The notes beneath the pieces were generated by a model, which was not told where the DNA came from, did no database searches, and worked only from the letters and a program-made list of their open reading frames with translations. Below, piece by piece: positions 1 to 64,000 of a DNA stretch of 64,000 bases. This stretch comes from Alkaliphilus sp. B6464 (lineage in GTDB: Bacteria; Bacillota; Clostridia; Peptostreptococcales; Natronincolaceae): assembly GCF_018141165.1 (NCBI RefSeq), contig NZ_CP058557.1:1860001-1924000 (forward strand), in the 5' to 3' direction. The translations under genes and the position numbers were made by a program. Position 1 is the first letter of the stretch. Each line of letters begins with the position of its first letter.

Positions 1-3000
1 TGCAACATCATTGAACTATAACAAGAGTTGTATTTAAATGAGTGTTAAATTTAACATGACAGGTGGAAATATTCACATTGAACTATAACAAGAGTTGTAT
101 TTAAATGATACGATTGCAGACTATGAAAAAGCATATTTTGATTGAACTATAACAAGAGTTGTATTTAAATGAATATAGAAGGTTTAGATAGAATTAGAGA
201 ACAAAATTGAACTATAACAAGAGTTGTATTTAAATATTACAAAGTCAACATTCTCCCTAATTTGAATAACCAATTGAACTATAACAAGAGTTGTATTTAA
301 ATCCATAGATTTTAAAGACAGTATCGGGCCTAACTTCATTGAACTATAACAAGAGTTGTATTTAAATTCAAAAGAAGGAAAAGCTGATGAAATAGAGCAA
401 CAAATTGAACTATAACAAGAGTTGTATTTAAATACTAGCTCTAAATTAACTTGACTTATCCAACCATCAATTGAACTATAACAAGAGTTGTATTTAAATT
501 TAATTCATGTTCCAGTATTTCTGCATATAATGGATTGAACTATAACAAGAGTTGTATTTAAATTTTGTTTCAGCATTAAAATATTCCTCGCCACATTCAA
601 TTGAACTATAACAAGAGTTGTATTTAAATAAATATTAGGTTATAACAATACCTTTAGACCATAAAATTGAACTATAACAAGAGTTGTATTTAAATGTACC
701 AGGGTTAGGGTTCTCTCCTGGATTAGGGTTCATTGAACTATAACAAGAGTTGTATTTAAATTCTAAAACAGAAGTTAAATTAACACCTGATAGATTATTG
801 AACTATAACAAGAGTTGTATTTAAATCAGGGAATATGAGGTGCTTATTTTAGTAGAAATTAAGATTGAACTATAACAAGAGTTGTATTTAAATATTTATC
901 CGGTACTCCTACATCCATTCTGGCAGCATATTGAACTATAACAAGAGTTGTATTTAAATTTTCTACAAAATCCGAAAATACCTTCCATGTGCTATTGAAC
1001 TATAACAAGAGTTGTATTTAAATTTAAAACAATACATATAATAAGATTAAGAAACAAACATTGAACTATAACAAGAGTTGTATTTAAATAAGAAGTTAAG
1101 CAAAATAAAGATGTTGTTGCTATATTGAACTATAACAAGAGTTGTATTTAAATGCCAGTTGATGATGTTATTTGGTATGATGTATATTATTGAACTATAA
1201 CAAGAGTTGTATTTAAATTTTATAACAGATTTAAATCTACATCACGATAACTTATTGAACTATAACAAGAGTTGTATTTAAATAAGATATAGAAATCTTG
1301 ATTTTTTTCTGTTGTTCTGGATTGAACTATAACAAGAGTTGTATTTAAATGACATGATTATATACGACACTGTAAGATATGAAAAATTGAACTATAACAA
1401 GAGTTGTATTTAAATGAAGTTAAATAAAACACCTTAGTATTTTCACCATTAAATTGAACTATAACAAGAGTTGTATTTAAATTTCTGCCATTTTGGTGGT
1501 GGGTTGTTTCCTTCGCCATTGAACTATAACAAGAGTTGTATTTAAATACTATAAGAATATAGGTATGTTCTGCTTTTCTAATTGAACTATAACAAGAGTT
1601 GTATTTAAATTCTCCTGCTACAGCTGGATTAGGCATAAGAGTAGCTATTGAACTATAACAAGAGTTGTATTTAAATAATCTGAGATAATGTCAGATAAGT
1701 ATTGATTCTCATTGAACTATAACAAGAGTTGTATTTAAATTGTGCAGAACTACATAAGCTAGGTATATACACCATAATTGAACTATAACAAGAGTTGTAT
1801 TTAAATATCTTATGAAAAGGATTATATTCAACTAGTTTCTCAATTGAACTATAACAAGAGTTGTATTTAAATTCAGTTCGACAGTAAAATACCAAATTCG
1901 ACTATTTTATTGAACTATAACAAGAGTTGTATTTAAATTTTTTATTTTTTGAGCTAACCATCTTACACTTCTTCCATTGAACTATAACAAGAGTTGTATT
2001 TAAATCCTTAATTAAATCTATTTCTCTAAAGCCCGTCCATCATTGAACTATAACAAGAGTTGTATTTAAATTCTACTACAAATATACTAGTTTCAGTGGC
2101 TTCGGATTGAACTATAACAAGAGTTGTATTTAAATTTCAGCAGTCCTAATAATTATAGGGTATGGGATATTATTGAACTATAACAAGAGTTGTATTTAAA
2201 TAAATCTTTGTCAGATAAGAAGTCATCCTGCCAACGATTGAACTATAACAAGAGTTGTATTTAAATTCTGGCAACAGTCCAGATTTGTCGGTCATTTCAG
2301 ATTGAACTATAACAAGAGTTGTATTTAAATTTGCATACATTATTCTACTTTGAATCTCTTTTTCTATTGAACTATAACAAGAGTTGTATTTAAATGACGT
2401 ACTTACAGTTAACAATGATACAGAGCCAAATTGAACTATAACAAGAGTTGTATTTAAATTTACAGATGGAGAGAACTTTGATAAAAAAGAAGCAATTGAA
2501 CTATAACAAGAGTTGTATTTAAATAATTTATTATCATTAATTGGAGTGATTTCATTGTAAATTGAACTATAACAAGAGTTGTATTTAAATAGTGGTTCTC
2601 GTTATATAGATGAATTATATGGTTATCATTGAACTATAACAAGAGTTGTATTTAAATTCTACTATCTTCCACTTTCTTTTCTGAAGGGCTCCCCATTGAA
2701 CTATAACAAGAGTTGTATTTAAATTAATACTTAGGGGGAGTACTACTTAGGGGGATAAAATTGAACTATAACAAGAGTTGTATTTAAATCTCTTCACTTG
2801 ACATCTTGTCTCCATCAGAAATCATTGAACTATAACAAGAGTTGTATTTAAATCACATATATTGACCTCCTTTTAGTTACTCATGATTTATTGAACTATA
2901 ACAAGAGTTGTATTTAAATTCCGGAATCAAAGCTATCTCTAATGTTCCTTCATATATTGAACTATAACAAGAGTTGTATTTAAATTTAAATTGACTAGGA

Positions 3001-6000
3001 ATGTTATAAGGGGGTAGTTCTAATTGAACTATAACAAGAGTTGTATTTAAATCCATGAACATTCGGGACAGTAAGGGTTATAAGATAAATTGAACTATAA
3101 CAAGAGTTGTATTTAAATTAGATGAATTGCATTTTTTACATCGAATTATACCGCATTGAACTATAACAAGAGTTGTATTTAAATTAACAATATATTGTGT
3201 TTTGGGAGCATCCACATAATATTGAACTATAACAAGAGTTGTATTTAAATCTTTTACCATTTATTCTAATTGCATTCCTTTTAATATATTGAACTATAAC
3301 AAGAGTTGTATTTAAATGAGAGTTCTACAAAGAGATAAAGGATGAAGTTAGATTGAACTATAACAATAGTTGTATTTAAATAGAACCTATAGAAAAGGAG
3401 GCACAGGAGCAGAAATCATTGAACTATAACAAGAGTTGTATTTAAATTTGTCTTTAGTTTGGGATTTGCTTTCTTTCTTGCCCATTGAACTATAACAAGA
3501 GTTGTATTTAAATATTATAGTCGAATATAGACCTAAAAATGATGAAATAAATTGAACTATAACAAGAGTTGTATTTAAATTTAGAATATAATATAAAATT
3601 CATAAAATTACTATCAATTGAACTATAACAAGAGTTGTATTTAAATGTCTGCTGTTGAGTTAAATCTTCATTAACCTTATGAATTGAACTATAACAAGAG
3701 TTGTATTTAAATAAATCATAAATATATGTTTTTTCAATTACTGTAGATTGAACTATAACAAGAGTTGTATTTAAATTTGGGTAGGCTATATCGTGTATAG
3801 ACTGTGCAGTAATTGAACTATAACAAGAGTTGTATTTAAATTGGGCAACTTTTCCATTAACTCATTCGCCGCATTTATTGAACTATAACAAGAGTTGTAT
3901 TTAAATATCCCTGCAAAAAAATATGGAATAACAACAGGTGAACATTGAACTATAACAAGAGTTGTATTTAAATAGGCTGTAAAGGCTCTATTAGACTTAG
4001 ACAAGGTAATTGAACTATAACAAGAGTTGTATTTAAATAGAACAGCAGGATTATTTACTCAATGGGTATTTGGTATTGAACTATAACAAGAGTTGTATTT
4101 AAATTTGTCTACTCTACCAATATAGTAAGTGTAAAAAGTCATTGAACTATAACAAGAGTTGTATTTAAATATCCAGATGGGACGAAAGGGAAGCATGTTT
4201 TAGAATTGAACTATAACAAGAGTTGTATTTAAATTTTTCAAAATATAAAATAGTATTATAAAGGGTAATAATTGAACTATAACAAGAGTTGTATTTAAAT
4301 CCGGGATTAGGATTTTCTCCCGGATTAGGATTTTCATTGAACTATAACAAGAGTTGTATTTAAATTTAATTGAACTATATAGTTTGGAAATTTCTTCTTC
4401 GCATTGAACTATAACAAGAGTTGTATTTAAATACATTAAGAGATTATGAAACAAAACATAATGTAAAAATTGAACTATAACAAGAGTTGTATTTAAATAA
4501 CTTGGCAGATGCACGAAGATGCTTCTTTAGAGGGATTGAACTATAACAAGAGTTGTATTTAAATGTTAAAAAGTATACATTTTCAATTTGTTCCGCCTTA
4601 ATTGAACTATAACAAGAGTTGTATTTAAATGTTTCCTCTTTCCAGTGTTCTATGATTGCCTTAGGTATTGAACTATAACAAGAGTTGTATTTAAATAAAT
4701 AATAATTATTTATAATAGATTCTTCCATAGAAATTGAACTATAACAAGAGTTGTATTTAAATCCTCTTGTTGACTGGTTTGGAGAAAAGGTAGAAATTGA
4801 ACTATAACAAGAGTTGTATTTAAATAACATCAAAATAATAGAAAAAAGATGGAATGAAGTGATTGAACTATAACAAGAGTTGTATTTAAATAGTGTTAAG
4901 GCCATGAGTGGAGCAACTGGTGAAGAAATTGAACTATAACAAGAGTTGTATTTAAATGCACTGTACAAAAATGGGGTAGCTGAAAATAGGGCTAATTGAA
5001 CTATAACAAGAGTTGTATTTAAATATTGAATACTTATTCATACTTAATTCCCCCTTCTAAATTGAACTATAACAAGAGTTGTATTTAAATGAAATTTACT
5101 CCAGAATTTCTAATTCAATATGCGAATTGAACTATAACAAGAGTTGTATTTAAATTATATCTTGGAATACTTTTTAGAATATGTATAAAATTGAACTATA
5201 ACAAGAGTTGTATTTAAATGTCGGAGCCGGATTAAAATTAGGACTAGGAAATTGGATTGAACTATAACAAGAGTTGTATTTAAATAACAATGCAATGTTA
5301 TATTCCATCCCACCAACTCCATTGAACTATAACAAGAGTTGTATTTAAATTATCAAGAGAAATGAGTAAAGAACAAGTAGCAAAAATTGAACTATAACAA
5401 GAGTTGTATTTAAATACCTAACTAATCTATATCAAAGTGGCAGGCCTAATACTATTGAACTATAACAAGAGTTGTATTTAAATCATAATATTACTAGATG
5501 GTTGGCTAGGTTGTATTTATTGAACTATAACAAGAGTTGTATTTAAATTAATACTGCTCTTGTTTAATAGAACTGTCATCTCGATTGAACTATAACAAGA
5601 GTTGTATTTAAATTCGGCTATTATATCTAAGATGTGGTATTTCTTTGATATTGAACTATAACAAGAGTTGTATTTAAATTGGAACAGGTAAAACATATCT
5701 GACATCTTGCATAGCATTGAACTATAACAAGAGTTGTATTTAAATGAAATAATAACAGGATTAATATACTCTAACTGTGATAATTGAACTATAACGAGTG
5801 ATTGAACTATAACAAGAGTTGTATTTAAATAAGAAAACTTATGAATATGTTTTACAAAGAGCCACAAATTGAACTATAACAAGAGTTGTATTTAAATGCT
5901 AGTTCATTTAGATCTTCTTGAGCTTCTTGGAATTGAACTATAACAAGAGTTGTATTTAAATATACCAGAACACTTAGATGATGACATAATGTTAAATATT

Positions 6001-6205
6001 GAACTATAACAAGAGTTGTATTTAAATCTATTTTGGGGTATTGGTCTTGTTACTATTACATTATTGAACTATAACAAGAGTTGTATTTAAATGATATTGC
6101 CCCTGTCTGCACTGGATTAGATGCATTATTGAACTATAACAAGAGTTGTATTTAAATTTTCCTTTTTCATCCCTAATGAACTTTCTTGTATAATTGAACT
6201 ATATA
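1..6205 (+). CRISPR. CRISPR array, 94 full repeats, left end outside window
   Basis: I counted 94 complete copies of a 30-bp repeat that begins ATTGAACTATAAC and ends GTTGTATTTAAAT, with unique spacers of about 34 to 39 bp (period about 66). The first full repeat is 10-39 and the last is 6128-6157. A degenerate copy (ATTGAACTATATA, 6193-6205) closes the array. Decay at this end, and the resemblance of the repeat to clostridial type I-B repeats that end in TAAAT, suggest transcription on the plus strand with the leader and newest spacers left of the window. That direction is inferred. The repeat at 3352-3381 has one G to T change. No cas gene is present in the window. Open reading frames that span the array simply translate the repeat and are not genes. 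Confidence 0.98.
5783..5800 (+). repeat. Truncated CRISPR repeat abutting a full repeat
   Basis: The sequence ATTGAACTATAAC plus GAGTG looks like a repeat that has lost bases from its middle and its whole 3' part. It is followed with no spacer by a full repeat at 5801-5830. It is the only such unit I saw inside the array and probably records slippage or faulty integration. Confidence 0.8.
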
Positions 6206-6369
6206 TTTATGGAGTGTTCTGAGTAAATTAGATAAGTAGAAAGTACGATTTTCTTTAATTTACGTAGTATTTCGTGTCAATAGATAATCTATCAAGATAT
6301 TTGCATTAATTCAAAAATATGTAACCCGAGAGTATACTTTACCAATTTGAGATAAAGCGTTTTTAAAAA

Positions 6370-6590
6370 CTACGCTGCTAATTTTTGCTTAGAATAATAA
6401 TCTTTTTTATACTCTTTTGGAGACTTATATCCTAAAGTTGAATGAAGCCTTCTAGGATTGTAGAATAACTCTATATATTCAACTATTGCTATTCTAGCTT
6501 CATTTCTAGTTCTAAATCTACGTCCATATAGCTTATCCTTTTTTAAAGATGCAAAAAAAGATGGTTAGACATGTGAATATCTATTAGATA
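6370..6590 (-). pseudogene. IS3-family transposase OrfB, C-terminal remnant
   Basis: On the minus strand a frame ending at a TAG (6370-6372) reads FFASLKKDKLYGRRF, then TRNEARIAIVEYIE, then LFYNPRRLHSTLGYKSP. This matches the C-terminal end of the DDE integrase domain of IS3/IS150 OrfB, including the usual YI-x-x-YN-x-x-R-x-H pattern. Upstream of about 6570 the frame is broken by a stop and the N-terminal and central catalytic part is absent. No terminal inverted repeats were found. It sits between the trailer end of the CRISPR array and the HD-domain gene and is best read as a dead insertion sequence fragment. Confidence 0.8.
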
Positions 6591-6727
6591 ACATAAAAGG
6601 AATTTAATAAATAAAAACAGCCAATAATATAATATGACATACTCCATTAATTATTTTTTAATATATGTTAAATTACAGTTTATAAAGTCAAATAAAATTT
6701 AAAAATACAAATAAGGTGATCCTAAAC

Positions 6728-7456
6728 ATGAAGAAAGAGGCTTTTTTAAACAGCACCATTAATATAGATTATGTATTAGATAAAATTATAGATATATCTA
6801 TTTTAGAACAACCTTTTGAGAATGATTTAGTAGAAGCAATTTATATAAACAAAGAGCAGTTTAAAAATCTAGATCAATATAAACTTAAGTATTTATTCAA
6901 AAAAATCTTAATGTCACAAAAACCAAGTTTCGGTATTAGGTTATTAGAGGAAGTGAATCTATTAGGAATTTTTATACCAGAGCTTCAAAAATGTGTAGGT
7001 TTTAATCAAAGAAATCCTTACCATAATTATGATGTTTTTGATCATATACTTAAGGTTTTAGATAATACACCTTTAGATTTAACACTGCGCTGGGCGGCGT
7101 TGCTCCATGATATAGCAAAACCTGCAACATTTTTTCTTGATAAGAATGGAAAAGGAAGATTTTTTGGGCATGATATAAAAGGTGCACAAGTAGCAAGAAA
7201 AATTTTGGGTAGATTAGGATATCAAGAAGATTTTATAAAATCTGTGGCTGCACTAATAGAGACCCATATGTCTAGGTATAATATTATGAAGGAAAAAGGT
7301 ATAAAAAAATTAATAGATAAAGTTGGGGAGGAAAACATAGAAAAGCTATTTCAGCTTCAAAGAGCAGATATTAAAGGTAAAAGAGAACCTTATGATTTTA
7401 CTAATGTTGAAGTTATAGAGAATATGGCAAAAAAATTTATAAGTAGCAAAGAATAG
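6728..7456 (+). CDS. HD-domain protein resembling the C-terminal half of CCA-adding enzyme
   Basis: 242 residues. The start ATG at 6728 is chosen because AAGGTGAT lies 7 bases upstream; a GTG at 6716 overlaps that site. The middle reads like the region after the nucleotidyltransferase head of bacterial tRNA nucleotidyltransferases: RLLEEVNLLGIFIPEL, then NPYHNYDVFDHILKVL, then the metal-binding HD motif in RWAALLHDIAKP, with later H residues in GHD and ETHMS. The polymerase head itself (GG-x-DxD) is missing, so it should not add CCA. By family it may be a metal-dependent phosphohydrolase, but the substrate is unknown. It stands alone, with its own short upstream region. Confidence 0.8.
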   Translation: MKKEAFLNSTINIDYVLDKIIDISILEQPFENDLVEAIYINKEQFKNLDQYKLKYLFKKILMSQKPSFGIRLLEEVNLLGIFIPELQKCVGFNQRNPYHNYDVFDHILKVLDNTPLDLTLRWAALLHDIAKPATFFLDKNGKGRFFGHDIKGAQVARKILGRLGYQEDFIKSVAALIETHMSRYNIMKEKGIKKLIDKVGEENIEKLFQLQRADIKGKREPYDFTNVEVIENMAKKFISSKE

Positions 7457-7588
7457 TGAAATTATTAAGGCATAAAAAACAACATAACTGCTTATCCTAT
7501 ATATTAGCAGGTTGTTAAAATTTAATCTGCAACACATACATCTAATAGGATAGTTAAAACCTGATAGCCTACAGGAGGTGAACCATTA

Positions 7589-7750
7589 ATGGAAAATAAC
7601 CGTATTACAGTGAAATGTGGAGTTGATACATGTAACTTCTATAAAAACAACTACTGTTATGCTAACTCTATTGAGGTAAATCCTCAAGGAACTGGTAAGT
7701 CAAAAACAAGTGATGAGACACAATGTACTACTTTTATACCTGGAAAATAA
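7589..7750 (+). CDS. DUF1540 small cysteine-rich protein
   Basis: 53 residues behind a very good site (AGGAGGTG, 7573-7580). It contains four cysteines spaced as in DUF1540 domains: VKCGVDTCNFY, NNYCYANSIEV and QCTTFIP. Such proteins are common in clostridia and thought to bind metal, but no function is established. It is single copy here. Translation was read by eye. Confidence 0.8.
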   Translation: MENNRITVKCGVDTCNFYKNNYCYANSIEVNPQGTGKSKTSDETQCTTFIPGK

Positions 7751-7821
7751 CTAACATATAAACTAAAAAAATATTTTTGTCTAAACAAGTGAAGAAACTA
7801 CCTGAATAAGGGAACAAACTA

Positions 7822-7876
7822 AACATCCTCTCATCTAAAAATGTAAGAATTAAAATTTTAGATGAAAGGATGTTTT
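7822..7876 (+). terminator. Long hairpin with short T tail after the DUF1540 gene
   Basis: AACATCCTCTCATCTAAAA (7822-7840) pairs with the segment at 7856-7874 with two mismatches and is followed by TTTTG. It is likely the terminator of the DUF1540 gene. Its 3' arm contains the GAAAGGA that would serve as ribosome binding site for the small ORF at 7879. Confidence 0.6.
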
Positions 7877-7878
7877 GT

Positions 7879-8019
7879 ATGAAAAATAATCTACTTAGAA
7901 ATACAATTATGGCAGGAATATTATGTATAGTTTTAGTAATTCTATTATTTGTACAAGATAAGTTCTTTACACGAGCCCTTGTTTTTAAGACACTTGAACC
8001 TAGTAAAACTATAAAGTGA
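7879..8019 (+). CDS. Small putative single-pass membrane protein
   Basis: 46 residues: a short basic N-terminus, a hydrophobic stretch at about residues 9-27 (IMAGILCIVLVILLF within it), then a basic tail. GAAAGGA lies 8 bases before the ATG but is inside the hairpin at 7822-7876, so translation may be poor or regulated. I do not recognise it. The hydrophobic composition and clean stop favour a real gene, the hairpin argues against it. Confidence 0.4.
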   Translation: MKNNLLRNTIMAGILCIVLVILLFVQDKFFTRALVFKTLEPSKTIK

Positions 8020-8091
8020 TAGGATGAATGGTATATTAATGTATTAAGATTTAAAAAATGAAAAAATTTTCAAAAGTTTTTCTGTTAATTG

Positions 8092-8120
8092 TTGACAGTT
8101 TCGAAATTAGGTGTTATTAT
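8092..8120 (+). promoter_or_regulatory. Promoter of the cold-shock gene
   Basis: TTGACA (8092-8097), a 17-base spacer, TATTAT (8115-8120). This leaves a 5' leader of about 40 bases before the start codon at 8167, shorter than the long cold-shock leaders of enterobacteria. Confidence 0.7.
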
Positions 8121-8166
8121 ACAAGAGTAAGTAATTACAGAATACGAATTTTGGAGGATTTAATTA

Positions 8167-8367
8167 ATGAAAACAGGTATAGTAAAATGGTTTAACAACG
8201 AAAAAGGATTTGGATTTATCTCTGTACAAGGAGAAGAAGATGTATTCGTACATTTCTCAGCTATTACAGGAGAAGGTTTCAAAAGCTTAGAAGAAGGTCA
8301 AGAAGTACAATTCGAAGTAGTATCAGGAGCTAGAGGACCTCAAGCTGCTAACGTAGCTAGAATATAA
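8167..8367 (+). CDS. Cold-shock protein (CspA family)
   Basis: 66 residues, the typical length. A single-stranded nucleic-acid binding OB fold with RNP1-like GFGFI (residues 14-18) and RNP2-like VFVHF (about 26-30), preceded by KWFN. GGAGG lies just upstream. Family members act as RNA chaperones in the cytoplasm. It is monocistronic, with a promoter at 8092 and a strong terminator at 8407. Confidence 0.97.
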
Positions 8368-8406
8368 TAGAATATAAGTAATTAATATTTTATATATATA
8401 GACTAC

Positions 8407-8438
8407 AAAAAAAACCCTGATTATATCAGGGTTTTTTT
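8407..8438 (+). terminator. Terminator of the cold-shock gene
   Basis: ACCCTGA / TCAGGGT hairpin with a loop TTATA, flanked by an A-run on the 5' side and seven Ts on the 3' side, so it could act in both directions. Confidence 0.9.
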
Positions 8439-8471
8439 GTTGATAATTTTTTACAAAAACATCAGATAATG

Positions 8472-8563
8472 TTGACAATAAGAAATGAATTAGTTAGTAT
8501 TATAATGATAAGCTATAAGTCTATATTTTTTAAACATCCTATGATGATATGGATGTTTTTTTA
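8472..8563 (+). ncRNA. Promoter followed closely by a terminator hairpin, no ORF
   Basis: TTGACA (8472-8477) with TAGTAT 17 bases on (8495-8500), then only about 25 bases before a hairpin AAACATCC / GGATGTTT (8532-8558) with a T-run. No reading frame fits between them. It could make a tiny RNA of about 50 nt or be an attenuated leader for the trigger factor gene 150 bases downstream. The rest of 8564-8719 holds AT-rich sequence with no clear element. Confidence 0.3.
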
Positions 8564-8719
8564 TAGTTTTTTTTATAGTTTAACAAAGTATATTTTGGTA
8601 TACTATAAAAAACAGGAGTTGAAATAAAAATATTTCTATTACCTATATAGGATTATTACTTAATTAACAATGCTTAAGTTTTACAAAATATAATAAAAGC
8701 TAATAGAGGAGGATCATTA

Positions 8720-10006
8720 ATGAGTTCAGAAATTATAAAAAAAGAAAATACTAAAGTGACATTAAAAGTAGTTGTAGAGGCTGCACAATTTGAAGAGGCT
8801 ATTAATAAAGCTTATAACAGAATGAAATCTAGATTTAATATCCAAGGATTTAGAAAAGGAAAAGCACCAAAAAAGATTGTTGAAAGATATTATGGTGTAG
8901 AGATTTTTTATGAAGAAGCTTTTAATATAGCTTTTCCAGCAGCTTACGAGGCAGCTTTAAAAGAGCATAATATTGATCCTGTAGATCATCCAGAAATTGA
9001 TATTGAAGATATTAAGGCAAATGAAGATGTTATATTTACAGCTGTTGTAGAAGTTATGCCTGAGTTTGAAGTTAAAGACTACAAAGGTATAGAAGTAGAG
9101 AAAAAAGAGTATAATGTACAAGAAGAGGATATTCAAAAAGAGCTAGATGCCCTAGTAGAAAAAAATGCTAGAATGATTACCGTAGAAGATAGAGCAGTAA
9201 AAGAACAAGACATGGTTATTATCGACTATAAAGGAATGGTTGATGGAGTAGCATTTGAAGGTGGCACTGCTGAAAGACAAAGTCTTACAATTGGATCAGG
9301 CCAATTTATACCTGGTTTTGAAGAACAATTAGTTGGTAAAAATATTGGAGATGAAGTAGAAGTAAAGGTAACATTCCCAGAAGAGTATCATGCTGAAGAG
9401 TTAGCAGGACAAGAGGCTATTTTTGAGGTAAAAATTCATGAAATTAAAGAAAAAGAACTTCCTGTGTTAGATGATGAATTTGCAAAAGATGCTTCTGAAT
9501 TCGATACATTAGAGGAATTAAAAAATGATATAAAAAACAACCTAGAAGAAAATGCAAAAAATAGAGCTGAGCAAGATTTAAGAAATAGCGTTATAGGAGC
9601 TATAGCTAGCAAGGTTGATATTGAAATACCAAAGGCTGTAATCGAAAGACAAATCGATAATATGCTAGCAGATTTTGACTATCGTCTACAATACCAAGGA
9701 TTGAACTTAGAGTATTACTTACAATTAACAGGTACTACAGAAGAGAATTTAAGAGATCAAATGAGAGCCGATGCTACTCAAACAGTTAAAAATGAATTAG
9801 TACTAGAGGAAATTGGAAAGCAAGAAAATATTGTGGCTACAGACGAAGAATTAAATGAACAATTAGAAAAAATGGCAACACAATATAATCAAGAGTTGGA
9901 AAAATTAAAATCTAATTTAAGAGATCAAGATTTAAACTCTATTAAAGAGGGTATTGTTATTAGAAAGACTATTGATTTCTTAGTAGAAAATGCTAAAATA
10001 GCTTAA
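8720..10006 (+). CDS. tig: Trigger factor, ribosome-associated chaperone and prolyl isomerase
   Basis: 428 residues, the usual length. The N-terminal ribosome-binding domain carries the signature GFRKGKAPKKIVERYYG (about residues 43-59). The FKBP-type PPIase domain follows (about 150-245, with VIIDYKGMVDG and PGFEEQLVG), then the helical C-terminal chaperone arms. GAGGAGG precedes the ATG. It binds nascent chains at the ribosome exit. It opens the block tig-clpP-clpX, the standard Firmicutes order, with 39 bases to clpP. Confidence 0.98.
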   Translation: MSSEIIKKENTKVTLKVVVEAAQFEEAINKAYNRMKSRFNIQGFRKGKAPKKIVERYYGVEIFYEEAFNIAFPAAYEAALKEHNIDPVDHPEIDIEDIKANEDVIFTAVVEVMPEFEVKDYKGIEVEKKEYNVQEEDIQKELDALVEKNARMITVEDRAVKEQDMVIIDYKGMVDGVAFEGGTAERQSLTIGSGQFIPGFEEQLVGKNIGDEVEVKVTFPEEYHAEELAGQEAIFEVKIHEIKEKELPVLDDEFAKDASEFDTLEELKNDIKNNLEENAKNRAEQDLRNSVIGAIASKVDIEIPKAVIERQIDNMLADFDYRLQYQGLNLEYYLQLTGTTEENLRDQMRADATQTVKNELVLEEIGKQENIVATDEELNEQLEKMATQYNQELEKLKSNLRDQDLNSIKEGIVIRKTIDFLVENAKIA

Positions 10007-10045
10007 TTAAAGATATTAAAGAAATACAGATTGGGAGGAGACAAA

Positions 10046-10630
10046 ATGGCATTAGTTCCTGTTGTTGTAGAACAAACTAATAGAGGAGAAAGATCCTACG
10101 ATATTTATTCTAGATTATTAAATGAAAGAATTATTTTCTTAAGTGATGAAGTAAATGATGTTACTGCTAGCTTAGTAGTAGCTCAATTACTATTTCTAGA
10201 AGGAGAGGATCCAGATAAGGATATCCAAATATATATTAACAGTCCAGGGGGATCAATTACTGCTGGTATGGCTATATATGATACTATGAACTATATTAAG
10301 TGTGATGTATCTACTATTTGTATTGGTATGGCTGCAAGTATGGGAGCTTTTCTTTTAGCAGCTGGTAAAAAGGGCAAACGTTTTGCACTTCCAAATGCAG
10401 AAATTATGATCCATCAGCCTCTAGGAGGAACAAGAGGTCAGGCAGAAGATATTCGTATTCATGCAGAGCGAATTCTAAAGATGAGAGACACTATAAATAA
10501 AATACTAGCTGAAAGAACAGGTCAACCATTAGAGAGAGTACAAAGAGATACAGATAGAGATTTCTTTATGGAGGCAAATGAAGCAAAGGAATATGGTTTA
10601 ATTGATGAAGTTATTACCGCGAAGAAATAA
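10046..10630 (+). CDS. clpP: ATP-dependent Clp protease proteolytic subunit ClpP
   Basis: 194 residues. ATG at 10046 is taken because GGGAGGAG (10033-10040) lies just before it; an upstream TTG at 10031 would put the start before that site. The catalytic serine is S98 in MAASMGAF and the histidine H123 in MIHQPLGG, with the aspartate expected near residue 172 in RDTDRD. It forms the tetradecameric peptidase chamber that ClpX, encoded 24 bases downstream, feeds with unfolded substrates. Confidence 0.98.
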
Positions 10631-10654
10631 TCGGAATTTGAAAGAGGTGTAAAG

Positions 10655-11935
10655 ATGTCTAGATTTGATGAGAAGAAGCAGCTAAAGTGCTCCTTTTGCG
10701 GTAAGTCCCAAGACCAGGTAAGACGACTTATTGCTGGTCCAAATGTTTATATTTGTGATGAATGTATTGAGTTATGCCAAGAGATCATTCAGGAAGAATT
10801 TGATGAGAATATAGAAATTGATTTAATGGATTTGCCAAAACCAAACGAAATAAAAGATACATTAGACCAATATGTAATTGGACAGGAACAGGCTAAAAAA
10901 GCGTTAGCTGTAGCTGTCTACAATCATTACAAGCGAATCAATGTTGAAGATGCTAAGGGTGAAGATATTGAACTTCAAAAAAGTAATATTTTAATGTTAG
11001 GACCTACTGGTTCTGGTAAAACTCTTCTGGCGCAAACATTAGCTAGAATAATAAATGTTCCATTTGCTATTGCAGATGCTACTTCTCTGACAGAAGCTGG
11101 ATATGTAGGTGAAGATGTTGAAAATATTTTACTTAAACTTATCCAAGCAGCAGACTACGATATCGAAAGAGCAGAAAAAGGTATTATTTATATAGATGAA
11201 GTGGATAAGATTGCTCGAAAATCTGAAAATCCTTCTATTACTAGAGATGTAAGTGGAGAAGGTGTGCAACAAGCATTACTTAAAATATTAGAAGGAACAG
11301 TAGCGAGTGTACCGCCACAGGGTGGCAGAAAACATCCGCATCAAGAGTTTATTCAAATAGATACTACTAATATTTTATTTATTGTTGGTGGAGCTTTTGA
11401 TGGTGTAGAGTCAATTATTCAAAAACGTACTGGTAAAAAATCTATGGGCTTTGGTGCAGAAATTGAAAGTAAGCAAGTAATAGATTTAGGAGCTCTACTA
11501 AAACAAATTCGGCCTGAAGACCTATTAAAGTTTGGACTTATTCCGGAGTTTGTTGGTAGATTACCAGTAGTGGTAACATTGGACCAATTAGATGAGGAAG
11601 CTTTAGTCAAAATTTTGACAGAGCCTAAAAATGCCCTTGCTAAACAGTATAAAAGACTATTTGAAATTGACGGGGTAATATTAGAACTAGAAGATGCAGC
11701 CCTTAAGCTAATAGCTAAAAAAGCTATTGAGAGAAAGACTGGTGCCAGAGGATTAAGAGGTATTATAGAAGGTATAATGATGGATATTATGTATGAAATT
11801 CCATCTAGAGATGATATTGAGAAGGTTATCATTACAGAAGACACTATTGTTAATGGTAGTGAGCCGACAATTATTTTAAAGACATCGGATAAAACCAATT
11901 TAGATAAAAAGAATTCTAAAGAATCTGCATCATAG
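10655..11935 (+). CDS. clpX: ClpX, ATPase unfoldase of ClpXP
   Basis: 426 residues. The N-terminal zinc-binding domain has CSFCGKS and CDECIELC. The AAA+ core has Walker A GPTGSGKT (about residue 115), Walker [11 protein letters not shown], and pore/IGF-type elements further on. It recognises and unfolds substrates for ClpP. AGAGGTG precedes the ATG. Cotranscription with clpP is likely. A perfect terminator follows the stop codon directly. Confidence 0.98.
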
Positions 11936-11970
11936 AAAAATGTCTCAACTTAGGTTGAGACATTTTTAAT
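11936..11970 (+). terminator. Terminator after clpX
   Basis: AAAAATGTCTCAAC, loop TTAG, GTTGAGACATTTTT: a 14-bp perfect stem with T tail. Confidence 0.95.
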
Positions 11971-12041
11971 TTTTGTAAGGTTATAAAAAGATATTGGGTG
12001 CACATACTACTAATGAAGAGAAAAGGAAAGGAGGGTTTATT

Positions 12042-13739
12042 TTGCCCAATGTCTTTTTTTTGGTGCAATTCTTTTTTGCAATAATTATAGGGCTCTATTT
12101 TTTGAGTCTATTAAAAAGTCAGCAGGGGAATAAGAGTGCCATAGAAAAAGAATCAAAAAAAGAAATGGATTATTTAAGGGAAATGCGAGAGCGCTCGTTA
12201 ACAATCCCTTTATCTGAATACACAAGACCAGAATCCTTAGAAGATATAGTGGGACAAGAGGATGGATTAAAAGTATTAAGAGCTGCGCTTTGTAGTTCAA
12301 ATCCACATCATGTTTTAATCTATGGACCACCTGGAGTAGGCAAGACAGCGGCGGCCAGGGTAGTATTGGAAGAAGCTAAAAAAAGCAAACTATCTCCTTT
12401 TAATAGCGACTCTAGGTTTATTGAGATGGATGCTACTACATTACGCTTTGATGAAAGAGGAATAGCAGATCCATTGATGGGATCTGTACACGATCCTATT
12501 TATCAAGGTGCTGGTCAAATGGGGCAGGCAGGTATACCTCAGCCAAAGCCTGGAGCAGTAACAAAAGCCCATGGTGGAGTTTTATTTTTAGATGAGATTG
12601 GAGAGTTACACCCAGTACAAATGAACAAGCTACTTAAGGTTTTAGAAGATAGAAAGGTTTTTTTAGAAAGCTCATACTATAATTCTCAAGATAAGAATAT
12701 CCCAGAATATATACATGAAATATTTCAAAAAGGTCTACCAGCAGATTTTAGATTGATTGGTGCAACTACAAAAACATCATCTGATATACCTCCAGCCTTA
12801 AGATCTAGATGTGTTGAGATTTATTTTAGACCTCTTTTAGCAGAGGAAATAGGGCTAATTGCCAACAATGCTTGTAAAAAAAGTAATTTAGAGATTGAAG
12901 AAAGAGCTATAGAAGAAATAAAAAAATATGCTTCAAACGGTAGAGAAGCGATAAATATGATACAAATAACTGGTGGGTTAGCGCTTACACAGGATAGACG
13001 TAAAATTACATTAGAGGATATTCAGTGGGTTGTTGAAAGTGGGTATTATTCCCCTAGACCAGACAAGAAAGTAGGCGAAACACCATCTGTTGGTTATGTC
13101 AATGGATTGGCTGTATTTGGACCCCAGATGGGCACAATGATAGAAATAGAAGCATCTGCTATAAAGGTTCCTATTGATGGTAATGGAAGAATTATTGTAA
13201 CAGGAATTGTAGATGGAGAAGAAACAAATTTACCTGGAAGAACGTTGAAAAGAAAAAGTACAGCTTCAGATTCTGTAGATAATGTATTAACAGTAATTAG
13301 AAAGTTTTTAGATGTCAATCCAAGAAACTACGATATTCATTTAAATTTTCCTGGCGGTGTACCAATAGATGGCCCTTCTGCAGGAATTACAATAGCTACT
13401 GCAATATATTCTGCTATTGCAGAAAAGGTAGTTGATAATAAAGTTGCTATGACCGGAGAGATATCTATTAGAGGAAATGTAAAGCCTGTTGGAGGAATAC
13501 CAGCTAAAATAGAAGCAGCAAAGAGGGCCGGCTGCACAAGAGTTTTAATTCCAAAGGATAATTATCAGGATAGGTTTAACGCATTAAATATAGAAGTAAT
13601 TCCTGTAGAAAACATAAGTGAAGTTATAGAACTAGCTATATACAAAGAAGAAATTAAGGATAAAAATAGAGATGGAAATATATCAGAGACACTTCCTTTT
13701 GTTGCGGCTTTAGGAAATGAAAATTTAATTAATAAATAA
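12042..13739 (+). CDS. lonB: LonB-type ATP-dependent protease (spore/forespore type)
   Basis: 565 residues from TTG at 12042, chosen because AAAGGAGGG sits just upstream and the resulting N-terminus (VFFLVQFFFAIIIGLYFLSLL) matches the hydrophobic start of Bacillus LonB; a longer TTG start at 11994 has no site. Domains are a membrane-like N-terminus, AAA+ ATPase (Walker A GPPGVGKT, Walker B FLDEIGEL) and a Lon protease domain with catalytic serine in DGPSAGI and lysine in GGIPAKIEAAKRAG. In Bacillus, lonB is forespore expressed; that regulation is inferred here. Separate transcription unit between two terminators. Confidence 0.93.
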   Translation: MPNVFFLVQFFFAIIIGLYFLSLLKSQQGNKSAIEKESKKEMDYLREMRERSLTIPLSEYTRPESLEDIVGQEDGLKVLRAALCSSNPHHVLIYGPPGVGKTAAARVVLEEAKKSKLSPFNSDSRFIEMDATTLRFDERGIADPLMGSVHDPIYQGAGQMGQAGIPQPKPGAVTKAHGGVLFLDEIGELHPVQMNKLLKVLEDRKVFLESSYYNSQDKNIPEYIHEIFQKGLPADFRLIGATTKTSSDIPPALRSRCVEIYFRPLLAEEIGLIANNACKKSNLEIEERAIEEIKKYASNGREAINMIQITGGLALTQDRRKITLEDIQWVVESGYYSPRPDKKVGETPSVGYVNGLAVFGPQMGTMIEIEASAIKVPIDGNGRIIVTGIVDGEETNLPGRTLKRKSTASDSVDNVLTVIRKFLDVNPRNYDIHLNFPGGVPIDGPSAGITIATAIYSAIAEKVVDNKVAMTGEISIRGNVKPVGGIPAKIEAAKRAGCTRVLIPKDNYQDRFNALNIEVIPVENISEVIELAIYKEEIKDKNRDGNISETLPFVAALGNENLINK

Positions 13740-13744
13740 TATAA

Positions 13745-13786
13745 ATAGAGCATAGCACGTTGCAAATGCAACGTACTATGCTCTAT
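13745..13786. terminator. Terminator between convergent lonB and glutaredoxin genes
   Basis: ATAGAGCATAG-CACGTTGC / GCAACGTA-CTATGCTCTAT hairpin with loop AAAT, followed by TTTTA on the plus strand. It probably serves lonB and perhaps also the gene on the minus strand. Confidence 0.85.
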
Positions 13787-13816
13787 TTTAGTCTACTATA
13801 TAGCATCAGACGAATT

Positions 13817-14044
13817 TTATAGCAATTCATCTAATCTTTGTTTATCAAAACCAACAATTGCTTCGTCATCTACCATTACTACTGGTACTCCCATAAAGCC
13901 TTTAGACATAAGTTCTTTTCTGTATTCCGGACTTTCAGATACGTTTTTTTCGGTATACTCAATACCTTTAGAAGTTAAATAGTCCTTTGTAGTAAAGCAA
14001 TGTGGGCAAGTATTACTTGTATAAACAATAACTTTTTTATCCAT
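13817..14044 (-). CDS. Glutaredoxin-like (NrdH/Grx family) protein
   Basis: 75 residues with redox motif CPHC (residues 13-16, in SNTCPHCFTTKDYL), the GVPVV cis-proline segment and a GFDKQRL C-terminal end typical of glutaredoxins. GAGGAGG lies before the ATG. It probably reduces protein disulfides in the cytoplasm with thioredoxin reductase. It stands alone, convergent with lonB and divergent from lon. The 296 bases up to lon contain AT-rich promoter-like sequence and nothing else I can name. Confidence 0.9.
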   Translation of the reverse strand: MDKKVIVYTSNTCPHCFTTKDYLTSKGIEYTEKNVSESPEYRKELMSKGFMGVPVVMVDDEAIVGFDKQRLDELL

Positions 14045-14340
14045 TTATGATATTCCTCCTCGGCTATTTTATAAATAAATGTTTATATTTATTATATACC
14101 GTACTAATAGAATAATAAACAATAAATATTAAAGTGAATAGTAGATTAGATAGAAGGTTTATTCTATTTGTATTGTATTATTTTGATATATTTACTTGAA
14201 TTGGGGTAAAATATTGAAAAAAGATAAGTGAAAGGATATAATATTAATCAACTGCGATAAAATAAAAATGTAAGTTATATATTAAATTAATATACTACAC
14301 TGCACAATTATAATATAGGACATAGTGAGGAGATGGTAAT

Positions 14341-16695
14341 ATGGAATTAAACGAAAATAGTACAACAATACGTAAATTGCCTTTAATCCCTTTACGTGGT
14401 ATAACTGTTTTTCCATATATGGTACTACATTTTGATGTAGGTAGAGAAGCTTCTATTAATGCTTTAGAGGAGGCAATGGTTAATGATCAGTTGATCTTTT
14501 TGGCTTCTCAAAAGGATGCAGAGATAGAAGAGCCTACACCAGATGACTTTTATAATGTAGGTACAATTTCAAAAATAAAGCAGATGCTTAAGCTTCCTGG
14601 AGATACTATTAGAGTGCTAGTTGAAGGAATTTCAAGAGCAAAAATAGTTAATATGATGCAAGAAGATCCTTATTTCGTTGTTGAAGTAGAAGAACAAAAT
14701 CATCAGCGAGAGATAATTAAGGATAAAGAAATTGATGCTTTAATGCGTGGGGTTATGGATTCCTTTGAGAACTACATAGAGGTTAGTAACAAAGTTTCTC
14801 CAGAAATTTTAATAAATATATCTGAAATAGATATGCCTGGTAGGCTTGCGGATACTATAGCTTCAAATGTTATATTAAAGCCTGTTGATAGACAAGAGGT
14901 ATTGGAAGCCTTTGATCCCAAAATTAGATTAGAAACTTTATATCGTATTTTGTTAGAAGAAATAGAAATTTTGGAGATCGAGCAAAATATAAGCAATAGA
15001 GTTAAAAAGCAAATTAATAAAGTGCAAAAAGAATATTATTTAAGAGAACAGTTAAAGGCAATACAAAAAGAATTAGGAGAAGATGAAGATTTAGTAGAAG
15101 AGGTAGATGAATATAAACAACAACTTGAAAAACTAAAGCTACCTAAAGAAATAAACGAAAAGATTGAAAGGGAAATAGATAGATTAACTAGGCTTTCATC
15201 ATCTTCTGCTGAAACTGGAGTTATAAGAAATTACATAGATTGGACTTTAAATTTACCTTGGCATAAAGAAACAAAGGACAGGCTTGATTTGAAAAAATCT
15301 GCTGAGATTTTAGATGAGGATCATTATGGATTGGAAAAAGTAAAAGAAAGGATATTAGAATACTTAGCTATTCGTCAGCTTTCTAAAACTATGAAAGGTC
15401 CAATCCTATGTCTTGTTGGCCCACCAGGGGTTGGTAAAACATCTATTGCAAAGTCAATAGCAAAATCTTTAAACAGAAAGTTTGTAAGAATGTCTCTAGG
15501 TGGAGTAAGAGATGAGGCTGAAATTAGAGGTCATAGAAGAACTTACATAGGTGCTATACCTGGTAGAATCATTTCATCTATTAGACAATCAGGAAGTAAA
15601 AATCCAGTATTTTTATTTGATGAGATTGATAAATTAGCCAGTGATTTTAGAGGAGATCCTGCCTCTGCGCTACTAGAAGTTTTAGATCCAGAACAAAACC
15701 ACGATTTTACAGATCATTACTTAGAGCTTCCTTTTAATCTTTCTAAGGTAATGTTTATTACTACTGCTAACAGCTTAGATACTATACCAAGACCTTTGTT
15801 AGATCGTATGGAGGTAATTAGAATTGCTGGATATACAGAAGAAGAAAAGCTTAAAATTGCACAAAAATATTTGCTTCCAAAACAAATTAAAGATCATGGA
15901 TTAAAGCCAGAGAATCTACAGGTTTCTGAAAAAGCTATAAGAGATGTTATTAATTACTATACTAGAGAATCAGGTGTTAGAAATCTTGAAAGACAACTGG
16001 CTAATTTATGCCGTAAATCTGCAAAACGTATTGTTGAAGAAAAAATTACAGCTATTCGTATTGCGCCAAATAACCTAAAAAAATATTTAGGTAATCCTAT
16101 TTATAGATATGAAATGGCAAACTTAAAAGATGAAGTAGGTATTGTAAGGGGTCTTGCTTGGACTCAAGTCGGTGGGGATACTCTATCCATTGAAGTTACT
16201 CCTATGAAAGGTGATGGCAAGCTTGTACTTACTGGACAGCTTGGTGACGTTATGAAGGAATCTGCAAGGGCGGGTATAAGTTATATACGCTCAAAAGTGG
16301 AGGATTATAAAATAGATCCAGATTTTCATAAAAATTTAGATATACATATTCATATACCAGAGGGAGCTATTCCAAAGGATGGGCCTTCAGCTGGTATAAC
16401 TATGGCTACTGCTGTAATATCTGCTTTAACTAATATTCCTGTATATAAAGATATTGCAATGACTGGGGAAATTACACTAAGAGGTAGGGTTTTAGCTATA
16501 GGTGGAGTTAAAGAAAAGGTGCTTGCAGCTAATAGAGCAGGCATAAAGAAAATTATTTTACCATTAGATAATAAAAGAGATTTAGAAGATATACCAGATA
16601 ACGTAAAACGTAAGCTCGATTTCGTCTTTGCAGAATATATGGATGAGGTGCTAGAGCATGCATTAAAAAGGGGCGAAACAGATGAAAGTAATTAG
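14341..16695 (+). CDS. lon: Lon protease (LonA)
   Basis: 784 residues, full length. N-terminal LAN substrate-binding domain (about 10-205), coiled-coil segment rich in KE (about 210-265), AAA+ domain with Walker A GPPGVGKT (about 360) and Walker [11 protein letters not shown], and a C-terminal serine-lysine protease domain with S683 in KDGPSAG and K726 in GGVKEK. It degrades damaged and regulatory proteins. GAGGAGATG precedes the start. It overlaps engB by 14 bases, the usual lon-engB pair of Firmicutes. Confidence 0.98.
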
Positions 16696-17305
16696 TTCGG
16701 AAATAGTTATGAGTGCAGTGTCTCCAAAACAATATCCAGAAGATGGAAGACCAGAAATTGCTTTAGCTGGCAGATCAAATGTAGGTAAATCATCTACAAT
16801 AAATACTATTCTTAATAGAAGAAAGCTTGCTAGGGTAAGTTCTTCGCCTGGAAAGACACGTACTATCAATTTTTATTTAATTAATGAAGAGTTTTATTTA
16901 GTGGACCTGCCTGGTTACGGATATGCTAAAGTATCTAAAAATGAAAAGGCAACTTGGGGTAAGATGATGGAAACATATTTAAGCAGCAGACAAAATCTAT
17001 ATGAGGTGGTGCTTCTAGTAGATATTCGTCATGAGCCAACAAATGATGATAAGATGATGTATGACTGGATAAAGCACTACGGATATGGGTCAATAGTTGT
17101 TGCTACAAAATCCGACAAAATATCTAAAGGTGCTTACCAAAAGCATTTTAAGGTTATTCGAGAAAAGCTTGGAATGTCTCCAGAAGATAAAATAATACCA
17201 ATATCTTCTCTCAAAAGAGAAGGAATAGATAAGTTATGGGGTAGTCTAGAGGATCTATTTATGGCTAATGATCTACCTATAACAATGGAAGAAGCTCCAG
17301 AGTAG
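16682..17305 (+). CDS. engB: Ribosome biogenesis GTPase YsxC/EngB
   Basis: 207 residues. G1 GRSNVGKS (residues 29-36), G2 region with the Thr of GKTRT, G3 DLPGYG, G4 TKSD and G5 SSL. EngB GTPases act in late assembly of the 50S subunit. The start lies inside the end of lon, whose GGGGCG tail can act as binding site, so translation is likely coupled. The stop codon is inside the stem of its own terminator. Confidence 0.97.
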
Positions 17306-17329
17306 TTAGCTACTCTGAAGCTTCTTTTT
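17290..17329 (+). terminator. Terminator overlapping the engB stop codon
   Basis: GAAGCTCCAGAGTAG, loop TTAG, CTACTCTGAAGCTTC, then TTTTT. The engB TAG is in the 5' arm. The 3' arm overlaps the last codons of the convergent EamA gene, which stops at 17306 right beside engB. Confidence 0.85.
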
Positions 17330-18202
17330 ATTATCCTTTGATGATAGTACTGTTTTCCAATCTAACTCAGAAACAATCATACCAATCAATATTAAAACAC
17401 TACCTAAAATAGCACGTCTTGTTAATAGTTCACCAGCTACAAAATATGCAAAAATTGCTGAGAAAACAGGTTCTCCTGAATAAATAAGGGCAGTATGTGT
17501 AGGAGATGTAAACTTCTGCATAACATTTTGAATAATAAAAGCTCCCGAAGTACAAAGTACAGAAAGAACAAAAATAGTTACCCATATTTCTGATCCCTTA
17601 GGTAATATAGGTTTTTCTGTAGCAAAGCTAAAAAACAAGCTTAATACACCTACTACTCCAATCTGGATTATAGCCATTGCAATAGAGTCGACCTTAACGG
17701 TATATTTACCTACTGTAATAATGTGTAATGCAAACATAAGAGCTGAAATCAATGTATATAGGTCCCCAATATTTAGTGCTAGAGAGGAATCTAGTGTTAA
17801 GAAACCTAGCCCGATTATGGCAAATACAACACCTATAACTGCAGATTTATGAGGTTTGACCTTCAACAAAAATGCTGACAAAATAGGTACTATAACTACG
17901 GAAAAACCAGTAATAAATCCGGATTTAGATGCACTAGTGTAATTAAGACCTACTGTTTGAAAAGCATAGCTTGTAAATAAAACAGCACCTATTAATATAC
18001 CATATTTTATAGTATCTTTATCTAAATTAATTAGATTTTTATAAAATATAATTGCAGATATAAGTGCTGCTAATAAAAAACGTATAGCTAAAAAATTATA
18101 AGTCGATAAATGATCTAAAGAATTTTTAGATAGAACAAAAGAAGATCCCCAAATTACTGTAACTGCCAGTAATGATAGATCTGCCTTTAATTGCTTTGAC
18201 AT
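17306..18202 (-). CDS. EamA-family (DMT superfamily) transporter
   Basis: 298 residues with about ten hydrophobic segments in two EamA repeats (each opening with a conserved W-G-S-S-F or E-P-V-F-S pattern: VIWGSSFVLSK near residue 17, YSGEPVFSAIFAYF near 242). Family members export metabolites or amino acids, but the substrate cannot be read from sequence. GAGAGGGGT lies before the ATG. It converges with engB without any intergenic space. 18203-18334 contains no clear element. Confidence 0.88.
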   Translation of the reverse strand: MSKQLKADLSLLAVTVIWGSSFVLSKNSLDHLSTYNFLAIRFLLAALISAIIFYKNLINLDKDTIKYGILIGAVLFTSYAFQTVGLNYTSASKSGFITGFSVVIVPILSAFLLKVKPHKSAVIGVVFAIIGLGFLTLDSSLALNIGDLYTLISALMFALHIITVGKYTVKVDSIAMAIIQIGVVGVLSLFFSFATEKPILPKGSEIWVTIFVLSVLCTSGAFIIQNVMQKFTSPTHTALIYSGEPVFSAIFAYFVAGELLTRRAILGSVLILIGMIVSELDWKTVLSSKDNKKKLQSS

Positions 18203-18334
18203 TTACACATACCCCTCTCTTAAGCAAATAGATTAGTAAAATATCCCTCTTATAATTGTACAATATTTTTCGAATAATAGAAATCCTTCTTTTTACTTAG
18301 CAACTAAGATTTAAGTAGAAAAACCTACTATTAA

Positions 18335-19837
18335 TTATATTATTTTCATTGATCCTGTTTCTAAGTAGCGACTATGCCAGGAAAGTGCTTCCTCTAATAT
18401 ATGAGGAGTATGTTTAAATTTTCTATTTTCAGCTCGATTAAAGTAGTCAAGTAGCATAGGTCTATAGTCAGGATGTGAGCAGTTATTAATGATAAGCTTT
18501 GCTCTTTCTTTGGGACTTAAGCCTCTTAAGTCTGCAGTTCCTTGTTCCGTTATAATAATCATAACATCATGCTCAGTATGATCAGTATGGGAAACAAAAG
18601 GAACTATAGAAGAAATAGTACCATTTTTTGCTGTGGATGGTGTGGTAAATATTGATATGTAAGAGTTTCTGCTAAAGTCCCCAGAACCACCTATACCGTT
18701 CATCATTTGAGAGCCCATAATATTAGTGGAGTTTACATTTCCATAAATATCTGCTTCTATGGCGGTATTCATTGCAATAACCCCTAATCTTCTTATTATC
18801 TCTGGGTGGTTACTAATTTCTTGGGGGCGTAATATAATTTTATCTTTATAAAAATCAATTTTATCTTTAAATCTTTTTAACCCTTCTTCGGATGGTGTAA
18901 TAGCTGTACCTGATATATGTAGTGCTTTTCCAGCATCAAGTAGATCTAGCATAGAATCTTGAATAACCTCTGTATAACATACAAGATTGTTAAATTTAGA
19001 ATGTAATAATCCTCCTAAGACCGCATTAGCAACATTTCCGACACCAGATTGTAAAGGCAATAAGTTTTCTGATAGTCTACCTTTTTTTACTTCATTTTCT
19101 AAGAAATCTATTAGATGTCCTGAAATTTGGTTAGAAATGTCATCTATTGGTGCTAGGGGTTTAACATTGTCTTCAATATCAGTTATAACAATTGCAGCAA
19201 TTTTTTCTATATTACAAGGAATGTAAGTTGTACCTATTCTTTGACTAGCATTAGTCAGACCTATAGGTTTTCTGTTTGGAGGTGCTTCAGGAATATATAT
19301 ATCAGACATACCTTCTAACTCAAGGGGTTGGCTTGTATTAATTTCAATTATTACCTTTTCTGCTAAATCTATAAAGGTAGGTGAACAACCTATAGATGTA
19401 GAAGGTATAATATACCCCTCTTTTGTTATGGCCACAGCTTCTACAATAGCTATATCTATCTTTCCTAAAAAACCATAGTTGGCATATTGAGATACATGAC
19501 TTAGGTGCATATCTAAATATTCGCAGCCCCCATTATTTGTATAGTCTCTCATACTATTATTAGTTTGATAAGGTAACCGCTTGCTAATAATTTCTGATCT
19601 TGCTAAAGTACCATCTAACTCGTCGCCTACAGAGGCTCCAGTGTACAATTTGATTTTTATTTTTTCCTTTGTTTCTTCTGCTATTTGTGCTAATGCCAAA
19701 GGTACAGCTTTGGGATATCCAGAAGGTGTAAATCCGCTGGTAGCTACAGTCATACCATCTTTTATTAACATAGCAGCTTCTGTAGCTGAAACAACTTTGT
19801 TCATAAGGTTATAGTTTCTAATTCTACCTGTTATCAT
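18335..19837 (-). CDS. Acetyl-CoA hydrolase/CoA-transferase, Cat1-like
   Basis: 500 residues, the length of class I CoA-transferases of the Cat1/AarC succinyl-CoA:acetate type. Visible family features are the catalytic Glu in YTEVIQDS (about residue 288), GSGDFSRN (about 390) and the C-terminal GLSPKERA. The likely reaction is CoA exchange between succinyl-, acetyl- or other acyl-CoA and a free acid, but the exact acids are not determinable. AGGAGG precedes the ATG. It lies 26 bases downstream of the transporter gene and probably shares the B12-riboswitch-controlled transcript. Confidence 0.88.
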   Translation of the reverse strand: MITGRIRNYNLMNKVVSATEAAMLIKDGMTVATSGFTPSGYPKAVPLALAQIAEETKEKIKIKLYTGASVGDELDGTLARSEIISKRLPYQTNNSMRDYTNNGGCEYLDMHLSHVSQYANYGFLGKIDIAIVEAVAITKEGYIIPSTSIGCSPTFIDLAEKVIIEINTSQPLELEGMSDIYIPEAPPNRKPIGLTNASQRIGTTYIPCNIEKIAAIVITDIEDNVKPLAPIDDISNQISGHLIDFLENEVKKGRLSENLLPLQSGVGNVANAVLGGLLHSKFNNLVCYTEVIQDSMLDLLDAGKALHISGTAITPSEEGLKRFKDKIDFYKDKIILRPQEISNHPEIIRRLGVIAMNTAIEADIYGNVNSTNIMGSQMMNGIGGSGDFSRNSYISIFTTPSTAKNGTISSIVPFVSHTDHTEHDVMIIITEQGTADLRGLSPKERAKLIINNCSHPDYRPMLLDYFNRAENRKFKHTPHILEEALSWHSRYLETGSMKII

Positions 19838-19863
19838 ATAGTTTCCTCCTAAAATTTTATATA

Positions 19864-21228
19864 CTAAAATGGCATATTATGCAGGATTATTGTAAAAATA
19901 ACTATTCCTAGCAGTGCAAATGGATATATTGCTCCATAGCCTTTTGCAGGATCATCGCTACCCACAGCATCTATAGCTGCTCCTAATCCAGGGGTAGATG
20001 TTCCGCAAATAGCCCCAGATAACATAACCCAGTTAATTTTAAATATATATTTTCCAACAATTAGTCCAGTAAGCATTGCAGTGGTTTTTACAACTATTGA
20101 TACTATAGCTAATATAGCGCCTGAACCTGTTAAAGCACTAAAAACCTCAGACCCATATCTCAAACCTACAATTGCCAGAAAGAAAGCTAGGGATAATTGT
20201 CTTATAATAGCTAACAATTTATTATTCATTCGGAAATTTAAAAATCCTATTTTACCTATATATCCAAGCAATAGGGAAGCTATTAATACACCTCCAGTAA
20301 TCCCTAAGCTAAAGTTACCTAGAGGACCTAAAGATACTTTAATACTTCCTAAGGTAAATCCAGTAAGGCAGACTATTATAAAAGCGGTTAAATCAAATTC
20401 TACCTCTTGAATTACATTTTCATTAGAATATTTTTGTAATTCCTCTATTTCTTTTATAAATAATTTTTTTTCATTATTTATATCAATGTTAAAAAGTCTT
20501 GGAAATAAATTAACGGCAATAATAACAATCATTACACCAAAAGGGTAGGCTACGGCGTGGCCAATTCCAATTCCTGCTTCAGCAATTTTTATTAATTCCT
20601 GTTTTTGGTCATCTGTTAAACTAGCAGTATTTTCAGTTGTCAGATTTCCTGATGGATCTAATAATTTAAGTAGCTCTGTTTTTTTCTGTGAATTTAATGT
20701 TTCGTATTGATTTGCCCAATCGGATGCATGACTATTTGCAGTTTCTATGGCAGCAGCAAGTCCTGGAGAGCTAGTTAAAGCTCCTGTATATACACCAGAT
20801 ACTTCATAAGGATTTGAGCTAGAACTTAGTAAGGTAACACCATAGGTAGCAATAGCACCCGATAATGTCATTAAAAACCCTAATACAATAAATTTCCATC
20901 CATATTTTTTAAATACTACCCCCATATCTTTAGCAGCTAATAGTCCTACAGATGCTATAAATAAAATTAAAAATATATTAAAAAAATCCTGAGAAATAAC
21001 ATTTGTTTCTATTAAAGATTTTGCTGCCTTATATCCATAATTTTCTGTATTTAATTGTTTTGCATAATCAACTACTAACCATCCTACAATCAACCCTAAA
21101 AATAATGTTCCAGATACGCCAAATCTAAATTTACCAAATTTTATCTGTCCAAATAACATACCTAAAAACACTGCAATAAACATAAGTATAAACGGATTAA
21201 GTATCCACGAAATACTATCAAAGCTCAC
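19864..21228 (-). CDS. AspT/YidE-like membrane transporter
   Basis: 454 residues starting with GTG at 21228 behind AGGGAGGA. About ten membrane segments in two repeats. Each repeat has the hallmark of aspartate:alanine exchanger (AAEx) family proteins: GALTSSPGLAAAIETA in the first half and GTSTPGLGAAIDAVG...DPAKGYGAIYPFALL in the second. A hydrophilic loop of about 90 residues (about 180-270) separates the halves, shorter than and unlike the TrkA-C domains of YidE. The substrate is probably an anion or dicarboxylate, which would suit the CoA-transferase next to it. First gene after the cobalamin riboswitch. Confidence 0.75.
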   Translation of the reverse strand: MSFDSISWILNPFILMFIAVFLGMLFGQIKFGKFRFGVSGTLFLGLIVGWLVVDYAKQLNTENYGYKAAKSLIETNVISQDFFNIFLILFIASVGLLAAKDMGVVFKKYGWKFIVLGFLMTLSGAIATYGVTLLSSSSNPYEVSGVYTGALTSSPGLAAAIETANSHASDWANQYETLNSQKKTELLKLLDPSGNLTTENTASLTDDQKQELIKIAEAGIGIGHAVAYPFGVMIVIIAVNLFPRLFNIDINNEKKLFIKEIEELQKYSNENVIQEVEFDLTAFIIVCLTGFTLGSIKVSLGPLGNFSLGITGGVLIASLLLGYIGKIGFLNFRMNNKLLAIIRQLSLAFFLAIVGLRYGSEVFSALTGSGAILAIVSIVVKTTAMLTGLIVGKYIFKINWVMLSGAICGTSTPGLGAAIDAVGSDDPAKGYGAIYPFALLGIVIFTIILHNMPF

Positions 21229-21316
21229 TAATATTCCTCCCTATTTATTTAGTAGTCAATGGCTTCAAAACTACCGTTAAAATTATTTGTGTTTTATGCT
21301 CTTAGGTGTCAAAAAC

Positions 21317-21348
21317 ATAAAAAACCTTTTTCCCTAAGGAAAAAGGTT
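21317..21348 (-). terminator. Intrinsic terminator between B12 riboswitch and transporter gene
   Basis: On the minus strand AACCTTTTTCC, loop TTAG, GGAAAAAGGTT, then TTTT. It lies about 90 bases upstream of the first structural gene and is the probable expression platform of the riboswitch. Confidence 0.85.
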
Positions 21349-21365
21349 ATAGACAACACACAATA

Positions 21366-21413
21366 TTAATTAAAGGATATTAATTTATTAATTTCCCTTA
21401 ATGCATGGCCCAT
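21366..21413 (-). CDS. Putative 15-residue leader peptide
   Basis: AAGGAGGTGTT stands directly before an ATG that opens MGHALREINKLISFN and then a TAA. It lies between the B12 aptamer and the terminator. The perfect binding site is the main evidence. It may couple ribosome movement to termination, or simply be chance in an A/G-rich stretch. Confidence 0.45.
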   Translation of the reverse strand: MGHALREINKLISFN

Positions 21414-21439
21414 AACACCTCCTTATCCTCGTAAGTTAT

Positions 21440-21640
21440 TGCGGTATTGTTCTTTATGGCAGGTCTCCTGGCTTAGAATCATAACACATCTAATACCTTC
21501 CCATTTTTTACAAAACAGTGGCATAGTTATAGATGTACTCCTCTTTACAGTGGCGGGACCGCGTCGGATTTTAACCGAACTTCCCTTTTAAGCTGTTAAT
21601 TTAATTAAAACAGCACCATAAATCTATGTATTTACTTTTT
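21440..21640 (-). promoter_or_regulatory. Adenosylcobalamin riboswitch
   Basis: The minus strand shows the standard landmarks in order: GGTGCTG (21611-21617), AAAAGGGAA with the following TCGGTTAAAATCCGAC hairpin, CGGTCCCGCCACTGTAA, and finally AAGCCAGGAGACCTGCC (21458-21474). The aptamer is followed by a mini-ORF and an intrinsic terminator, so B12 probably causes premature termination. Downstream are the AspT-like transporter and the CoA-transferase. Confidence 0.95.
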
Positions 21641-21720
21641 CACAGTTATTGTATCAGACAATCTATATATAGGCAATATCTTTATTCGTGTGTTGAAATT
21701 AGTATCTAGCTATAAATAAT

Positions 21721-21746
21721 AAAGGAAGGACAATTGTCCTTCCTTT
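21721..21746 (-). terminator. Terminator of the rubredoxin gene
   Basis: AAAGGAAGGACAATTGTCC plus TTCCTTT: a 13-bp perfect palindrome between rubredoxin and the riboswitch, followed by T-rich sequence on the minus strand. Confidence 0.85.
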
Positions 21747-21772
21747 ATTATTTATATTTTATGTATTTTTAA

Positions 21773-21931
21773 TTATTCTTCTGGCTCAAACATATCTTTG
21801 CTAACGCCACAAACTGGACATACCCAATCCTCTGGGATATCTTCAAAAGCTGTTCCTGGAGCTACTCCTCCATCAGGATCTCCTAACTCTGGATCATAAA
21901 CATAGCCACATGGTATACATACATATTTCAT
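21773..21931 (-). CDS. Rubredoxin
   Basis: 52 residues from the ATG at 21931, which has GAGAGGAG upstream; a longer frame to 22003 lacks a binding site. The two iron-ligand pairs are CIPCGY (residues 5-8) and CPVCGVSKD (about 38-41), with the usual [10 protein letters not shown] and WVCP. A cytoplasmic one-electron carrier, often used in oxygen and superoxide detoxification in clostridia. Monocistronic. Confidence 0.98.
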
Positions 21932-22132
21932 AATTACATGTCTCCTCTCTCTTAAAATGATATTTAATTTAATTATGTATTTCAACATTACCATTATACC
22001 CAATAATATGCAACAGTAAACAAAAAAAGAATATAAATTAGCTAGTATAGTTGTTCCAAAGATGTAACTACTTTTAGTATTATTAATAAAATGTAATTAA
22101 CTCAATCATTTAATTTGAGAGGAGAAAAAGTT

Positions 22133-22738
22133 ATGGATAAAAGATTTCCGGTTTATATTAGTACAATGAAATTAACAATGCCAAGATTAGAAGTGTATTA
22201 TCCAGTAGTAAGTGGATTAGATAATATAAATGTACAGAAAAAAATAAATAGTAACATATTAAACTTAGTCTATCAAATGATAAAGGATCAAGGATATTAT
22301 GAAAATCCACAGACTACAATTACAGGTTATTATGAAATTAAGACAAATGAGAGAGGTATACTAAGTATTGCATTAACCAATTATGCCTTCTCTGGAGGAG
22401 CCCATGGATTAACAATTATGAAATCACTTACTTTTGATGTGGAGACAGGAAAACTATATTCCTTAAAGGATTTATTTAAAGATGGCAGTAATTATGTAGA
22501 TGTGTTATCAGCAATTATTGAAGAACAGATAGGAGAAAGAGATATTCCGCTAATAACAAAATTCGATAAAATTAGACCAGATCAAGATTTTTATATAGCG
22601 GATAAAGCCTTAGTTATATATTTTCAACTTTATGATTTAGAGCCATATGCATATGGCTTTCCGCAATTTCCTATATCGGTTTATGAAATTCAAGATATAA
22701 TAAAAGAAGATGGGCCTTTAGGACAAATGCTATACTAG
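22133..22738 (+). CDS. DUF3298/DUF4163 domain protein (RsiV-like fold)
   Basis: 201 residues from ATG 22133, with GAGAGGAG ahead; an upstream ATG at 22115 lies before that site. It carries the conserved YAFSGGAHGLTIMKSLTFD segment of DUF3298 (about residues 86-104), followed by LKDLF and the final YGFPQFPISVYEI. Similar domains are found in the anti-sigma factor RsiV and in lipoproteins, but here there is no signal peptide or membrane segment, so it looks cytoplasmic. Function unknown. Its terminator is the insertion point of the group II intron. Confidence 0.8.
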   Translation: MDKRFPVYISTMKLTMPRLEVYYPVVSGLDNINVQKKINSNILNLVYQMIKDQGYYENPQTTITGYYEIKTNERGILSIALTNYAFSGGAHGLTIMKSLTFDVETGKLYSLKDLFKDGSNYVDVLSAIIEEQIGERDIPLITKFDKIRPDQDFYIADKALVIYFQLYDLEPYAYGFPQFPISVYEIQDIIKEDGPLGQMLY

Positions 22739-22763
22739 CATATATTAAAAAAATGTATAAACT

Positions 22764-22788
22764 AAAAGATGCTAATAGGCATCTTTTT
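22764..22788 (+). terminator. Terminator of the DUF3298 gene and target of the intron
   Basis: AAAAGATGC, loop TAATA, GGCATCTTTTT. The group II intron 5' end (GTGCGAC) begins on the very next base, the preferred site type of group IIC introns. Confidence 0.85.
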
Positions 22789-23432
22789 GTGCGACGGGCA
22801 GTCGCATGGGGTGCTAAGTCAGTTAGCACCCTTCATATCTTTAATGGACAGAGACGTCATTTCGATGAAACGACTGGCAGAAGTTAATAGATGTTGAATC
22901 CCAGATGGTGAAAGTCCATCCCCGAGGAGACTGACCTAGCTCGGGAAGCTTAATCTAGGGCATTATCGTGAGGTATTGTCTGAAGGAGATGCGGATAATC
23001 GAGAGACCCGTAGGCGAAACAATAGACCCTAATACAATAAGTGTGAAGCACGGCGGCGGGTTAAGTTGGCGACTTTGCGAAAAATGAGGAAGCCCACTAA
23101 AAGACATTTCTTTTAGACGTCAGACCAAGGAAATGTGACTTAAAACGTGATGGTGCAGGGTATGTTGTGAAGGGAAATGCGATAACCCCGTGAGGTCTCC
23201 ATCTTTCCAAACAGGTAGGGTTCTAGTCTATAAGGGTAATCCGAAGTGACAAAGAACAGATGGAGAAGTCAGACGTTCTCATAGTACGGAAGTAGTTTGA
23301 TGACCATAACATCAAATGAACGGAAGGGGAGCGACCTATGGCTCCAAGTCATGAATTGGATGTAATGCTAACAATCATGTTACCGTGGTAAAACCGTTTA
23401 AAAGTACATCAAGGAAAGGCGTGGAATAATAA

Positions 23433-24135
23433 ATGAATCAAGAGTGGAAATTCAAGTTACATAGTGTATATGGACAACTGTTGTTTGATCGTAAATTAAC
23501 CCAAAGCTTTGAGCAAGTAAAGGCGAATAAAGGCGCTGGTGGAATAGATGGTCAAACAATAGAAAGTTATGAGGCTAAATTAGAAGAAAACATCATGGAA
23601 CTGCTAAATAATCTTAAGACAAAAACTTACCAAGCTCAACCAGTTAGAAGAGTATACATTCCAAAGAAAAATGAAAAGAAACGTTCATTGGGTATTCCAA
23701 CTATAGAGGACCGAATTGTTCAGCAAAGTGTAGTAAATGTACTTCAACCAATATTTGAAGATAAACTTTTTCATAACTGGTCCGTAGGATATAGACCTAA
23801 TCGCGGAGTCGAAAGGGCACTGCAAATAATCCTATGGAATATTGAACAAGGATATAACTATATATATGACTGCGACATAAAAGGATTCTTTGATAATATT
23901 TCTCATAAGAAGCTCATAACAGTTCTAAAGAAATATGTATCCGATCGGACAATATTAGGAACAATTGATCAATGGCTTAAAGCAGGATTCTTGGAAGAAG
24001 GAAAACTCATACATTCTGACTACGGGACACCGCAAGGCGGGGTAATTTCACCACTTCTTGCCAATGTATATCTAAATGAATTAGACTGGGAATGGGATTT
24101 ACATGGTATAAGATTTGTTCGCTATGCTGATGACT
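23433..24135 (+). CDS. Outer intron reverse transcriptase/maturase, 5' exon
   Basis: The first 234 codons plus one base of the intron-encoded protein: RT0-RT4 motifs including GIPTIEDRIVQQ, SVGYRPNRG, DCDIKGFFDNI and GTPQGGVISPLLANVYLNEL, ending in FVRYADD. The frame is cut exactly after the YADD catalytic box by the inner intron. Excision of 24136-26004 joins it in frame to the 3' exon for a protein of 477 residues. Unspliced, translation runs 10 codons into the inner intron and stops at 24167. Confidence 0.9.
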
Positions 24136-26004
24136 GTGCGCCACGAAGGCGTGTCCAAGTAGCGTAGCTACTTGAAGACAGCTATGCTGTGCAGATGATG
24201 GCGGTAGGCCCGCCGAAATCGCCATACAGGTGGAGGTTTCAAACTACCTTAAGGTGCTGTGGTCAAAAGCCATGGTATTGAGCGTTAAGGAAAAGGCAGT
24301 ATCTAAACTGTCAAGTGCGTATTAAGGAGATGAACGAGCAAGTGAACCACTTACGAAAATGTCGAAAGCGTAGAGATTCCATCAAAACCAGGGGGTTGTC
24401 GTTAATCTGGGATAAGTCTAGGGGAAACCTGTTTACTGCCTAGATGGTGGGCGGCATAAAGGTGGCATGAACTTAATACAGGCGTCTGTACGGAACGTGG
24501 GAACCCACGGACTGATGTCAAGGGAGTATATCAAGCGGAAGAACCGCAAGATAAGAGTACCAATGCAGTCATGGGGGCAGATTGGGTTGTAGTAGTGAGG
24601 AAGTTTCTGTAATGGGAATGGAGTGAAGAACCCGAGTTATTCAGTTTCAAGAATAAGTCAACTTTGAAAGGAGGAGGAGCTTATGCAAGAAACAAAGCCA
24701 TATAATATTTCAAAATGGAAAGTGAAAGAAGCCTACGAAAAGGTGAAAGCAAACAAGGGAACATACGGAGTCGATGAACAATCAATTGAAGATTTTGAGA
24801 AGAATCTAAATAATAATCTATACAAAATCTGGAATAGGATGTCATCAGGGAGTTACTTCCCCAAACCTGTAAGGGCAGTAGCAATACCTAAGAAAAATGG
24901 AGGGACTCGTATCTTAGGAATACCAACAGTAGAAGATAGGGTTGCACAAATGGTGGCTAAAATGTACTTTGAACCCTGTGTAGAACCAATATTCTATGAG
25001 GATTCCTATGGATATAGACCGAATAAATCAGCGATACAAGCATTGGAGATCACAAGAGAAAGATGTTGGAGAAAAGATTGGGTGTTAGAATTTGATATTA
25101 AAGGTCTTTTCGATAATATACGGCATGATTACCTAATAGAAATGGTAAGTCGGCATACAGAAGAAGCATGGATAATTATGTATATTAAACGCTGGCTGGT
25201 TGTACCATTTCAAATGGAGGATGGAACAGTCATCGAAAGAACTTCTGGTACACCACAAGGTGGGGTAATCAGTCCAGTACTCTCAAACTTGTTTCTACAC
25301 TATGTATTTGATGACTTTATGACAAAACAGTTTCCAACAATACCTTGGGCAAGATACGCAGATGATGGAATAGCACATTGCGTATCTTTAAAGCAGGCGA
25401 AGTATCTTCAACGAAGATTAGAAGAGCGATTTCTGATGTTTGGACTTGGATTGAACTTAGAAAAGACAAGAACCGTGTATTGTAAAGATGAAGACCGAAA
25501 GGGGAATCATGAATATACATCTTTTGACTTTTTAGGGTATACATTCAGACCAAGACATGCAAAGAATAAGTATGGAAAATTCTTTACAAACTTTCTTCCA
25601 GCTATTGGCGAGAAAGCAAAGAAATCTATACGGAAAGAAGTCCGAAGTTGGAAATTGCAACTGAAACCTGACAAAGATTTATGGGATATAGCAAATATGT
25701 TCAATAGTAAGATACAGGGTTGGATTAATTATTACACGCATTTCTACAAATCAGAGATATACGATGTATTAAGGTATATCAATGGATGTCTTGTTAACTG
25801 GGTTCGTAGAAAATATAAGAAGCGAGGGTCAAGGCGACGTGCTGAGTATTGGCTTGGTATAATAGCAAGGCGTGATAAGAATCTGTTTGCACACTGGAGG
25901 TTTGGAATATTACCATCGGCTGGATAATGGGAGCCGTATGAGCTGAGAGGTTCACGTACGGTTCTGAGAGGGACTTAAGGGGAGGTTCCTTAGGTCTACT
26001 CACT
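24136..26004 (+). mobile_element. Inner group II intron nested in the outer RT gene
   Basis: Begins GTGCGCCACGAAGGCGTG directly after the YADD codons of the outer RT. A ribozyme region of about 540 bases, its own RT ORF (24683-25927), then domain V (GAGCCGTATGAG ... CGTACGGTTC, 25930-25965) and domain VI ending CTACTCACT. Frame restoration needs the 3' splice after 26004; a more canonical AC end at 26003 would leave one extra T and shift the frame. About 1.87 kb, apparently complete. Confidence 0.88.
24683..25927 (+). CDS. Inner intron reverse transcriptase/maturase
   Basis: 414 residues behind AAAGGAGGAGGAGCTT. RT domain with GIPTVEDRVAQMVAK, DSYGYRPNKSA, EFDIKGLFDNI, TSGTPQGGVISPVLSN and the active site RYADD (about residue 227), then thumb and maturase domain X (INYYTHFYKSEIYDVLRYIN). 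The C-terminus ends GIIARRDKNLFAHWRFG and no HNH endonuclease follows, so it would rely on endonuclease-independent retrohoming. All key residues are intact, which argues for recent activity. Confidence 0.95.
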   Translation: MQETKPYNISKWKVKEAYEKVKANKGTYGVDEQSIEDFEKNLNNNLYKIWNRMSSGSYFPKPVRAVAIPKKNGGTRILGIPTVEDRVAQMVAKMYFEPCVEPIFYEDSYGYRPNKSAIQALEITRERCWRKDWVLEFDIKGLFDNIRHDYLIEMVSRHTEEAWIIMYIKRWLVVPFQMEDGTVIERTSGTPQGGVISPVLSNLFLHYVFDDFMTKQFPTIPWARYADDGIAHCVSLKQAKYLQRRLEERFLMFGLGLNLEKTRTVYCKDEDRKGNHEYTSFDFLGYTFRPRHAKNKYGKFFTNFLPAIGEKAKKSIRKEVRSWKLQLKPDKDLWDIANMFNSKIQGWINYYTHFYKSEIYDVLRYINGCLVNWVRRKYKKRGSRRRAEYWLGIIARRDKNLFAHWRFGILPSAG

Positions 26005-26735
26005 TTTTACTGTTTGCTAAATCAAAAGAAGCTATTGAAAGGGCAGAAGCTCTAACTAAAGAAAAGTTAGATGAATTAGAATTAGAAGTCTCAAAAGAGA
26101 AAACAAAAATAGTTAACTTTCAAGAAGAAGATTTCGACTTCTTAGGATTTACTTTTCATCATTGGAGGCCAGGAAAAAAGGGTAATAATCAAATTTTCCA
26201 TGTTACTCCTAAGAAAGATTCTATTAAGGACTTTCGATTGAAAATTAAAGAAAAGACACAAAAGAGACTAACCCTAAGTAAAGAACAGTGGATAAACCGA
26301 GTTAATCCAATTATTCGGGGAAAAGTTAACTACTATACAACTGTAATAAAAGCTATTAAAACTAATGAGCAATACGGCCAAAAGAGCCGATGCGTAACTA
26401 GATGGATGAGAACAATACTATTATCTGTAGATGGTTATATAAGAAGGAGATTACGCGTAGCGTTTATTCATAAACATCCCTCTCAAAAGAAAGGAATGAA
26501 GATGAATTCCAAATGGAATAATGCTTTCTTTGTGGGAATTAAACTTATACCTAGCTATTGGCTATATCTAAATAAAGCATATGGATATACACTACAAGAT
26601 TATCTAGAAGAATTAAAAAGCAAATCAAAGCAAAAAGTACAGCGTGCCATAGAAAGAACACATGAAAAGGGTGAAGAGTATTACACTCCCCACCGACTCC
26701 AGAAGATGCAAAATGCCTGGAATGCATCCTCTTGA
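26005..26735 (+). CDS. Outer intron reverse transcriptase/maturase, 3' exon
   Basis: Continues the outer RT at F-LLFAKSKEAIERAEAL right after YADD, then SKEKTKIVNFQEEDFDFLGFTFHHW (RT7), thumb and maturase domain X (INPIIRGKVNYYTT-like segment and WMRTILLSVDGYIRRRLR). The reading frame is open from 26004 to the TGA at 26733-26735. It has no HNH domain. On its own it would not be translated as a functional protein. Confidence 0.88.
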
Positions 26736-26858
26736 TAAACATTTTAACATTTGGTAAGCCGTATGCCTTAGTAGGGCACGTACGGTTTGATAAGGGGGGA
26801 GCTATGAAAATAGTTTCCCTACTTTATTATTGCTTAGAAAATTATAAATTTTTTAATT

Positions 26859-26872
26859 TTGACCTAGGTCAA
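26859..26872. promoter_or_regulatory. Perfect 14-bp palindrome upstream of the HMA gene
   Basis: TTGACCTAGGTCAA, followed by AGGTTT and, 22 bases on, TATAAT (26895-26900). It is shaped like a dimeric regulator site (CRP/FNR-type or MerR-type half sites) and also contains a -35-like TTGACC. The regulator is unknown. Confidence 0.5.
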
Positions 26873-26953
26873 GGTTTAATAACAAACTTATAGCTATAAT
26901 AAAGATATAAAATAAAAGATAAAAAATAAAAAATATTAAGGAGGTTGTCTATT

Positions 26954-27169
26954 ATGATAACAAAAACATACCAATTGGAAACATTAACATGCCCTAGCTG
27001 TGCAATGAAAATTGAAGCTTCCGTAAAAAAAATGATTGGGGTAGAAAAGGTAGAGGTGCTTTTTAATTCGAGTAGAGTAAAGGTATATTTTGATGAAGCA
27101 GTTCAAAATAGTGATGAAATCAAAAATACTATTGAAAAAGTAGGTTTCGATGTTTTAGGTATAAAATAG
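26954..27169 (+). CDS. Heavy-metal-associated (HMA) domain protein, metallochaperone-like
   Basis: 71 residues from ATG 26954 behind AAGGAGG. One HMA fold with the metal site CPSC (in ETLTCPSCAMKIEASVKK). Such proteins deliver Cu(I) or Zn(II) to P1B ATPases. The ATPase 86 bases downstream lacks an N-terminal HMA domain of its own, so the two probably work together. Confidence 0.92.
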   Translation: MITKTYQLETLTCPSCAMKIEASVKKMIGVEKVEVLFNSSRVKVYFDEAVQNSDEIKNTIEKVGFDVLGIK

Positions 27170-27255
27170 CAAAGAAGATTCGATTCATAAGAAGTATTAG
27201 CTCCAGCTGAATTAGAGTTAACCTAATATTATTAAACCGTAAAGGAGAGATGACT

Positions 27256-29103
27256 ATGTTTAAAATAAGTAAATTTCAAAGAATAGTTGTATCTGGAGTT
27301 ATGATAGTCATCTCCCTATTACTTAATTACTTAGCTTTATATAAGACATTATCTAATATGCTTTTAGTTGTAGCTGCTATTATTTCAGGTTATCCAATTG
27401 CACTTAATGCTATTAGAGCATTAAGATATAAAATTTTAGGTATCGATGCTCTTGTTACTACAGCTGTTATCGGTGCCTTTTTTATACAAGAATACTTTGA
27501 GATGGCAGCCGTGACTTTCTTATTTATGTTTGGAAACTATTTAGAGTCTAGAACATTAGAAAAGACACGATCTTCAATAAAAGCCCTGTTAGATTTGGCA
27601 CCAGATAGAGCTAGAGTAATTCGGGATGATATGGAAGTTGAAGTTTTACCCGAAGAAGTAGTAAAGGGAGATATAGTAATAGTAAAACCAGGAGAAAAAA
27701 TACCCGTCGACGGTACTGTTATAGAGGGAAAAGCATATGTAAATCAGGCTGCAATTACAGGCGAATCTGTTCCTATAAGCCGTGAAAATGGCGAAGGTAT
27801 ATTCTCGGGTACAATTATAGAGTCTGGATATCTTAAAATAACAGCAGATAGAGTAGGTGAAGATACAACATTTGCTCGTATATTAGAAATGGTAGAAGAG
27901 GCTCAAGACAAAAAAGCAAAAACACAAAAATTTTTAGAAGTATTTTCAAAATATTATACACCAGGAATTATAGTATTAACAGTTATAGTATATTTATTAA
28001 CTAAAGACATTGAACTTGCCCTTACACTTCTAGTCATTGCTTGTCCAGGTGCTCTTGTAATATCAGCTCCGGTTTCTGTAGTAGCTGGTATTGGAAATGG
28101 AGCAAAGCATGGAGTTTTAATTAAAGGTGGAGAAATAATAGAAAAAATGGGAAAAGTTAGAGTAATTGCTTTTGACAAAACTGGAACCCTTACAATAGGA
28201 AGACCTCAAATAACTAATATAAAATCATACGGGTTAGGTGAAAATGAGATTTTAAAATTAACTGCAAGTGGAGAACTATATTCAGAACATCCTCTAGCCA
28301 AGGCCATATTAGAAGGAGCGAAGGATAGAAATATATTAGGCTTAATAAAACCAGAATATACGGAAATTATAACTGGTCAAGGGCTAATAGCTAAAATAGG
28401 AGACACAAATATTCTAATAGGTAATAGAAAACTACTTCAATCTAATGGAATAGCAATATATGAAGAAGTAGAAAAATATATACAGAAGGAAGAGTCAGAA
28501 GCGCAAACTGTTGTGTTGGTAGCAGATTCTGAAAAACTACTAGGCGTAATATCTATTGCAGATAAACTTAGACCAGATGGCGCAGAATTAATAAAGAAAC
28601 TAAAGTCCCAAGGTATTAAAAAGGTAGTAATGCTAACAGGTGACAACAGACTTGCAGCAAAATCAATTGCAAACAGGCTAGGTTTAGATGATTACTATGC
28701 AGAATTATTACCAGAAGATAAAGTAACAAAATTAAAAGATCTACAAGAAAAACATGGTATGACAGCAATGGTTGGTGATGGAGTTAACGATGCTCCGGCT
28801 CTAGCTACAGCGGACTTAGGTATTGCTATAGGTGGCGCTGGAAGTGATGTAGCTATGGAAACAGCTGATGTAGTTTTAATGTCCGATGAGTTGAATAAAG
28901 TATCTTATGCGGTAGGCCTTAGTCGTGCTACAGTAAGAAATATGAAACAAAATATTTATTTTGCAATAGTTGTAGTAATAGGTTTGATTATAGGAGTCTT
29001 AGGAAAAACTGTTTTTCTTTCAGCTGGAATGCTAATACACGAAATGAGTGTTTTATTAGTAATAGTTAATGCAGTTAGACTTTTAAAGTATGAAGAAAAG
29101 TAG
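27256..29103 (+). CDS. P1B-type metal-transporting ATPase with CPG motif
   Basis: 615 residues from ATG 27256, 9 bases after AAAGGAG; ATG 27250 is too close to that site. It has no N-terminal HMA. Actuator loop TGES, phosphorylation site DKTGTLT (about residue 308), GDG-VNDAP hinge. The membrane metal-site motif is CPG in VIACPGALVISAPVS instead of the CPC of Cu and Zn/Cd pumps, and the last membrane segment carries HEMSVLLVIVNAVRLL, recalling the HEGG/HEGS of P1B-4 pumps and lacking the Asp of ZntA types. Metal specificity is therefore open. It follows the HMA chaperone gene. Confidence 0.9.
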   Translation: MFKISKFQRIVVSGVMIVISLLLNYLALYKTLSNMLLVVAAIISGYPIALNAIRALRYKILGIDALVTTAVIGAFFIQEYFEMAAVTFLFMFGNYLESRTLEKTRSSIKALLDLAPDRARVIRDDMEVEVLPEEVVKGDIVIVKPGEKIPVDGTVIEGKAYVNQAAITGESVPISRENGEGIFSGTIIESGYLKITADRVGEDTTFARILEMVEEAQDKKAKTQKFLEVFSKYYTPGIIVLTVIVYLLTKDIELALTLLVIACPGALVISAPVSVVAGIGNGAKHGVLIKGGEIIEKMGKVRVIAFDKTGTLTIGRPQITNIKSYGLGENEILKLTASGELYSEHPLAKAILEGAKDRNILGLIKPEYTEIITGQGLIAKIGDTNILIGNRKLLQSNGIAIYEEVEKYIQKEESEAQTVVLVADSEKLLGVISIADKLRPDGAELIKKLKSQGIKKVVMLTGDNRLAAKSIANRLGLDDYYAELLPEDKVTKLKDLQEKHGMTAMVGDGVNDAPALATADLGIAIGGAGSDVAMETADVVLMSDELNKVSYAVGLSRATVRNMKQNIYFAIVVVIGLIIGVLGKTVFLSAGMLIHEMSVLLVIVNAVRLLKYEEK

Positions 29104-29152
29104 ATGATTTATATATGAAGTATATAGGGGTGGAAGATCTAGCCACCAACTT

Positions 29153-29186
29153 AACTAGAAGGGCTTAATACCTTTCTAGTTTTTTA
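29153..29186 (+). terminator. Terminator after the CPG-type ATPase
   Basis: AACTAGAAGG / CCTTTCTAGTT hairpin with loop GCTTAATA and a T-run. A second short hairpin GGTGG ... CCACC precedes it. Confidence 0.85.
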
Positions 29187-29223
29187 TTTTAAATAAAAAT
29201 TAAAGACTTTTTAAAAAATATTG

Positions 29224-29282
29224 TTGCCAAAAATATGTAGATATAATATACTATAACTGAACATATGAATATACGTTCATAT
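29224..29282 (+). promoter_or_regulatory. Promoter and operator of the ArsR/CadC-type regulator
   Basis: TTGCCA (29224-29229), 17 bases, TATACT (29247-29252). Just downstream an inverted repeat ATATGAA (29263-29269) / TTCATAT (29276-29282) with a 6-base spacer resembles the imperfect operator of SmtB/CadC repressors and covers the expected transcription start, so repression by the downstream gene product is likely. Confidence 0.7.
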
Positions 29283-29301
29283 ATAAAGAAAGGATGATAT
29301 C

Positions 29302-29670
29302 ATGTCTATAAATCAAGTTAATACAGAGTCGTGTAACTGCAATGTTATACATGAAGATGTAGTTAATAGAGTTAAGCAATCAATGCCTCAAGAAGAAAAA
29401 TTATATGACTTAGCTGAATTATTTAAGGTTTTTGGAGATACAACAAGAATTAAAATTCTTCACGCATTATTTGAAGCAGAGATGTGTGTTTGTGATATAG
29501 CTGTATTACTGGGAATGAATCAATCAGCAATTTCCCATCAGTTAAGGGTACTTAAACAAGCTGGACTTGTAAAGTTTAGAAAAGATGGAAAGGTAGTTTA
29601 TTATTCCTTAGATGATGAACACGTAAAAAATATTTTTGAGCAAGGCTTTATTCATATAAATCATAAATAA
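29302..29670 (+). CDS. ArsR/SmtB-family metal-sensing repressor, CadC-like
   Basis: 122 residues with a winged-helix DNA-binding domain (FKVFGDTTRIKILHAL, then MNQSAISHQLRVLKQAGLV). CadC-type metal ligands are present: N-terminal CNC (residues 10-12) and CVCD in the alpha-3 helix (about 59-62). A C-terminal D-x-H-x-x-x pattern (DDEHVKNI with a final IHINH) could form the second (alpha-5) zinc site. It should release its operator on binding Cd, Pb or Zn. It is encoded 14 bases before the ATPase it probably controls. Confidence 0.92.
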   Translation: MSINQVNTESCNCNVIHEDVVNRVKQSMPQEEKLYDLAELFKVFGDTTRIKILHALFEAEMCVCDIAVLLGMNQSAISHQLRVLKQAGLVKFRKDGKVVYYSLDDEHVKNIFEQGFIHINHK

Positions 29671-29684
29671 ATGGGGGGAAAAAC

Positions 29685-31886
29685 ATGAGTGCAGGACTGC
29701 GTAAAGAATTTATTTTAGAGGGATTAGACTGTGCAAACTGCGCGTCTAAGATAGAAGTAAAGGTTAATGAATTAGATGGTGTAAGATTAGCTACTGTAAA
29801 TTTTGTTACTAAAACTTTAGGTATTGAGGTAGATGATATATCAAAGCTAGAATCTATTGTTAACGATACAAGAGGTATAGTGAAAAAACTGGAGCCTCAT
29901 GTAGTTGTAACAGAAAAAATAAAAAATAAAATCAAACATAATAACCATAATAATCATGATCATGGACACTGTGATGGGCATTGTGATGGACATAATCATG
30001 AAGATAGTCATGGACATAGCCATAGCCATGGAAACGGAGGTAATAAAAAGGAGCTTATAGGATTAGGAATAGGAGCTCTGTTATTTTTCATAGCCATAGC
30101 TTTTAAAATGCCAAATACTGTGGAATTTATACTCTACTTTATAAGTTATCTTCTTGTAGGTGGTGAAGTCCTACTCAGAGCAGGAAGAAACATATTAAGA
30201 GGTCAAGTCTTTGATGAAAACTTCCTAATGGGTATTGCAACAATAGGTGCTTTTGCTATTGGAGAATTTCCAGAAGGGGTAGCAGTAATGCTTTTCTATC
30301 AAATAGGAGAGTTTTTCCAAGATCTAGCGGTTAACAGATCTAGAAAATCTATTGCAACACTTATGGATATTAGACCAGATTATGCAAACCTTAAGATAGG
30401 AAATGAAGAGAAAAAAGTTTCTCCAGAAGAGGTTGCAGTAGATGATTATATTATAATTAAGCCTGGAGAGAAAGTGCCTTTAGATGGGGTAGTTATAGAG
30501 GGGAAATCTATGGTAGATACTTCTGCTTTAACAGGGGAATCTGTACCAAGAGAAGTTGAAGAAGGAAGCAATGTGCTAGGTGGATTTATTAATAAAAATG
30601 GTTTGCTGACAGTTAAGGTAAGTAAAGAATTTGGAGAATCTACAGTGTCTAAGATTTTAGAATTAGTAGAAAATGCTAGTAGTAAAAAGGCACCTACAGA
30701 GAACTTTATAACTAAATTTGCAAGATACTACACACCGGTAGTTGTATTTGCGGCCCTAGGTTTAGCGGTGATTCCACCACTAGTAATCGAAGGTGCTACT
30801 TTCTCAGAATGGATCTATAGGGCACTTATATTCCTGGTAATATCTTGTCCTTGTGCATTAGTAGTATCTATACCACTAGGATTCTTCGGAGGAATTGGTG
30901 GAGCATCTAAAAATGGAATTCTAATAAAGGGTGGAAATTACCTAGAAGCACTTAATAATGTTGATACAGTGGTATTTGATAAAACAGGTACATTAACAAA
31001 GGGTGTATTTAAAGTAACTGAAATAAATGTTAATAAAAATATTTCAAAGGAAGAACTATTAGAGTACGCTGCTTATGCAGAAAGTCATTCTAATCATCCT
31101 ATTGCTATATCTATTTTAAAGGCATATGGAAAAGATATAAATAAGGATGAAATTGAAAACTATGAAGAAATATCAGGACATGGAATTAAAGTAAAGGTAA
31201 AAGATAAAGAAATTTTAGCTGGAAATGCTAAATTAATGGATGAGAAAAACGTTGCATATGACTCAGTAGAAACTATAGGAACTATAGTATATATAGCTGT
31301 TAATGGGAAATTTGCAGGTTCTATCATTATTTCCGATGAGATAAAGGAAGATTCACAAAAAGCAATTAAAGAATTAAAAAATATTGGTGTTAATAGAACT
31401 GTTATGCTTACAGGAGACAACAAACAGGCAGGAGTAAGAGTAGCGAAGGAATTAGGCTTAGACGAAGTACATGCAGAACTTTTACCTGACCAAAAAGTCG
31501 AGAAGCTCGAAATGTTAGATAGACAGAAGTCAGAAAAAGGAAAGTTGATTTTTGTTGGAGATGGAATCAACGACGCACCAGTGTTAGCCAGAGCAGATAT
31601 AGGGGTAGCAATGGGTGGATTAGGTTCTGATGCAGCTATAGAAGCAGCTGATGTTGTTTTAATGACCGACGAACCAATGAAGCTAGTGAGTGCAATAAAA
31701 ATAGCTAAAAGAACTAGACGTATTGTATGGCAAAATATTATATTTGCCTTTGGAGTAAAGGCTATTGTATTGGTATTAGGTGCGGGTGGTCTTGCAACTA
31801 TGTGGGAAGCAGTATTTGCAGATGTAGGTGTAGCTCTTATTGCAGTATTAAATGCTATGAGAGTTTTAAATGTGAAAGATATTTAA
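29685..31886 (+). CDS. cadA: Cd/Zn/Pb-exporting P1B-type ATPase
   Basis: 733 residues. N-terminal HMA domain with CANC (residues 16-19), then a His-rich linker of repeated H-x-H and HGHCDGH units (about 87-118). Membrane CPC motif in VISCPCALVVS, phosphorylation site DKTGTLT, TGES loop, GDGINDAP hinge, and a final membrane segment with ADVGVALIAVLNAMRVL, whose Asp is typical of Zn/Cd/Pb pumps. Paired with the CadC-like repressor. The His-rich linker may buffer zinc. Confidence 0.95.
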   Translation: MSAGLRKEFILEGLDCANCASKIEVKVNELDGVRLATVNFVTKTLGIEVDDISKLESIVNDTRGIVKKLEPHVVVTEKIKNKIKHNNHNNHDHGHCDGHCDGHNHEDSHGHSHSHGNGGNKKELIGLGIGALLFFIAIAFKMPNTVEFILYFISYLLVGGEVLLRAGRNILRGQVFDENFLMGIATIGAFAIGEFPEGVAVMLFYQIGEFFQDLAVNRSRKSIATLMDIRPDYANLKIGNEEKKVSPEEVAVDDYIIIKPGEKVPLDGVVIEGKSMVDTSALTGESVPREVEEGSNVLGGFINKNGLLTVKVSKEFGESTVSKILELVENASSKKAPTENFITKFARYYTPVVVFAALGLAVIPPLVIEGATFSEWIYRALIFLVISCPCALVVSIPLGFFGGIGGASKNGILIKGGNYLEALNNVDTVVFDKTGTLTKGVFKVTEINVNKNISKEELLEYAAYAESHSNHPIAISILKAYGKDINKDEIENYEEISGHGIKVKVKDKEILAGNAKLMDEKNVAYDSVETIGTIVYIAVNGKFAGSIIISDEIKEDSQKAIKELKNIGVNRTVMLTGDNKQAGVRVAKELGLDEVHAELLPDQKVEKLEMLDRQKSEKGKLIFVGDGINDAPVLARADIGVAMGGLGSDAAIEAADVVLMTDEPMKLVSAIKIAKRTRRIVWQNIIFAFGVKAIVLVLGAGGLATMWEAVFADVGVALIAVLNAMRVLNVKDI

Positions 31887-31904
31887 ACTTTTTTTAATAT
31901 ATGT

Positions 31905-31937
31905 AAAAATAAGACTCTTTTATGAGTCTTATTTTTA
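31905..31937 (+). terminator. Terminator after cadA
   Basis: AAAAATAAGACTC, loop TTTTAT, GAGTCTTATTTTT. The symmetric A/T flanks make it usable in both directions, though the convergent arcC ends about 90 bases away. Confidence 0.9.
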
Positions 31938-32029
31938 TAAAATAAAATGAAAAGATAAGAAGAAATATGGAGCAGGAAATATATTTTTAATACTTAAATT
32001 TATTAAAATATACTAAACTATATACGCAA

Positions 32030-32962
32030 TTAAACTATCAAAGTTCCAGTCTTTCCTTCTATACCTTCTTTGGCTTTCTCTAAAGAAGTAATAAGGGCTT
32101 TTCTGCCTTCTTTACTTTCAGCAAACTTTATGGCCGCTTCAACCTTAGGAAGCATAGAGCCTCTAGCAAAATGACCTTCTTTTATATATTGTTTAACTTC
32201 ATTAATACTTAGTGTATCAAGAAGCTTTTCGTTTTCCTTTCCGTAGTTAAGGGCTACTTTTTCTACTGCTGTAAGGATTATTAAATAATCTGCTTCAACA
32301 ACTTCAGCTAGTTTTTCACTGGCAAAGTCCTTATCGACTACGGCGGAAACTCCGATTAGACTATGTACTTCTTCTATTACCGGTATCCCACCGCCACCTA
32401 CTGCTATAGCAATATGGCCTGCCTTAGTTAAGGTTTTTATAATATCCTCTTCAACTATCCCAATAGGAAGTGGAGAAGGAACTACTCTTCTATATCCTCT
32501 ACCTGCGTCTTCTACTACTACATAACTTTTTTCTTTTTCTAATATTTCAGCTTCTTCCTTTGTATAAAATGCACCTATTGGTTTTGTAGGGTTTTGGAAG
32601 GCCGTATCATTTTTATCTACTATAACTTGAGTAATAACAGTTGCAACAGGTTTGTTAATATCTCTTTTTATAAGTTCTTCTCTTAGGGCATTTTGTAGAT
32701 GATATCCAATATAACCCTGGCTCATAGCGTTACATTCGGGAAAGGGTATTTCAGGAATAATTACATTAGATTTAGAAGCTTCTTCTATTGCTAGGTTAAT
32801 CATACCTACTTGTGGACCATTTCCATGGCATATTATTACTTCGTATCCTTCTTCTATTAAATCTACTATTGGACTTGCTGTACTTTTCACTGCTAAAAGC
32901 TGTTCTTTAGGATTATTCCCTAAGGCGTTACCACCCAGGGCAATTACTATTCGTTTGCTCAT
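32030..32962 (-). CDS. arcC: Carbamate kinase
   Basis: 310 residues, the standard length. N-terminal IVIALGGNALG, CHGNGPQVGMI (about 60-70), GIPVIEE and DKDFASEKLAE are family signatures. It interconverts carbamoyl phosphate plus ADP with carbamate plus ATP. Usually part of arginine or purine fermentation operons; here it is the last gene behind pyrB-pyrI (24 bases after pyrI), so its product or substrate, carbamoyl phosphate, is shared with aspartate transcarbamoylase. Confidence 0.96.
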   Translation of the reverse strand: MSKRIVIALGGNALGNNPKEQLLAVKSTASPIVDLIEEGYEVIICHGNGPQVGMINLAIEEASKSNVIIPEIPFPECNAMSQGYIGYHLQNALREELIKRDINKPVATVITQVIVDKNDTAFQNPTKPIGAFYTKEEAEILEKEKSYVVVEDAGRGYRRVVPSPLPIGIVEEDIIKTLTKAGHIAIAVGGGGIPVIEEVHSLIGVSAVVDKDFASEKLAEVVEADYLIILTAVEKVALNYGKENEKLLDTLSINEVKQYIKEGHFARGSMLPKVEAAIKFAESKEGRKALITSLEKAKEGIEGKTGTLIV

Positions 32963-32986
32963 ATTTGCACCTCCGGCTAATAACTA

Positions 32987-33415
32987 CTAGAGTTTATATT
33001 CTGTCAGCTCTTCACAGTAGTTACAACGATATTGAACTTTTCCGTTAGGTACTAATGTGAATTCTGATATAGCATAATCATCTACAGTTGTTATACAACG
33101 AGGGTTTTTGCACTGAAATAGTCCTTTTATTTTTTTAGGTATTTCAACTTTTGATTTTGAAGTAATCTCTCCATTTTTTATAATATTCACAGTAGCATTT
33201 TGATCAATAAGCCCTAGTATAGTCATATCTATATTCACATGGTCTTGTATTTTAATAATATCTTTTTTACCTAGTATATGGCTATTTACTTTCATTAGCA
33301 AAACTACAGGTGCATCTATTTTATCTAATTTTAATTTGTTGAAAATTTTAAGCCCATTTCCTGATGTAATATGGTCTATTACAATTCCTTGTGTAATTCC
33401 GGTTACTTTAAGCAT
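32987..33415 (-). CDS. pyrI: Aspartate carbamoyltransferase regulatory chain
   Basis: 142 residues. N-terminal allosteric domain (GIVIDHI, then LNLIDQNATVNII-type segment) and C-terminal zinc domain with four cysteines in CKNPRC and CNYC. It binds CTP/ATP and controls PyrB. Its ATG overlaps the end of pyrB by 8 bases, so translation is coupled. Confidence 0.97.
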   Translation of the reverse strand: MLKVTGITQGIVIDHITSGNGLKIFNKLKLDKIDAPVVLLMKVNSHILGKKDIIKIQDHVNIDMTILGLIDQNATVNIIKNGEITSKSKVEIPKKIKGLFQCKNPRCITTVDDYAISEFTLVPNGKVQYRCNYCEELTEYKL

Positions 33416-34343
33416 TAGTATCCCTCCCTAAAAGTAGCGCCATTAGAGCCATTCTTGCAAATACTCCAAGCCTTGCCTGCTGGAAATATTTTGCTCTAGG
33501 ATCCCTATCCACATCATAGCTTATTTCGTTAACCCGTGGCAGTGGATGCATTAGCAGTAAATCTCCTTTAGCATATTTGAGCTTTTCAGGAGTTAAAATA
33601 TAACTATCCTTTAACTTAACGTAATCGTCTTCGTTAAAGAACCTTTCTTTTTGAATTCTGGTCATATATAAAACATCAATATCCTTCATATGCTCATCTA
33701 AAGAAGTAGTTTCAATAATTTTTACATTATGTTTTTCTATAACATCATTTTTTAAGTGAAGGGGAATTTTTAATTCTGGTGGAGATATTAATATGAATTC
33801 TATATTAGGAAAGCGACTTAAAGTTTTAAGCAAAGAGTGTACTGTTCTTCCAAAGAGCAGGTCCCCACAGATAGCAACCTTAAGATTTTCGATATGATTT
33901 TTATAGTATTGTATGGTTAATAAGTCTGTTAAAGTTTGAGTAGGGTGTTGATGGCCACCATCGCCACCATTTATAATAGGAACTGTAGAATATTGTGATG
34001 CTAGAAGGGGTGCTCCTTCCCTTGAATGACGCATTACTATAATGTCTGCATAGCCATCTAAAACCCTTATAGTATCTGCAACACTCTCTCCTTTCTTTAC
34101 TGAGCTAGTTTCTGCATCTGCAAAGCCAAGAACGGTGCCCCCCATTCGAAGCATTGCGGATTCAAAGCTTAAACGTGTTCTTGTGCTAGGCTCATAAAAC
34201 AAGGTTCCAAGAATTTTACCTTTACATAACTCACTGAATCTTGATGGATCTTTGTATATTTCAAGTCCTAGGTTGATAATAGCTTGAAGTTCTTCCACAG
34301 TAAAGTCGTTTACATCTATAAGATGTCTGCCTTCTAATTTCAT
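33408..34343 (-). CDS. pyrB: Aspartate carbamoyltransferase catalytic chain
   Basis: 311 residues from ATG 34343, which has AAGGGAGG upstream; a longer frame to 34394 would run through the regulatory hairpins. Signatures: FYEPSTRTRLSFESAMLRMGG (about residues 51-70, the carbamoyl-phosphate loop), then GDGGHQHPTQTLTDL and MHPLPR. It condenses carbamoyl phosphate and aspartate in pyrimidine synthesis. First gene of pyrB-pyrI-arcC, behind a PyrR-type leader. Confidence 0.97.
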   Translation of the reverse strand: MKLEGRHLIDVNDFTVEELQAIINLGLEIYKDPSRFSELCKGKILGTLFYEPSTRTRLSFESAMLRMGGTVLGFADAETSSVKKGESVADTIRVLDGYADIIVMRHSREGAPLLASQYSTVPIINGGDGGHQHPTQTLTDLLTIQYYKNHIENLKVAICGDLLFGRTVHSLLKTLSRFPNIEFILISPPELKIPLHLKNDVIEKHNVKIIETTSLDEHMKDIDVLYMTRIQKERFFNEDDYVKLKDSYILTPEKLKYAKGDLLLMHPLPRVNEISYDVDRDPRAKYFQQARLGVFARMALMALLLGRDTNA

Positions 34344-34386
34344 TGCATTTCCTCCCTTTTCATTTGGGAGCGTTAACTCCCTTTCT

Positions 34387-34400
34387 AGCCTCACTGGACT
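34387..34400 (-). promoter_or_regulatory. PyrR binding loop in the pyrB leader
   Basis: Minus strand AGTCCAGTGAGGCT is an exact match to the PyrR consensus ARUCCNGNGAGGYU. It is followed by a GGGAG / CTCCC hairpin whose CTCCC could instead pair with the ribosome binding site GGGAGG. This suggests control of pyrB translation by PyrR-UMP. Confidence 0.75.
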
Positions 34401-34420
34401 AAGTTAAAGGCAAAATAGAA

Positions 34421-34456
34421 TAACCCCATTGGCTTATGAAATAACCAAAGGGGTTA
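34421..34456 (-). terminator. Leader hairpin upstream of the PyrR loop
   Basis: TAACCCC ... GGGGTTA with inner TTGG/CCAA pairing, followed on the minus strand by TTCTATTTTG. It resembles a weak intrinsic terminator in the pyr leader. Between it and the promoter a GGTACTGCGAGACC (about 34521-34534) vaguely resembles a second PyrR loop. Confidence 0.5.
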
Positions 34457-34561
34457 GAAAGTAACTCAAAGTAATATATTTTTTCAAATAATATACTTAG
34501 AGTTTATATCCGATCCTTTTTGGTCTCGCAGTACCAATTTAAAGGCATATTCTTTTTTAAA

Positions 34562-34590
34562 AATATACCATGAAAATAGTATTAAGTCAA
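34562..34590 (-). promoter_or_regulatory. Promoter of pyrB-pyrI-arcC
   Basis: Minus strand TTGACT (34590-34585), 17 bases, TATATT (34567-34562). It gives a leader of about 210 nt before pyrB. Confidence 0.7.
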
Positions 34591-34697
34591 TAAACAATAA
34601 TAATAAATTTAATAAGTATTGGTGGAACTATGAAGGAAAAACTATGGTATTGTAGAATATTTGAGATATAGAATAATATAAAGGGGGTGCATGGGTT

Positions 34698-36218
34698 ATG
34701 TATATAAGTTTATTGGAGGAAGTATATAACTTTTTAGTAGAAAAGATAGGTATGCCTGATTTAAATACACGTACTGAAAATGTGAACCTAGTCCCCTTAT
34801 CAAATATAGATTATAGAGATAAAATTAGAGGAGCGATGGTGAGCTTAGCTATCGGAGACGCCTTTGGAAGTTCGTGGGAAGGTCAACAGCCAAAGGAGAT
34901 TGAACATATAAATCATTTTTTAAAGGGCGAAAGAAATACTGCTTCTTTAAAGGGAACATGGCAAACTACAACTGTTATTTTATTTGCAGAATCCTTAATT
35001 ATTAATCAAACCTTTAATCCAGAGGACTTAGCGAATAGGTTTATTCGTCAACCTATTGTTGGAATGGACAAAGTAATGGAGCAATTTACTTTAAATTATA
35101 GAGACCACAGAATGGAATGGTATAGATGTGGTATAGCTTCTGTAGAAGCTGGAGCAGCTATTAGAGGAGTGCCCTTAGCATTAGTAAACTATGGAGATTT
35201 TACTACATTAAAATTAATTGGAGGAATTCAGACAATTATTACCCATATGGATGAAACTGCTGTTGCTGCCAGTATTTTATTTTCCTCGGCTGTAGCATAC
35301 TTATTAAATACTCCTGCTTTTTCCATGCAGAGTAAAAATGATTTTAATCTATTTATAGATACCCTTTGTAAGAGTATAAAAGGAATAGAAACTAAAGTAT
35401 ATCCTACAGGTAAAAACGGAGAAATTGCGAACTTATATATAATGGTTAATCGTATATTAAAGGAATGGATTGATAAGAGTATTTCGATTGAAGAAATAAA
35501 AAAGCAGTGGGGTAGTAGTGCTAATTCTCTAGAGGCAATTCCTTTATCCCTATATATTTTTTTAAAAAATCCTAACGACTACGAGAAAACATTAAAAGAA
35601 TGTTTAACTATGAGAGAAACCGATATAATAGTGACCATGGTGTTAGCCTTGCTAGGAGCATATTTAGGGTTTAATAATATACCCAAGGGATATATAAATA
35701 AATTAGATATAGATAAAGAGATTTTAACTTTATCTGATAGACTATTTGAGCTTTCGTTGAAAAATAAGAGCAATAACCCTTATAGAAGAATGAGAGATCA
35801 AATAGAAATAGAACGATCTCAAGATGAATTAGATAAGTTATTATGGCTAGGAATTAAATATAATAAAGAAGAAGAATATGAAATGTCTATTAAATACTTC
35901 GAAGAGCTTATAACAAAAAGCCCTGACTTTAAGAAAAATGAAAGAGTAAAACTTCATATTATAGAGGCATATGAAGGGTTGGGAAGCAAGCTTTTAGACA
36001 ATGAAGCTTATGAGGATGCCTTAAGGTGTTTTAAAAAAGCCCTTATTTATGATTTAAATCATCCGACAATTTTATGTGATATGGCGGTTACTTATTTAAA
36101 CATAGATGATTTAGATAAGGCAGAAAAGTATGCCCGAAGAGCAGTTGAAATTGCACCAGAATATGAAATAGGTAGAGAAGTATTAGAAGGTATTAAAAGT
36201 TTGCAGAATAAGAGCTGA
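34698..36218 (+). CDS. ADP-ribosylglycohydrolase-like domain fused to TPR repeats
   Basis: 506 residues behind AAGGGGGTG. Residues about 37-350 follow the ADP-ribosylglycohydrolase (ARH/DraG) fold: RGAMVSLAIGDAFGSSWEG, then GTWQTTTVILFAESLI and later CGIASVEAGAAIRGVPLA and ITHMDETAVAASILFSSAVAYL. The metal-binding TDD/T motif of active enzymes is replaced by QTTT, so hydrolase activity is doubtful. Residues about 375-505 form two to three TPR units (LGIKYNKEEEYEMSIKYFEEL, EALRCFKKAL-type, YLNIDDLDKAEKYARRAVEIAP). Possibly a binding or scaffold protein. Monocistronic. Confidence 0.8.
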   Translation: MYISLLEEVYNFLVEKIGMPDLNTRTENVNLVPLSNIDYRDKIRGAMVSLAIGDAFGSSWEGQQPKEIEHINHFLKGERNTASLKGTWQTTTVILFAESLIINQTFNPEDLANRFIRQPIVGMDKVMEQFTLNYRDHRMEWYRCGIASVEAGAAIRGVPLALVNYGDFTTLKLIGGIQTIITHMDETAVAASILFSSAVAYLLNTPAFSMQSKNDFNLFIDTLCKSIKGIETKVYPTGKNGEIANLYIMVNRILKEWIDKSISIEEIKKQWGSSANSLEAIPLSLYIFLKNPNDYEKTLKECLTMRETDIIVTMVLALLGAYLGFNNIPKGYINKLDIDKEILTLSDRLFELSLKNKSNNPYRRMRDQIEIERSQDELDKLLWLGIKYNKEEEYEMSIKYFEELITKSPDFKKNERVKLHIIEAYEGLGSKLLDNEAYEDALRCFKKALIYDLNHPTILCDMAVTYLNIDDLDKAEKYARRAVEIAPEYEIGREVLEGIKSLQNKS

Positions 36219-36240
36219 AATTATTTTTAGCTCTTGTTGT
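36205..36240 (+). terminator. Terminator after the ARH-TPR gene
   Basis: AAGAGCT ... AGCTCTT with an AT-rich loop, then TGTTGTATTTTT. The stem includes the stop codon region. Confidence 0.65.
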
Positions 36241-36271
36241 ATTTTTATAGTATAATAAAAAACGTAGAATA

Positions 36272-36300
36272 TTGTCGAAAATAAGGTTGTGTTGTCGAAA
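36272..36300 (+). promoter_or_regulatory. Two Spo0A boxes upstream of topB
   Basis: TTGTCGAAA occurs at 36272-36280 and again at 36292-36300, exactly 20 bases apart (two helical turns). The consensus 0A box is TTGTCRAA. A TATAAT lies just before them at 36251-36256. They would put topB, or transcription through this gap, under Spo0A. Confidence 0.6.
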
Positions 36301-36420
36301 ACCAGAAAAATATATCAGAAAAATACGAATGTAAATAGGAAAATAGACCCATTTTTTCCTATCATTATAAAGATAAATAATATATAATAAATGCGTAAGT
36401 TATTATGAGAGGATAAAGGT

Positions 36421-38562
36421 ATGAAAAAACTAGTAATAGCAGAAAAACCTAGTGTAGCTAAAGATATTGCAAAGGTTTTAAATTGTAAAGATAAAAAAGA
36501 TGGTTACATAGAAGGAGATAACTATATAGTTACTTGGGCCATAGGTCATTTAGTTATATTATGCAACCCTGAGGAATATGATATTAACTATAAAAAGTGG
36601 GCATTTAATAATTTACCTATTATACCAGAAAAGATAAAGCTTAAACCTAACCCTAAGACATATAAACAGTATCAAATTGTAAAAACTCTGATCAAAGCTT
36701 CACAAGTTGATGAAATAATATGTGCTACTGATGCTGGTAGAGAGGGAGAACTTATTTTTAGATATATATATGAGCTTGTTGGTTGCAGAAAGCCTTTCAA
36801 AAGGTTATGGATATCATCACTTACAGAAGAAGCAATTAAGGATGGATTTGCTAAGCTACGGGATGGTAAAGCATATGATCCATTATATTACTCAGCAAAG
36901 TGTAGAAGTGAAAGTGATTGGTTGGTAGGAATGAATGGGAGTAGGGTATATAGTATAAAATATAATAGCTTACTTCCCATAGGTAGAGTGCAAACACCTA
37001 CTTTAAAGATTATAGTTGATAGAGATATGGAAATCGATAACTTTACTCCTGTTGATTATTGGGAGGTAAAGGCAGATTTTAAAGAGTATAGTGGTACTTG
37101 GATAGATTTGGAAACTAAGGAGAGTAAAGTAGATACTATTGAAAAGGCAGAATATATAAAGAATAAAGTAGTAGGTAAAGAAGGCGAAGTTACAGATTGT
37201 CAAAAGAAAAAAGTAGTTAAAAAACCACCACTATTATATGATTTAACAGAGTTACAAAGAGATGCAAACAAACGATATGGATATACAGCCCAAAGAACTT
37301 TAGATATAGCTCAAGCTCTTTATGAAAAAAGAAAGGTAATTACATATCCAAGAACTGATAGCCGTTATTTATCCAAGGATTTAATTCCAAAATTAAAAAA
37401 CTTAATTAAAAAAGTAGGATTGGAAGGGTATCAAGAATATACAGGGAATTTAGAAAAAATAGAGAAATTACCAATTACTTCTAGGATTGTTAATGATAGT
37501 AAGGTTTCGGATCATCATGCTATTATCCCTACGGAAAAAAAGGCAATATTGGACAAATTCTCTGAGGAAGAGAAAAATATTTACGACATTATTGCAAGAA
37601 GATTTTTATCGGTTTTTTATAATGATTATGAATATTTTAGTATAACTATAATAACTAATGTAGAAGAGGAAAACTTCAAAAGTAACGAGCAGCAAACTAT
37701 AAATCAAGGCTGGAGAATACTCTATAATGAAAAAGAAAAAGGTATAAATACAAGTTTATTAGCTAATATACAAAAAGGATATACAAGCTTGGTAAAAAAT
37801 GCAAATATAGAAAAAAAACAAACAAAACCGCCGGACAGATATAATGAAGCACTACTTTTAGGTGCAATGGAAAATGCGGGAAAGTTTATTGATGATGAAG
37901 AATTAAGAGAACAATTAAAAGCAGGTGGTATAGGTACACCAGCTACTAGGGCTTCAGTTATTGAAAGGATTATAAATGTTGGATATATAGAAAGACAGGG
38001 GAAAAATTTAATATCTACAGAAAAAGGGAGAAAACTTATACAGGTAGCTTCTAATGAATTATCATCCCCCGAGCTTACAGGTAAATGGGAAAAGGCCCTA
38101 GATAAAATTGCTAAAGGTCAACTAGATTCTAAAAAGTTCATGGATGGTATTGTTAGATTTACAACATTTATAGTAGAAGATGTGATTAGAAATAAGGAAG
38201 AGGTTATATTTGAAAGATATAATAAAGGAAAAAATCAAACAGATTTTAAGAGTAACTCTTACAACAATACTTTAGGTATATGTCCAGCGTGTAAAGTTGG
38301 GAATGTAATGGAAGGACCTAAAAATTTTTACTGTAGTGAATATAAGCAGGGATGTAAATTTGGATTGTTTAAAGAAGATATACTTATGAAAAAATTTAAA
38401 AAGAAAATGACTAAAACCATAGTAAGTAAACTGATTGAAAATAAAGTAGTCATTGTAAAAGGTATGGTATCGCCCCAAACTAATAATAAGTTTGATGGCA
38501 AAATTCGTTTAAAAAAATCAAGCAATGGTTACTGGGGTTGGGAGTTTGCAACAGGGGAATAG
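36421..38562 (+). CDS. topB: DNA topoisomerase III (type IA)
   Basis: 713 residues. N-terminal TOPRIM domain (KKLVIAEKPSVAKDIAKVL, with DAGREGELIF near 103-112), central domains with the active-site tyrosine Y309 in TYPRTDSRYLS, and EALLLGAMENAG...GIGTPATRAS near 490. The C-terminus has a four-cysteine zinc-ribbon-like piece (CPACKVG ... CSEYKQGC) and a phage/plasmid-type TopB tail. It relaxes and decatenates single-stranded DNA crossings. Behind two Spo0A boxes. Chromosomal copy or mobile-element copy cannot be told here. Confidence 0.96.
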   Translation: MKKLVIAEKPSVAKDIAKVLNCKDKKDGYIEGDNYIVTWAIGHLVILCNPEEYDINYKKWAFNNLPIIPEKIKLKPNPKTYKQYQIVKTLIKASQVDEIICATDAGREGELIFRYIYELVGCRKPFKRLWISSLTEEAIKDGFAKLRDGKAYDPLYYSAKCRSESDWLVGMNGSRVYSIKYNSLLPIGRVQTPTLKIIVDRDMEIDNFTPVDYWEVKADFKEYSGTWIDLETKESKVDTIEKAEYIKNKVVGKEGEVTDCQKKKVVKKPPLLYDLTELQRDANKRYGYTAQRTLDIAQALYEKRKVITYPRTDSRYLSKDLIPKLKNLIKKVGLEGYQEYTGNLEKIEKLPITSRIVNDSKVSDHHAIIPTEKKAILDKFSEEEKNIYDIIARRFLSVFYNDYEYFSITIITNVEEENFKSNEQQTINQGWRILYNEKEKGINTSLLANIQKGYTSLVKNANIEKKQTKPPDRYNEALLLGAMENAGKFIDDEELREQLKAGGIGTPATRASVIERIINVGYIERQGKNLISTEKGRKLIQVASNELSSPELTGKWEKALDKIAKGQLDSKKFMDGIVRFTTFIVEDVIRNKEEVIFERYNKGKNQTDFKSNSYNNTLGICPACKVGNVMEGPKNFYCSEYKQGCKFGLFKEDILMKKFKKKMTKTIVSKLIENKVVIVKGMVSPQTNNKFDGKIRLKKSSNGYWGWEFATGE

Positions 38563-38671
38563 ATATATTTGAGCACTTGAAATTTCAAAACGTAAGTTTA
38601 AAAGTTTAAGTGCGATGGAGTCTATGCAATAGCATCAGACGACTTTGATAAGTAAGTGGGGGAGTTAAGTG

Positions 38672-40219
38672 GTGAATAGAGAATATCATAAAGAATCCCA
38701 AGTATTAAATGGACATGAAAAACATAGTATGCAGCTATATAGAGCGCTAAATAGACAATATAGTAAAGAGGCTGCTATTAATGTTGTGGTTAATTTTATT
38801 TACAAAAGGCTAGGCTATAGGACTATGTATCTAGATATTGTAGAAAATAACAAAAAGGTTATGATCAAAGATTCATCATGTAAAGATATTAATGAAAAGG
38901 GCAATACAGCAGATACGGCGATTTCAGGTGTTTTTAATTTAAGCTTATCTATGAACGAGTATAAAAAGCCCTTATGCTTGGAGGATACAAATAGTATAGA
39001 AGAAGCATTTCCGTATTTAAATAGAATGATCCAACCACATAAGTTATTGTCTACACCTGTTTTTGCTCAAAATAAATTAGTAGGTCTTTTAATCATCTAT
39101 GACAAAGAAAAAGAAAGAAAAATTTCTTGCGAACTTAAAAATATAGCACAATTAGTTGCTAGAGAACTTACAGCCGTATTTTCTAGAATTGAGAGACAGA
39201 ATCTAGCCTTTGAAAATATGCTCGGATTAACAGCTCTAGAGAATATATTACTATATAACCCAGAAGATAGTTTGGATAATACAAGTGACCCACTGCAAAA
39301 AATAGTTTCAATAATTCCTAGTGCTACAGGTATGAAAAAGTGTACTATAGCGCTATTAGATGAGGATGAGGAGTTTTTATTACCTCATTACTCTACCTTT
39401 GATAAAAGCGCCAAGATTAAAGAAAAAAAATACCCACTAGATAAAACTAAGACAAAGGATCATACGGCTATTATTGCTATAGATACCAAAAAACCTGTTG
39501 TTGTATATGATGCACTGACAGATCCTAGATGTGATTCTGAGCTTTCTAAGGAGTTAGGTGTTCGTTCCAATGTAGTATTACCTATCCTTAATGTTCATGG
39601 AAAACCTTTGGGCGTAATGTACTTAGATAACGGAGAGTACGAAACTTTCTCTGATAGACAAGTTCGATTTTTAGAAATTATAGCTCGTCATATAGGGCTT
39701 ATTATTTCTAACATAGAGTATATTGGTGATTTAAAGGCATGGTCAAAATATGATGGATTAACAGGATTACTTAATCGTAGAACATTTGAGAACATATATG
39801 AAGAAGTATACAGAATATACAGGTATAGTGAAGAAAAATTCTCTATTTTAATGATTGATATAGATGATTTTAAGTCAACTAACGACAATTATGGCCATCA
39901 AATGGGAGATATAGTCTTGAAAAATGTGGCAAACTGTATAAGGGAAAATGTAAGACAAAAAGATATAGTTGCCCGATATGGAGGAGAAGAAATAATAGTT
40001 ATATTAAAGGATATTGGTAAGGAAGAAGCTAAGATTATAGCAGATCGTATTCGGCACTTAATTGAGACTCTTTCTGTACATAATATAAGTGTTACTGTAT
40101 CTATAGGCCTTTCAACATTTGGTATAGACAGCTATAACAAGGAAAATTTAATTCATATTGCAGATAAATGCTTGTATGAGGCAAAAAGTATAGGTAAGAA
40201 TCAGGTAATCTGTAAATAA
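38672..40219 (+). CDS. GAF-GGDEF diguanylate cyclase
   Basis: 515 residues from GTG 38672, 7 bases after GGGGGAG; GTG 38669 is the alternative. Two GAF-like regions (about 30-165 and 185-350; the second includes LDEDEEFLLPHYSTFD and LGVRSNVVLPILNVHGKPLGVMYLDN). The C-terminal GGDEF domain (about 360-515) has the active site RYGGEEI and MIDIDDFKSTNDNYGH. An RQKD five residues before the active site is an intact inhibitory I-site. It should make c-di-GMP from GTP with product inhibition; the GAF ligand is unknown. Soluble, no membrane segment. Confidence 0.93.
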   Translation: MNREYHKESQVLNGHEKHSMQLYRALNRQYSKEAAINVVVNFIYKRLGYRTMYLDIVENNKKVMIKDSSCKDINEKGNTADTAISGVFNLSLSMNEYKKPLCLEDTNSIEEAFPYLNRMIQPHKLLSTPVFAQNKLVGLLIIYDKEKERKISCELKNIAQLVARELTAVFSRIERQNLAFENMLGLTALENILLYNPEDSLDNTSDPLQKIVSIIPSATGMKKCTIALLDEDEEFLLPHYSTFDKSAKIKEKKYPLDKTKTKDHTAIIAIDTKKPVVVYDALTDPRCDSELSKELGVRSNVVLPILNVHGKPLGVMYLDNGEYETFSDRQVRFLEIIARHIGLIISNIEYIGDLKAWSKYDGLTGLLNRRTFENIYEEVYRIYRYSEEKFSILMIDIDDFKSTNDNYGHQMGDIVLKNVANCIRENVRQKDIVARYGGEEIIVILKDIGKEEAKIIADRIRHLIETLSVHNISVTVSIGLSTFGIDSYNKENLIHIADKCLYEAKSIGKNQVICK

Positions 40220-40259
40220 AAAATTAATATAGTATTTTAAAAAATTAAGAATTCAACCA

Positions 40260-40287
40260 AAAAAAAGCAGCTTAGCTGCTTTTTTTG
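40260..40287 (+). terminator. Terminator after the diguanylate cyclase gene
   Basis: AAAAAGCAGC, loop TTA, GCTGCTTTTTTT. Confidence 0.95.
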
Positions 40288-40390
40288 TGTGTATATAAAA
40301 AAATGTATCTAAAAAATAAGTATTAAGGTTAAAGATAATAACATTGGACATGATTATATATTATATAGTTTAATCTTTGGAGGAGACAAA

Positions 40391-41896
40391 ATGCTAATCA
40401 ATTTTTATATGAAGTTTTTATTATTACTACTAACAACTTTAGTGTATTTTAATCTATTTATACTAGTTAAAGATGTTGTTTTTGTAAGCATATATCCGTA
40501 TTTATTAGGATTTACAGCTTTATTTATAATATTTCTTTTAATGTTACAATTTTTTCAAAATGAAATAATTATAAAAATTATATATGTTATAATGACACTC
40601 TTTTTTATTCTTTTTATGTTTACTTTCTTTCAAATATGGAAAAACACAAGAGTGTCAAACAGCTATCAAGTAAAGAGAAGTAAGTATATGGATCAATTAA
40701 CAGAGATTGACAAAAACAAAAGAATGACAGATGTAACTTTAGAACAAAGCCAACAGGGAATTGGAAAGCTTATAGAAGAAAATACAGGTATGCCTATTTC
40801 GTTTTATAATGAAGCATTACTAATATATGATAGTGCCACTATGTTTGATGAAATGGTAGAGGAAATAAGTAAAGCTAAAAGCCATATACACATCGAGTTT
40901 TTTATACTTAGAAATGATAATATAGGGCAAAAGTTTAAAGATCTATTAATTAAAAAAGCTAAAGAAGGTGTAGAGGTTAGAGTTATTTATGATGGATTAG
41001 GAAGCTGGAGTTTAAAAAGACACTTTCGTAAGGAACTAATTGAAGCTGGAGTAGAGATAAAGGCATATGATAGTATTTTTAAGTCTGTTATTAAAGGGAA
41101 GCTTAACCATCGTAACCATAGAAAAATAGTTATAGTAGATGGTAAGGTAGGCTTTACTGGAGGAATTAATATAGGTGATGAATATTTAGGTAGAGATAAC
41201 ACCATAGGAAACTGGAAGGATATTTTAGTGAAAATAAAAGGTGAAGCGGTTAAGGGCATGCAGAGAGTATTTTTAGGGGACTGGTATTATGTTAGTGGAG
41301 ATAAACTGTTAGATAATAAGTATTTTCCAGAGTGGGAGGGAGAAAACATTTTACCTGTACAAATAGTTAGCGGCGGATATGACACCTATTGGAATGAAAT
41401 TAGTCAAGCATATTTTTCTATAATAACTTCGGCAAAAAAGAGATTGTATATTGCAACACCATATCTTGTACTAAGCGACAGTATGATAAATGCTCTTCAG
41501 ACAGCGGCTTTAAAAGGGGTAGATGTAAAAATAATAATACCTAAAAATCCAGATTTATTTTTAGTTGGATGGGCTAATTCATCATTTTTCAATAAACTTT
41601 TAAATAGTAAAGTGAAAATATATTTGTATGAAGATGGTTTCATACATTCAAAGATTTTTGTAGCAGACGATAAGGTCGTATCAGTCGGATCTGCTAATTT
41701 GAATACACGAAGTCAATATTTAGACTGTGAGATGAATGCCATATTATTTGATCAAAGTCAATCGGAGCTTATGATTAGAGAACTTTATAAAAACATAGGA
41801 GATAGTGATGAAGTTATGCTAGAAGATTACAGCAAACGTCCGTTAATACAGAGGTTTAAAGAAAAGATAGGTATGTTAATGATACCTTTAATTTAG
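40391..41896 (+). CDS. cls: Cardiolipin synthase (phospholipase D family)
   Basis: 501 residues. Two to three N-terminal membrane segments (about 5-90), then two HKD motifs: NHRNHRKIVIVDG (about residues 238-250) and IHSKIFVADD (about 416-425), each followed by a G-x-x-N/GSAN segment. It joins two phosphatidylglycerol molecules at the membrane to make cardiolipin. GGAGG precedes the ATG. Nothing else in the operon. Confidence 0.95.
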   Translation: MLINFYMKFLLLLLTTLVYFNLFILVKDVVFVSIYPYLLGFTALFIIFLLMLQFFQNEIIIKIIYVIMTLFFILFMFTFFQIWKNTRVSNSYQVKRSKYMDQLTEIDKNKRMTDVTLEQSQQGIGKLIEENTGMPISFYNEALLIYDSATMFDEMVEEISKAKSHIHIEFFILRNDNIGQKFKDLLIKKAKEGVEVRVIYDGLGSWSLKRHFRKELIEAGVEIKAYDSIFKSVIKGKLNHRNHRKIVIVDGKVGFTGGINIGDEYLGRDNTIGNWKDILVKIKGEAVKGMQRVFLGDWYYVSGDKLLDNKYFPEWEGENILPVQIVSGGYDTYWNEISQAYFSIITSAKKRLYIATPYLVLSDSMINALQTAALKGVDVKIIIPKNPDLFLVGWANSSFFNKLLNSKVKIYLYEDGFIHSKIFVADDKVVSVGSANLNTRSQYLDCEMNAILFDQSQSELMIRELYKNIGDSDEVMLEDYSKRPLIQRFKEKIGMLMIPLI

Positions 41897-41957
41897 TCAA
41901 GTATATAAACAATAATAGTTGTCAATAATACTGAATGTGCTAAAAAGGAGGGGTTTT

Positions 41958-42953
41958 ATGGCAATAAAAATTGGTATTCCAAGAGGATTATGGTTTTATG
42001 ACTATTATCCCTTATGGAAAACATTCTATGAACACTTAGGGGCAGAGGTTATTTTATCTAAGCCTACAAACAAACAAATATTAGACCAAGGTGTAAAAAA
42101 TACAGTGGATGAGGCTTGTCTTCCTGTAAAGATTTTTAATGGTCATGTTATGGATTTAAAAGATAGGGTAGATTATATTTTTGTTCCTAAGATGATGAGT
42201 GTTTATGAAAAAGAATATATATGTCCGAAGTTTTGTGGATTGCCGGAAATGGTAGTACATTCAATTAAGAATCTACCACCTTTAATAGATGTGGAAATAA
42301 ACTTTAATAAGTCTAGAAAAAACTTAGATGAAACAATATATAAATTTGGATACTACATTACTAAAGATAGAGGGAAAATTAAAAGGGCATATGCTGAAGC
42401 TTTGAAAAGTTATCAAAAGTATAAGGATACAATAAAAAGTGGTAATCTACCTGTAGATGGAAAGTTTATAGAGTCCAATAATAGTGATATATCTAATATA
42501 AAAAATAAAAAGAAAATAGCAGTAGTAGGACACACATATAATATGTATGATAGCTACAGCTCTATGAATTTACTTAATAAGCTAAAGGAGAATCAGGTTG
42601 ATATCCTTGTTCCAGAAATGATCGATTTTAATATTATTAACAAATACGCAAACGAACTAGAAAAAAAAATGTTTTGGAGCTTTGGAAGAAAACTTTTAGG
42701 TGCTTCTATGTATTTAGCTCAAGCTAAAAATGTGGATGGTGTTATTTATGTATCATCATTTGGATGTGGTATTGATTCAATAATACAGGACCTATTTGAA
42801 AGAAAATCCAGAAGAGAAGGTAAAATTCCTTTTCTACTATTAACTATAGATGAACATACAGGAGAAGCAGGAATCAATACAAGAATAGAAGCATTTTTAG
42901 ATATGATTGAATGGAGGAATCGAAATGAAGGTAACCTTTCCGCACATGGGTAA
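41958..42953 (+). CDS. DUF2229 protein, acyl-CoA dehydratase activase-related (A)
   Basis: 331 residues from ATG 41958 behind AAAAGGAGGGG. It starts KIGIPRGLWFYDYYPLWKTF, the signature of the DUF2229 family related to 2-hydroxyacyl-CoA dehydratase proteins. Cysteines likely to hold an Fe-S cluster lie in DEACLPVKI, YICPKFCGLPE and SSFGCGIDS. It is the first of three overlapping genes (A, B, activase), so the three probably form one ATP-driven reductase-like system. The substrate is unknown. Confidence 0.85.
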   Translation: MAIKIGIPRGLWFYDYYPLWKTFYEHLGAEVILSKPTNKQILDQGVKNTVDEACLPVKIFNGHVMDLKDRVDYIFVPKMMSVYEKEYICPKFCGLPEMVVHSIKNLPPLIDVEINFNKSRKNLDETIYKFGYYITKDRGKIKRAYAEALKSYQKYKDTIKSGNLPVDGKFIESNNSDISNIKNKKKIAVVGHTYNMYDSYSSMNLLNKLKENQVDILVPEMIDFNIINKYANELEKKMFWSFGRKLLGASMYLAQAKNVDGVIYVSSFGCGIDSIIQDLFERKSRREGKIPFLLLTIDEHTGEAGINTRIEAFLDMIEWRNRNEGNLSAHG

Positions 42954-44034
42954 TCAATATGTGGCTACAAAAGTATTATTAGAAGAATTAGGAGTTGATA
43001 TAGTAGTTCCACCCCGGTGTAGCAAAGATACTCTAAATATTGGTGTAAAACATTCTCCAGAGTCCATTTGCCTTCCACTAAAGGTCAATATAGGTAATTA
43101 TATAGAAAGCATAAATATGGGAGCAGATACCATAGTATTAACAGGAAGCTGTGGGCCTTGTCGTTTTGGATACTATTCAATATTACAAAGAGAATTACTG
43201 AGTGAAATTGGTTATGATATAGATGTTATATTACTTGATCCTCCTCAAGGTGATTATAAAGCATTCTTTAATAGAATCTTTAAATTAACAGGAACTAAAA
43301 ATCCTTATAAAATTATCAAAGCTTTAAAAAAAGCAGTGCGGGTATTGAATCAGGTGGATGATTTAGAGGATATAGCCTACTATAAAAGACCTAGGGAAAA
43401 GGTTAGGGGTAGCGTAGATAGGTATTATGATCAATTCCATAAGGATATAAGGATGGTATATGGGTATGAAGGAGTTTCTCGACTAATGAAGGAGACAAAG
43501 GAAAAAATACTATCTGTAGAGGAAGACTCTAATAGAGAAATTATTAAAATTGGTGTTGTAGGGGAAATTTACACTATTATAGAGCCCTTTGTAAGCTTAG
43601 ATATTGAAAAGAAGCTAGGGAGTTTAGGAGTAGAAATAGATAAATCATTAAAAGTAAGTCGCTGGCTAAATGAACATCTCTTCCTAAATCCTCTAGGATT
43701 AACTAGTGAAAAGGAAACCAGAAAGGCAGCTGAGCCATATTTGAAAACTATGATAGGTGGACATGCTAGAGAAACTATAGGCTATAGTGTTAAATTTGCT
43801 AAGGAAGGTTTTGATGGAATTATACAAGTTTATCCTCTAACTTGTATGCCAGAAATAGTCGCACAAAGTATTCTTCCCACAGTAGAAAAGGATTATAATA
43901 TCCCATACCTATGTCTTATTGTAGATGAAATGACAGGAGAAGCTGGGTATATGACTAGATTAGAGGCATTTGTCGATCTTTTACGGAGAAGAAAGGAGAT
44001 TAGTAAAGGTGAAAAATTGTTATCTGGGTATTGA
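42925..44034 (+). CDS. DUF2229-related protein (B), likely Fe-S
   Basis: 369 residues from ATG 42925, with TGGAGG ahead; it overlaps gene A by 29 bases. It starts KVTFPHMGNQYVATKVLLEELG. Conserved cysteines in SPESICLPLKV, LTGSCGPCRFGYYS and YPLTCMPEIVAQS parallel those of gene A. The second half (about 185-369) contains a Rossmann-like GVVGEIYTIIEPF segment and ends DEMTGEAGYMTRLEAFVDLL, a segment also seen at the end of A (DEHTGEAGINTRIEAFLDMI), so A and B are related. Function unknown. Confidence 0.83.
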   Translation: MKVTFPHMGNQYVATKVLLEELGVDIVVPPRCSKDTLNIGVKHSPESICLPLKVNIGNYIESINMGADTIVLTGSCGPCRFGYYSILQRELLSEIGYDIDVILLDPPQGDYKAFFNRIFKLTGTKNPYKIIKALKKAVRVLNQVDDLEDIAYYKRPREKVRGSVDRYYDQFHKDIRMVYGYEGVSRLMKETKEKILSVEEDSNREIIKIGVVGEIYTIIEPFVSLDIEKKLGSLGVEIDKSLKVSRWLNEHLFLNPLGLTSEKETRKAAEPYLKTMIGGHARETIGYSVKFAKEGFDGIIQVYPLTCMPEIVAQSILPTVEKDYNIPYLCLIVDEMTGEAGYMTRLEAFVDLLRRRKEISKGEKLLSGY

Positions 44035-44992
44035 TGTAGGCTCCGTTAGTACTAATATCGTATTAATGGATGAAAATAAAGAGATTATGGGTAAAGTTTA
44101 CACAAGAACTAGTGGAAAACCAATAGATGCTGTGCAGAGGGCTTTAAAGGAAATAAAATCCCAAGTAACAGAAGATATTAATGTAAAGGGTGTTGGAACA
44201 ACAGGAAGTGGTAGACATTTAGCTTCTATGATAGTGGGAGCAGACGTTGTTAAAAATGAAATTACTGCCCATGGTATAGCTGCACTTAACTTTGTTGACG
44301 GCGTAAGAACTATATTGGAAATTGGTGGACAGGATTCAAAAATTATTTTACTTAGGGATGGAATAATTAGTGATTTTGCTATGAATACTGTATGTGCTGC
44401 GGGAACGGGATCCTTTTTAGATAGACAGGCAGCTCGTATGGGTATTGATATTAAAGATTTTGGAGGCTTAGCATTACAGTCAACAAATCCTGTTCGTATA
44501 GCAGGAAGATGCGCTGTTTTTGCTGAGACAGATATGATACATAAACAGCAATTAGGGCATAATCAGGAAGATATTATTAAGGGACTTTCCGATGCAATGG
44601 TAAGAAATTTTTTAAATAACTTAGCTAAAGGAAAGGAAATAGTAGGTCCTGTTGTATTCCAAGGTGGAGTAGCTGCCAATGTAGGAATTAAAAAATCCTT
44701 TGAAGAGGCTCTTGGACTAGAAGTATTAGTACCACCCCATTATGATGTTATGGGTTCTATAGGGTGTTGTTTATTGGCTCAAGAACATTCTGCAAAAGGA
44801 AATAAAACGAGTTTTCAAGGCTTTGATATTATTAACTCTGGCTATAATGTAAAGGGCATAGAATGTGCAGATTGTTCTAATATGTGTGAGGTTATTGAAA
44901 TATTAAGAGATGGGCAAATTATGGCACGTTGGGGAGACAAGTGCGGAAAATGGAACGATTTAATTAAAAGTGATATAGAAAAATTAGCGTAA
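44009..44992 (+). CDS. ASKHA-type activase (BcrA/BadF/HgdC family)
   Basis: 327 residues from GTG 44009, 10 bases after GAAAGGAG; it overlaps gene B by 26 bases. ATPase motifs: YLGIDVGSVSTNIVLMDEN (phosphate 1), GGQDSKIILL and GGVAANVG (adenosine region). The cysteines that bridge a [4Fe-4S] cluster in a dimer are in NTVCAAGTGSF and GRCAVFAETDM. The C-terminus adds CADCSNMCE, not usual in HgdC, perhaps a second metal site. Family members use ATP hydrolysis to inject a low-potential electron into a partner; genes A and B are the likely partner. Confidence 0.9.
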   Translation: MKNCYLGIDVGSVSTNIVLMDENKEIMGKVYTRTSGKPIDAVQRALKEIKSQVTEDINVKGVGTTGSGRHLASMIVGADVVKNEITAHGIAALNFVDGVRTILEIGGQDSKIILLRDGIISDFAMNTVCAAGTGSFLDRQAARMGIDIKDFGGLALQSTNPVRIAGRCAVFAETDMIHKQQLGHNQEDIIKGLSDAMVRNFLNNLAKGKEIVGPVVFQGGVAANVGIKKSFEEALGLEVLVPPHYDVMGSIGCCLLAQEHSAKGNKTSFQGFDIINSGYNVKGIECADCSNMCEVIEILRDGQIMARWGDKCGKWNDLIKSDIEKLA

Positions 44993-44995
44993 AGT

Positions 44996-45042
44996 AAAAC
45001 AAACCAATTATTCTTAGATAATAAGAATGATTGGTTTGTTTT
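44996..45042. terminator. Bidirectional terminator between activase and xdhC
   Basis: AAAACAAACCAATTATTCTTA pairs almost perfectly with the following arm ending ATTGGTTTGTTTT, so it suits both convergent genes. Confidence 0.9.
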
Positions 45043-45067
45043 ACTAGTGAATGTATAGGCAATTCAA

Positions 45068-46138
45068 TTAAAAAGCTTCGATAAGTACATCTATTGTACC
45101 ACCACAAACCATACCTTCTTCTTCTGCCACAATACCTGTCATATCCACATGCTCGATAGAATAGCCTTTTGTTAATATAACATCACGAGCTAATGTTATT
45201 ATATTAGCTTCACTACAGCCTCCACCAATACTTCCTATAACTCTACCATCCATCCAAGCTATCATTTTAGCCCCAGCCTTTCTAGGCACGGAACCTTTAG
45301 AAGCAATTATTGTAATAAGGGCCCTAGGAATTTCGGACTGTTGAGATATTTCTTTAATTACATCACTATCAAATTCTGGCCAATTAAACTTTTTTAAATT
45401 ATTATTTAAAATGGGACCTTTAGATCTTCTAAAACTAATAACCTGCGATATTATGGAAATTGCTATTTCTTCAGGTGTAACTGCACCTATATCTAATCCA
45501 ATTGGTGAATTAACATTGTTTAACTTTTCTTTACAATAACCTTCGCTTACTAATTCGTCCATCATTGTTTTTACTCGGCGCTTTGAGCCTATCATACCTA
45601 TATATGATGAATTATACTTTAAAGCATTACGTAAACAAACTCCATCATGTCTATGGCCTCTAGTTACAATAACTACAAAATCTGACTCTCTTAAATTTAG
45701 CAAATCAAAGACTTTTTCGAAATCTTCACAAATGACTTCACTAGCTTCAGGAAAGCGATCAGGATTAGCAAATGAAGGTCTATCATCTACTACAACAACA
45801 GAAAATCCTACTTTATGTCCAAATTCGGCTAAAGGTTTAGCTATATGGCCTCCACCTAAAATTACTAATCTAGGCTTTGGAAAATAAGGTTCAATTAAAA
45901 TAGTTCTATTCTGACTATTGTAAAGCATAGGACTTCCTGTTTTAAAACTATCCAGTATTTTATCTTTAAGATCCTTTGTAATACTAGGTAGTTCTTTTTC
46001 TAAGTTATGTCTAGATAAAAGAAGTTTTTCTTCAATAGTTCCTCTTTTTTCATCACTAGGATTCATAAAAGTTAATAGAGTAGTTTCATGTCCATTGAGT
46101 AACTCATTTAATAAATTTTGATATATATCTTTAAACAT
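45068..46138 (-). CDS. XdhC/CoxI family protein (molybdenum hydroxylase maturation)
   Basis: 356 residues. N-terminal and C-terminal XdhC pieces flank a Rossmann domain: LVILGGGHIAKPLAEFGHKVGF (about 93-115), FVVIVTRGHRHDGVCLRNAL, YIGMIGSKRRV, and at the C-terminus RKAGAKMIAWMDGRVIGSIGGGCSEANI with the final CGGTIDVLIE. Family members protect, carry or sulfurate the molybdenum cofactor for xanthine dehydrogenase-like enzymes. No hydroxylase is in the window. Its upstream gap (46139-46517) holds AT-rich sequence and the promoter of the divergent operon. Confidence 0.9.
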   Translation of the reverse strand: MFKDIYQNLLNELLNGHETTLLTFMNPSDEKRGTIEEKLLLSRHNLEKELPSITKDLKDKILDSFKTGSPMLYNSQNRTILIEPYFPKPRLVILGGGHIAKPLAEFGHKVGFSVVVVDDRPSFANPDRFPEASEVICEDFEKVFDLLNLRESDFVVIVTRGHRHDGVCLRNALKYNSSYIGMIGSKRRVKTMMDELVSEGYCKEKLNNVNSPIGLDIGAVTPEEIAISIISQVISFRRSKGPILNNNLKKFNWPEFDSDVIKEISQQSEIPRALITIIASKGSVPRKAGAKMIAWMDGRVIGSIGGGCSEANIITLARDVILTKGYSIEHVDMTGIVAEEEGMVCGGTIDVLIEAF

Positions 46139-46361
46139 AATATAAAATCACCCAATCTATTTTATATTTTAAATATGGTAATATTAAGCAAAGCATTGTT
46201 TGTTATATAACTAATAATACTTAAATATATTATAACAGGTTTTAAAATCAAAACAATAAAAAGTTGAACATACAAATATATATAGTTTGGTATGGTATTC
46301 TATTACTGAGATTTACAAAAGAATTTTGAATTTAAAATTAAATATTTATTAATAAAGAATA

Positions 46362-46390
46362 TTGACTGAAAAATAATATTGTGATATATT
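46362..46390 (+). promoter_or_regulatory. Promoter before the ydhW-like gene
   Basis: TTGACT (46362-46367), 17 bases, TATATT (46385-46390). Confidence 0.6.
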
Positions 46391-46517
46391 TAACACAGTA
46401 ATGAATGAGTATTGTTCTTAAAGAGGAATACATGTATTTAAATTAATAAAACTTAATGTGTGGCTTTAGGATATTAATTACTCTATATGATTTTTAGTAA
46501 ACATGGAGGAATTAGCT

Positions 46518-47168
46518 ATGAAAGAAATAGATATTAAGGGTTTAGAAAATGATATCGACAAGGAAATAAATAAACAGGATATACTGCTAGAACAAAATAT
46601 GGTAGATGAAAATAACAATAGCATATATGAACAAGAAGATAAAATTTCTTTAATGGGTGATTTAGTACGCTTAAAATCTTCTGAAGGTAAACTAACAAAT
46701 GGAGAAGACTTTTTTGAAGATCCCATTGCTTTAGAGGTAGAAGATATATTACCTAGTATTGAAGAGCTAAAAGTGAGAGAAGAGTATGGGGATATATATA
46801 CTATAAAAGGAGCTAGTTCTATATATTTATTTTCAGATAAGTATATTACCTATAACTATGCACAGATGATGGTAAGGGTGGAGGAAAAAGATTTAATTAG
46901 TCTAATTGCAGAGACAGTTAGACACGAATCTAAAACCTATCCAAGACCCACTGACGTAAGACTATTTTCATATAATCCTTTTAACTTCACTAAGGAACAG
47001 TTTAGTGATGTTCTAACCCAATTAAAGACAAAGAAAGAATATGAGGATATAAAAGAAACTAGAGCTTCAAATGCTGCTCTTTATCTATATTCGGATAAGT
47101 TTATGGTAAAAGCTCATGCAGTTTCTTTAGCAGAATGGATAGAGGTAGAGCATGACCAAAATCCATAG
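46518..47168 (+). CDS. YdhW-family protein, accessory to an AOR-type oxidoreductase
   Basis: 216 residues from ATG 46518; ATG 46503 overlaps the TGGAGGA site. The sequence has an acidic N-terminus (about 1-75), then two related modules: EEYGDIYTIKGASSIYLFSDKYITYNYAQMM and KKEYEDIKETRASNAALYLYSDKFMVKAHA. I read it as YdhW-like from length (E. coli YdhW is about 215), this repeat and its place before a YdhY-like ferredoxin and a YdhV-like AOR. The role in that system is not known. No signal peptide or metal motif seen. Confidence 0.65.
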   Translation: MKEIDIKGLENDIDKEINKQDILLEQNMVDENNNSIYEQEDKISLMGDLVRLKSSEGKLTNGEDFFEDPIALEVEDILPSIEELKVREEYGDIYTIKGASSIYLFSDKYITYNYAQMMVRVEEKDLISLIAETVRHESKTYPRPTDVRLFSYNPFNFTKEQFSDVLTQLKTKKEYEDIKETRASNAALYLYSDKFMVKAHAVSLAEWIEVEHDQNP

Positions 47169-47240
47169 TTCAGTATATAACAAATTATTATAAATATATA
47201 AAAGCTTTACTTTAAAATGTAATGCAAGGAGGCGATACAA

Positions 47241-47447
47241 ATGTTTGGTAGATTAGGGACTACGGAGCTAATATTAATCTTAATAATCGCATTGGTAATT
47301 TTTGGACCGTCAAAACTTCCGGAATTAGGAAAAGCCTTAGGCAAATCTCTTAAAGAATTTAAGGATCATGCAGATAAAATAACCGAAAATCCGGAAAAGG
47401 AGACTATAGAGAAGTCAGAAACATTAGATAAGAAGGAAGAAGAATAA
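47241..47447 (+). CDS. tatA: TatA/E twin-arginine translocase subunit (copy 1)
   Basis: 68 residues: MFGRLGTTELILILIIALVIF transmembrane helix, then the FGPSKLPELGKALGKSLKEFK hinge and amphipathic helix, then a charged tail. AAGGAGGCG precedes the ATG. TatA forms the pore for folded, cofactor-loaded proteins. It sits just before the long leader and a Tat-signal ferredoxin gene. Confidence 0.95.
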   Translation: MFGRLGTTELILILIIALVIFGPSKLPELGKALGKSLKEFKDHADKITENPEKETIEKSETLDKKEEE

Positions 47448-47515
47448 TAATATTTATTTCTTTAAAATGTTATAGATATAATTTTTAAGGAAGTATATTT
47501 ATAGATTTTTATTTA

Positions 47516-47545
47516 TTGACAAGTTGTAAATGTATAAAGTATAGT
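47516..47545 (+). promoter_or_regulatory. Promoter of the ferredoxin-AOR transcript
   Basis: TTGACA (47516-47521), 18 bases, TATAGT (47540-47545). Transcription would start near 47552, giving a leader of about 400 nt. A strong hairpin GTACATAAGT / ACTTATGTAC (47574-47596) stands at its 5' end. Confidence 0.65.
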
Positions 47546-47632
47546 TAAATTGTAAGCGATAAATATATTTTATGTACATAAGTAAAACTTATGTACTGTG
47601 CTGCATTAAAAAAGTTAAATATACGAGACATT

Positions 47633-47806
47633 ATCTACGAGCCTAATTACCTAAGGATAAATATCTAAGGTTTTAGACCGATAGGTAGACTTGGAAACGA
47701 GTATGCCTCCCATTTTGTAAAGTAGATTAGTGAAAATGATGCATAGTTATCTAGAATTAATGCTTTTGTTAGCGTTTTCTGGTGTTGCTGATTTTTTACT
47801 AATCTA
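47633..47806 (+). promoter_or_regulatory. Candidate riboswitch A (Moco/Tuco-like), upstream of YdhY-AOR
   Basis: Closing stem P1: ATCTAC (47633-47638) with GTAGAT (47722-47727). Inside is a hairpin GGTA ... TTGGAAAC ... TATGCCTCCC with a GAAA loop (47684-47711). The P1 3' strand is also part of TAGATTAGT (47723-47731), which can pair with ACTAATCTA (47798-47806) before a T-rich stretch, so aptamer and downstream hairpin exclude each other. The same P1 and core recur at 58837-58951 with compensatory changes. Ligand class is inferred from the Mo/W genes that follow. The rest of the leader to 47955 forms another hairpin (47821-47875) with no ORF. Confidence 0.6.
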
Positions 47807-47955
47807 AAATTGTTTTTGTAGGCATTTATCTTTCGGAAAAAGTTTGTTATTTAACAAATTAAGGATAAATTTGCCAGCACTAATCTATTTATAAAGCAAT
47901 AAAGAAGAAAATATGACGTACATTAACAAATATTTATTTAGGAGGGAGAGTTATT

Positions 47956-48618
47956 ATGTTTGAAAGAGAAATTGAAGATTTTTTAGAGAAATTGAGAACT
48001 AGACGAGAATTTTTAAAAGTTAGTGGAAAAGGAATAGTAGGTATAACTGTTACTGCTTCTGTACTAAATTTATTAGGATGTTCTAATCCAGATGTTGGAA
48101 GTGCTTCCGCTTTTGTAACTGCTAAAGGGATACTTATTGCTGAGAGGAATAAATGTACTGGATGTCAAAGATGTGAGATGGTTTGTACAGTAGCAAATGA
48201 TGGCAAGGTTCATCCGCTTATTTCAAGAATAAAAATTAGTAGAAACTTTAACTATGGAGATGAAATTACAGATAATTATCGTAATGAAGATGGCTATTTT
48301 GGAAACTTCCTTATGACACCTGAAACATGTAAGCAATGTAAGGAACCTAAGTGTGCTGAATCCTGTCCTGCCGATGCGATTAGTTTAAATGAAAAACTAG
48401 GGGCTTGGACAGTAGATAAAGATAAGTGTGTTGGATGTGGAGCATGCGCAGCAGCCTGTCCATGGCATATGCCTACAATAGACCCAGAGAGTAAAAAATC
48501 TACAAAATGTATTTTATGTGGAGCATGTGCGGAAAACTGCATTACAGGAGCATTAAAAATAATTCCTTGGGAAGAAGTAGCAGCAATGTTTACCAGAAAA
48601 GGATATCGTTTTTCATAA
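47956..48618 (+). CDS. Tat-exported 4Fe-4S ferredoxin lipoprotein, YdhY-like
   Basis: 220 residues. Twin-arginine signal TRREFLK (residues 15-21), hydrophobic stretch, then lipobox LLGC (C42), so it should be exported folded and lipid-anchored. Four groups of cysteines as in DmsB/HybA-type ferredoxins: CTGCQRCEMVC, CKQCKEPKCAESCP, CVGCGACAAACPW and CILCGACAENC. It probably carries electrons for the AOR-family enzyme encoded 96 bases downstream. Behind GGAGGGAG and candidate riboswitch A. Confidence 0.92.
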   Translation: MFEREIEDFLEKLRTRREFLKVSGKGIVGITVTASVLNLLGCSNPDVGSASAFVTAKGILIAERNKCTGCQRCEMVCTVANDGKVHPLISRIKISRNFNYGDEITDNYRNEDGYFGNFLMTPETCKQCKEPKCAESCPADAISLNEKLGAWTVDKDKCVGCGACAAACPWHMPTIDPESKKSTKCILCGACAENCITGALKIIPWEEVAAMFTRKGYRFS

Positions 48619-48714
48619 TATAAATTATTAGTAAAAGCAAACTTTATTTTAACAATATAAATAAATAGAAACTTAAATATTTATCATATTGATTTATAGA
48701 TAGGAGGAATAATA

Positions 48715-50829
48715 ATGTCTAAGATCACTGGATGGACAGGTAAGATGTTGAGGGTAAACTTAACTACAGGTAGTATTGCTGTTGAAGATACTATGAAATA
48801 TAAGGACTTTATTGGAGGAGCAGGTATTGGTTATAAGGTTATATTTGATGAAGTTCCTCAAGGTACAAAAGCTTTTGATGAAGCAAACAAAATAGTAATT
48901 GGTGTTGGACCTTTTACAGGTACAGGTGTGCCTTGTAGTGGAAGAACAAATATTACTTCTCTTGCACCTACTAACCCTTACAATGCTATTACTGATAGTC
49001 ATATGGGTGGAAACTTTGGAGCATTCTTAAAGTTTGCAGGATGGGATGCTATCATTGTTGAGGGAGCTTCAAAAACTCCAGTATGGTTACGTATTGAAGA
49101 TGATAAAGTGTCTATAGAAGATGCTTCTAATCTATGGGGAAAAGGAGTAATAGATACAACTCATGAGCTAAACAATGTTATGGGGAAAGAAGCCTGTATT
49201 GCCTCCATTGGACAAGCGGGTGAAAATTTAGTTCACTTATCTTCTATAGTAAATAGTGTTAACCACTCTGCTGGTGGACATGGTGGAGTATTTGGTTCTA
49301 AAAAACTAAAAGCTATAGGTGTTAGAGGAACTCAAGCAGTTCATATTGCTGAAGGTAAAGGACAAGAATGGTTAAAACTTAATGAATATATGTTGAAGGA
49401 CATAATAGGTGCAAACAATCAACACGTTGTACCTAGCACACCACAGCCATGGGCGGAGTATCATGATAAAGGAAGCCGCTGGACTGCACAAACTGCTTTA
49501 TTCTGGGGAGCGGCAGAGCCGAAGGTAGAAACAGGAGAATGTCCTGCTGGAGATAAGAATAAGGTTGGTCTTCGTACACAGAAGGCAATATTTGACTTAG
49601 GCCCTGTAGCTGAAGCAAGAACAATTAAAATGGGTGGATGCCACTCCTGTCCAATACGTTGTCAATCTAATTTAAAGGTTCCAGAACTTGAAAAGTATGG
49701 TTTATCAGGATATGCTACTAGTACTTGTATAGGATTTATTAATCCAGGTACAGTTATGGTTAATGGATTTTCTGATGGTGAAAAACAAGGAGAAGTAGCT
49801 CTAATCGCTAAAAGCTTAGGATCAAGACTTGCTGATGATTATGGTATTTGGAGTAACTATGGTCAGCTTGGTAGAGATTTTAAATATAGCTATCAATCCG
49901 GAAAATTAAAAGAAGTACTTCCAAAAGAAGAATACGACAGCATACCATGGGATTTAGTAGAATCAGGAGATCCTGGATTTTTAGTAGAGTTTTATAGAAG
50001 AATAGCTTTAAAAGAAGGAGAATTTAGTAAATTAGGTCTTGGACCTTATTGGTTAGATAAAGAATGGAACTTAGGAAAAGAATACTGGACTGGATATGGA
50101 AACAATGTTTGGTCGAAAATGGCATTTCCTAAGCATCATAGTAATGAGGCTGGTGCACAAGTAGGAGTACTTGTTAATGTAATGTTTAATAGAGATGCTA
50201 ACTCTCATACTCATATGAATATGATAGGCGCAGGACTTCCTATAGAAATATTAAAAGAAGTTGCTGGCGAAGTATGGGGTTCCCCAGATGCACTAGATGC
50301 TCCAAATGATTATACTCCAATGAATGAGTATAAAGCAAAGTTTGCGAAATGGTCACTAGATAGAAACTTCCTGCATGACTCTATTACATTATGTAACTGG
50401 GTGTGGCCAATGACGGTTTCTCCTTCTAAATCAAGAAACTACAGAGGAGATACAGCATTAGAAGCTAAATTCTTTAGTTTAGCAACAGGCATAGAAACTT
50501 CTGAAAAAGAATTAGATTTAGCTGCTGAAAGAATCGCTACTATGCATAGAGCTGCAACTATTAAGGAAATGGAAACTATCGATATGCGTAATGAGCATGA
50601 TATTATACCAGAATGGGTATTTATAGATTCAAAAAATCCTGATGCTAAGCCTTTCACCCCAGGAACAGTTATGCTTGATAGAGAAGATATGCAATTGGCT
50701 CTAACTATGTTATATAAAGAATATGGCTGGGATGAAAAAACTGGAGCACCTACAAGAGCTACATTAGAGAGATTAAACCTGAAAGATGTAGCAGACGAGC
50801 TAGAAAAACTTAATCTGCTTCCAAAATAA
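48715..50829 (+). CDS. Aldehyde ferredoxin oxidoreductase family protein, YdhV-like
   Basis: 704 residues. N-terminal AOR domain: WTGKMLRVNLTTGSI, then FIGGAGIGYKVIFDEVP, GVGPFTGTGVPCSGRTNI and SHMGGNFGAFLKFAGWDAIIVEG. The [4Fe-4S] ligands are C309, C312 and C316 in CHSCPIRC, with a fourth candidate in TLCNWVW (about residue 562). It should bind a bis-pyranopterin tungsten or molybdenum cofactor. The substrate is unknown; similarity in order to E. coli ydhY-ydhV is suggestive. No signal peptide, so it is cytoplasmic unless carried with its ferredoxin partner. Confidence 0.92.
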   Translation: MSKITGWTGKMLRVNLTTGSIAVEDTMKYKDFIGGAGIGYKVIFDEVPQGTKAFDEANKIVIGVGPFTGTGVPCSGRTNITSLAPTNPYNAITDSHMGGNFGAFLKFAGWDAIIVEGASKTPVWLRIEDDKVSIEDASNLWGKGVIDTTHELNNVMGKEACIASIGQAGENLVHLSSIVNSVNHSAGGHGGVFGSKKLKAIGVRGTQAVHIAEGKGQEWLKLNEYMLKDIIGANNQHVVPSTPQPWAEYHDKGSRWTAQTALFWGAAEPKVETGECPAGDKNKVGLRTQKAIFDLGPVAEARTIKMGGCHSCPIRCQSNLKVPELEKYGLSGYATSTCIGFINPGTVMVNGFSDGEKQGEVALIAKSLGSRLADDYGIWSNYGQLGRDFKYSYQSGKLKEVLPKEEYDSIPWDLVESGDPGFLVEFYRRIALKEGEFSKLGLGPYWLDKEWNLGKEYWTGYGNNVWSKMAFPKHHSNEAGAQVGVLVNVMFNRDANSHTHMNMIGAGLPIEILKEVAGEVWGSPDALDAPNDYTPMNEYKAKFAKWSLDRNFLHDSITLCNWVWPMTVSPSKSRNYRGDTALEAKFFSLATGIETSEKELDLAAERIATMHRAATIKEMETIDMRNEHDIIPEWVFIDSKNPDAKPFTPGTVMLDREDMQLALTMLYKEYGWDEKTGAPTRATLERLNLKDVADELEKLNLLPK

Positions 50830-50853
50830 ACAAATTTTATACAAAGATTAATA

Positions 50854-50885
50854 AAAAATAGAAGAGTTTACTCTTCTATTTTTTT
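50854..50885 (+). terminator. Terminator after the AOR gene
   Basis: AAATAGAAGAG, loop TTTA, CTCTTCTATTT, then TTTTG. Confidence 0.93.
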
Positions 50886-51048
50886 GTTGTTAATTTTTAC
50901 CTTGATATCAAAACAAGTAAATAATCATAGAAAAAAACAATAGTAGTTTCACAACACATAGATAATTATAATTGGTAGCTATTTACTCATAATGATAAAA
51001 TTTAGTTGGAAGTTGCTAAATTTAAATCAAGATATAGGGGGATGTAAA

Positions 51049-52209
51049 ATGAGACCAGAAATTATGGAAGAAGTAGAAGCTCTAAGAGGAGTTAATTCTG
51101 TAAAAATTAAAGAAGCACACGAGGCAGGTAAAAAAGTAGTAGGAATGTACTGTGTATTTTCACCTCAAGAAATCGCATTAGCCGCAGATGCAATTTCAGT
51201 TACATTATGTGGAACAGCTCAAGCACCTATAGAAGATGCGGAGAAAGAGTTACCAAGAAACCTATGTCCACTTATTAAGTCTAGTTATGGTTTCGCGATT
51301 ACTGATAAATGCCCTTATTTCTATTTTTCAGATGTATTATTAGCAGAAACAACATGTGATGGTAAAAAGAAAATGTACGAGCTAATGGGTAAAATAAAAC
51401 CTATGCATATAATGAACCTACCACAAACTGCTGAGGGTAATGATGCTCTAGAAATGTGGAAAAATGAAATGATTAAATTTAAAAGCTTCTTAGAAGAAAA
51501 ATTTGGTGTAGAAATTACAGATGAAAAGTTAAAAGATGCTATTAAATTAATGAATAGAGAAAGAAGTGCAATGAGAAGATTACATAAACTTAATGCGCAT
51601 AAGCCTGCTCCGCTAACAGGTGTAGATATGATGTTAGCACAATGGTTAAAAGGTTTTAATGTAGATAAAGAAGCAGGTATAGAGCTTATCGAAAGGTTAA
51701 TTTCTGAAGTTGAAGAGAGAATGGAAAATGGTATTTACGCCTTCGATGAAAATGCTCCACGTATTTTATTAACAGGATGCCCTATAGGAAGTGGATCAGA
51801 AAAGGTATTAAAGGTTTTAGAGGAATCTGGTGCAAGTGTAGTCGCTCTGGAAAATTGTACAGGATATAAAGGATTAGACGTATTAGTAGATGAAAGTAAA
51901 GATCCGATTACTGCTCTTGCAGAAAAATATTTATCTACACCATGTTCTTGTATGACAAATAACAATGGTAGATTAGACCTTATTAAAAGATTAGCAGAAG
52001 AATATGAAATAGACGGTGTAGTTGATCTTACATGGCAGGCCTGTCACACATACAACATAGAATCCTTTACTGTTCGTAACTTTGTTAAAGACGAGCTAAA
52101 TCTTCCATTTATTCAAATAGAAACTGACTACTCCGATTCTGATGTAGGACAAATTAAAGTTAGGGTAGAAGCGTTCTTAGAAACTATTGGATCTACAGTT
52201 ACTGCTTAA
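51049..52209 (+). CDS. Double-cubane cluster protein / 2-hydroxyacyl-CoA dehydratase-like subunit
   Basis: 386 residues from ATG 51049 after GGGGGATG; the frame open from 50992 has no site. HgdB/BcrC-like family with cysteines in GMYCVFS, NLCPLIKSSYGFAITDKCPY, AETTCDGKKKMYE, TGCPIGSG, ENCTGYKG and WQACHTYN. Its length and pairing with a small activase match the double-cubane cluster proteins of Carboxydothermus and E. coli YjiM. Those hold an [8Fe-9S] cluster and do ATP-dependent low-potential reductions; the natural substrate is unknown. It is followed 33 bases on by its likely reductase. Confidence 0.88.
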   Translation: MRPEIMEEVEALRGVNSVKIKEAHEAGKKVVGMYCVFSPQEIALAADAISVTLCGTAQAPIEDAEKELPRNLCPLIKSSYGFAITDKCPYFYFSDVLLAETTCDGKKKMYELMGKIKPMHIMNLPQTAEGNDALEMWKNEMIKFKSFLEEKFGVEITDEKLKDAIKLMNRERSAMRRLHKLNAHKPAPLTGVDMMLAQWLKGFNVDKEAGIELIERLISEVEERMENGIYAFDENAPRILLTGCPIGSGSEKVLKVLEESGASVVALENCTGYKGLDVLVDESKDPITALAEKYLSTPCSCMTNNNGRLDLIKRLAEEYEIDGVVDLTWQACHTYNIESFTVRNFVKDELNLPFIQIETDYSDSDVGQIKVRVEAFLETIGSTVTA

Positions 52210-52242
52210 AACTAGAATTATATACTGTAAGGAAGTGATTTG

Positions 52243-53004
52243 GTGATCAGTATTGGAATTGATGTAGGTTCAGTAGCAGCAAAGGCAGCAGCCTATGATG
52301 GTGAAAAGATTATTGCGACAGCACTTCTACCTACAGGATGGAGCCCTAGGGAATCTGGAGAACAACTACTTAAGGAAATAATGGGCGATCTCAATATTAC
52401 TAGAGATGATATCAGTACAATAGTAGGTACTGGATATGGTAGGGTGTCACTTTCTTTTATAGATAAAAAGGTTACAGAAATCACCTGCCACGGAAGAGGG
52501 GCTCACTATATAGATCCTAATATTAGGACTGTTATAGATATTGGGGGACAGGATAGTAAGCTTATTAAGCTAAATGATAAAGGTACTGTTATAGACTTTC
52601 TAATGAATGATAAGTGTGCAGCTGGTACAGGTAGATTTTTGCAAGTAATGGCAAATGCCCTAGAGGTAGGTGTAGGAGATCTTTCAGAGCTAGCATCTGG
52701 TACAGAACCGGCCAATATAAATAGCATGTGTACAGTTTTTGCAGAATCTGAGGTTGTAAGTCTAATGGCAGAAGGCGCTTCTAAAGAAGCAATTGCTTCA
52801 GGACTCTTGCATTCTGTATGTAATAAAACCTACTCTTTAGCAAGTAGAATGGGAGTGGAAGACAAGGTGTTTTTCTCTGGAGGAGTTTCTAAAAATAAAA
52901 AACTTGGGCAACTTCTTAGCAATAAGCTTGGAGCTGAAATTATTTCATCCAATGAGTCTCAATTTTTAGGAGCTATTGGAGCGGCGATTATCGGATATAA
53001 ATAG
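52243..53004 (+). CDS. ATP-dependent reductase/activase of the double-cubane protein
   Basis: 253 residues from GTG 52243, 7 bases after AAGGAAG; TTG 52240 is the alternative. ASKHA ATPase fold: SIGIDVGSVAAKAAAYDG, GTGYGRVS, IGGQDSKLIKL and FFSGGVSKNKKLG. Bridging cluster cysteines in NDKCAAGTGRF and NSMCTVFAESEV. It hydrolyses ATP to push an electron to the partner upstream, as in DCCP-R or YjiL. It is distinct from the activase at 44009, which has an extra cysteine tail. Confidence 0.92.
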   Translation: MISIGIDVGSVAAKAAAYDGEKIIATALLPTGWSPRESGEQLLKEIMGDLNITRDDISTIVGTGYGRVSLSFIDKKVTEITCHGRGAHYIDPNIRTVIDIGGQDSKLIKLNDKGTVIDFLMNDKCAAGTGRFLQVMANALEVGVGDLSELASGTEPANINSMCTVFAESEVVSLMAEGASKEAIASGLLHSVCNKTYSLASRMGVEDKVFFSGGVSKNKKLGQLLSNKLGAEIISSNESQFLGAIGAAIIGYK

Positions 53005-53019
53005 ATTAAGCTTAAACAA

Positions 53020-53068
53020 CTATGTAAATCCTATCCTGTTATAAAGAATAGGATTTACATAGTTATTT
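53020..53068 (+). terminator. Terminator after the activase gene
   Basis: A 15-bp perfect stem CTATGTAAATCCTAT / ATAGGATTTACATAG followed by TTATTTT. Confidence 0.88.
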
Positions 53069-53227
53069 TCAAATTATTAACTATAGTTAATAATTTTTAT
53101 AATAAATAGTGATTGCACAGCCATTAGTATAGATGTTATAATAAATCCATGCCTAATACCAAGTAAACAGATATGAATTACGGGGAATTAAAATTGGTGC
53201 AAATTTACTTATTAAGGGGGATTTTTA

Positions 53228-54817
53228 ATGCAAATTAAAAGATTTTTAATACTTATGATGGTAGCAGTTATGGTATTTTTAACAGCATGCGGTGGTAATA
53301 AAACACAAGTTGATCAGCCAAATACAAAAGAAGCTGTTGTTAATGAAATAAAGGATGGTGGAACAATTATATTTGCTATTGGCTCCGATCCAAATGTACT
53401 AAATCCACTTTATGCTGGTGACAGGGTAACAATGACAATTAATAATGCTTTGTTTGCACCTCTATATGTAATTGATGAAGAGGGAACACATTTTTTCTTA
53501 GCAGAGAGCATCACTCCTTCGGAAGACTATTTAACTTATACACTTAAATTAAAAGAGGGAATAAAGTGGCATGATGGTGAAAAAATTACAGCAGATGATA
53601 TTGTATTTACAATAGAATCATTACTTGACCCAGCTCAAAACAGTCATTTAAGAGATTCATTTATTATTGATGGAAAGCCTGTTGAGGTAGTTAAGATAGA
53701 TGAAATCACTGTAGAATTTAAACTTCCACAAATATCTATGCCTTTTATTAGTAATGTATCAAAAATATTGCCTATTCCAAAACATGTATTTGAAGGAGAA
53801 ATTGACTTAGCTAAGAGTGATAAAAATGCATCACCAATTGGGTCCGGTCCCTTCAAATTTAAAGATTCTAAGAGTGGAGAAAAAGTTGAACTAGTAAGAT
53901 TCGATGAATATTTTGATGGTAAAGCCCATTTAGATTCTGTAGTTTATAGAGTAATATCTGATCCAAACGCAGCAAATATCGCTCTGCAAAATGGAGAACT
54001 AAGTGCTAGATATATTGATCCAAAAGATGCAGCTAAATTTGAAGCAGACCCTAATCTAAATGTAGTAACATACAACGAAGGTATGTTAAATAATATGGTA
54101 TTTAACTTAAATAGTGATACTTTGAAAAATAAAGATGTAAGAAAAGCTATAGCCTATGCTATAAATAAAGAAGAGGTTATAGTCGGTGCATATGAATCTA
54201 CAGATTATGCAGAAGAAGCTTACTCTGTTTTTGTACCAAATACGATCTACTATACAGATAAAGTTGAAGAATATAACTTTGATGAAAATAAAGCAAAAGA
54301 GCTTTTAGCTAATGCAGGTGCAGAAAACCTAAAACTTAAATTAGCTTATATTAACTCTAATAAAGCACAAGAAAATCAAGGTTTAATTATGCAGCATCAA
54401 TTTAAAAATGTAGGAATAGAGCTGGAGCTAATTGCTATGGAAAGAGGAGCTTTTTATCAAAAATTACTGGATCCCAAAAATAAGGATTTTGACTTAGCAT
54501 ATAATGGTTATGTAATGGGAAGTGAGCCAGATGGATACAAAGGTCTATTCACAGTTGGAAGTATGAATAACTTTATGAACTATGAAAACCTAGCAATGGA
54601 TGAATTATGGAATAAGGCAGTTATAGAAAAAGACGAAGTTAGAAGAGGAGAAATCTATACTAACATACAGGAAGAAGTTATTGAAGATATGGTAGTGTAT
54701 CCAATTGCATATCCAAAATCAATAGTTGCTATTAATGCAGCATTTGGCGGCATTGAAGAGGCTAAGCCAGTTCCAATTTTTATGTTTAGAGACTTATCCA
54801 AGCTGTATATGAAATAA
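53228..54817 (+). CDS. Oligopeptide ABC transporter, substrate-binding lipoprotein
   Basis: 529 residues. Signal with lipobox LTAC (C21), then a family 5 solute-binding protein: ADDIVFTIESLLDP, ITVEFKLPQ, GSGPFKF and NKEEVIVGAYE. It captures peptides outside the membrane; nickel or other ligands are possible for this family. AAGGGGG precedes the ATG. First of five genes for a complete transporter; a hairpin at 54829-54862 separates it from the permease genes. Confidence 0.92.
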   Translation: MQIKRFLILMMVAVMVFLTACGGNKTQVDQPNTKEAVVNEIKDGGTIIFAIGSDPNVLNPLYAGDRVTMTINNALFAPLYVIDEEGTHFFLAESITPSEDYLTYTLKLKEGIKWHDGEKITADDIVFTIESLLDPAQNSHLRDSFIIDGKPVEVVKIDEITVEFKLPQISMPFISNVSKILPIPKHVFEGEIDLAKSDKNASPIGSGPFKFKDSKSGEKVELVRFDEYFDGKAHLDSVVYRVISDPNAANIALQNGELSARYIDPKDAAKFEADPNLNVVTYNEGMLNNMVFNLNSDTLKNKDVRKAIAYAINKEEVIVGAYESTDYAEEAYSVFVPNTIYYTDKVEEYNFDENKAKELLANAGAENLKLKLAYINSNKAQENQGLIMQHQFKNVGIELELIAMERGAFYQKLLDPKNKDFDLAYNGYVMGSEPDGYKGLFTVGSMNNFMNYENLAMDELWNKAVIEKDEVRRGEIYTNIQEEVIEDMVVYPIAYPKSIVAINAAFGGIEEAKPVPIFMFRDLSKLYMK

Positions 54818-54828
54818 ATAAAAACAAT

Positions 54829-54862
54829 ATGAAGGTAAACCTGAATCTGGGTTTACTTTCAT
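54829..54862 (+). terminator. Hairpin between binding-protein and permease genes
   Basis: ATGAAGGTAAACC / GGGTTTACTTTCAT with no T-run. Likely an RNA-stabilising or partial-terminator hairpin that lets the binding protein be made in excess. Confidence 0.6.
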
Positions 54863-54885
54863 GTCTATGTTAGGAGATGTAAACA

Positions 54886-55836
54886 GTGGGAAAATTAACT
54901 ATTAAACGATTAATTCAAGCTATACCTATGCTTATAGTTATTTCCATAGTGTCTTTTTCGCTTATTAAGTTGGCTCCAGGAGATCCAGTGCAATCTTTTA
55001 TTACACCTGCTATGAGTGATAATGATATATTACGTATAAGACAAAATTTAGGACTAGATAGACCAGTGTATATTCAATATATACAGTGGTTAAAAAACGT
55101 AATTACAGGGAATTTAGGCTATTCATTAATTAATCATAGACCAGTTTTAAATCAAATATTAGAAAGAATTCCAGCAACCTTAGGATTAATGGGATCATCA
55201 TTACTTTTATCAATATTAGTTGGTATTCCCCTAGGACTTATTTCAGCAGCTAATAAAAATAAATGGATTGATAATATATCCGCCATTTTTTCTTATGTTG
55301 GAATTTCTATACCAAGCTTTTGGTTTGCAATGATTTTAATTTATACTTTTTCACTAAAGTTAAATCTTCTTCCAAGTATAGGTATGCGGACGGTTGGAAT
55401 AGATACTACTTGGGATCTTATAAAACACGGAATTATGCCTACTATAGTTCTTAGTCTACAAAATATTGCAGTTATTACTAGATATATTAGATCTAGTACT
55501 ATTAGTCAATTAAAGGAAGATTATGTTATGGTAGAATATGCTTCAGGAGCAAGCAAGGCAGAGGTTCTTTACAAGTATGTATTAAAAAATTCTATTTTAC
55601 CTGTTATTACGATTGTAGGGATGTCATTACCTTCACTTGTTTCTGGTGCGTTTATTACAGAGACGGTTTTTGGCTGGCCAGGAATGGGTCAACTAGGCAT
55701 TAATTCTATATTTAGTTTTGATTATCCAGTTATTATGGCAATTACTATGTTTTCATCTTTATTATTAATTATAGGTAATTTACTATCGGATATTTTATAC
55801 GGAATTGCTGATCCGAGAATTAAGGAGTTGAGATGA
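54886..55836 (+). CDS. Oligopeptide ABC transporter permease (OppB/DppB)
   Basis: 316 residues, GTG start behind TAGGAGATG. Six membrane segments; N-terminal IKRLIQAIPMLIVISIVSF, APGDP, then the EAA-like loop EYASGASKAEVLYKYVLKNS, and ETVFGWPGMGQLG near the end. It forms the channel with the next gene, 4 bases downstream. Confidence 0.95.
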   Translation: MGKLTIKRLIQAIPMLIVISIVSFSLIKLAPGDPVQSFITPAMSDNDILRIRQNLGLDRPVYIQYIQWLKNVITGNLGYSLINHRPVLNQILERIPATLGLMGSSLLLSILVGIPLGLISAANKNKWIDNISAIFSYVGISIPSFWFAMILIYTFSLKLNLLPSIGMRTVGIDTTWDLIKHGIMPTIVLSLQNIAVITRYIRSSTISQLKEDYVMVEYASGASKAEVLYKYVLKNSILPVITIVGMSLPSLVSGAFITETVFGWPGMGQLGINSIFSFDYPVIMAITMFSSLLLIIGNLLSDILYGIADPRIKELR

Positions 55837-55840
55837 TCAG

Positions 55841-56686
55841 ATGAATAATAGATCGCTAGCAAATTTAAAATATCAATTAAAAGAAAATAAATTGGGAATA
55901 GTTGCAATCGCAATAATTGCAATATTAGCTATATCATCAATTTTTGCTTTTTTATCTCCATACGATCCTAATGCTATTAATATAACCAATCGGTTGGGGA
56001 GTCCAAGATTACAAAATATATTTGGAACTGATGATATGGGAAGAGACTATCTTACAAGGGCATTGTACGGAGGCCGAGTTTCTTTAACTGTAGGTTTTTC
56101 ATCTATGATTATTTCTACTGCTATCGGCACTATTGTAGGCACTATAAGTGGATATTTTGGTGGTAAAGTTGATAATTTAATAATGAGAACTATTGATATT
56201 TTAATGTGTATACCGACATTTTTCTTAATTTTAATATTAAATGCATATTTAAAGCCTGGTATTCAAAATATTATCATTATTATAGGTGTTTTTAGTTGGA
56301 TGGGCATAGCACGAATAGTTAGGGCAGAGACATTGACTGTAAAGGAAAGAGAATATGTTTTATATGCTAAGGTTTCTGGAGAAAAGCCGAAAAAAATTAT
56401 ATTAAAGCATATTATTCCTAATATTTTTTCAACAGTTATTGTAGCATCTACAATTAACATAGCTACCGCAATATTAACTGAGTCTTCTTTAAGCTTTTTA
56501 GGTTTGGGAGTACAACAACCCAACTCATCTTGGGGCAGCATGCTTAAAAATGCACAAGGTTATATAGGAGAGGCTCCGCATTTAGCTATTTTCCCTGGTA
56601 TGCTGATTCTTTTAACAGTGCTGAGCTTTAACGTTTTAGGAGATATATTTAGGGTTGCCTTTGAGCCTAAGGTAAATAATGATTAG
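55841..56686 (+). CDS. Oligopeptide ABC transporter permease (OppC/DppC)
   Basis: 281 residues. N-terminal LKENKLGIVAIAIIAILAI, FGTDDMGRDYLTRALYGGRVSL, EAA loop YAKVSGEKPKKIILKHIIPN, LTESSLSFLGLGVQQPNSSWG near the C-terminus: the standard OppC/DppC pattern with about six membrane segments. Confidence 0.95.
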   Translation: MNNRSLANLKYQLKENKLGIVAIAIIAILAISSIFAFLSPYDPNAINITNRLGSPRLQNIFGTDDMGRDYLTRALYGGRVSLTVGFSSMIISTAIGTIVGTISGYFGGKVDNLIMRTIDILMCIPTFFLILILNAYLKPGIQNIIIIIGVFSWMGIARIVRAETLTVKEREYVLYAKVSGEKPKKIILKHIIPNIFSTVIVASTINIATAILTESSLSFLGLGVQQPNSSWGSMLKNAQGYIGEAPHLAIFPGMLILLTVLSFNVLGDIFRVAFEPKVNND

Positions 56687-56703
56687 GAAAGGAGGCTATA
56701 AAA

Positions 56704-57681
56704 GTGACAGAGCGTTTATTGGAATTAAATAACTTAAAAGTTTCTTTTTTTACTAATAATGGTGAAGTACAGGCTGTTCGAGGAACTTCTTTCTATTTGA
56801 ATAATGGAGAAGTGCTAGGTGTTGTTGGAGAATCGGGAAGTGGCAAAAGTGTAACTTCCATGGCTATATTAAGGTTGCTAAAGCCAACTGGAAGAATTGT
56901 AGGTGGGGAAATTAACTATAAAGGACAAGATTTAATGGATATATCAGAGAAAGAAATGATGAAAATAAGAGGTAATGAAATTGCCATGATTTTTCAAGAC
57001 GCTATGACCTCATTAAATCCTGTGTTTACTATTGGCTATCAAATATCAGAAGTTATAAGAAGGCATCAAAGAGTAAATAAAAAGGTGGCCCGTAAAAAGA
57101 CTATTGAGATGCTTAGACTAGTGGGTATTCCATCTCCAGAGGAAAGATATAATAATTATCCTCATGAGTTTAGTGGTGGTATGCGACAAAGAGCTATGAT
57201 TGCCATGGCATTGTGCTGTGAGCCAGATTTATTGATTGCTGATGAACCTACTACTGCCCTTGATGTAACTATACAAGCACAAATTCTTGAGCTTATGAAA
57301 GAATTAAAGGATACAATTAATACTTCTATTATTTTAATTACCCATGACTTAGGTGTGGTAGCCGATGTTTGTTCTAGGGTAATTGTAATGTACGGTGGTT
57401 TGGTTATGGAAGAAGGAACTGTAGATGAAATCTTCTATAATCCTCAGCATCCATATACAAAAGGTTTACTTGAGTCTTTGCCTAAAATGGAAGATGGGCA
57501 GAAACAAAAGTTGATACCTATAGAAGGTAGTCCACCAGACCTTTCAAAGCCTCCTATGGGTTGTCCCTTTGCCGAGCGTTGTCCTTATGCAAAGGATATT
57601 TGCAGAGAAAAACAGCCTTCATACTATGAAGTAGAAGCAGGACATAAGGCTATGTGTTGGCTTTTGAGTAAGGATAATTAA
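56704..57681 (+). CDS. Oligopeptide ABC transporter ATPase (OppD/DppD)
   Basis: 325 residues, GTG start behind GAAAGGAGG. Walker A GESGSGKS (about residue 40-47), Q-loop FQDAMTSLNPVF, signature FSGGMRQRAMIAMAL, Walker B LLIADEPTTALD, H-loop THDLGVV. The C-terminal oligopeptide domain has CPFAERCPYAKDIC and HKAMCW, a cysteine group seen in this family that can hold an Fe-S cluster. Confidence 0.96.
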   Translation: MTERLLELNNLKVSFFTNNGEVQAVRGTSFYLNNGEVLGVVGESGSGKSVTSMAILRLLKPTGRIVGGEINYKGQDLMDISEKEMMKIRGNEIAMIFQDAMTSLNPVFTIGYQISEVIRRHQRVNKKVARKKTIEMLRLVGIPSPEERYNNYPHEFSGGMRQRAMIAMALCCEPDLLIADEPTTALDVTIQAQILELMKELKDTINTSIILITHDLGVVADVCSRVIVMYGGLVMEEGTVDEIFYNPQHPYTKGLLESLPKMEDGQKQKLIPIEGSPPDLSKPPMGCPFAERCPYAKDICREKQPSYYEVEAGHKAMCWLLSKDN

Positions 57682-57726
57682 GAATAAGTAAGGATATCTG
57701 CAAGGTTGTGAAAGGATGAAGATATC

Positions 57727-58731
57727 ATGGATAAAGTTAGAAAAAATATAGTATTAGAAAAAAACATACTAATTGAAGTAAAAAATCTAAAAAAGTATTT
57801 TCCAGTTAGAAAAGATATTTCTTTAGGCAAAGTACAATATATAAAAGCTGTAGATGATATTAGTTTTCATATAAATGAAGGAGAAACTTTAGGATTAGTA
57901 GGAGAATCTGGTTGCGGTAAGTCTACATTAGGAAGAACTATCATAAGGCTTTATGATAGCACTGAAGGAGATGTATTCTATAAAGGACAAAATATTAGTA
58001 GAATGAAAGAAAAAGATATTAAGCCTTATAGAAGAAAAATGCAGGTTGTTTTTCAGGATCCCTATGCATCCTTAAATCCTAGAATGACTGTAGATGAATT
58101 AATTAAAGAACCTCTATCTATACACAACATAGGTAGTGAAGAGGAAAGGTCAGATAGGGTATATGAATTATTAGAAAAGGTGGGATTAAACCCTTCTTAT
58201 TTTAATAGATATGCCCATGAGTTTAGTGGTGGACAAAGACAACGGATTGGTATAGCAAGGGCTCTTGCCATTAATCCAGAGTTTATTCTTTGCGATGAGC
58301 CTATTTCTGCCTTAGACGTTTCAATTCAGGCACAGGTTGTCAATATGTTAGAGGAACTACAAAATGAAATGGGGCTTACTTATTTATTTATAGCCCACGA
58401 CCTTTCCATGGTACGACATATTTCCCATCGTATAGGAGTAATGTATTTAGGTAAACTGGTAGAACTTGCAGATAGTAATGAACTTTATAATAGGCCAGCC
58501 CATCCATATACACAGGCATTACTATCATCTATACCTGTACCGGACCCGAGACTGGCAAAAAGCAAAATAAAAACTATATTAGAAGGGGATGTACCAAGTC
58601 CGCTAAATCCTCCCTCTGGTTGTAAGTTTAGAACAAGATGTAAGTATGCAACTGCTAAATGTGCTGAAATAGAACCACAAATGAAAGATATTGGTGGTGG
58701 ACATATGGCAGCTTGCCATTTGTTTGACTAA
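57727..58731 (+). CDS. Oligopeptide ABC transporter ATPase (OppF/DppF)
   Basis: 334 residues. Walker A GESGCGKS, Q-loop FQDPYASLNPRM, signature FSGGQRQRIGIARAL, Walker B FILCDEPISALD, H-loop AHDLSMV. C-terminal cysteines CKFRTRCKYATAKCAE parallel those of the other ATPase. It pairs with it to drive import. A hairpin TTAGGTAATAA / TTATTACCTAA (58744-58770) follows the gene. Confidence 0.96.
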   Translation: MDKVRKNIVLEKNILIEVKNLKKYFPVRKDISLGKVQYIKAVDDISFHINEGETLGLVGESGCGKSTLGRTIIRLYDSTEGDVFYKGQNISRMKEKDIKPYRRKMQVVFQDPYASLNPRMTVDELIKEPLSIHNIGSEEERSDRVYELLEKVGLNPSYFNRYAHEFSGGQRQRIGIARALAINPEFILCDEPISALDVSIQAQVVNMLEELQNEMGLTYLFIAHDLSMVRHISHRIGVMYLGKLVELADSNELYNRPAHPYTQALLSSIPVPDPRLAKSKIKTILEGDVPSPLNPPSGCKFRTRCKYATAKCAEIEPQMKDIGGGHMAACHLFD

Positions 58732-58790
58732 GGGTGTTAAATAATTAGGTAATAATAGTGTTTATTACCTAAAATTAATTAGATATAAAA

Positions 58791-58819
58791 TTGACAAAGT
58801 ATAGTTTTTGTTCTATTAT
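58791..58819 (+). promoter_or_regulatory. Promoter of the Fe-S/MoeA-like/Tat operon
   Basis: TTGACA (58791-58796), 17 bases, TATTAT (58814-58819). The start is near 58826, just ahead of candidate riboswitch B. Confidence 0.75.
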
Positions 58820-58836
58820 AAATATGAACTTAACAA

Positions 58837-58951
58837 ATCTCCGAGTTGTGGTTTTATAATGTTGTTATCTGCGAAACTTCAAACTGGACCAAAGGGTCCA
58901 CAGGGGGTATTTGGCAACACTTATGCCTTCACCATATGTTGCAAAGGAGAT
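58837..58951 (+). promoter_or_regulatory. Candidate riboswitch B (Moco/Tuco-like)
   Basis: P1: ATCTCC (58837-58842) with GGAGAT (58946-58951). Inside, GAGTT/AACTT, a perfect hairpin TGGACC-AAAG-GGTCCA (58886-58901), and the core GGTA (58906), TTGGCAAC (58911-58918), TATGCCTTC (58922-58930). Core, P1 flanks (ATCTnCGAG, AAAGnAGAT) and P1 covariation are shared with leader A at 47633. Downstream is a terminator with a competing antiterminator. The ligand is inferred from molybdopterin/Tat genes; not confirmed. Confidence 0.6.
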
Positions 58952-58958
58952 ATGAACA

Positions 58959-59011
58959 GACTTATACTTGTACGTAAGTCCTAGTATTGCATTTGCAATC
59001 TAGGGCTTTTT
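58959..59011 (+). terminator. Antiterminator/terminator pair of candidate riboswitch B
   Basis: GACTTA (58959-58964) can pair with TAAGTC (58975-58980), or the latter can form the 5' arm of the terminator AAGTCCTAG ... CTAGGGCTT (58976-59008) that ends in TTTTT. The two structures exclude each other, as in transcriptional riboswitches. Confidence 0.75.
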
Positions 59012-59069
59012 GTGTTTTAAAATTATATATTCTTCTGTAATGATAATTGGTAGAAAGGAGGGTAAAGTA

Positions 59070-60158
59070 TTGTTACTAAACTTTTTTATAGAAAAATTGA
59101 CGGAAGAGCATTATCCAGGGATACAGCTAAAAAAGTGTATTAATTTCCATGGCATGCCAAATGGTTGTAGTAAATGTAAGGATTTATGTCCTGAAAGAGC
59201 TATTACATTTAAATCAGGAAAAATTATGTTTGATGAGAACATGTGTAACAGATGTGGCATTTGTAAAGCTGTTTGTCCTACTCAGGCAATTACAGTTAAA
59301 GGATTAGGTGAAGAAAATATTTTACGCACAATAAAAGATAAGGATAATATTATATTTTCTTGTTCTAAAAAGAATGGAGTAGGAACATTAAAACTAAGTT
59401 GTTTAAATGGTTTCCATAGCGAACTATTAGCTGCTTTGTTTATATTATTTAAGGATAAAAAGTTTTATTTTAATTTAAGTAGGTGTAACGATTGTCAAAT
59501 AAGTAACAATTCTTGTGTATTCCAATCATCATTAAATATTGCTGTTGATTTTGTAAAATTACTTGAAATAAATCCTCAGTATGAAATTATTAATAATGAA
59601 GAAGACCTTTGCGATTTATCAAATGAAAATATTTCACGTAGGGAACTTTTTTCATTATTAAAAAAAGAGTCTAGCTATCTTGCTGCACAAACTGCAGATA
59701 CAATCATTGGTAGTAAAGATAATCAAGTATCAATACGAAGGATTTTATTAAAATCTATAGAAGAAATAGAAGGTTCACATGAAAAAGCAGAATACGATAA
59801 CCTACCTTTCTTTGGTTTTTGGAATGTAAATAATAATTGTGATGGCTGTGGATTTTGTCAGTCTATTTGTTTAGGGGGAGCTTGGAAAGTAGAAAAGAAA
59901 GAAGAAAAAGTTAGGGTATTCCATAATAGCGGAAAATGCTATAATTGTGGCATATGCGCCAACTTATGTTCAAAAAAGGCAATAATAAAGGGAACTTTTT
60001 CAGTAGATGCCTTGAAATCATACACTATAAAGTATGAGAAAAACTTAATTGTATGTTCAATATGTAAGAAAAAATTTGTGCCTTCTAGTGAAGATAAAAA
60101 ATACTGTACAATTTGTGAAAAAAAGGAGGCACTTAGAGCTACAATCAGCAAGATATAA
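59070..60158 (+). CDS. Multi-cluster 4Fe-4S ferredoxin-like protein
   Basis: 362 residues from TTG 59070, 7 bases after AAAGGAGGG; earlier codons run back into the leader. N-terminal 2[4Fe-4S] ferredoxin: CSKCKDLCPERAI and CNRCGICKAVCPTQAI. A middle region with CNDC and NISRRELFSLLKKE (about 205), then a second ferredoxin pair CDGCGFCQSICLGGAW and CYNCGICANLCSKKAI, then a zinc-ribbon-like tail CSICKKKFVP ... YCTICEKK. No signal peptide. Probably electron transfer or cofactor insertion for a Tat-exported Mo/W enzyme. First gene after riboswitch B. Confidence 0.85.
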   Translation: MLLNFFIEKLTEEHYPGIQLKKCINFHGMPNGCSKCKDLCPERAITFKSGKIMFDENMCNRCGICKAVCPTQAITVKGLGEENILRTIKDKDNIIFSCSKKNGVGTLKLSCLNGFHSELLAALFILFKDKKFYFNLSRCNDCQISNNSCVFQSSLNIAVDFVKLLEINPQYEIINNEEDLCDLSNENISRRELFSLLKKESSYLAAQTADTIIGSKDNQVSIRRILLKSIEEIEGSHEKAEYDNLPFFGFWNVNNNCDGCGFCQSICLGGAWKVEKKEEKVRVFHNSGKCYNCGICANLCSKKAIIKGTFSVDALKSYTIKYEKNLIVCSICKKKFVPSSEDKKYCTICEKKEALRATISKI

Positions 60159-60332
60159 TATATAGGCAGAATTTTAACTTGATTTATGAAGCATAAAAAA
60201 TAATTATATATTTTAGTATATAATTTATTTAAAAAATTTTATAGCTCTGGTATAATATAATTAAGTTAATAATTTTTTAACAAAGAATCCTTCTTATTTA
60301 AATTTCGAAATATACGAAAAGGTGGGATTAAT

Positions 60333-60512
60333 ATGTTTGGTAAAATAGGTACAGGTGAGTTGGTTTTAATATTGGCTATTGCTTTAATAGTAGTAGGACC
60401 TGGAAAACTTCCTGAGTTGGGAAAAGCTTTAGGGAAATCTATTAGTGAATTTAAAAAATTTTCTAATGAAATAAAAGAAGATATATCTTTAGAAGATAAA
60501 AAAGCTAAGTAG
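60333..60512 (+). CDS. tatA: TatA/E twin-arginine translocase subunit (copy 2)
   Basis: 59 residues: MFGKIGTGELVLILAIALIVV, then GPGKLPELGKALGKSISEFK. AAGGTGGG precedes the ATG. It is close to copy 3 (about 80 percent by eye) and less to copy 1. The 174 bases before it hold no other feature. Confidence 0.94.
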   Translation: MFGKIGTGELVLILAIALIVVGPGKLPELGKALGKSISEFKKFSNEIKEDISLEDKKAK

Positions 60513-60593
60513 GTATATAATAGAAGCTAAAAAGATCATAATAACATGGAATCGTTAATATTTGTCTATTAGCGATTGGATAGAGGTGGAAAA

Positions 60594-61616
60594 ATGCAGG
60601 TTGTGAAGACAGAAGAAGCTGTAGGAATGGTGCTTGGACATGATATTACGGAGATTGTTCCAGGAAAGTTTAAGGGAGTAGCTTTTAAAAAGGGTCATGT
60701 CATTCAAGAAGAAGATATTGAAAGACTATTAAGAATTGGTAAAGAGCATATATATATATTTGAATTAAAGGAAGATGAGCTTCACGAAGATGAAGCAGCT
60801 ATTGCTTTAGGTAAGCTAATTTGTGGTGAAGGAGTCTTATTTACTGATCCTAAAGAAGGAAAGATAAATATTATAGCAAAGCAAAAAGGTTTGTTGAAAA
60901 TAAATAGAGATTTATTAGATGATGTAAATGATTTAGGAGATATATGCTTAGCTACAATTCATGGTAATAGACTAATAGATGAAGATGAGCTTATTGGAGG
61001 ATGTAGAGTCATCCCTCTTATAATAAAGAGTGAAAAAATAGAGTCAGTTAAAAGTATTTTACAAGAAAAAGGCCCTATTTTTAAAGTTAAACCTTTTAAG
61101 CCTCTAAATGCTGCTTTAATTGTTACTGGTAGTGAGGTTTATAAAGGAAGAATCGAAGATAAATTTGGACCAGTAATAGAAAAAAAATTGAAGAAATTTG
61201 ATACGGAAATTTTTTATAAAACAATAGTACCAGACGAGTTGGATCAGATTAAAGAGGCAGTTATACAATGTAAAGATATGGGCGCAGAGCTTATTGTAGT
61301 TACTGGAGGCATGTCAGTAGATCCAGATGATAAAACTCCCGGCGCAATTAAGGCAACAGGAGCTAGTATTGTTTCCTATGGCACACCTGTATTGCCTGGG
61401 GCAATGCTTTTATATGCTTATTTAGAAGGTATTCCAATATTTGGGCTCCCAGGATGTGTTATGTTTTCTGATACTACAGCTTTTGATATTTTATTACCAA
61501 GAGTAATAGCAGGAGAAAAAATTGTAAGACGTGATATTACGAGAATGGGTTATGGTGGACAATGTCTGAAATGTGAAATTTGTACTTTCCCAAATTGTCA
61601 TTTTGGTAAATATTAA
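60594..61616 (+). CDS. MoeA/MogA-like molybdopterin-binding protein
   Basis: 340 residues from ATG 60594 behind GAGGTGG. The central/C-terminal MoCF-binding fold shows ALIVTGSEVYKGRIEDKFGPVI (about 180-202), ELIVVTGGMSVDPDDKTPGAIK and GTPVLPGAMLLYAYLEGIPIFGLPGCVMFS. The N-terminus is reduced compared with MoeA (about 410). The end carries CLKCEICTFPNCHFGKY, a cysteine set not usual for MoeA. It likely takes part in inserting Mo or W into molybdopterin. It sits between two tatA genes. Confidence 0.85.
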   Translation: MQVVKTEEAVGMVLGHDITEIVPGKFKGVAFKKGHVIQEEDIERLLRIGKEHIYIFELKEDELHEDEAAIALGKLICGEGVLFTDPKEGKINIIAKQKGLLKINRDLLDDVNDLGDICLATIHGNRLIDEDELIGGCRVIPLIIKSEKIESVKSILQEKGPIFKVKPFKPLNAALIVTGSEVYKGRIEDKFGPVIEKKLKKFDTEIFYKTIVPDELDQIKEAVIQCKDMGAELIVVTGGMSVDPDDKTPGAIKATGASIVSYGTPVLPGAMLLYAYLEGIPIFGLPGCVMFSDTTAFDILLPRVIAGEKIVRRDITRMGYGGQCLKCEICTFPNCHFGKY

Positions 61617-61628
61617 GGAGGAGATAAT

Positions 61629-61808
61629 ATGTTTGGTAGATTAGGTACAGGTGAATTAATTTTAATATTAGGGATTGCTTTAGTGGTAGTTGGACCTGGA
61701 AAGCTTCCTGAACTAGGTAAGTCCTTAGGTAAGTCTATTAGCGAATTTAAAAAGTTTTCTAAAGAAGTAAAACAAGATATATCTTTAGAAGATAAAGAAT
61801 CTAAGTAG
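61629..61808 (+). CDS. tatA: TatA/E twin-arginine translocase subunit (copy 3)
   Basis: 59 residues: MFGRLGTGELILILGIALVVV, then GPGKLPELGKSLGKSISEFK, charged tail. Starts 12 bases after the MoeA-like gene behind AAGGAGGAG and leads into tatC. Confidence 0.95.
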   Translation: MFGRLGTGELILILGIALVVVGPGKLPELGKSLGKSISEFKKFSKEVKQDISLEDKESK

Positions 61809-61833
61809 AGGGTAAATATTAGGAGGCCAAGCA

Positions 61834-62577
61834 ATGACGGATGACGCACGCTTAACATTAGTGGAACATCTAGGAGAATTAAGAAAAAGATTAATTATTT
61901 CCAGCATAGTAATTATTTTAGGTTCACTGTTATGTTACAATTATATAGATATAATTATTCAGTTAATTGTAAGACCGGCTGAAGGATTGGAGTTTATTTA
62001 TCTAAGTCCTCCAGAACTTTTTATTGCTTATGTTAAAGTTTCTTTAGTTTTAGGTTTGTTTGTAGCTTCACCCGTAGTATTGTTTCAAATATGGATGTTT
62101 ATAAAGCCAGGGCTGAAGGTAAAAGAGAGAAAATATGTACTTTTTGCAATGTTTATGGGCATTATTTTTCTTTTAATTGGTATATCATTTGCTTATTTTA
62201 TAATTATTCCTATGACAATTAAGTTTTTTATTAAGATGTCTGTGGATCAAATTGCACCATTATTTTCTTTCGCTAACTATATTAGCTTTATTAGCTCCTT
62301 ACTTTTATCATTTGGCTTAGTATTTGAACTACCATTAATTATTATTTTGCTGACCCAATTAGGTTTAGTTGCTCCAAATACTTTTAAGAAATATAGAAAA
62401 ATGGTTATTCTAGGAATATTTATAGTTGCAGCAATACTAACACCACCAGATGTTGTTTCTCAAACTATGATGGCAATTCCTATGTTATTTTTATATGAGT
62501 TTAGTATTATAGTTTCAACTATAATATATCGAAAAAAGAAGGAAGAAAAGCAATCTAAAATAAATGACGAGTCATAA
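61834..62577 (+). CDS. tatC: TatC twin-arginine translocase receptor subunit
   Basis: 247 residues with six membrane segments. Signatures: VEHLGELRKRLI at the N-terminus, SPPELFIAYVKVSL, and FELPLIIILLTQLGLV. It recognises the twin-arginine signal. AGGAGG precedes the ATG. No TatB-type gene was seen, so this is a TatAC system of Firmicutes type with three TatA proteins nearby. Confidence 0.97.
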   Translation: MTDDARLTLVEHLGELRKRLIISSIVIILGSLLCYNYIDIIIQLIVRPAEGLEFIYLSPPELFIAYVKVSLVLGLFVASPVVLFQIWMFIKPGLKVKERKYVLFAMFMGIIFLLIGISFAYFIIIPMTIKFFIKMSVDQIAPLFSFANYISFISSLLLSFGLVFELPLIIILLTQLGLVAPNTFKKYRKMVILGIFIVAAILTPPDVVSQTMMAIPMLFLYEFSIIVSTIIYRKKKEEKQSKINDES

Positions 62578-62580
62578 TAT

Positions 62581-62605
62581 AAAAGTCTGCCTAAGGCAGG
62601 CTTTT
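62581..62605 (+). terminator. Terminator after tatC
   Basis: AAAAGTCTGCC, loop TAA, GGCAGGCTTTT followed by ATATTTT. Confidence 0.88.
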
Positions 62606-62749
62606 ATATTTTAAAACCCGCGTTTTTTAGCTATACTATCTAAGTTTATACAAAGGACATAAAAATATTTTAAATATATAAGAAAAAGGATATAATCTAT
62701 ATTAAGAGGAAAAAAGATAGCACTGAATAGTGAATTTTGGGGGTATATT

Positions 62750-63730
62750 ATGAAAACTAAAATGCTGAAGATACTTATATTTTTAATTATTACTGTAGTA
62801 GTATTGGTAGGTTGTGCTGGAAAGCCAGATACAATTGGAATTATAGAAGGAACAGATGAGAAAGAAGATTTACTAAAAGTATATACTAGCTTTTATCCCT
62901 ATTATGATTTTGCTAAAAATATAGGGGGAGATAATATTCAGCTCGATACAATAGTACCTACAGGTACAGAACCTCACAGCTTTGAGCCTTCTCCTAAAAC
63001 CATTGCAGAGCTGGAGAAGGCAGATGTTTTTATTTATAATGGTCTTCATATGGAGCCTTGGGTAGATAGAGTACTTAATTTATTAGAGGGGAAAGATATT
63101 TATATAGTTGACGCTAGTAAAGCAGTGGAACTAATTAATTATGATACAAAGCATAATGATGATCACGATCATGAAGATAAGCAGGAACATAACCACGACC
63201 ATGGAGAATATGATCCTCATATTTGGGTAGATCCTGTTAATGCAATACATATTTCTAAAATGATTAAAGAAGCTTTTGTAGATGTAGACCCTAATAATAA
63301 AAATATTTATGAAGAAAACTTTAATAATTTTAAAGGTGAATTAGATAAGTTAGATGAGTCATTTAGAGTAGGACTAAAGGATGCTACTGAAAGAAAAATA
63401 ATTGTATCTCATTCTGCTTTTGGATATTTAGCTAGGAGATATAATATAGAAGAAATCTCAGTGGCTGGCATTTCTCCACATGCGGAGCCAAGTCCTAAAC
63501 GACTTGCACAGTTGACTAAAATTGCAAATGAGAATAAAATTAACTATATATTTTTTGAAGCTTTGGCAAATGTTAAAACCGCAGAGGTTTTAGCTAAAGA
63601 AGCTAACTTAGAAGTTTTGACGTTGTACAACGTAGAAGGATTGACATATGAACAAAGTAAAAATGGAGAAGACTATATTTCTCTTATGTATAAAAATTTA
63701 GAGACATTAAAGAAAGCTTTGGTGAAGTAG
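62750..63730 (+). CDS. znuA: Zinc/manganese ABC transporter substrate-binding lipoprotein (ZnuA-like)
   Basis: 326 residues. Signal with lipobox LVGC (C22). Cluster A-I family: TSFYPYYDFAKNIGGD, GTEPHSFEPSPKT, FIYNGLHMEPWVD, a His-rich loop HDHEDKQEHNHDH (about 143-155) of zinc binders, DPHIWVDP, and EALANVKTAEVLAKEA. The His-rich loop favours Zn over Mn. It precedes the ATPase gene with no gap. Confidence 0.94.
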   Translation: MKTKMLKILIFLIITVVVLVGCAGKPDTIGIIEGTDEKEDLLKVYTSFYPYYDFAKNIGGDNIQLDTIVPTGTEPHSFEPSPKTIAELEKADVFIYNGLHMEPWVDRVLNLLEGKDIYIVDASKAVELINYDTKHNDDHDHEDKQEHNHDHGEYDPHIWVDPVNAIHISKMIKEAFVDVDPNNKNIYEENFNNFKGELDKLDESFRVGLKDATERKIIVSHSAFGYLARRYNIEEISVAGISPHAEPSPKRLAQLTKIANENKINYIFFEALANVKTAEVLAKEANLEVLTLYNVEGLTYEQSKNGEDYISLMYKNLETLKKALVK

Positions 63731-64000
63731 ATGGATAAGGTTTTAGAAGTAAAAAAAATATATTTTGGCTACGATGAAAAATATATATTAGAAAATATAA
63801 ATTTAAATATTTATAAAGGTGATTTTTTAGGAATTGTAGGGCCAAATGGCTCTGCTAAAAGCACATTACTTAAAATTATGCTAGGAATCTTGAAACCACA
63901 AAAAGGTAGTGTTAGCTTATTGGACTTACCTATTGAAAAATTTAATCAATGGGGTAAAATAGGCTATATATCTCAAAGGGTAAGGGATTTTAACTCTGCA
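63731..64000 (+). CDS. znuC: Zinc ABC transporter ATPase (ZnuC-like), N-terminal part
   Basis: The first 90 residues; the gene runs off the right edge. The ATG follows the znuA stop directly. It reads LEVKKIYFGYDEKYILENINLNIYKGDF and has Walker A GPNGSAKST (about residues 37-45; the usual G after S is A) and the Q-loop start IGYISQRVRDF. It would power ZnuA-dependent import together with a permease outside the window. Confidence 0.9.
   Translation, partial: MDKVLEVKKIYFGYDEKYILENINLNIYKGDFLGIVGPNGSAKSTLLKIMLGILKPQKGSVSLLDLPIEKFNQWGKIGYISQRVRDFNSA

Follow-up and report, generated by a model that had tools for sequence, protein, structure and literature searches.

A cobalamin riboswitch ahead of an AspT-like transporter and a succinyl-CoA enzyme in Clostridia: a possible B12-controlled outlet for succinate

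Introduction

Why would an anaerobic bacterium place an AspT-like transporter and a CoA-transferase under the control of vitamin B12? The question is raised by a locus of Alkaliphilus sp. B6464 lying in the 64,000-nucleotide stretch of DNA analysed here (contig NZ_CP058557.1, positions 1,860,001 to 1,924,000), hereafter the window. Rumen bacteria are known to form propionate in a B12-dependent way, and such bacteria release succinate when B12 is missing. The cobalamin regulon categories given in the accessible part of PMC3766115 are B12 synthesis, transport of B12 and cobalt, and isozymes; its main text contains no word starting with 'succin'. The succinate (methylmalonyl-CoA) pathway to propionate, whose gene clusters can include ScpC/AarC, is described in PMC9403272, from whose main text the word 'riboswitch' is absent, and in Xylanibacter none of the four predicted cobalamin riboswitches is near succinate-pathway genes, according to the accessible part of PMC11575231. 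Among the papers listed in a literature search, with subscription papers mostly outside it, none was seen to describe a cobalamin riboswitch ahead of AspT, ScpC or SucCD genes.

Results

The window carries a cobalamin riboswitch with a predicted OFF-type leader, followed by a transporter and a CoA-transferase. All elements lie on the (−) strand:

21648..21676, (−): promoter-like site TTGCCT-17-TACAAT with extended -10; weak, 9/12 matches, 12 nt upstream of the aptamer
21441..21635, (−): cobalamin riboswitch aptamer, RF00174 at full length (model positions 1-189 of 189; cmscan 120.4 bits against a gathering score of 31.5, E 1.2e-29)
21422..21435, (−): small hairpin CTTA[CGAGGA]TAAG just 3' of the aptamer, from the sequence
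21409..21428, (−): predicted 5' strand of an antiterminator, GGATAAGGAGGTGTTATGGG, overlapping the small hairpin
21338..21352, (−): predicted 3' strand of the antiterminator, sharing 21338-21348 with the terminator 5' arm
21323..21348, (−): predicted intrinsic terminator AACCTTTTTCCTTAGGGAAAAAGGTT followed by TTTTAT, between aptamer and start codon (11 bp, -13.8 kcal/mol)
19864..21228, (−): AspT/AAEx-family transporter, long form, 454 aa (PF06826, 199.8 bits, cut-off 27)
18335..19837, (−): ScpC/Cat1-type succinate CoA-transferase, 500 aa (TIGR03458, 779 bits, cut-off 659)
17306..18202, (−): EamA-family transporter downstream of ScpC (PF00892)

The interval 19864-21640 comprises riboswitch and transporter, and the CoA-transferase lies outside it. 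A sequence-only reading of this DNA had proposed a B12 riboswitch ahead of an AspT-like transporter and a CoA-transferase, which the matches to RF00174 (120.4 bits), PF06826 and NF053853 on one strand bear out.

Behind the aptamer, the CTTA[CGAGGA]TAAG hairpin, which we take to be P13-like, is followed by GAGGTGTTATGGG and then by the 11-bp terminator. Since GGATAAGGAGGTGTTATGGG can pair with the 5' arm of the terminator (-11.5 kcal/mol, z -2.5 against mononucleotide shuffles), terminator and antiterminator would be mutually exclusive. Switches turned OFF by their ligand usually show such an overlap of hairpin, antiterminator and terminator, and the leader of the unit is likewise predicted to be an OFF-type expression platform. 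The window antiterminator contains a bulge. As a candidate leader peptide we considered a 15-codon open reading frame after a strong ribosome site, GGAGGTGTTATG; it was rejected, and the stretch is taken as part of the antiterminator, because the frame is not kept in the relatives' leaders read by eye (in that of L196 it ends after two codons). Promoter-like sites in the scanned region occur at about the level of shuffled sequence (30 found, 26.4 expected, sd 5.0), and the sole one listed on the (−) strand between riboswitch and transporter is at 21259..21230, with a 9/12 match.

How far this leader is peculiar to the unit can be gauged from the other cobalamin riboswitches. The signature [AG]AGGAGGTGT stands 3' of the aptamer in 15 of the 19 riboswitches of AspT units described below, against 0 of 10 other cobalamin riboswitches examined. 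When 18 unit leaders (all but L236) were searched automatically, 7 gave an antiterminator at z <= -1.5, in one case with a later hairpin. The terminator finder had settled on an incorrect or weak hairpin in L202, L197 and L198, and in L200 and L204 on a second one further downstream. Two of four other riboswitch leaders of the window genome reach the same threshold, so an antiterminator is not special to the unit. That genome (G000; 3.86 Mb, two contigs) has five cobalamin riboswitches including that of the AspT unit; the other four precede cbiM, two ABC-type binding proteins (the first scoring below its cut-off, the second named by eye) and cobyric acid synthase. In a tree of riboswitches the window aptamer falls on the side of the AspT units, the split being weak (75/93), and one of the genome's other riboswitches, at 0.86 pairwise identity to it, ranks third highest of 28; aptamer identity thus does not cleanly set the window unit apart.

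The 454-aa protein is a probable succinate or C4-dicarboxylate transporter. It has the two-copy Asp-Al_Ex membrane domain (two stretches of PF06826; TIGR01625 at 98 bits, cut-off 72), and at 116 bits it stays far below the 547 bits that define the aspartate-alanine antiporter equivalog TIGR03802. In a tree of 93 AspT rows it lies inside the long clade (support 100) on a long branch of 0.53; the riboswitch-linked short AspTs are split over more than one group, and the window transporter is not among them. Two residues (GM) of the ICGGMTSTPG motif, elsewhere almost invariant, are missing at about 20001/20002, with the frame intact: the window protein reads AICG-TSTPGLG where relatives have AICGGMTSTPGLG. 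Among 123 AspT proteins collected this deletion was seen in the window protein only; the motif pattern is matched by 114, and the 8 others are 6 sequence variants and 2 that could not be judged. With 7 sequences as input, AlphaFold gave a model of low quality (mean pLDDT 50), which was left unused. Given the missing residues and the long branch, the transporter may be altered or failing.

The assignment of the 500-aa protein as a succinyl-CoA:acetate CoA-transferase (ScpC) is supported by the equivalog model NF053853 (738 bits, threshold 500), while the butyryl-CoA:acetate CoA-transferase model NF053666 is not reached (644 against 740 bits). The protein also matches 2g39 (E 2e-164) and keeps the YTEVIQDS motif, within which Glu290 presumably occupies the place of the catalytic Glu. 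Its gene follows that of the transporter after 26 nt on the same strand, both frames are open at full length, and it is the only match to itself in the window genome at E <= 0.001. No terminator-like site is listed on the (−) strand in the gap between ScpC and the EamA gene, which is possibly co-transcribed with the unit; the EamA gene is also present in G004 and G001, both of which lack the unit.

In a tree of 75 CoA-transferases, built with a quick tree search, the window ScpC groups with the five riboswitch-linked ScpCs of the order (SH-aLRT 99), the ScpCs of mutase operons lying elsewhere. The closest branch to this riboswitch clade holds ScpCs most of which are SucD-linked (support 85). 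With a riboswitch-linked ScpC and a transporter of the long clade, the window unit looks like a riboswitch and ScpC unit whose transporter has been exchanged for the long type.

Units of this kind recur in relatives. An AspT alignment matched 104 of the 393 genomes sampled from the order; 116 places were fetched among the matches listed, and together with earlier loci all 104 genomes are covered at least once. Among these matches, a riboswitch with an AspT unit was found in 18 genomes of the 393, the window genome included, spanning 14 genera. In the 17 others a shorter AspT (387-443 aa) stands behind a cobalamin riboswitch, all Rfam-confirmed, and AspT is the first gene in 15 of the 17; in L207 and L208 a 168-aa gene intervenes, which in L207, the one scanned, encodes a cobalamin adenosyltransferase. 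A search of the whole class with the short-AspT alignment matched 67 of 391 genomes; 30 loci were fetched, all read with the pattern scan and 20 of the 30 also with Rfam. Outside the order, strong short-AspT matches (>= 454 bits) occur in eight genomes, and a riboswitch only in one of them, G671, which belongs to another family of the class and has two riboswitches in tandem; this is the 19th unit. Its ScpC, 66% identical to that of the window, was left out of the 75-protein tree. The gene after AspT in the 19 units is as follows:

ScpC, 7/19: window, L196, L202, L203, L205, L206, L236
SucC (succinyl-CoA synthetase), 9/19: L027, L028, L199, L200, L204, L207, L208, L219, L222
SucD-like acylating aldehyde dehydrogenase, 2/19: L198, L201
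none on the same strand, 1/19: L197

An enzyme that acts at succinyl-CoA, as ScpC, SucC and the SucD-like protein all do, thus adjoins AspT in 18/19 units. The sequence-only reading had asked whether relatives keep the pair of transporter and CoA-transferase behind the riboswitch, and six other genomes do. A SucD gene was confirmed in all four SucC-type loci scanned (G007/L085, L199, L200 and L204). SucC, searched with a query from G007, is single-copy and inside the unit in 9/9 SucC-type genomes; it was not found in 7/7 ScpC-type genomes (G671 being only 86% complete), nor in the 3 genomes with a SucD-like dehydrogenase or a lone AspT. A first search for SucC, which had no positive control, gave 0/9; the repeat, which included known carriers, gave 10/17. 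As SucC was not found in the ScpC-type genomes, the units seem to use ScpC or SucCD to free succinate, not both, and SucCD, where a unit genome has it, appears to be under the riboswitch.

Among the matches listed, the riboswitch accompanies 17 of the 28 short-AspT loci of the order sample and is missing from 11, all by Rfam, and 12 distant short-AspT loci (L223-L234) show no credible riboswitch site by pattern scan only. Absences that depend on the pattern scan alone are provisional, because the scan missed the L206 riboswitch that Rfam found. In two scanned relatives an AspT-SucC pair without riboswitch adjoins ThrE-type genes (PF06738/PF12821), presumably of the kind of E. coli YjjPB, which is a succinate exporter.

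The genes behind the riboswitches also bear on a very improbable account, in which the transporter serves B12 metabolism, as a carrier of a precursor or cobalt ligand, with ScpC as a passenger. In its favour, the other riboswitches of the window genome are followed by cbiM, cobyric acid synthase and probable ABC binding proteins. One scanned genome, and judging by gene layout also a close relative of it, has a cobalamin adenosyltransferase gene separating riboswitch and AspT, and in one genome AspT is the only gene of the unit. Against it, 18 of 19 units have a succinyl-CoA enzyme beside AspT, and the substrates known for the transporter family are aspartate, alanine and succinate (PMC9527358, accessible part).

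The units with a SucD-like gene could suggest another B12-free use of succinate, its reduction via succinic semialdehyde, 4-hydroxybutyrate and crotonyl-CoA to butyrate, in place of the mutase route and in the manner of the C. difficile CD2344-cat1-sucD operon. In two genomes the SucD-like dehydrogenase follows AspT behind the riboswitch, with 65-67% identity to that of a C. difficile-like operon, and the sister position of the SucD-linked ScpCs (support 85) fits as well. PF11794 is the family of 4-hydroxybutyryl-CoA dehydratase and of other enzymes too. Members above the cut-off occur in 9/18 unit genomes; the other nine, G000 included, have none (one of them has a match below the cut-off, and G000 has no match), although the same search matched the C. 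difficile-like genomes G068 and G117. Nor did the ScpC search give an AbfT-like match in G000, where several relatives gave one. The succinate-to-butyrate route therefore looks closed in the window genome, and we consider this account of the unit quite improbable.

Methylmalonyl-CoA mutase (PF01642) is present in 129/393 genomes of the order. All 18 unit genomes of the order have it, compared with 111/375 of the others (Fisher p 8e-10) and with 48/86 of those that have AspT but no unit (Fisher p 1e-4); neither p value is corrected for kinship, and the test covers the 18 order unit genomes, with G671 left out. In many relatives the long transporter belongs to the mutase operon itself, typically AspT-ScpC-McmA1-McmA2-MeaB(-epimerase), which frequently has fumarase, malic enzyme or a sensor pair as neighbours. 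Among the matches listed, 77 long-AspT loci (about 456 aa) were fetched: 40 have ScpC and McmA1 in view, 19 have ScpC without McmA1 and 18 no ScpC. Rfam detected no cobalamin riboswitch in any of 14 mutase-linked loci, the one C. difficile-like locus scanned (L168), six named close relatives (five with mutase genes in view), a distant Bacteroidaceae locus, four relatives of the same family, or the long-AspT loci L119 and L130, which lack the mutase; the pattern scan gave none in the other long-AspT loci.

The sequence-only reading had suggested a pathway that replaces or avoids a B12-dependent route, such as one via methylmalonyl-CoA or an aminomutase. The first part gains support from the homologous pair in the relatives' mutase operon and from the mutase in 18/18 genomes, whereas the second finds no support: the window genome does have lysine 5,6-aminomutase genes, some 12 kb upstream of its mutase operon, yet no aminomutase was recognised in any unit, the neighbouring genes being annotated in part.

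After the mutase genes, the operon of the window genome encodes an epimerase, then an MmdA-like subunit and a biotin carrier, the latter two below their cut-offs, and then the beta subunit of a Na+ pump, which clears its cut-off by a wide margin. Because it thus extends into genes for a Na+-pumping decarboxylase, the operon most likely works from succinyl-CoA to propionyl-CoA. This direction matters for the notion that the unit is a backup supply, in which low B12 would call for succinate import and activation (by ScpC with acetyl-CoA, by SucCD with ATP) to replace mutase-made succinyl-CoA for biosynthesis. The ScpC and SucCD reactions are reversible, which counts for it, and repression by B12 is what one would expect of genes that stand in for a B12-dependent step; an AspT of the CD2344 type is moreover described as an uptake system in C. 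difficile (PMC6143707, accessible part). A mutase operon with methylmalonyl-CoA decarboxylase-like and Na+-pump beta subunits would, however, consume succinyl-CoA, as would the SucD-like partner in two genomes, and we regard a backup supply as unlikely.

Comparison with the closest genome indicates that the window species and its sister kept different copies of the pair. G004, 95-98% identical to the window genome in aligned flanking DNA, has AspT-ScpC between ftsH and mcmA1, where the window genome has ~0.2 kb instead of 4.2 kb. At the window locus G004 has no unit; what is left are relics, namely the last 50 bases of ScpC and 77-88 bp of the AspT-ScpC junction, and it also keeps the sequence upstream of 21706. 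Because G004 retains these relics, the riboswitch unit was present in an ancestor, after which each sister retained a different pair. G005, the third genome of the genus and a 92%-complete draft, lacks a pair at its mutase operon and gave no match to AspT or ScpC. Its loss at the mutase operon, which the window genome shares but the closer G004 does not, was probably a separate event. The five other genomes of the order with an ScpC-type unit keep the mutase-operon pair as well (L121, L128, L139, L141, L142).

The deletion in the sister also bears on the idea that the window unit is decaying and works poorly or not at all in this genome, although it works in relatives. Besides that deletion, the two missing motif residues, the long branch and the bulged antiterminator speak for decay, while the full-length open frames, the YTEVIQDS motif kept in ScpC, and the intact aptamer and terminator speak against it; on balance, decay strikes us as distinctly improbable.

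Discussion

What, then, is the unit for? Our reading, to which we give about an even chance, is that the operon is a B12-repressed relief valve for succinyl-CoA and succinate. When adenosylcobalamin is plentiful, it would bind the aptamer, the hairpin behind the aptamer would form, the antiterminator would be lost and transcription would stop at 21323; the mutase operon would meanwhile convert succinyl-CoA via methylmalonyl-CoA to propionyl-CoA, with a Na+-pumping decarboxylase. When adenosylcobalamin is scarce, the mutase would be idle and the leader would read through. Given the mutase direction towards propionyl-CoA, loss of B12 would leave succinyl-CoA and succinate for disposal: ScpC would transfer the CoA of succinyl-CoA onto acetate, so that acetyl-CoA is formed and succinate set free for export by the AspT-like carrier, with SucCD in relatives taking the place of ScpC and gaining ATP. 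B12 would thereby decide, through transcription, whether propionate or succinate is the fermentation product.

One difficulty for the relief valve is that the sole ScpC of the window genome would be repressed when B12 is present. The ScpC step is the usual route of propionate release, so with ScpC off either another enzyme would release propionate or little propionate would be made from succinate. Also counting against the valve are the altered motif and long branch of the window transporter, the bulged antiterminator and the antiterminators of other leaders, the rarity of the unit beyond the order, and the 11 of 28 short-AspT loci that have no riboswitch. The direction of transport is a further point. 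The long-AspT relative CD2344 of C. difficile is described as an importer in the accessible part of PMC6143707, which makes succinate uptake possible. Export is backed by the ThrE-type genes beside AspT-SucC and by kinship to the succinate exporter SucE1 of Corynebacterium glutamicum, which like the window AspT is an AAEx-family carrier, the kinship being at the family level only (PMC9527358, accessible part).

Several known systems resemble parts of the unit. One is the succinate operon CD2344-cat1-sucD-abf (CD2344-CD2338) of C. difficile, in which CD2344 is the succinate importer (PMC6143707, accessible part): an AspT-like transporter is followed by a Cat1/ScpC-type CoA-transferase, as in L168-L174. 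Downstream of the AspT-ScpC pair, our C. difficile-like genomes encode a SucD-like dehydrogenase and a PF11794 protein. These loci, L168-L174, are presumably from Clostridioides. Unlike the unit, the operon described in that part of PMC6143707 leads to crotonyl-CoA; L168 has no riboswitch by Rfam, and the window genome has no PF11794 match. As to clusters of the succinate-propionate pathway with ScpC/AarC (for the pathway, the accessible part of PMC9403272), relatives have AspT-ScpC-McmA1-McmA2-MeaB-epimerase, whereas in the window genome the pair is off that operon and behind a riboswitch. With the RF00174 isozyme regulons, as far as the accessible part of PMC3766115 covers them, the unit shares the aptamer family and the control of genes that would be wanted when B12 is short; the target here, by contrast, is a dicarboxylate-type transporter and a succinyl-CoA enzyme without mutase reaction.

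Taken across the group, we tentatively propose, at somewhat short of an even chance, a modular Clostridia cassette of riboswitch, AspT-like carrier and any enzyme interconverting succinyl-CoA and succinate, through which adenosylcobalamin would select, at the transcript level, propionate when B12 is present and succinate when it is not; of the two versions of the transporter-transferase pair, that of the mutase operon and that behind the riboswitch, sister species would have lost one each. For SucE1 we know of no B12 link. If the reciprocal loss is true, succinate metabolism would be B12-repressed in one sister species and not in the other.

In the arrangement described here, which occurs in 14 genera of the order sample and always together with methylmalonyl-CoA mutase there, the riboswitch stands immediately ahead of a succinate module, and its regulation predicts a role for a poorly known transporter family. 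If the proposal is true, the supply of B12, often set by the neighbours, would decide which acid these anaerobes release.

Riboswitches at AspT loci of relatives

Six fetched loci (L209-L214) carry AspT-SucC genes and lack a cobalamin riboswitch. Four of the six have an FMN riboswitch, and in L210 and L211, the two loci scanned with Pfam, ThrE/ThrE_2 transporter genes precede AspT-SucC.

Some loci with the riboswitch unit have more than one cobalamin riboswitch. A tandem pair lies ahead of AspT in three SucC-type loci (L027, L028 and L199) and in L236, the ScpC-type unit from another family of the class. In L027 and L199, the upstream copies differ in type from the downstream ones and group with the riboswitch of the cobyric acid synthase in the window genome. 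Additional copies adjoin two further SucC-type units, one of them ahead of a 588-aa ORF, the other on the opposite strand and directed away. In the SucC-type unit of L200, an insertion separates sucC from the next CoA-ligase gene.

L219 7244-7413, additional cobalamin riboswitch adjoining the unit
L222 6590-6761, additional cobalamin riboswitch adjoining the unit
L200 1932-3747, IS607-type transposase and OrfB/TnpB-like gene

The transporter and its surroundings in the window

The window's AspT-like transporter lacks, in-frame, the GM of the near-invariant ICGGMTSTPG motif (at window 20001/20002), the sole such case seen among 123 AspT proteins, two of which could not be judged. Elsewhere, the window contains:

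10-6157, very long CRISPR array with RF01316 matches (93 matches to the 30-bp repeat, spacing about 66 bases)
22789-26822, group II intron interrupted by a second group II intron
47623-47741, molybdenum/tungsten cofactor riboswitch 1
58827-58965, molybdenum/tungsten cofactor riboswitch 2

By eye, riboswitch 1 is followed by genes for an iron-sulphur protein and an aldehyde ferredoxin oxidoreductase-like protein, and riboswitch 2 by a ferredoxin-type protein gene.

The reverse-transcriptase (RT) ORF of the outer group II intron lies in two pieces (23433-24167 and, by eye, 26238-26735), split by the inner intron, which carries its own RT (24683-25927). This arrangement is one of nested introns; at the same position, the site is clean and empty in the sister genome G004.
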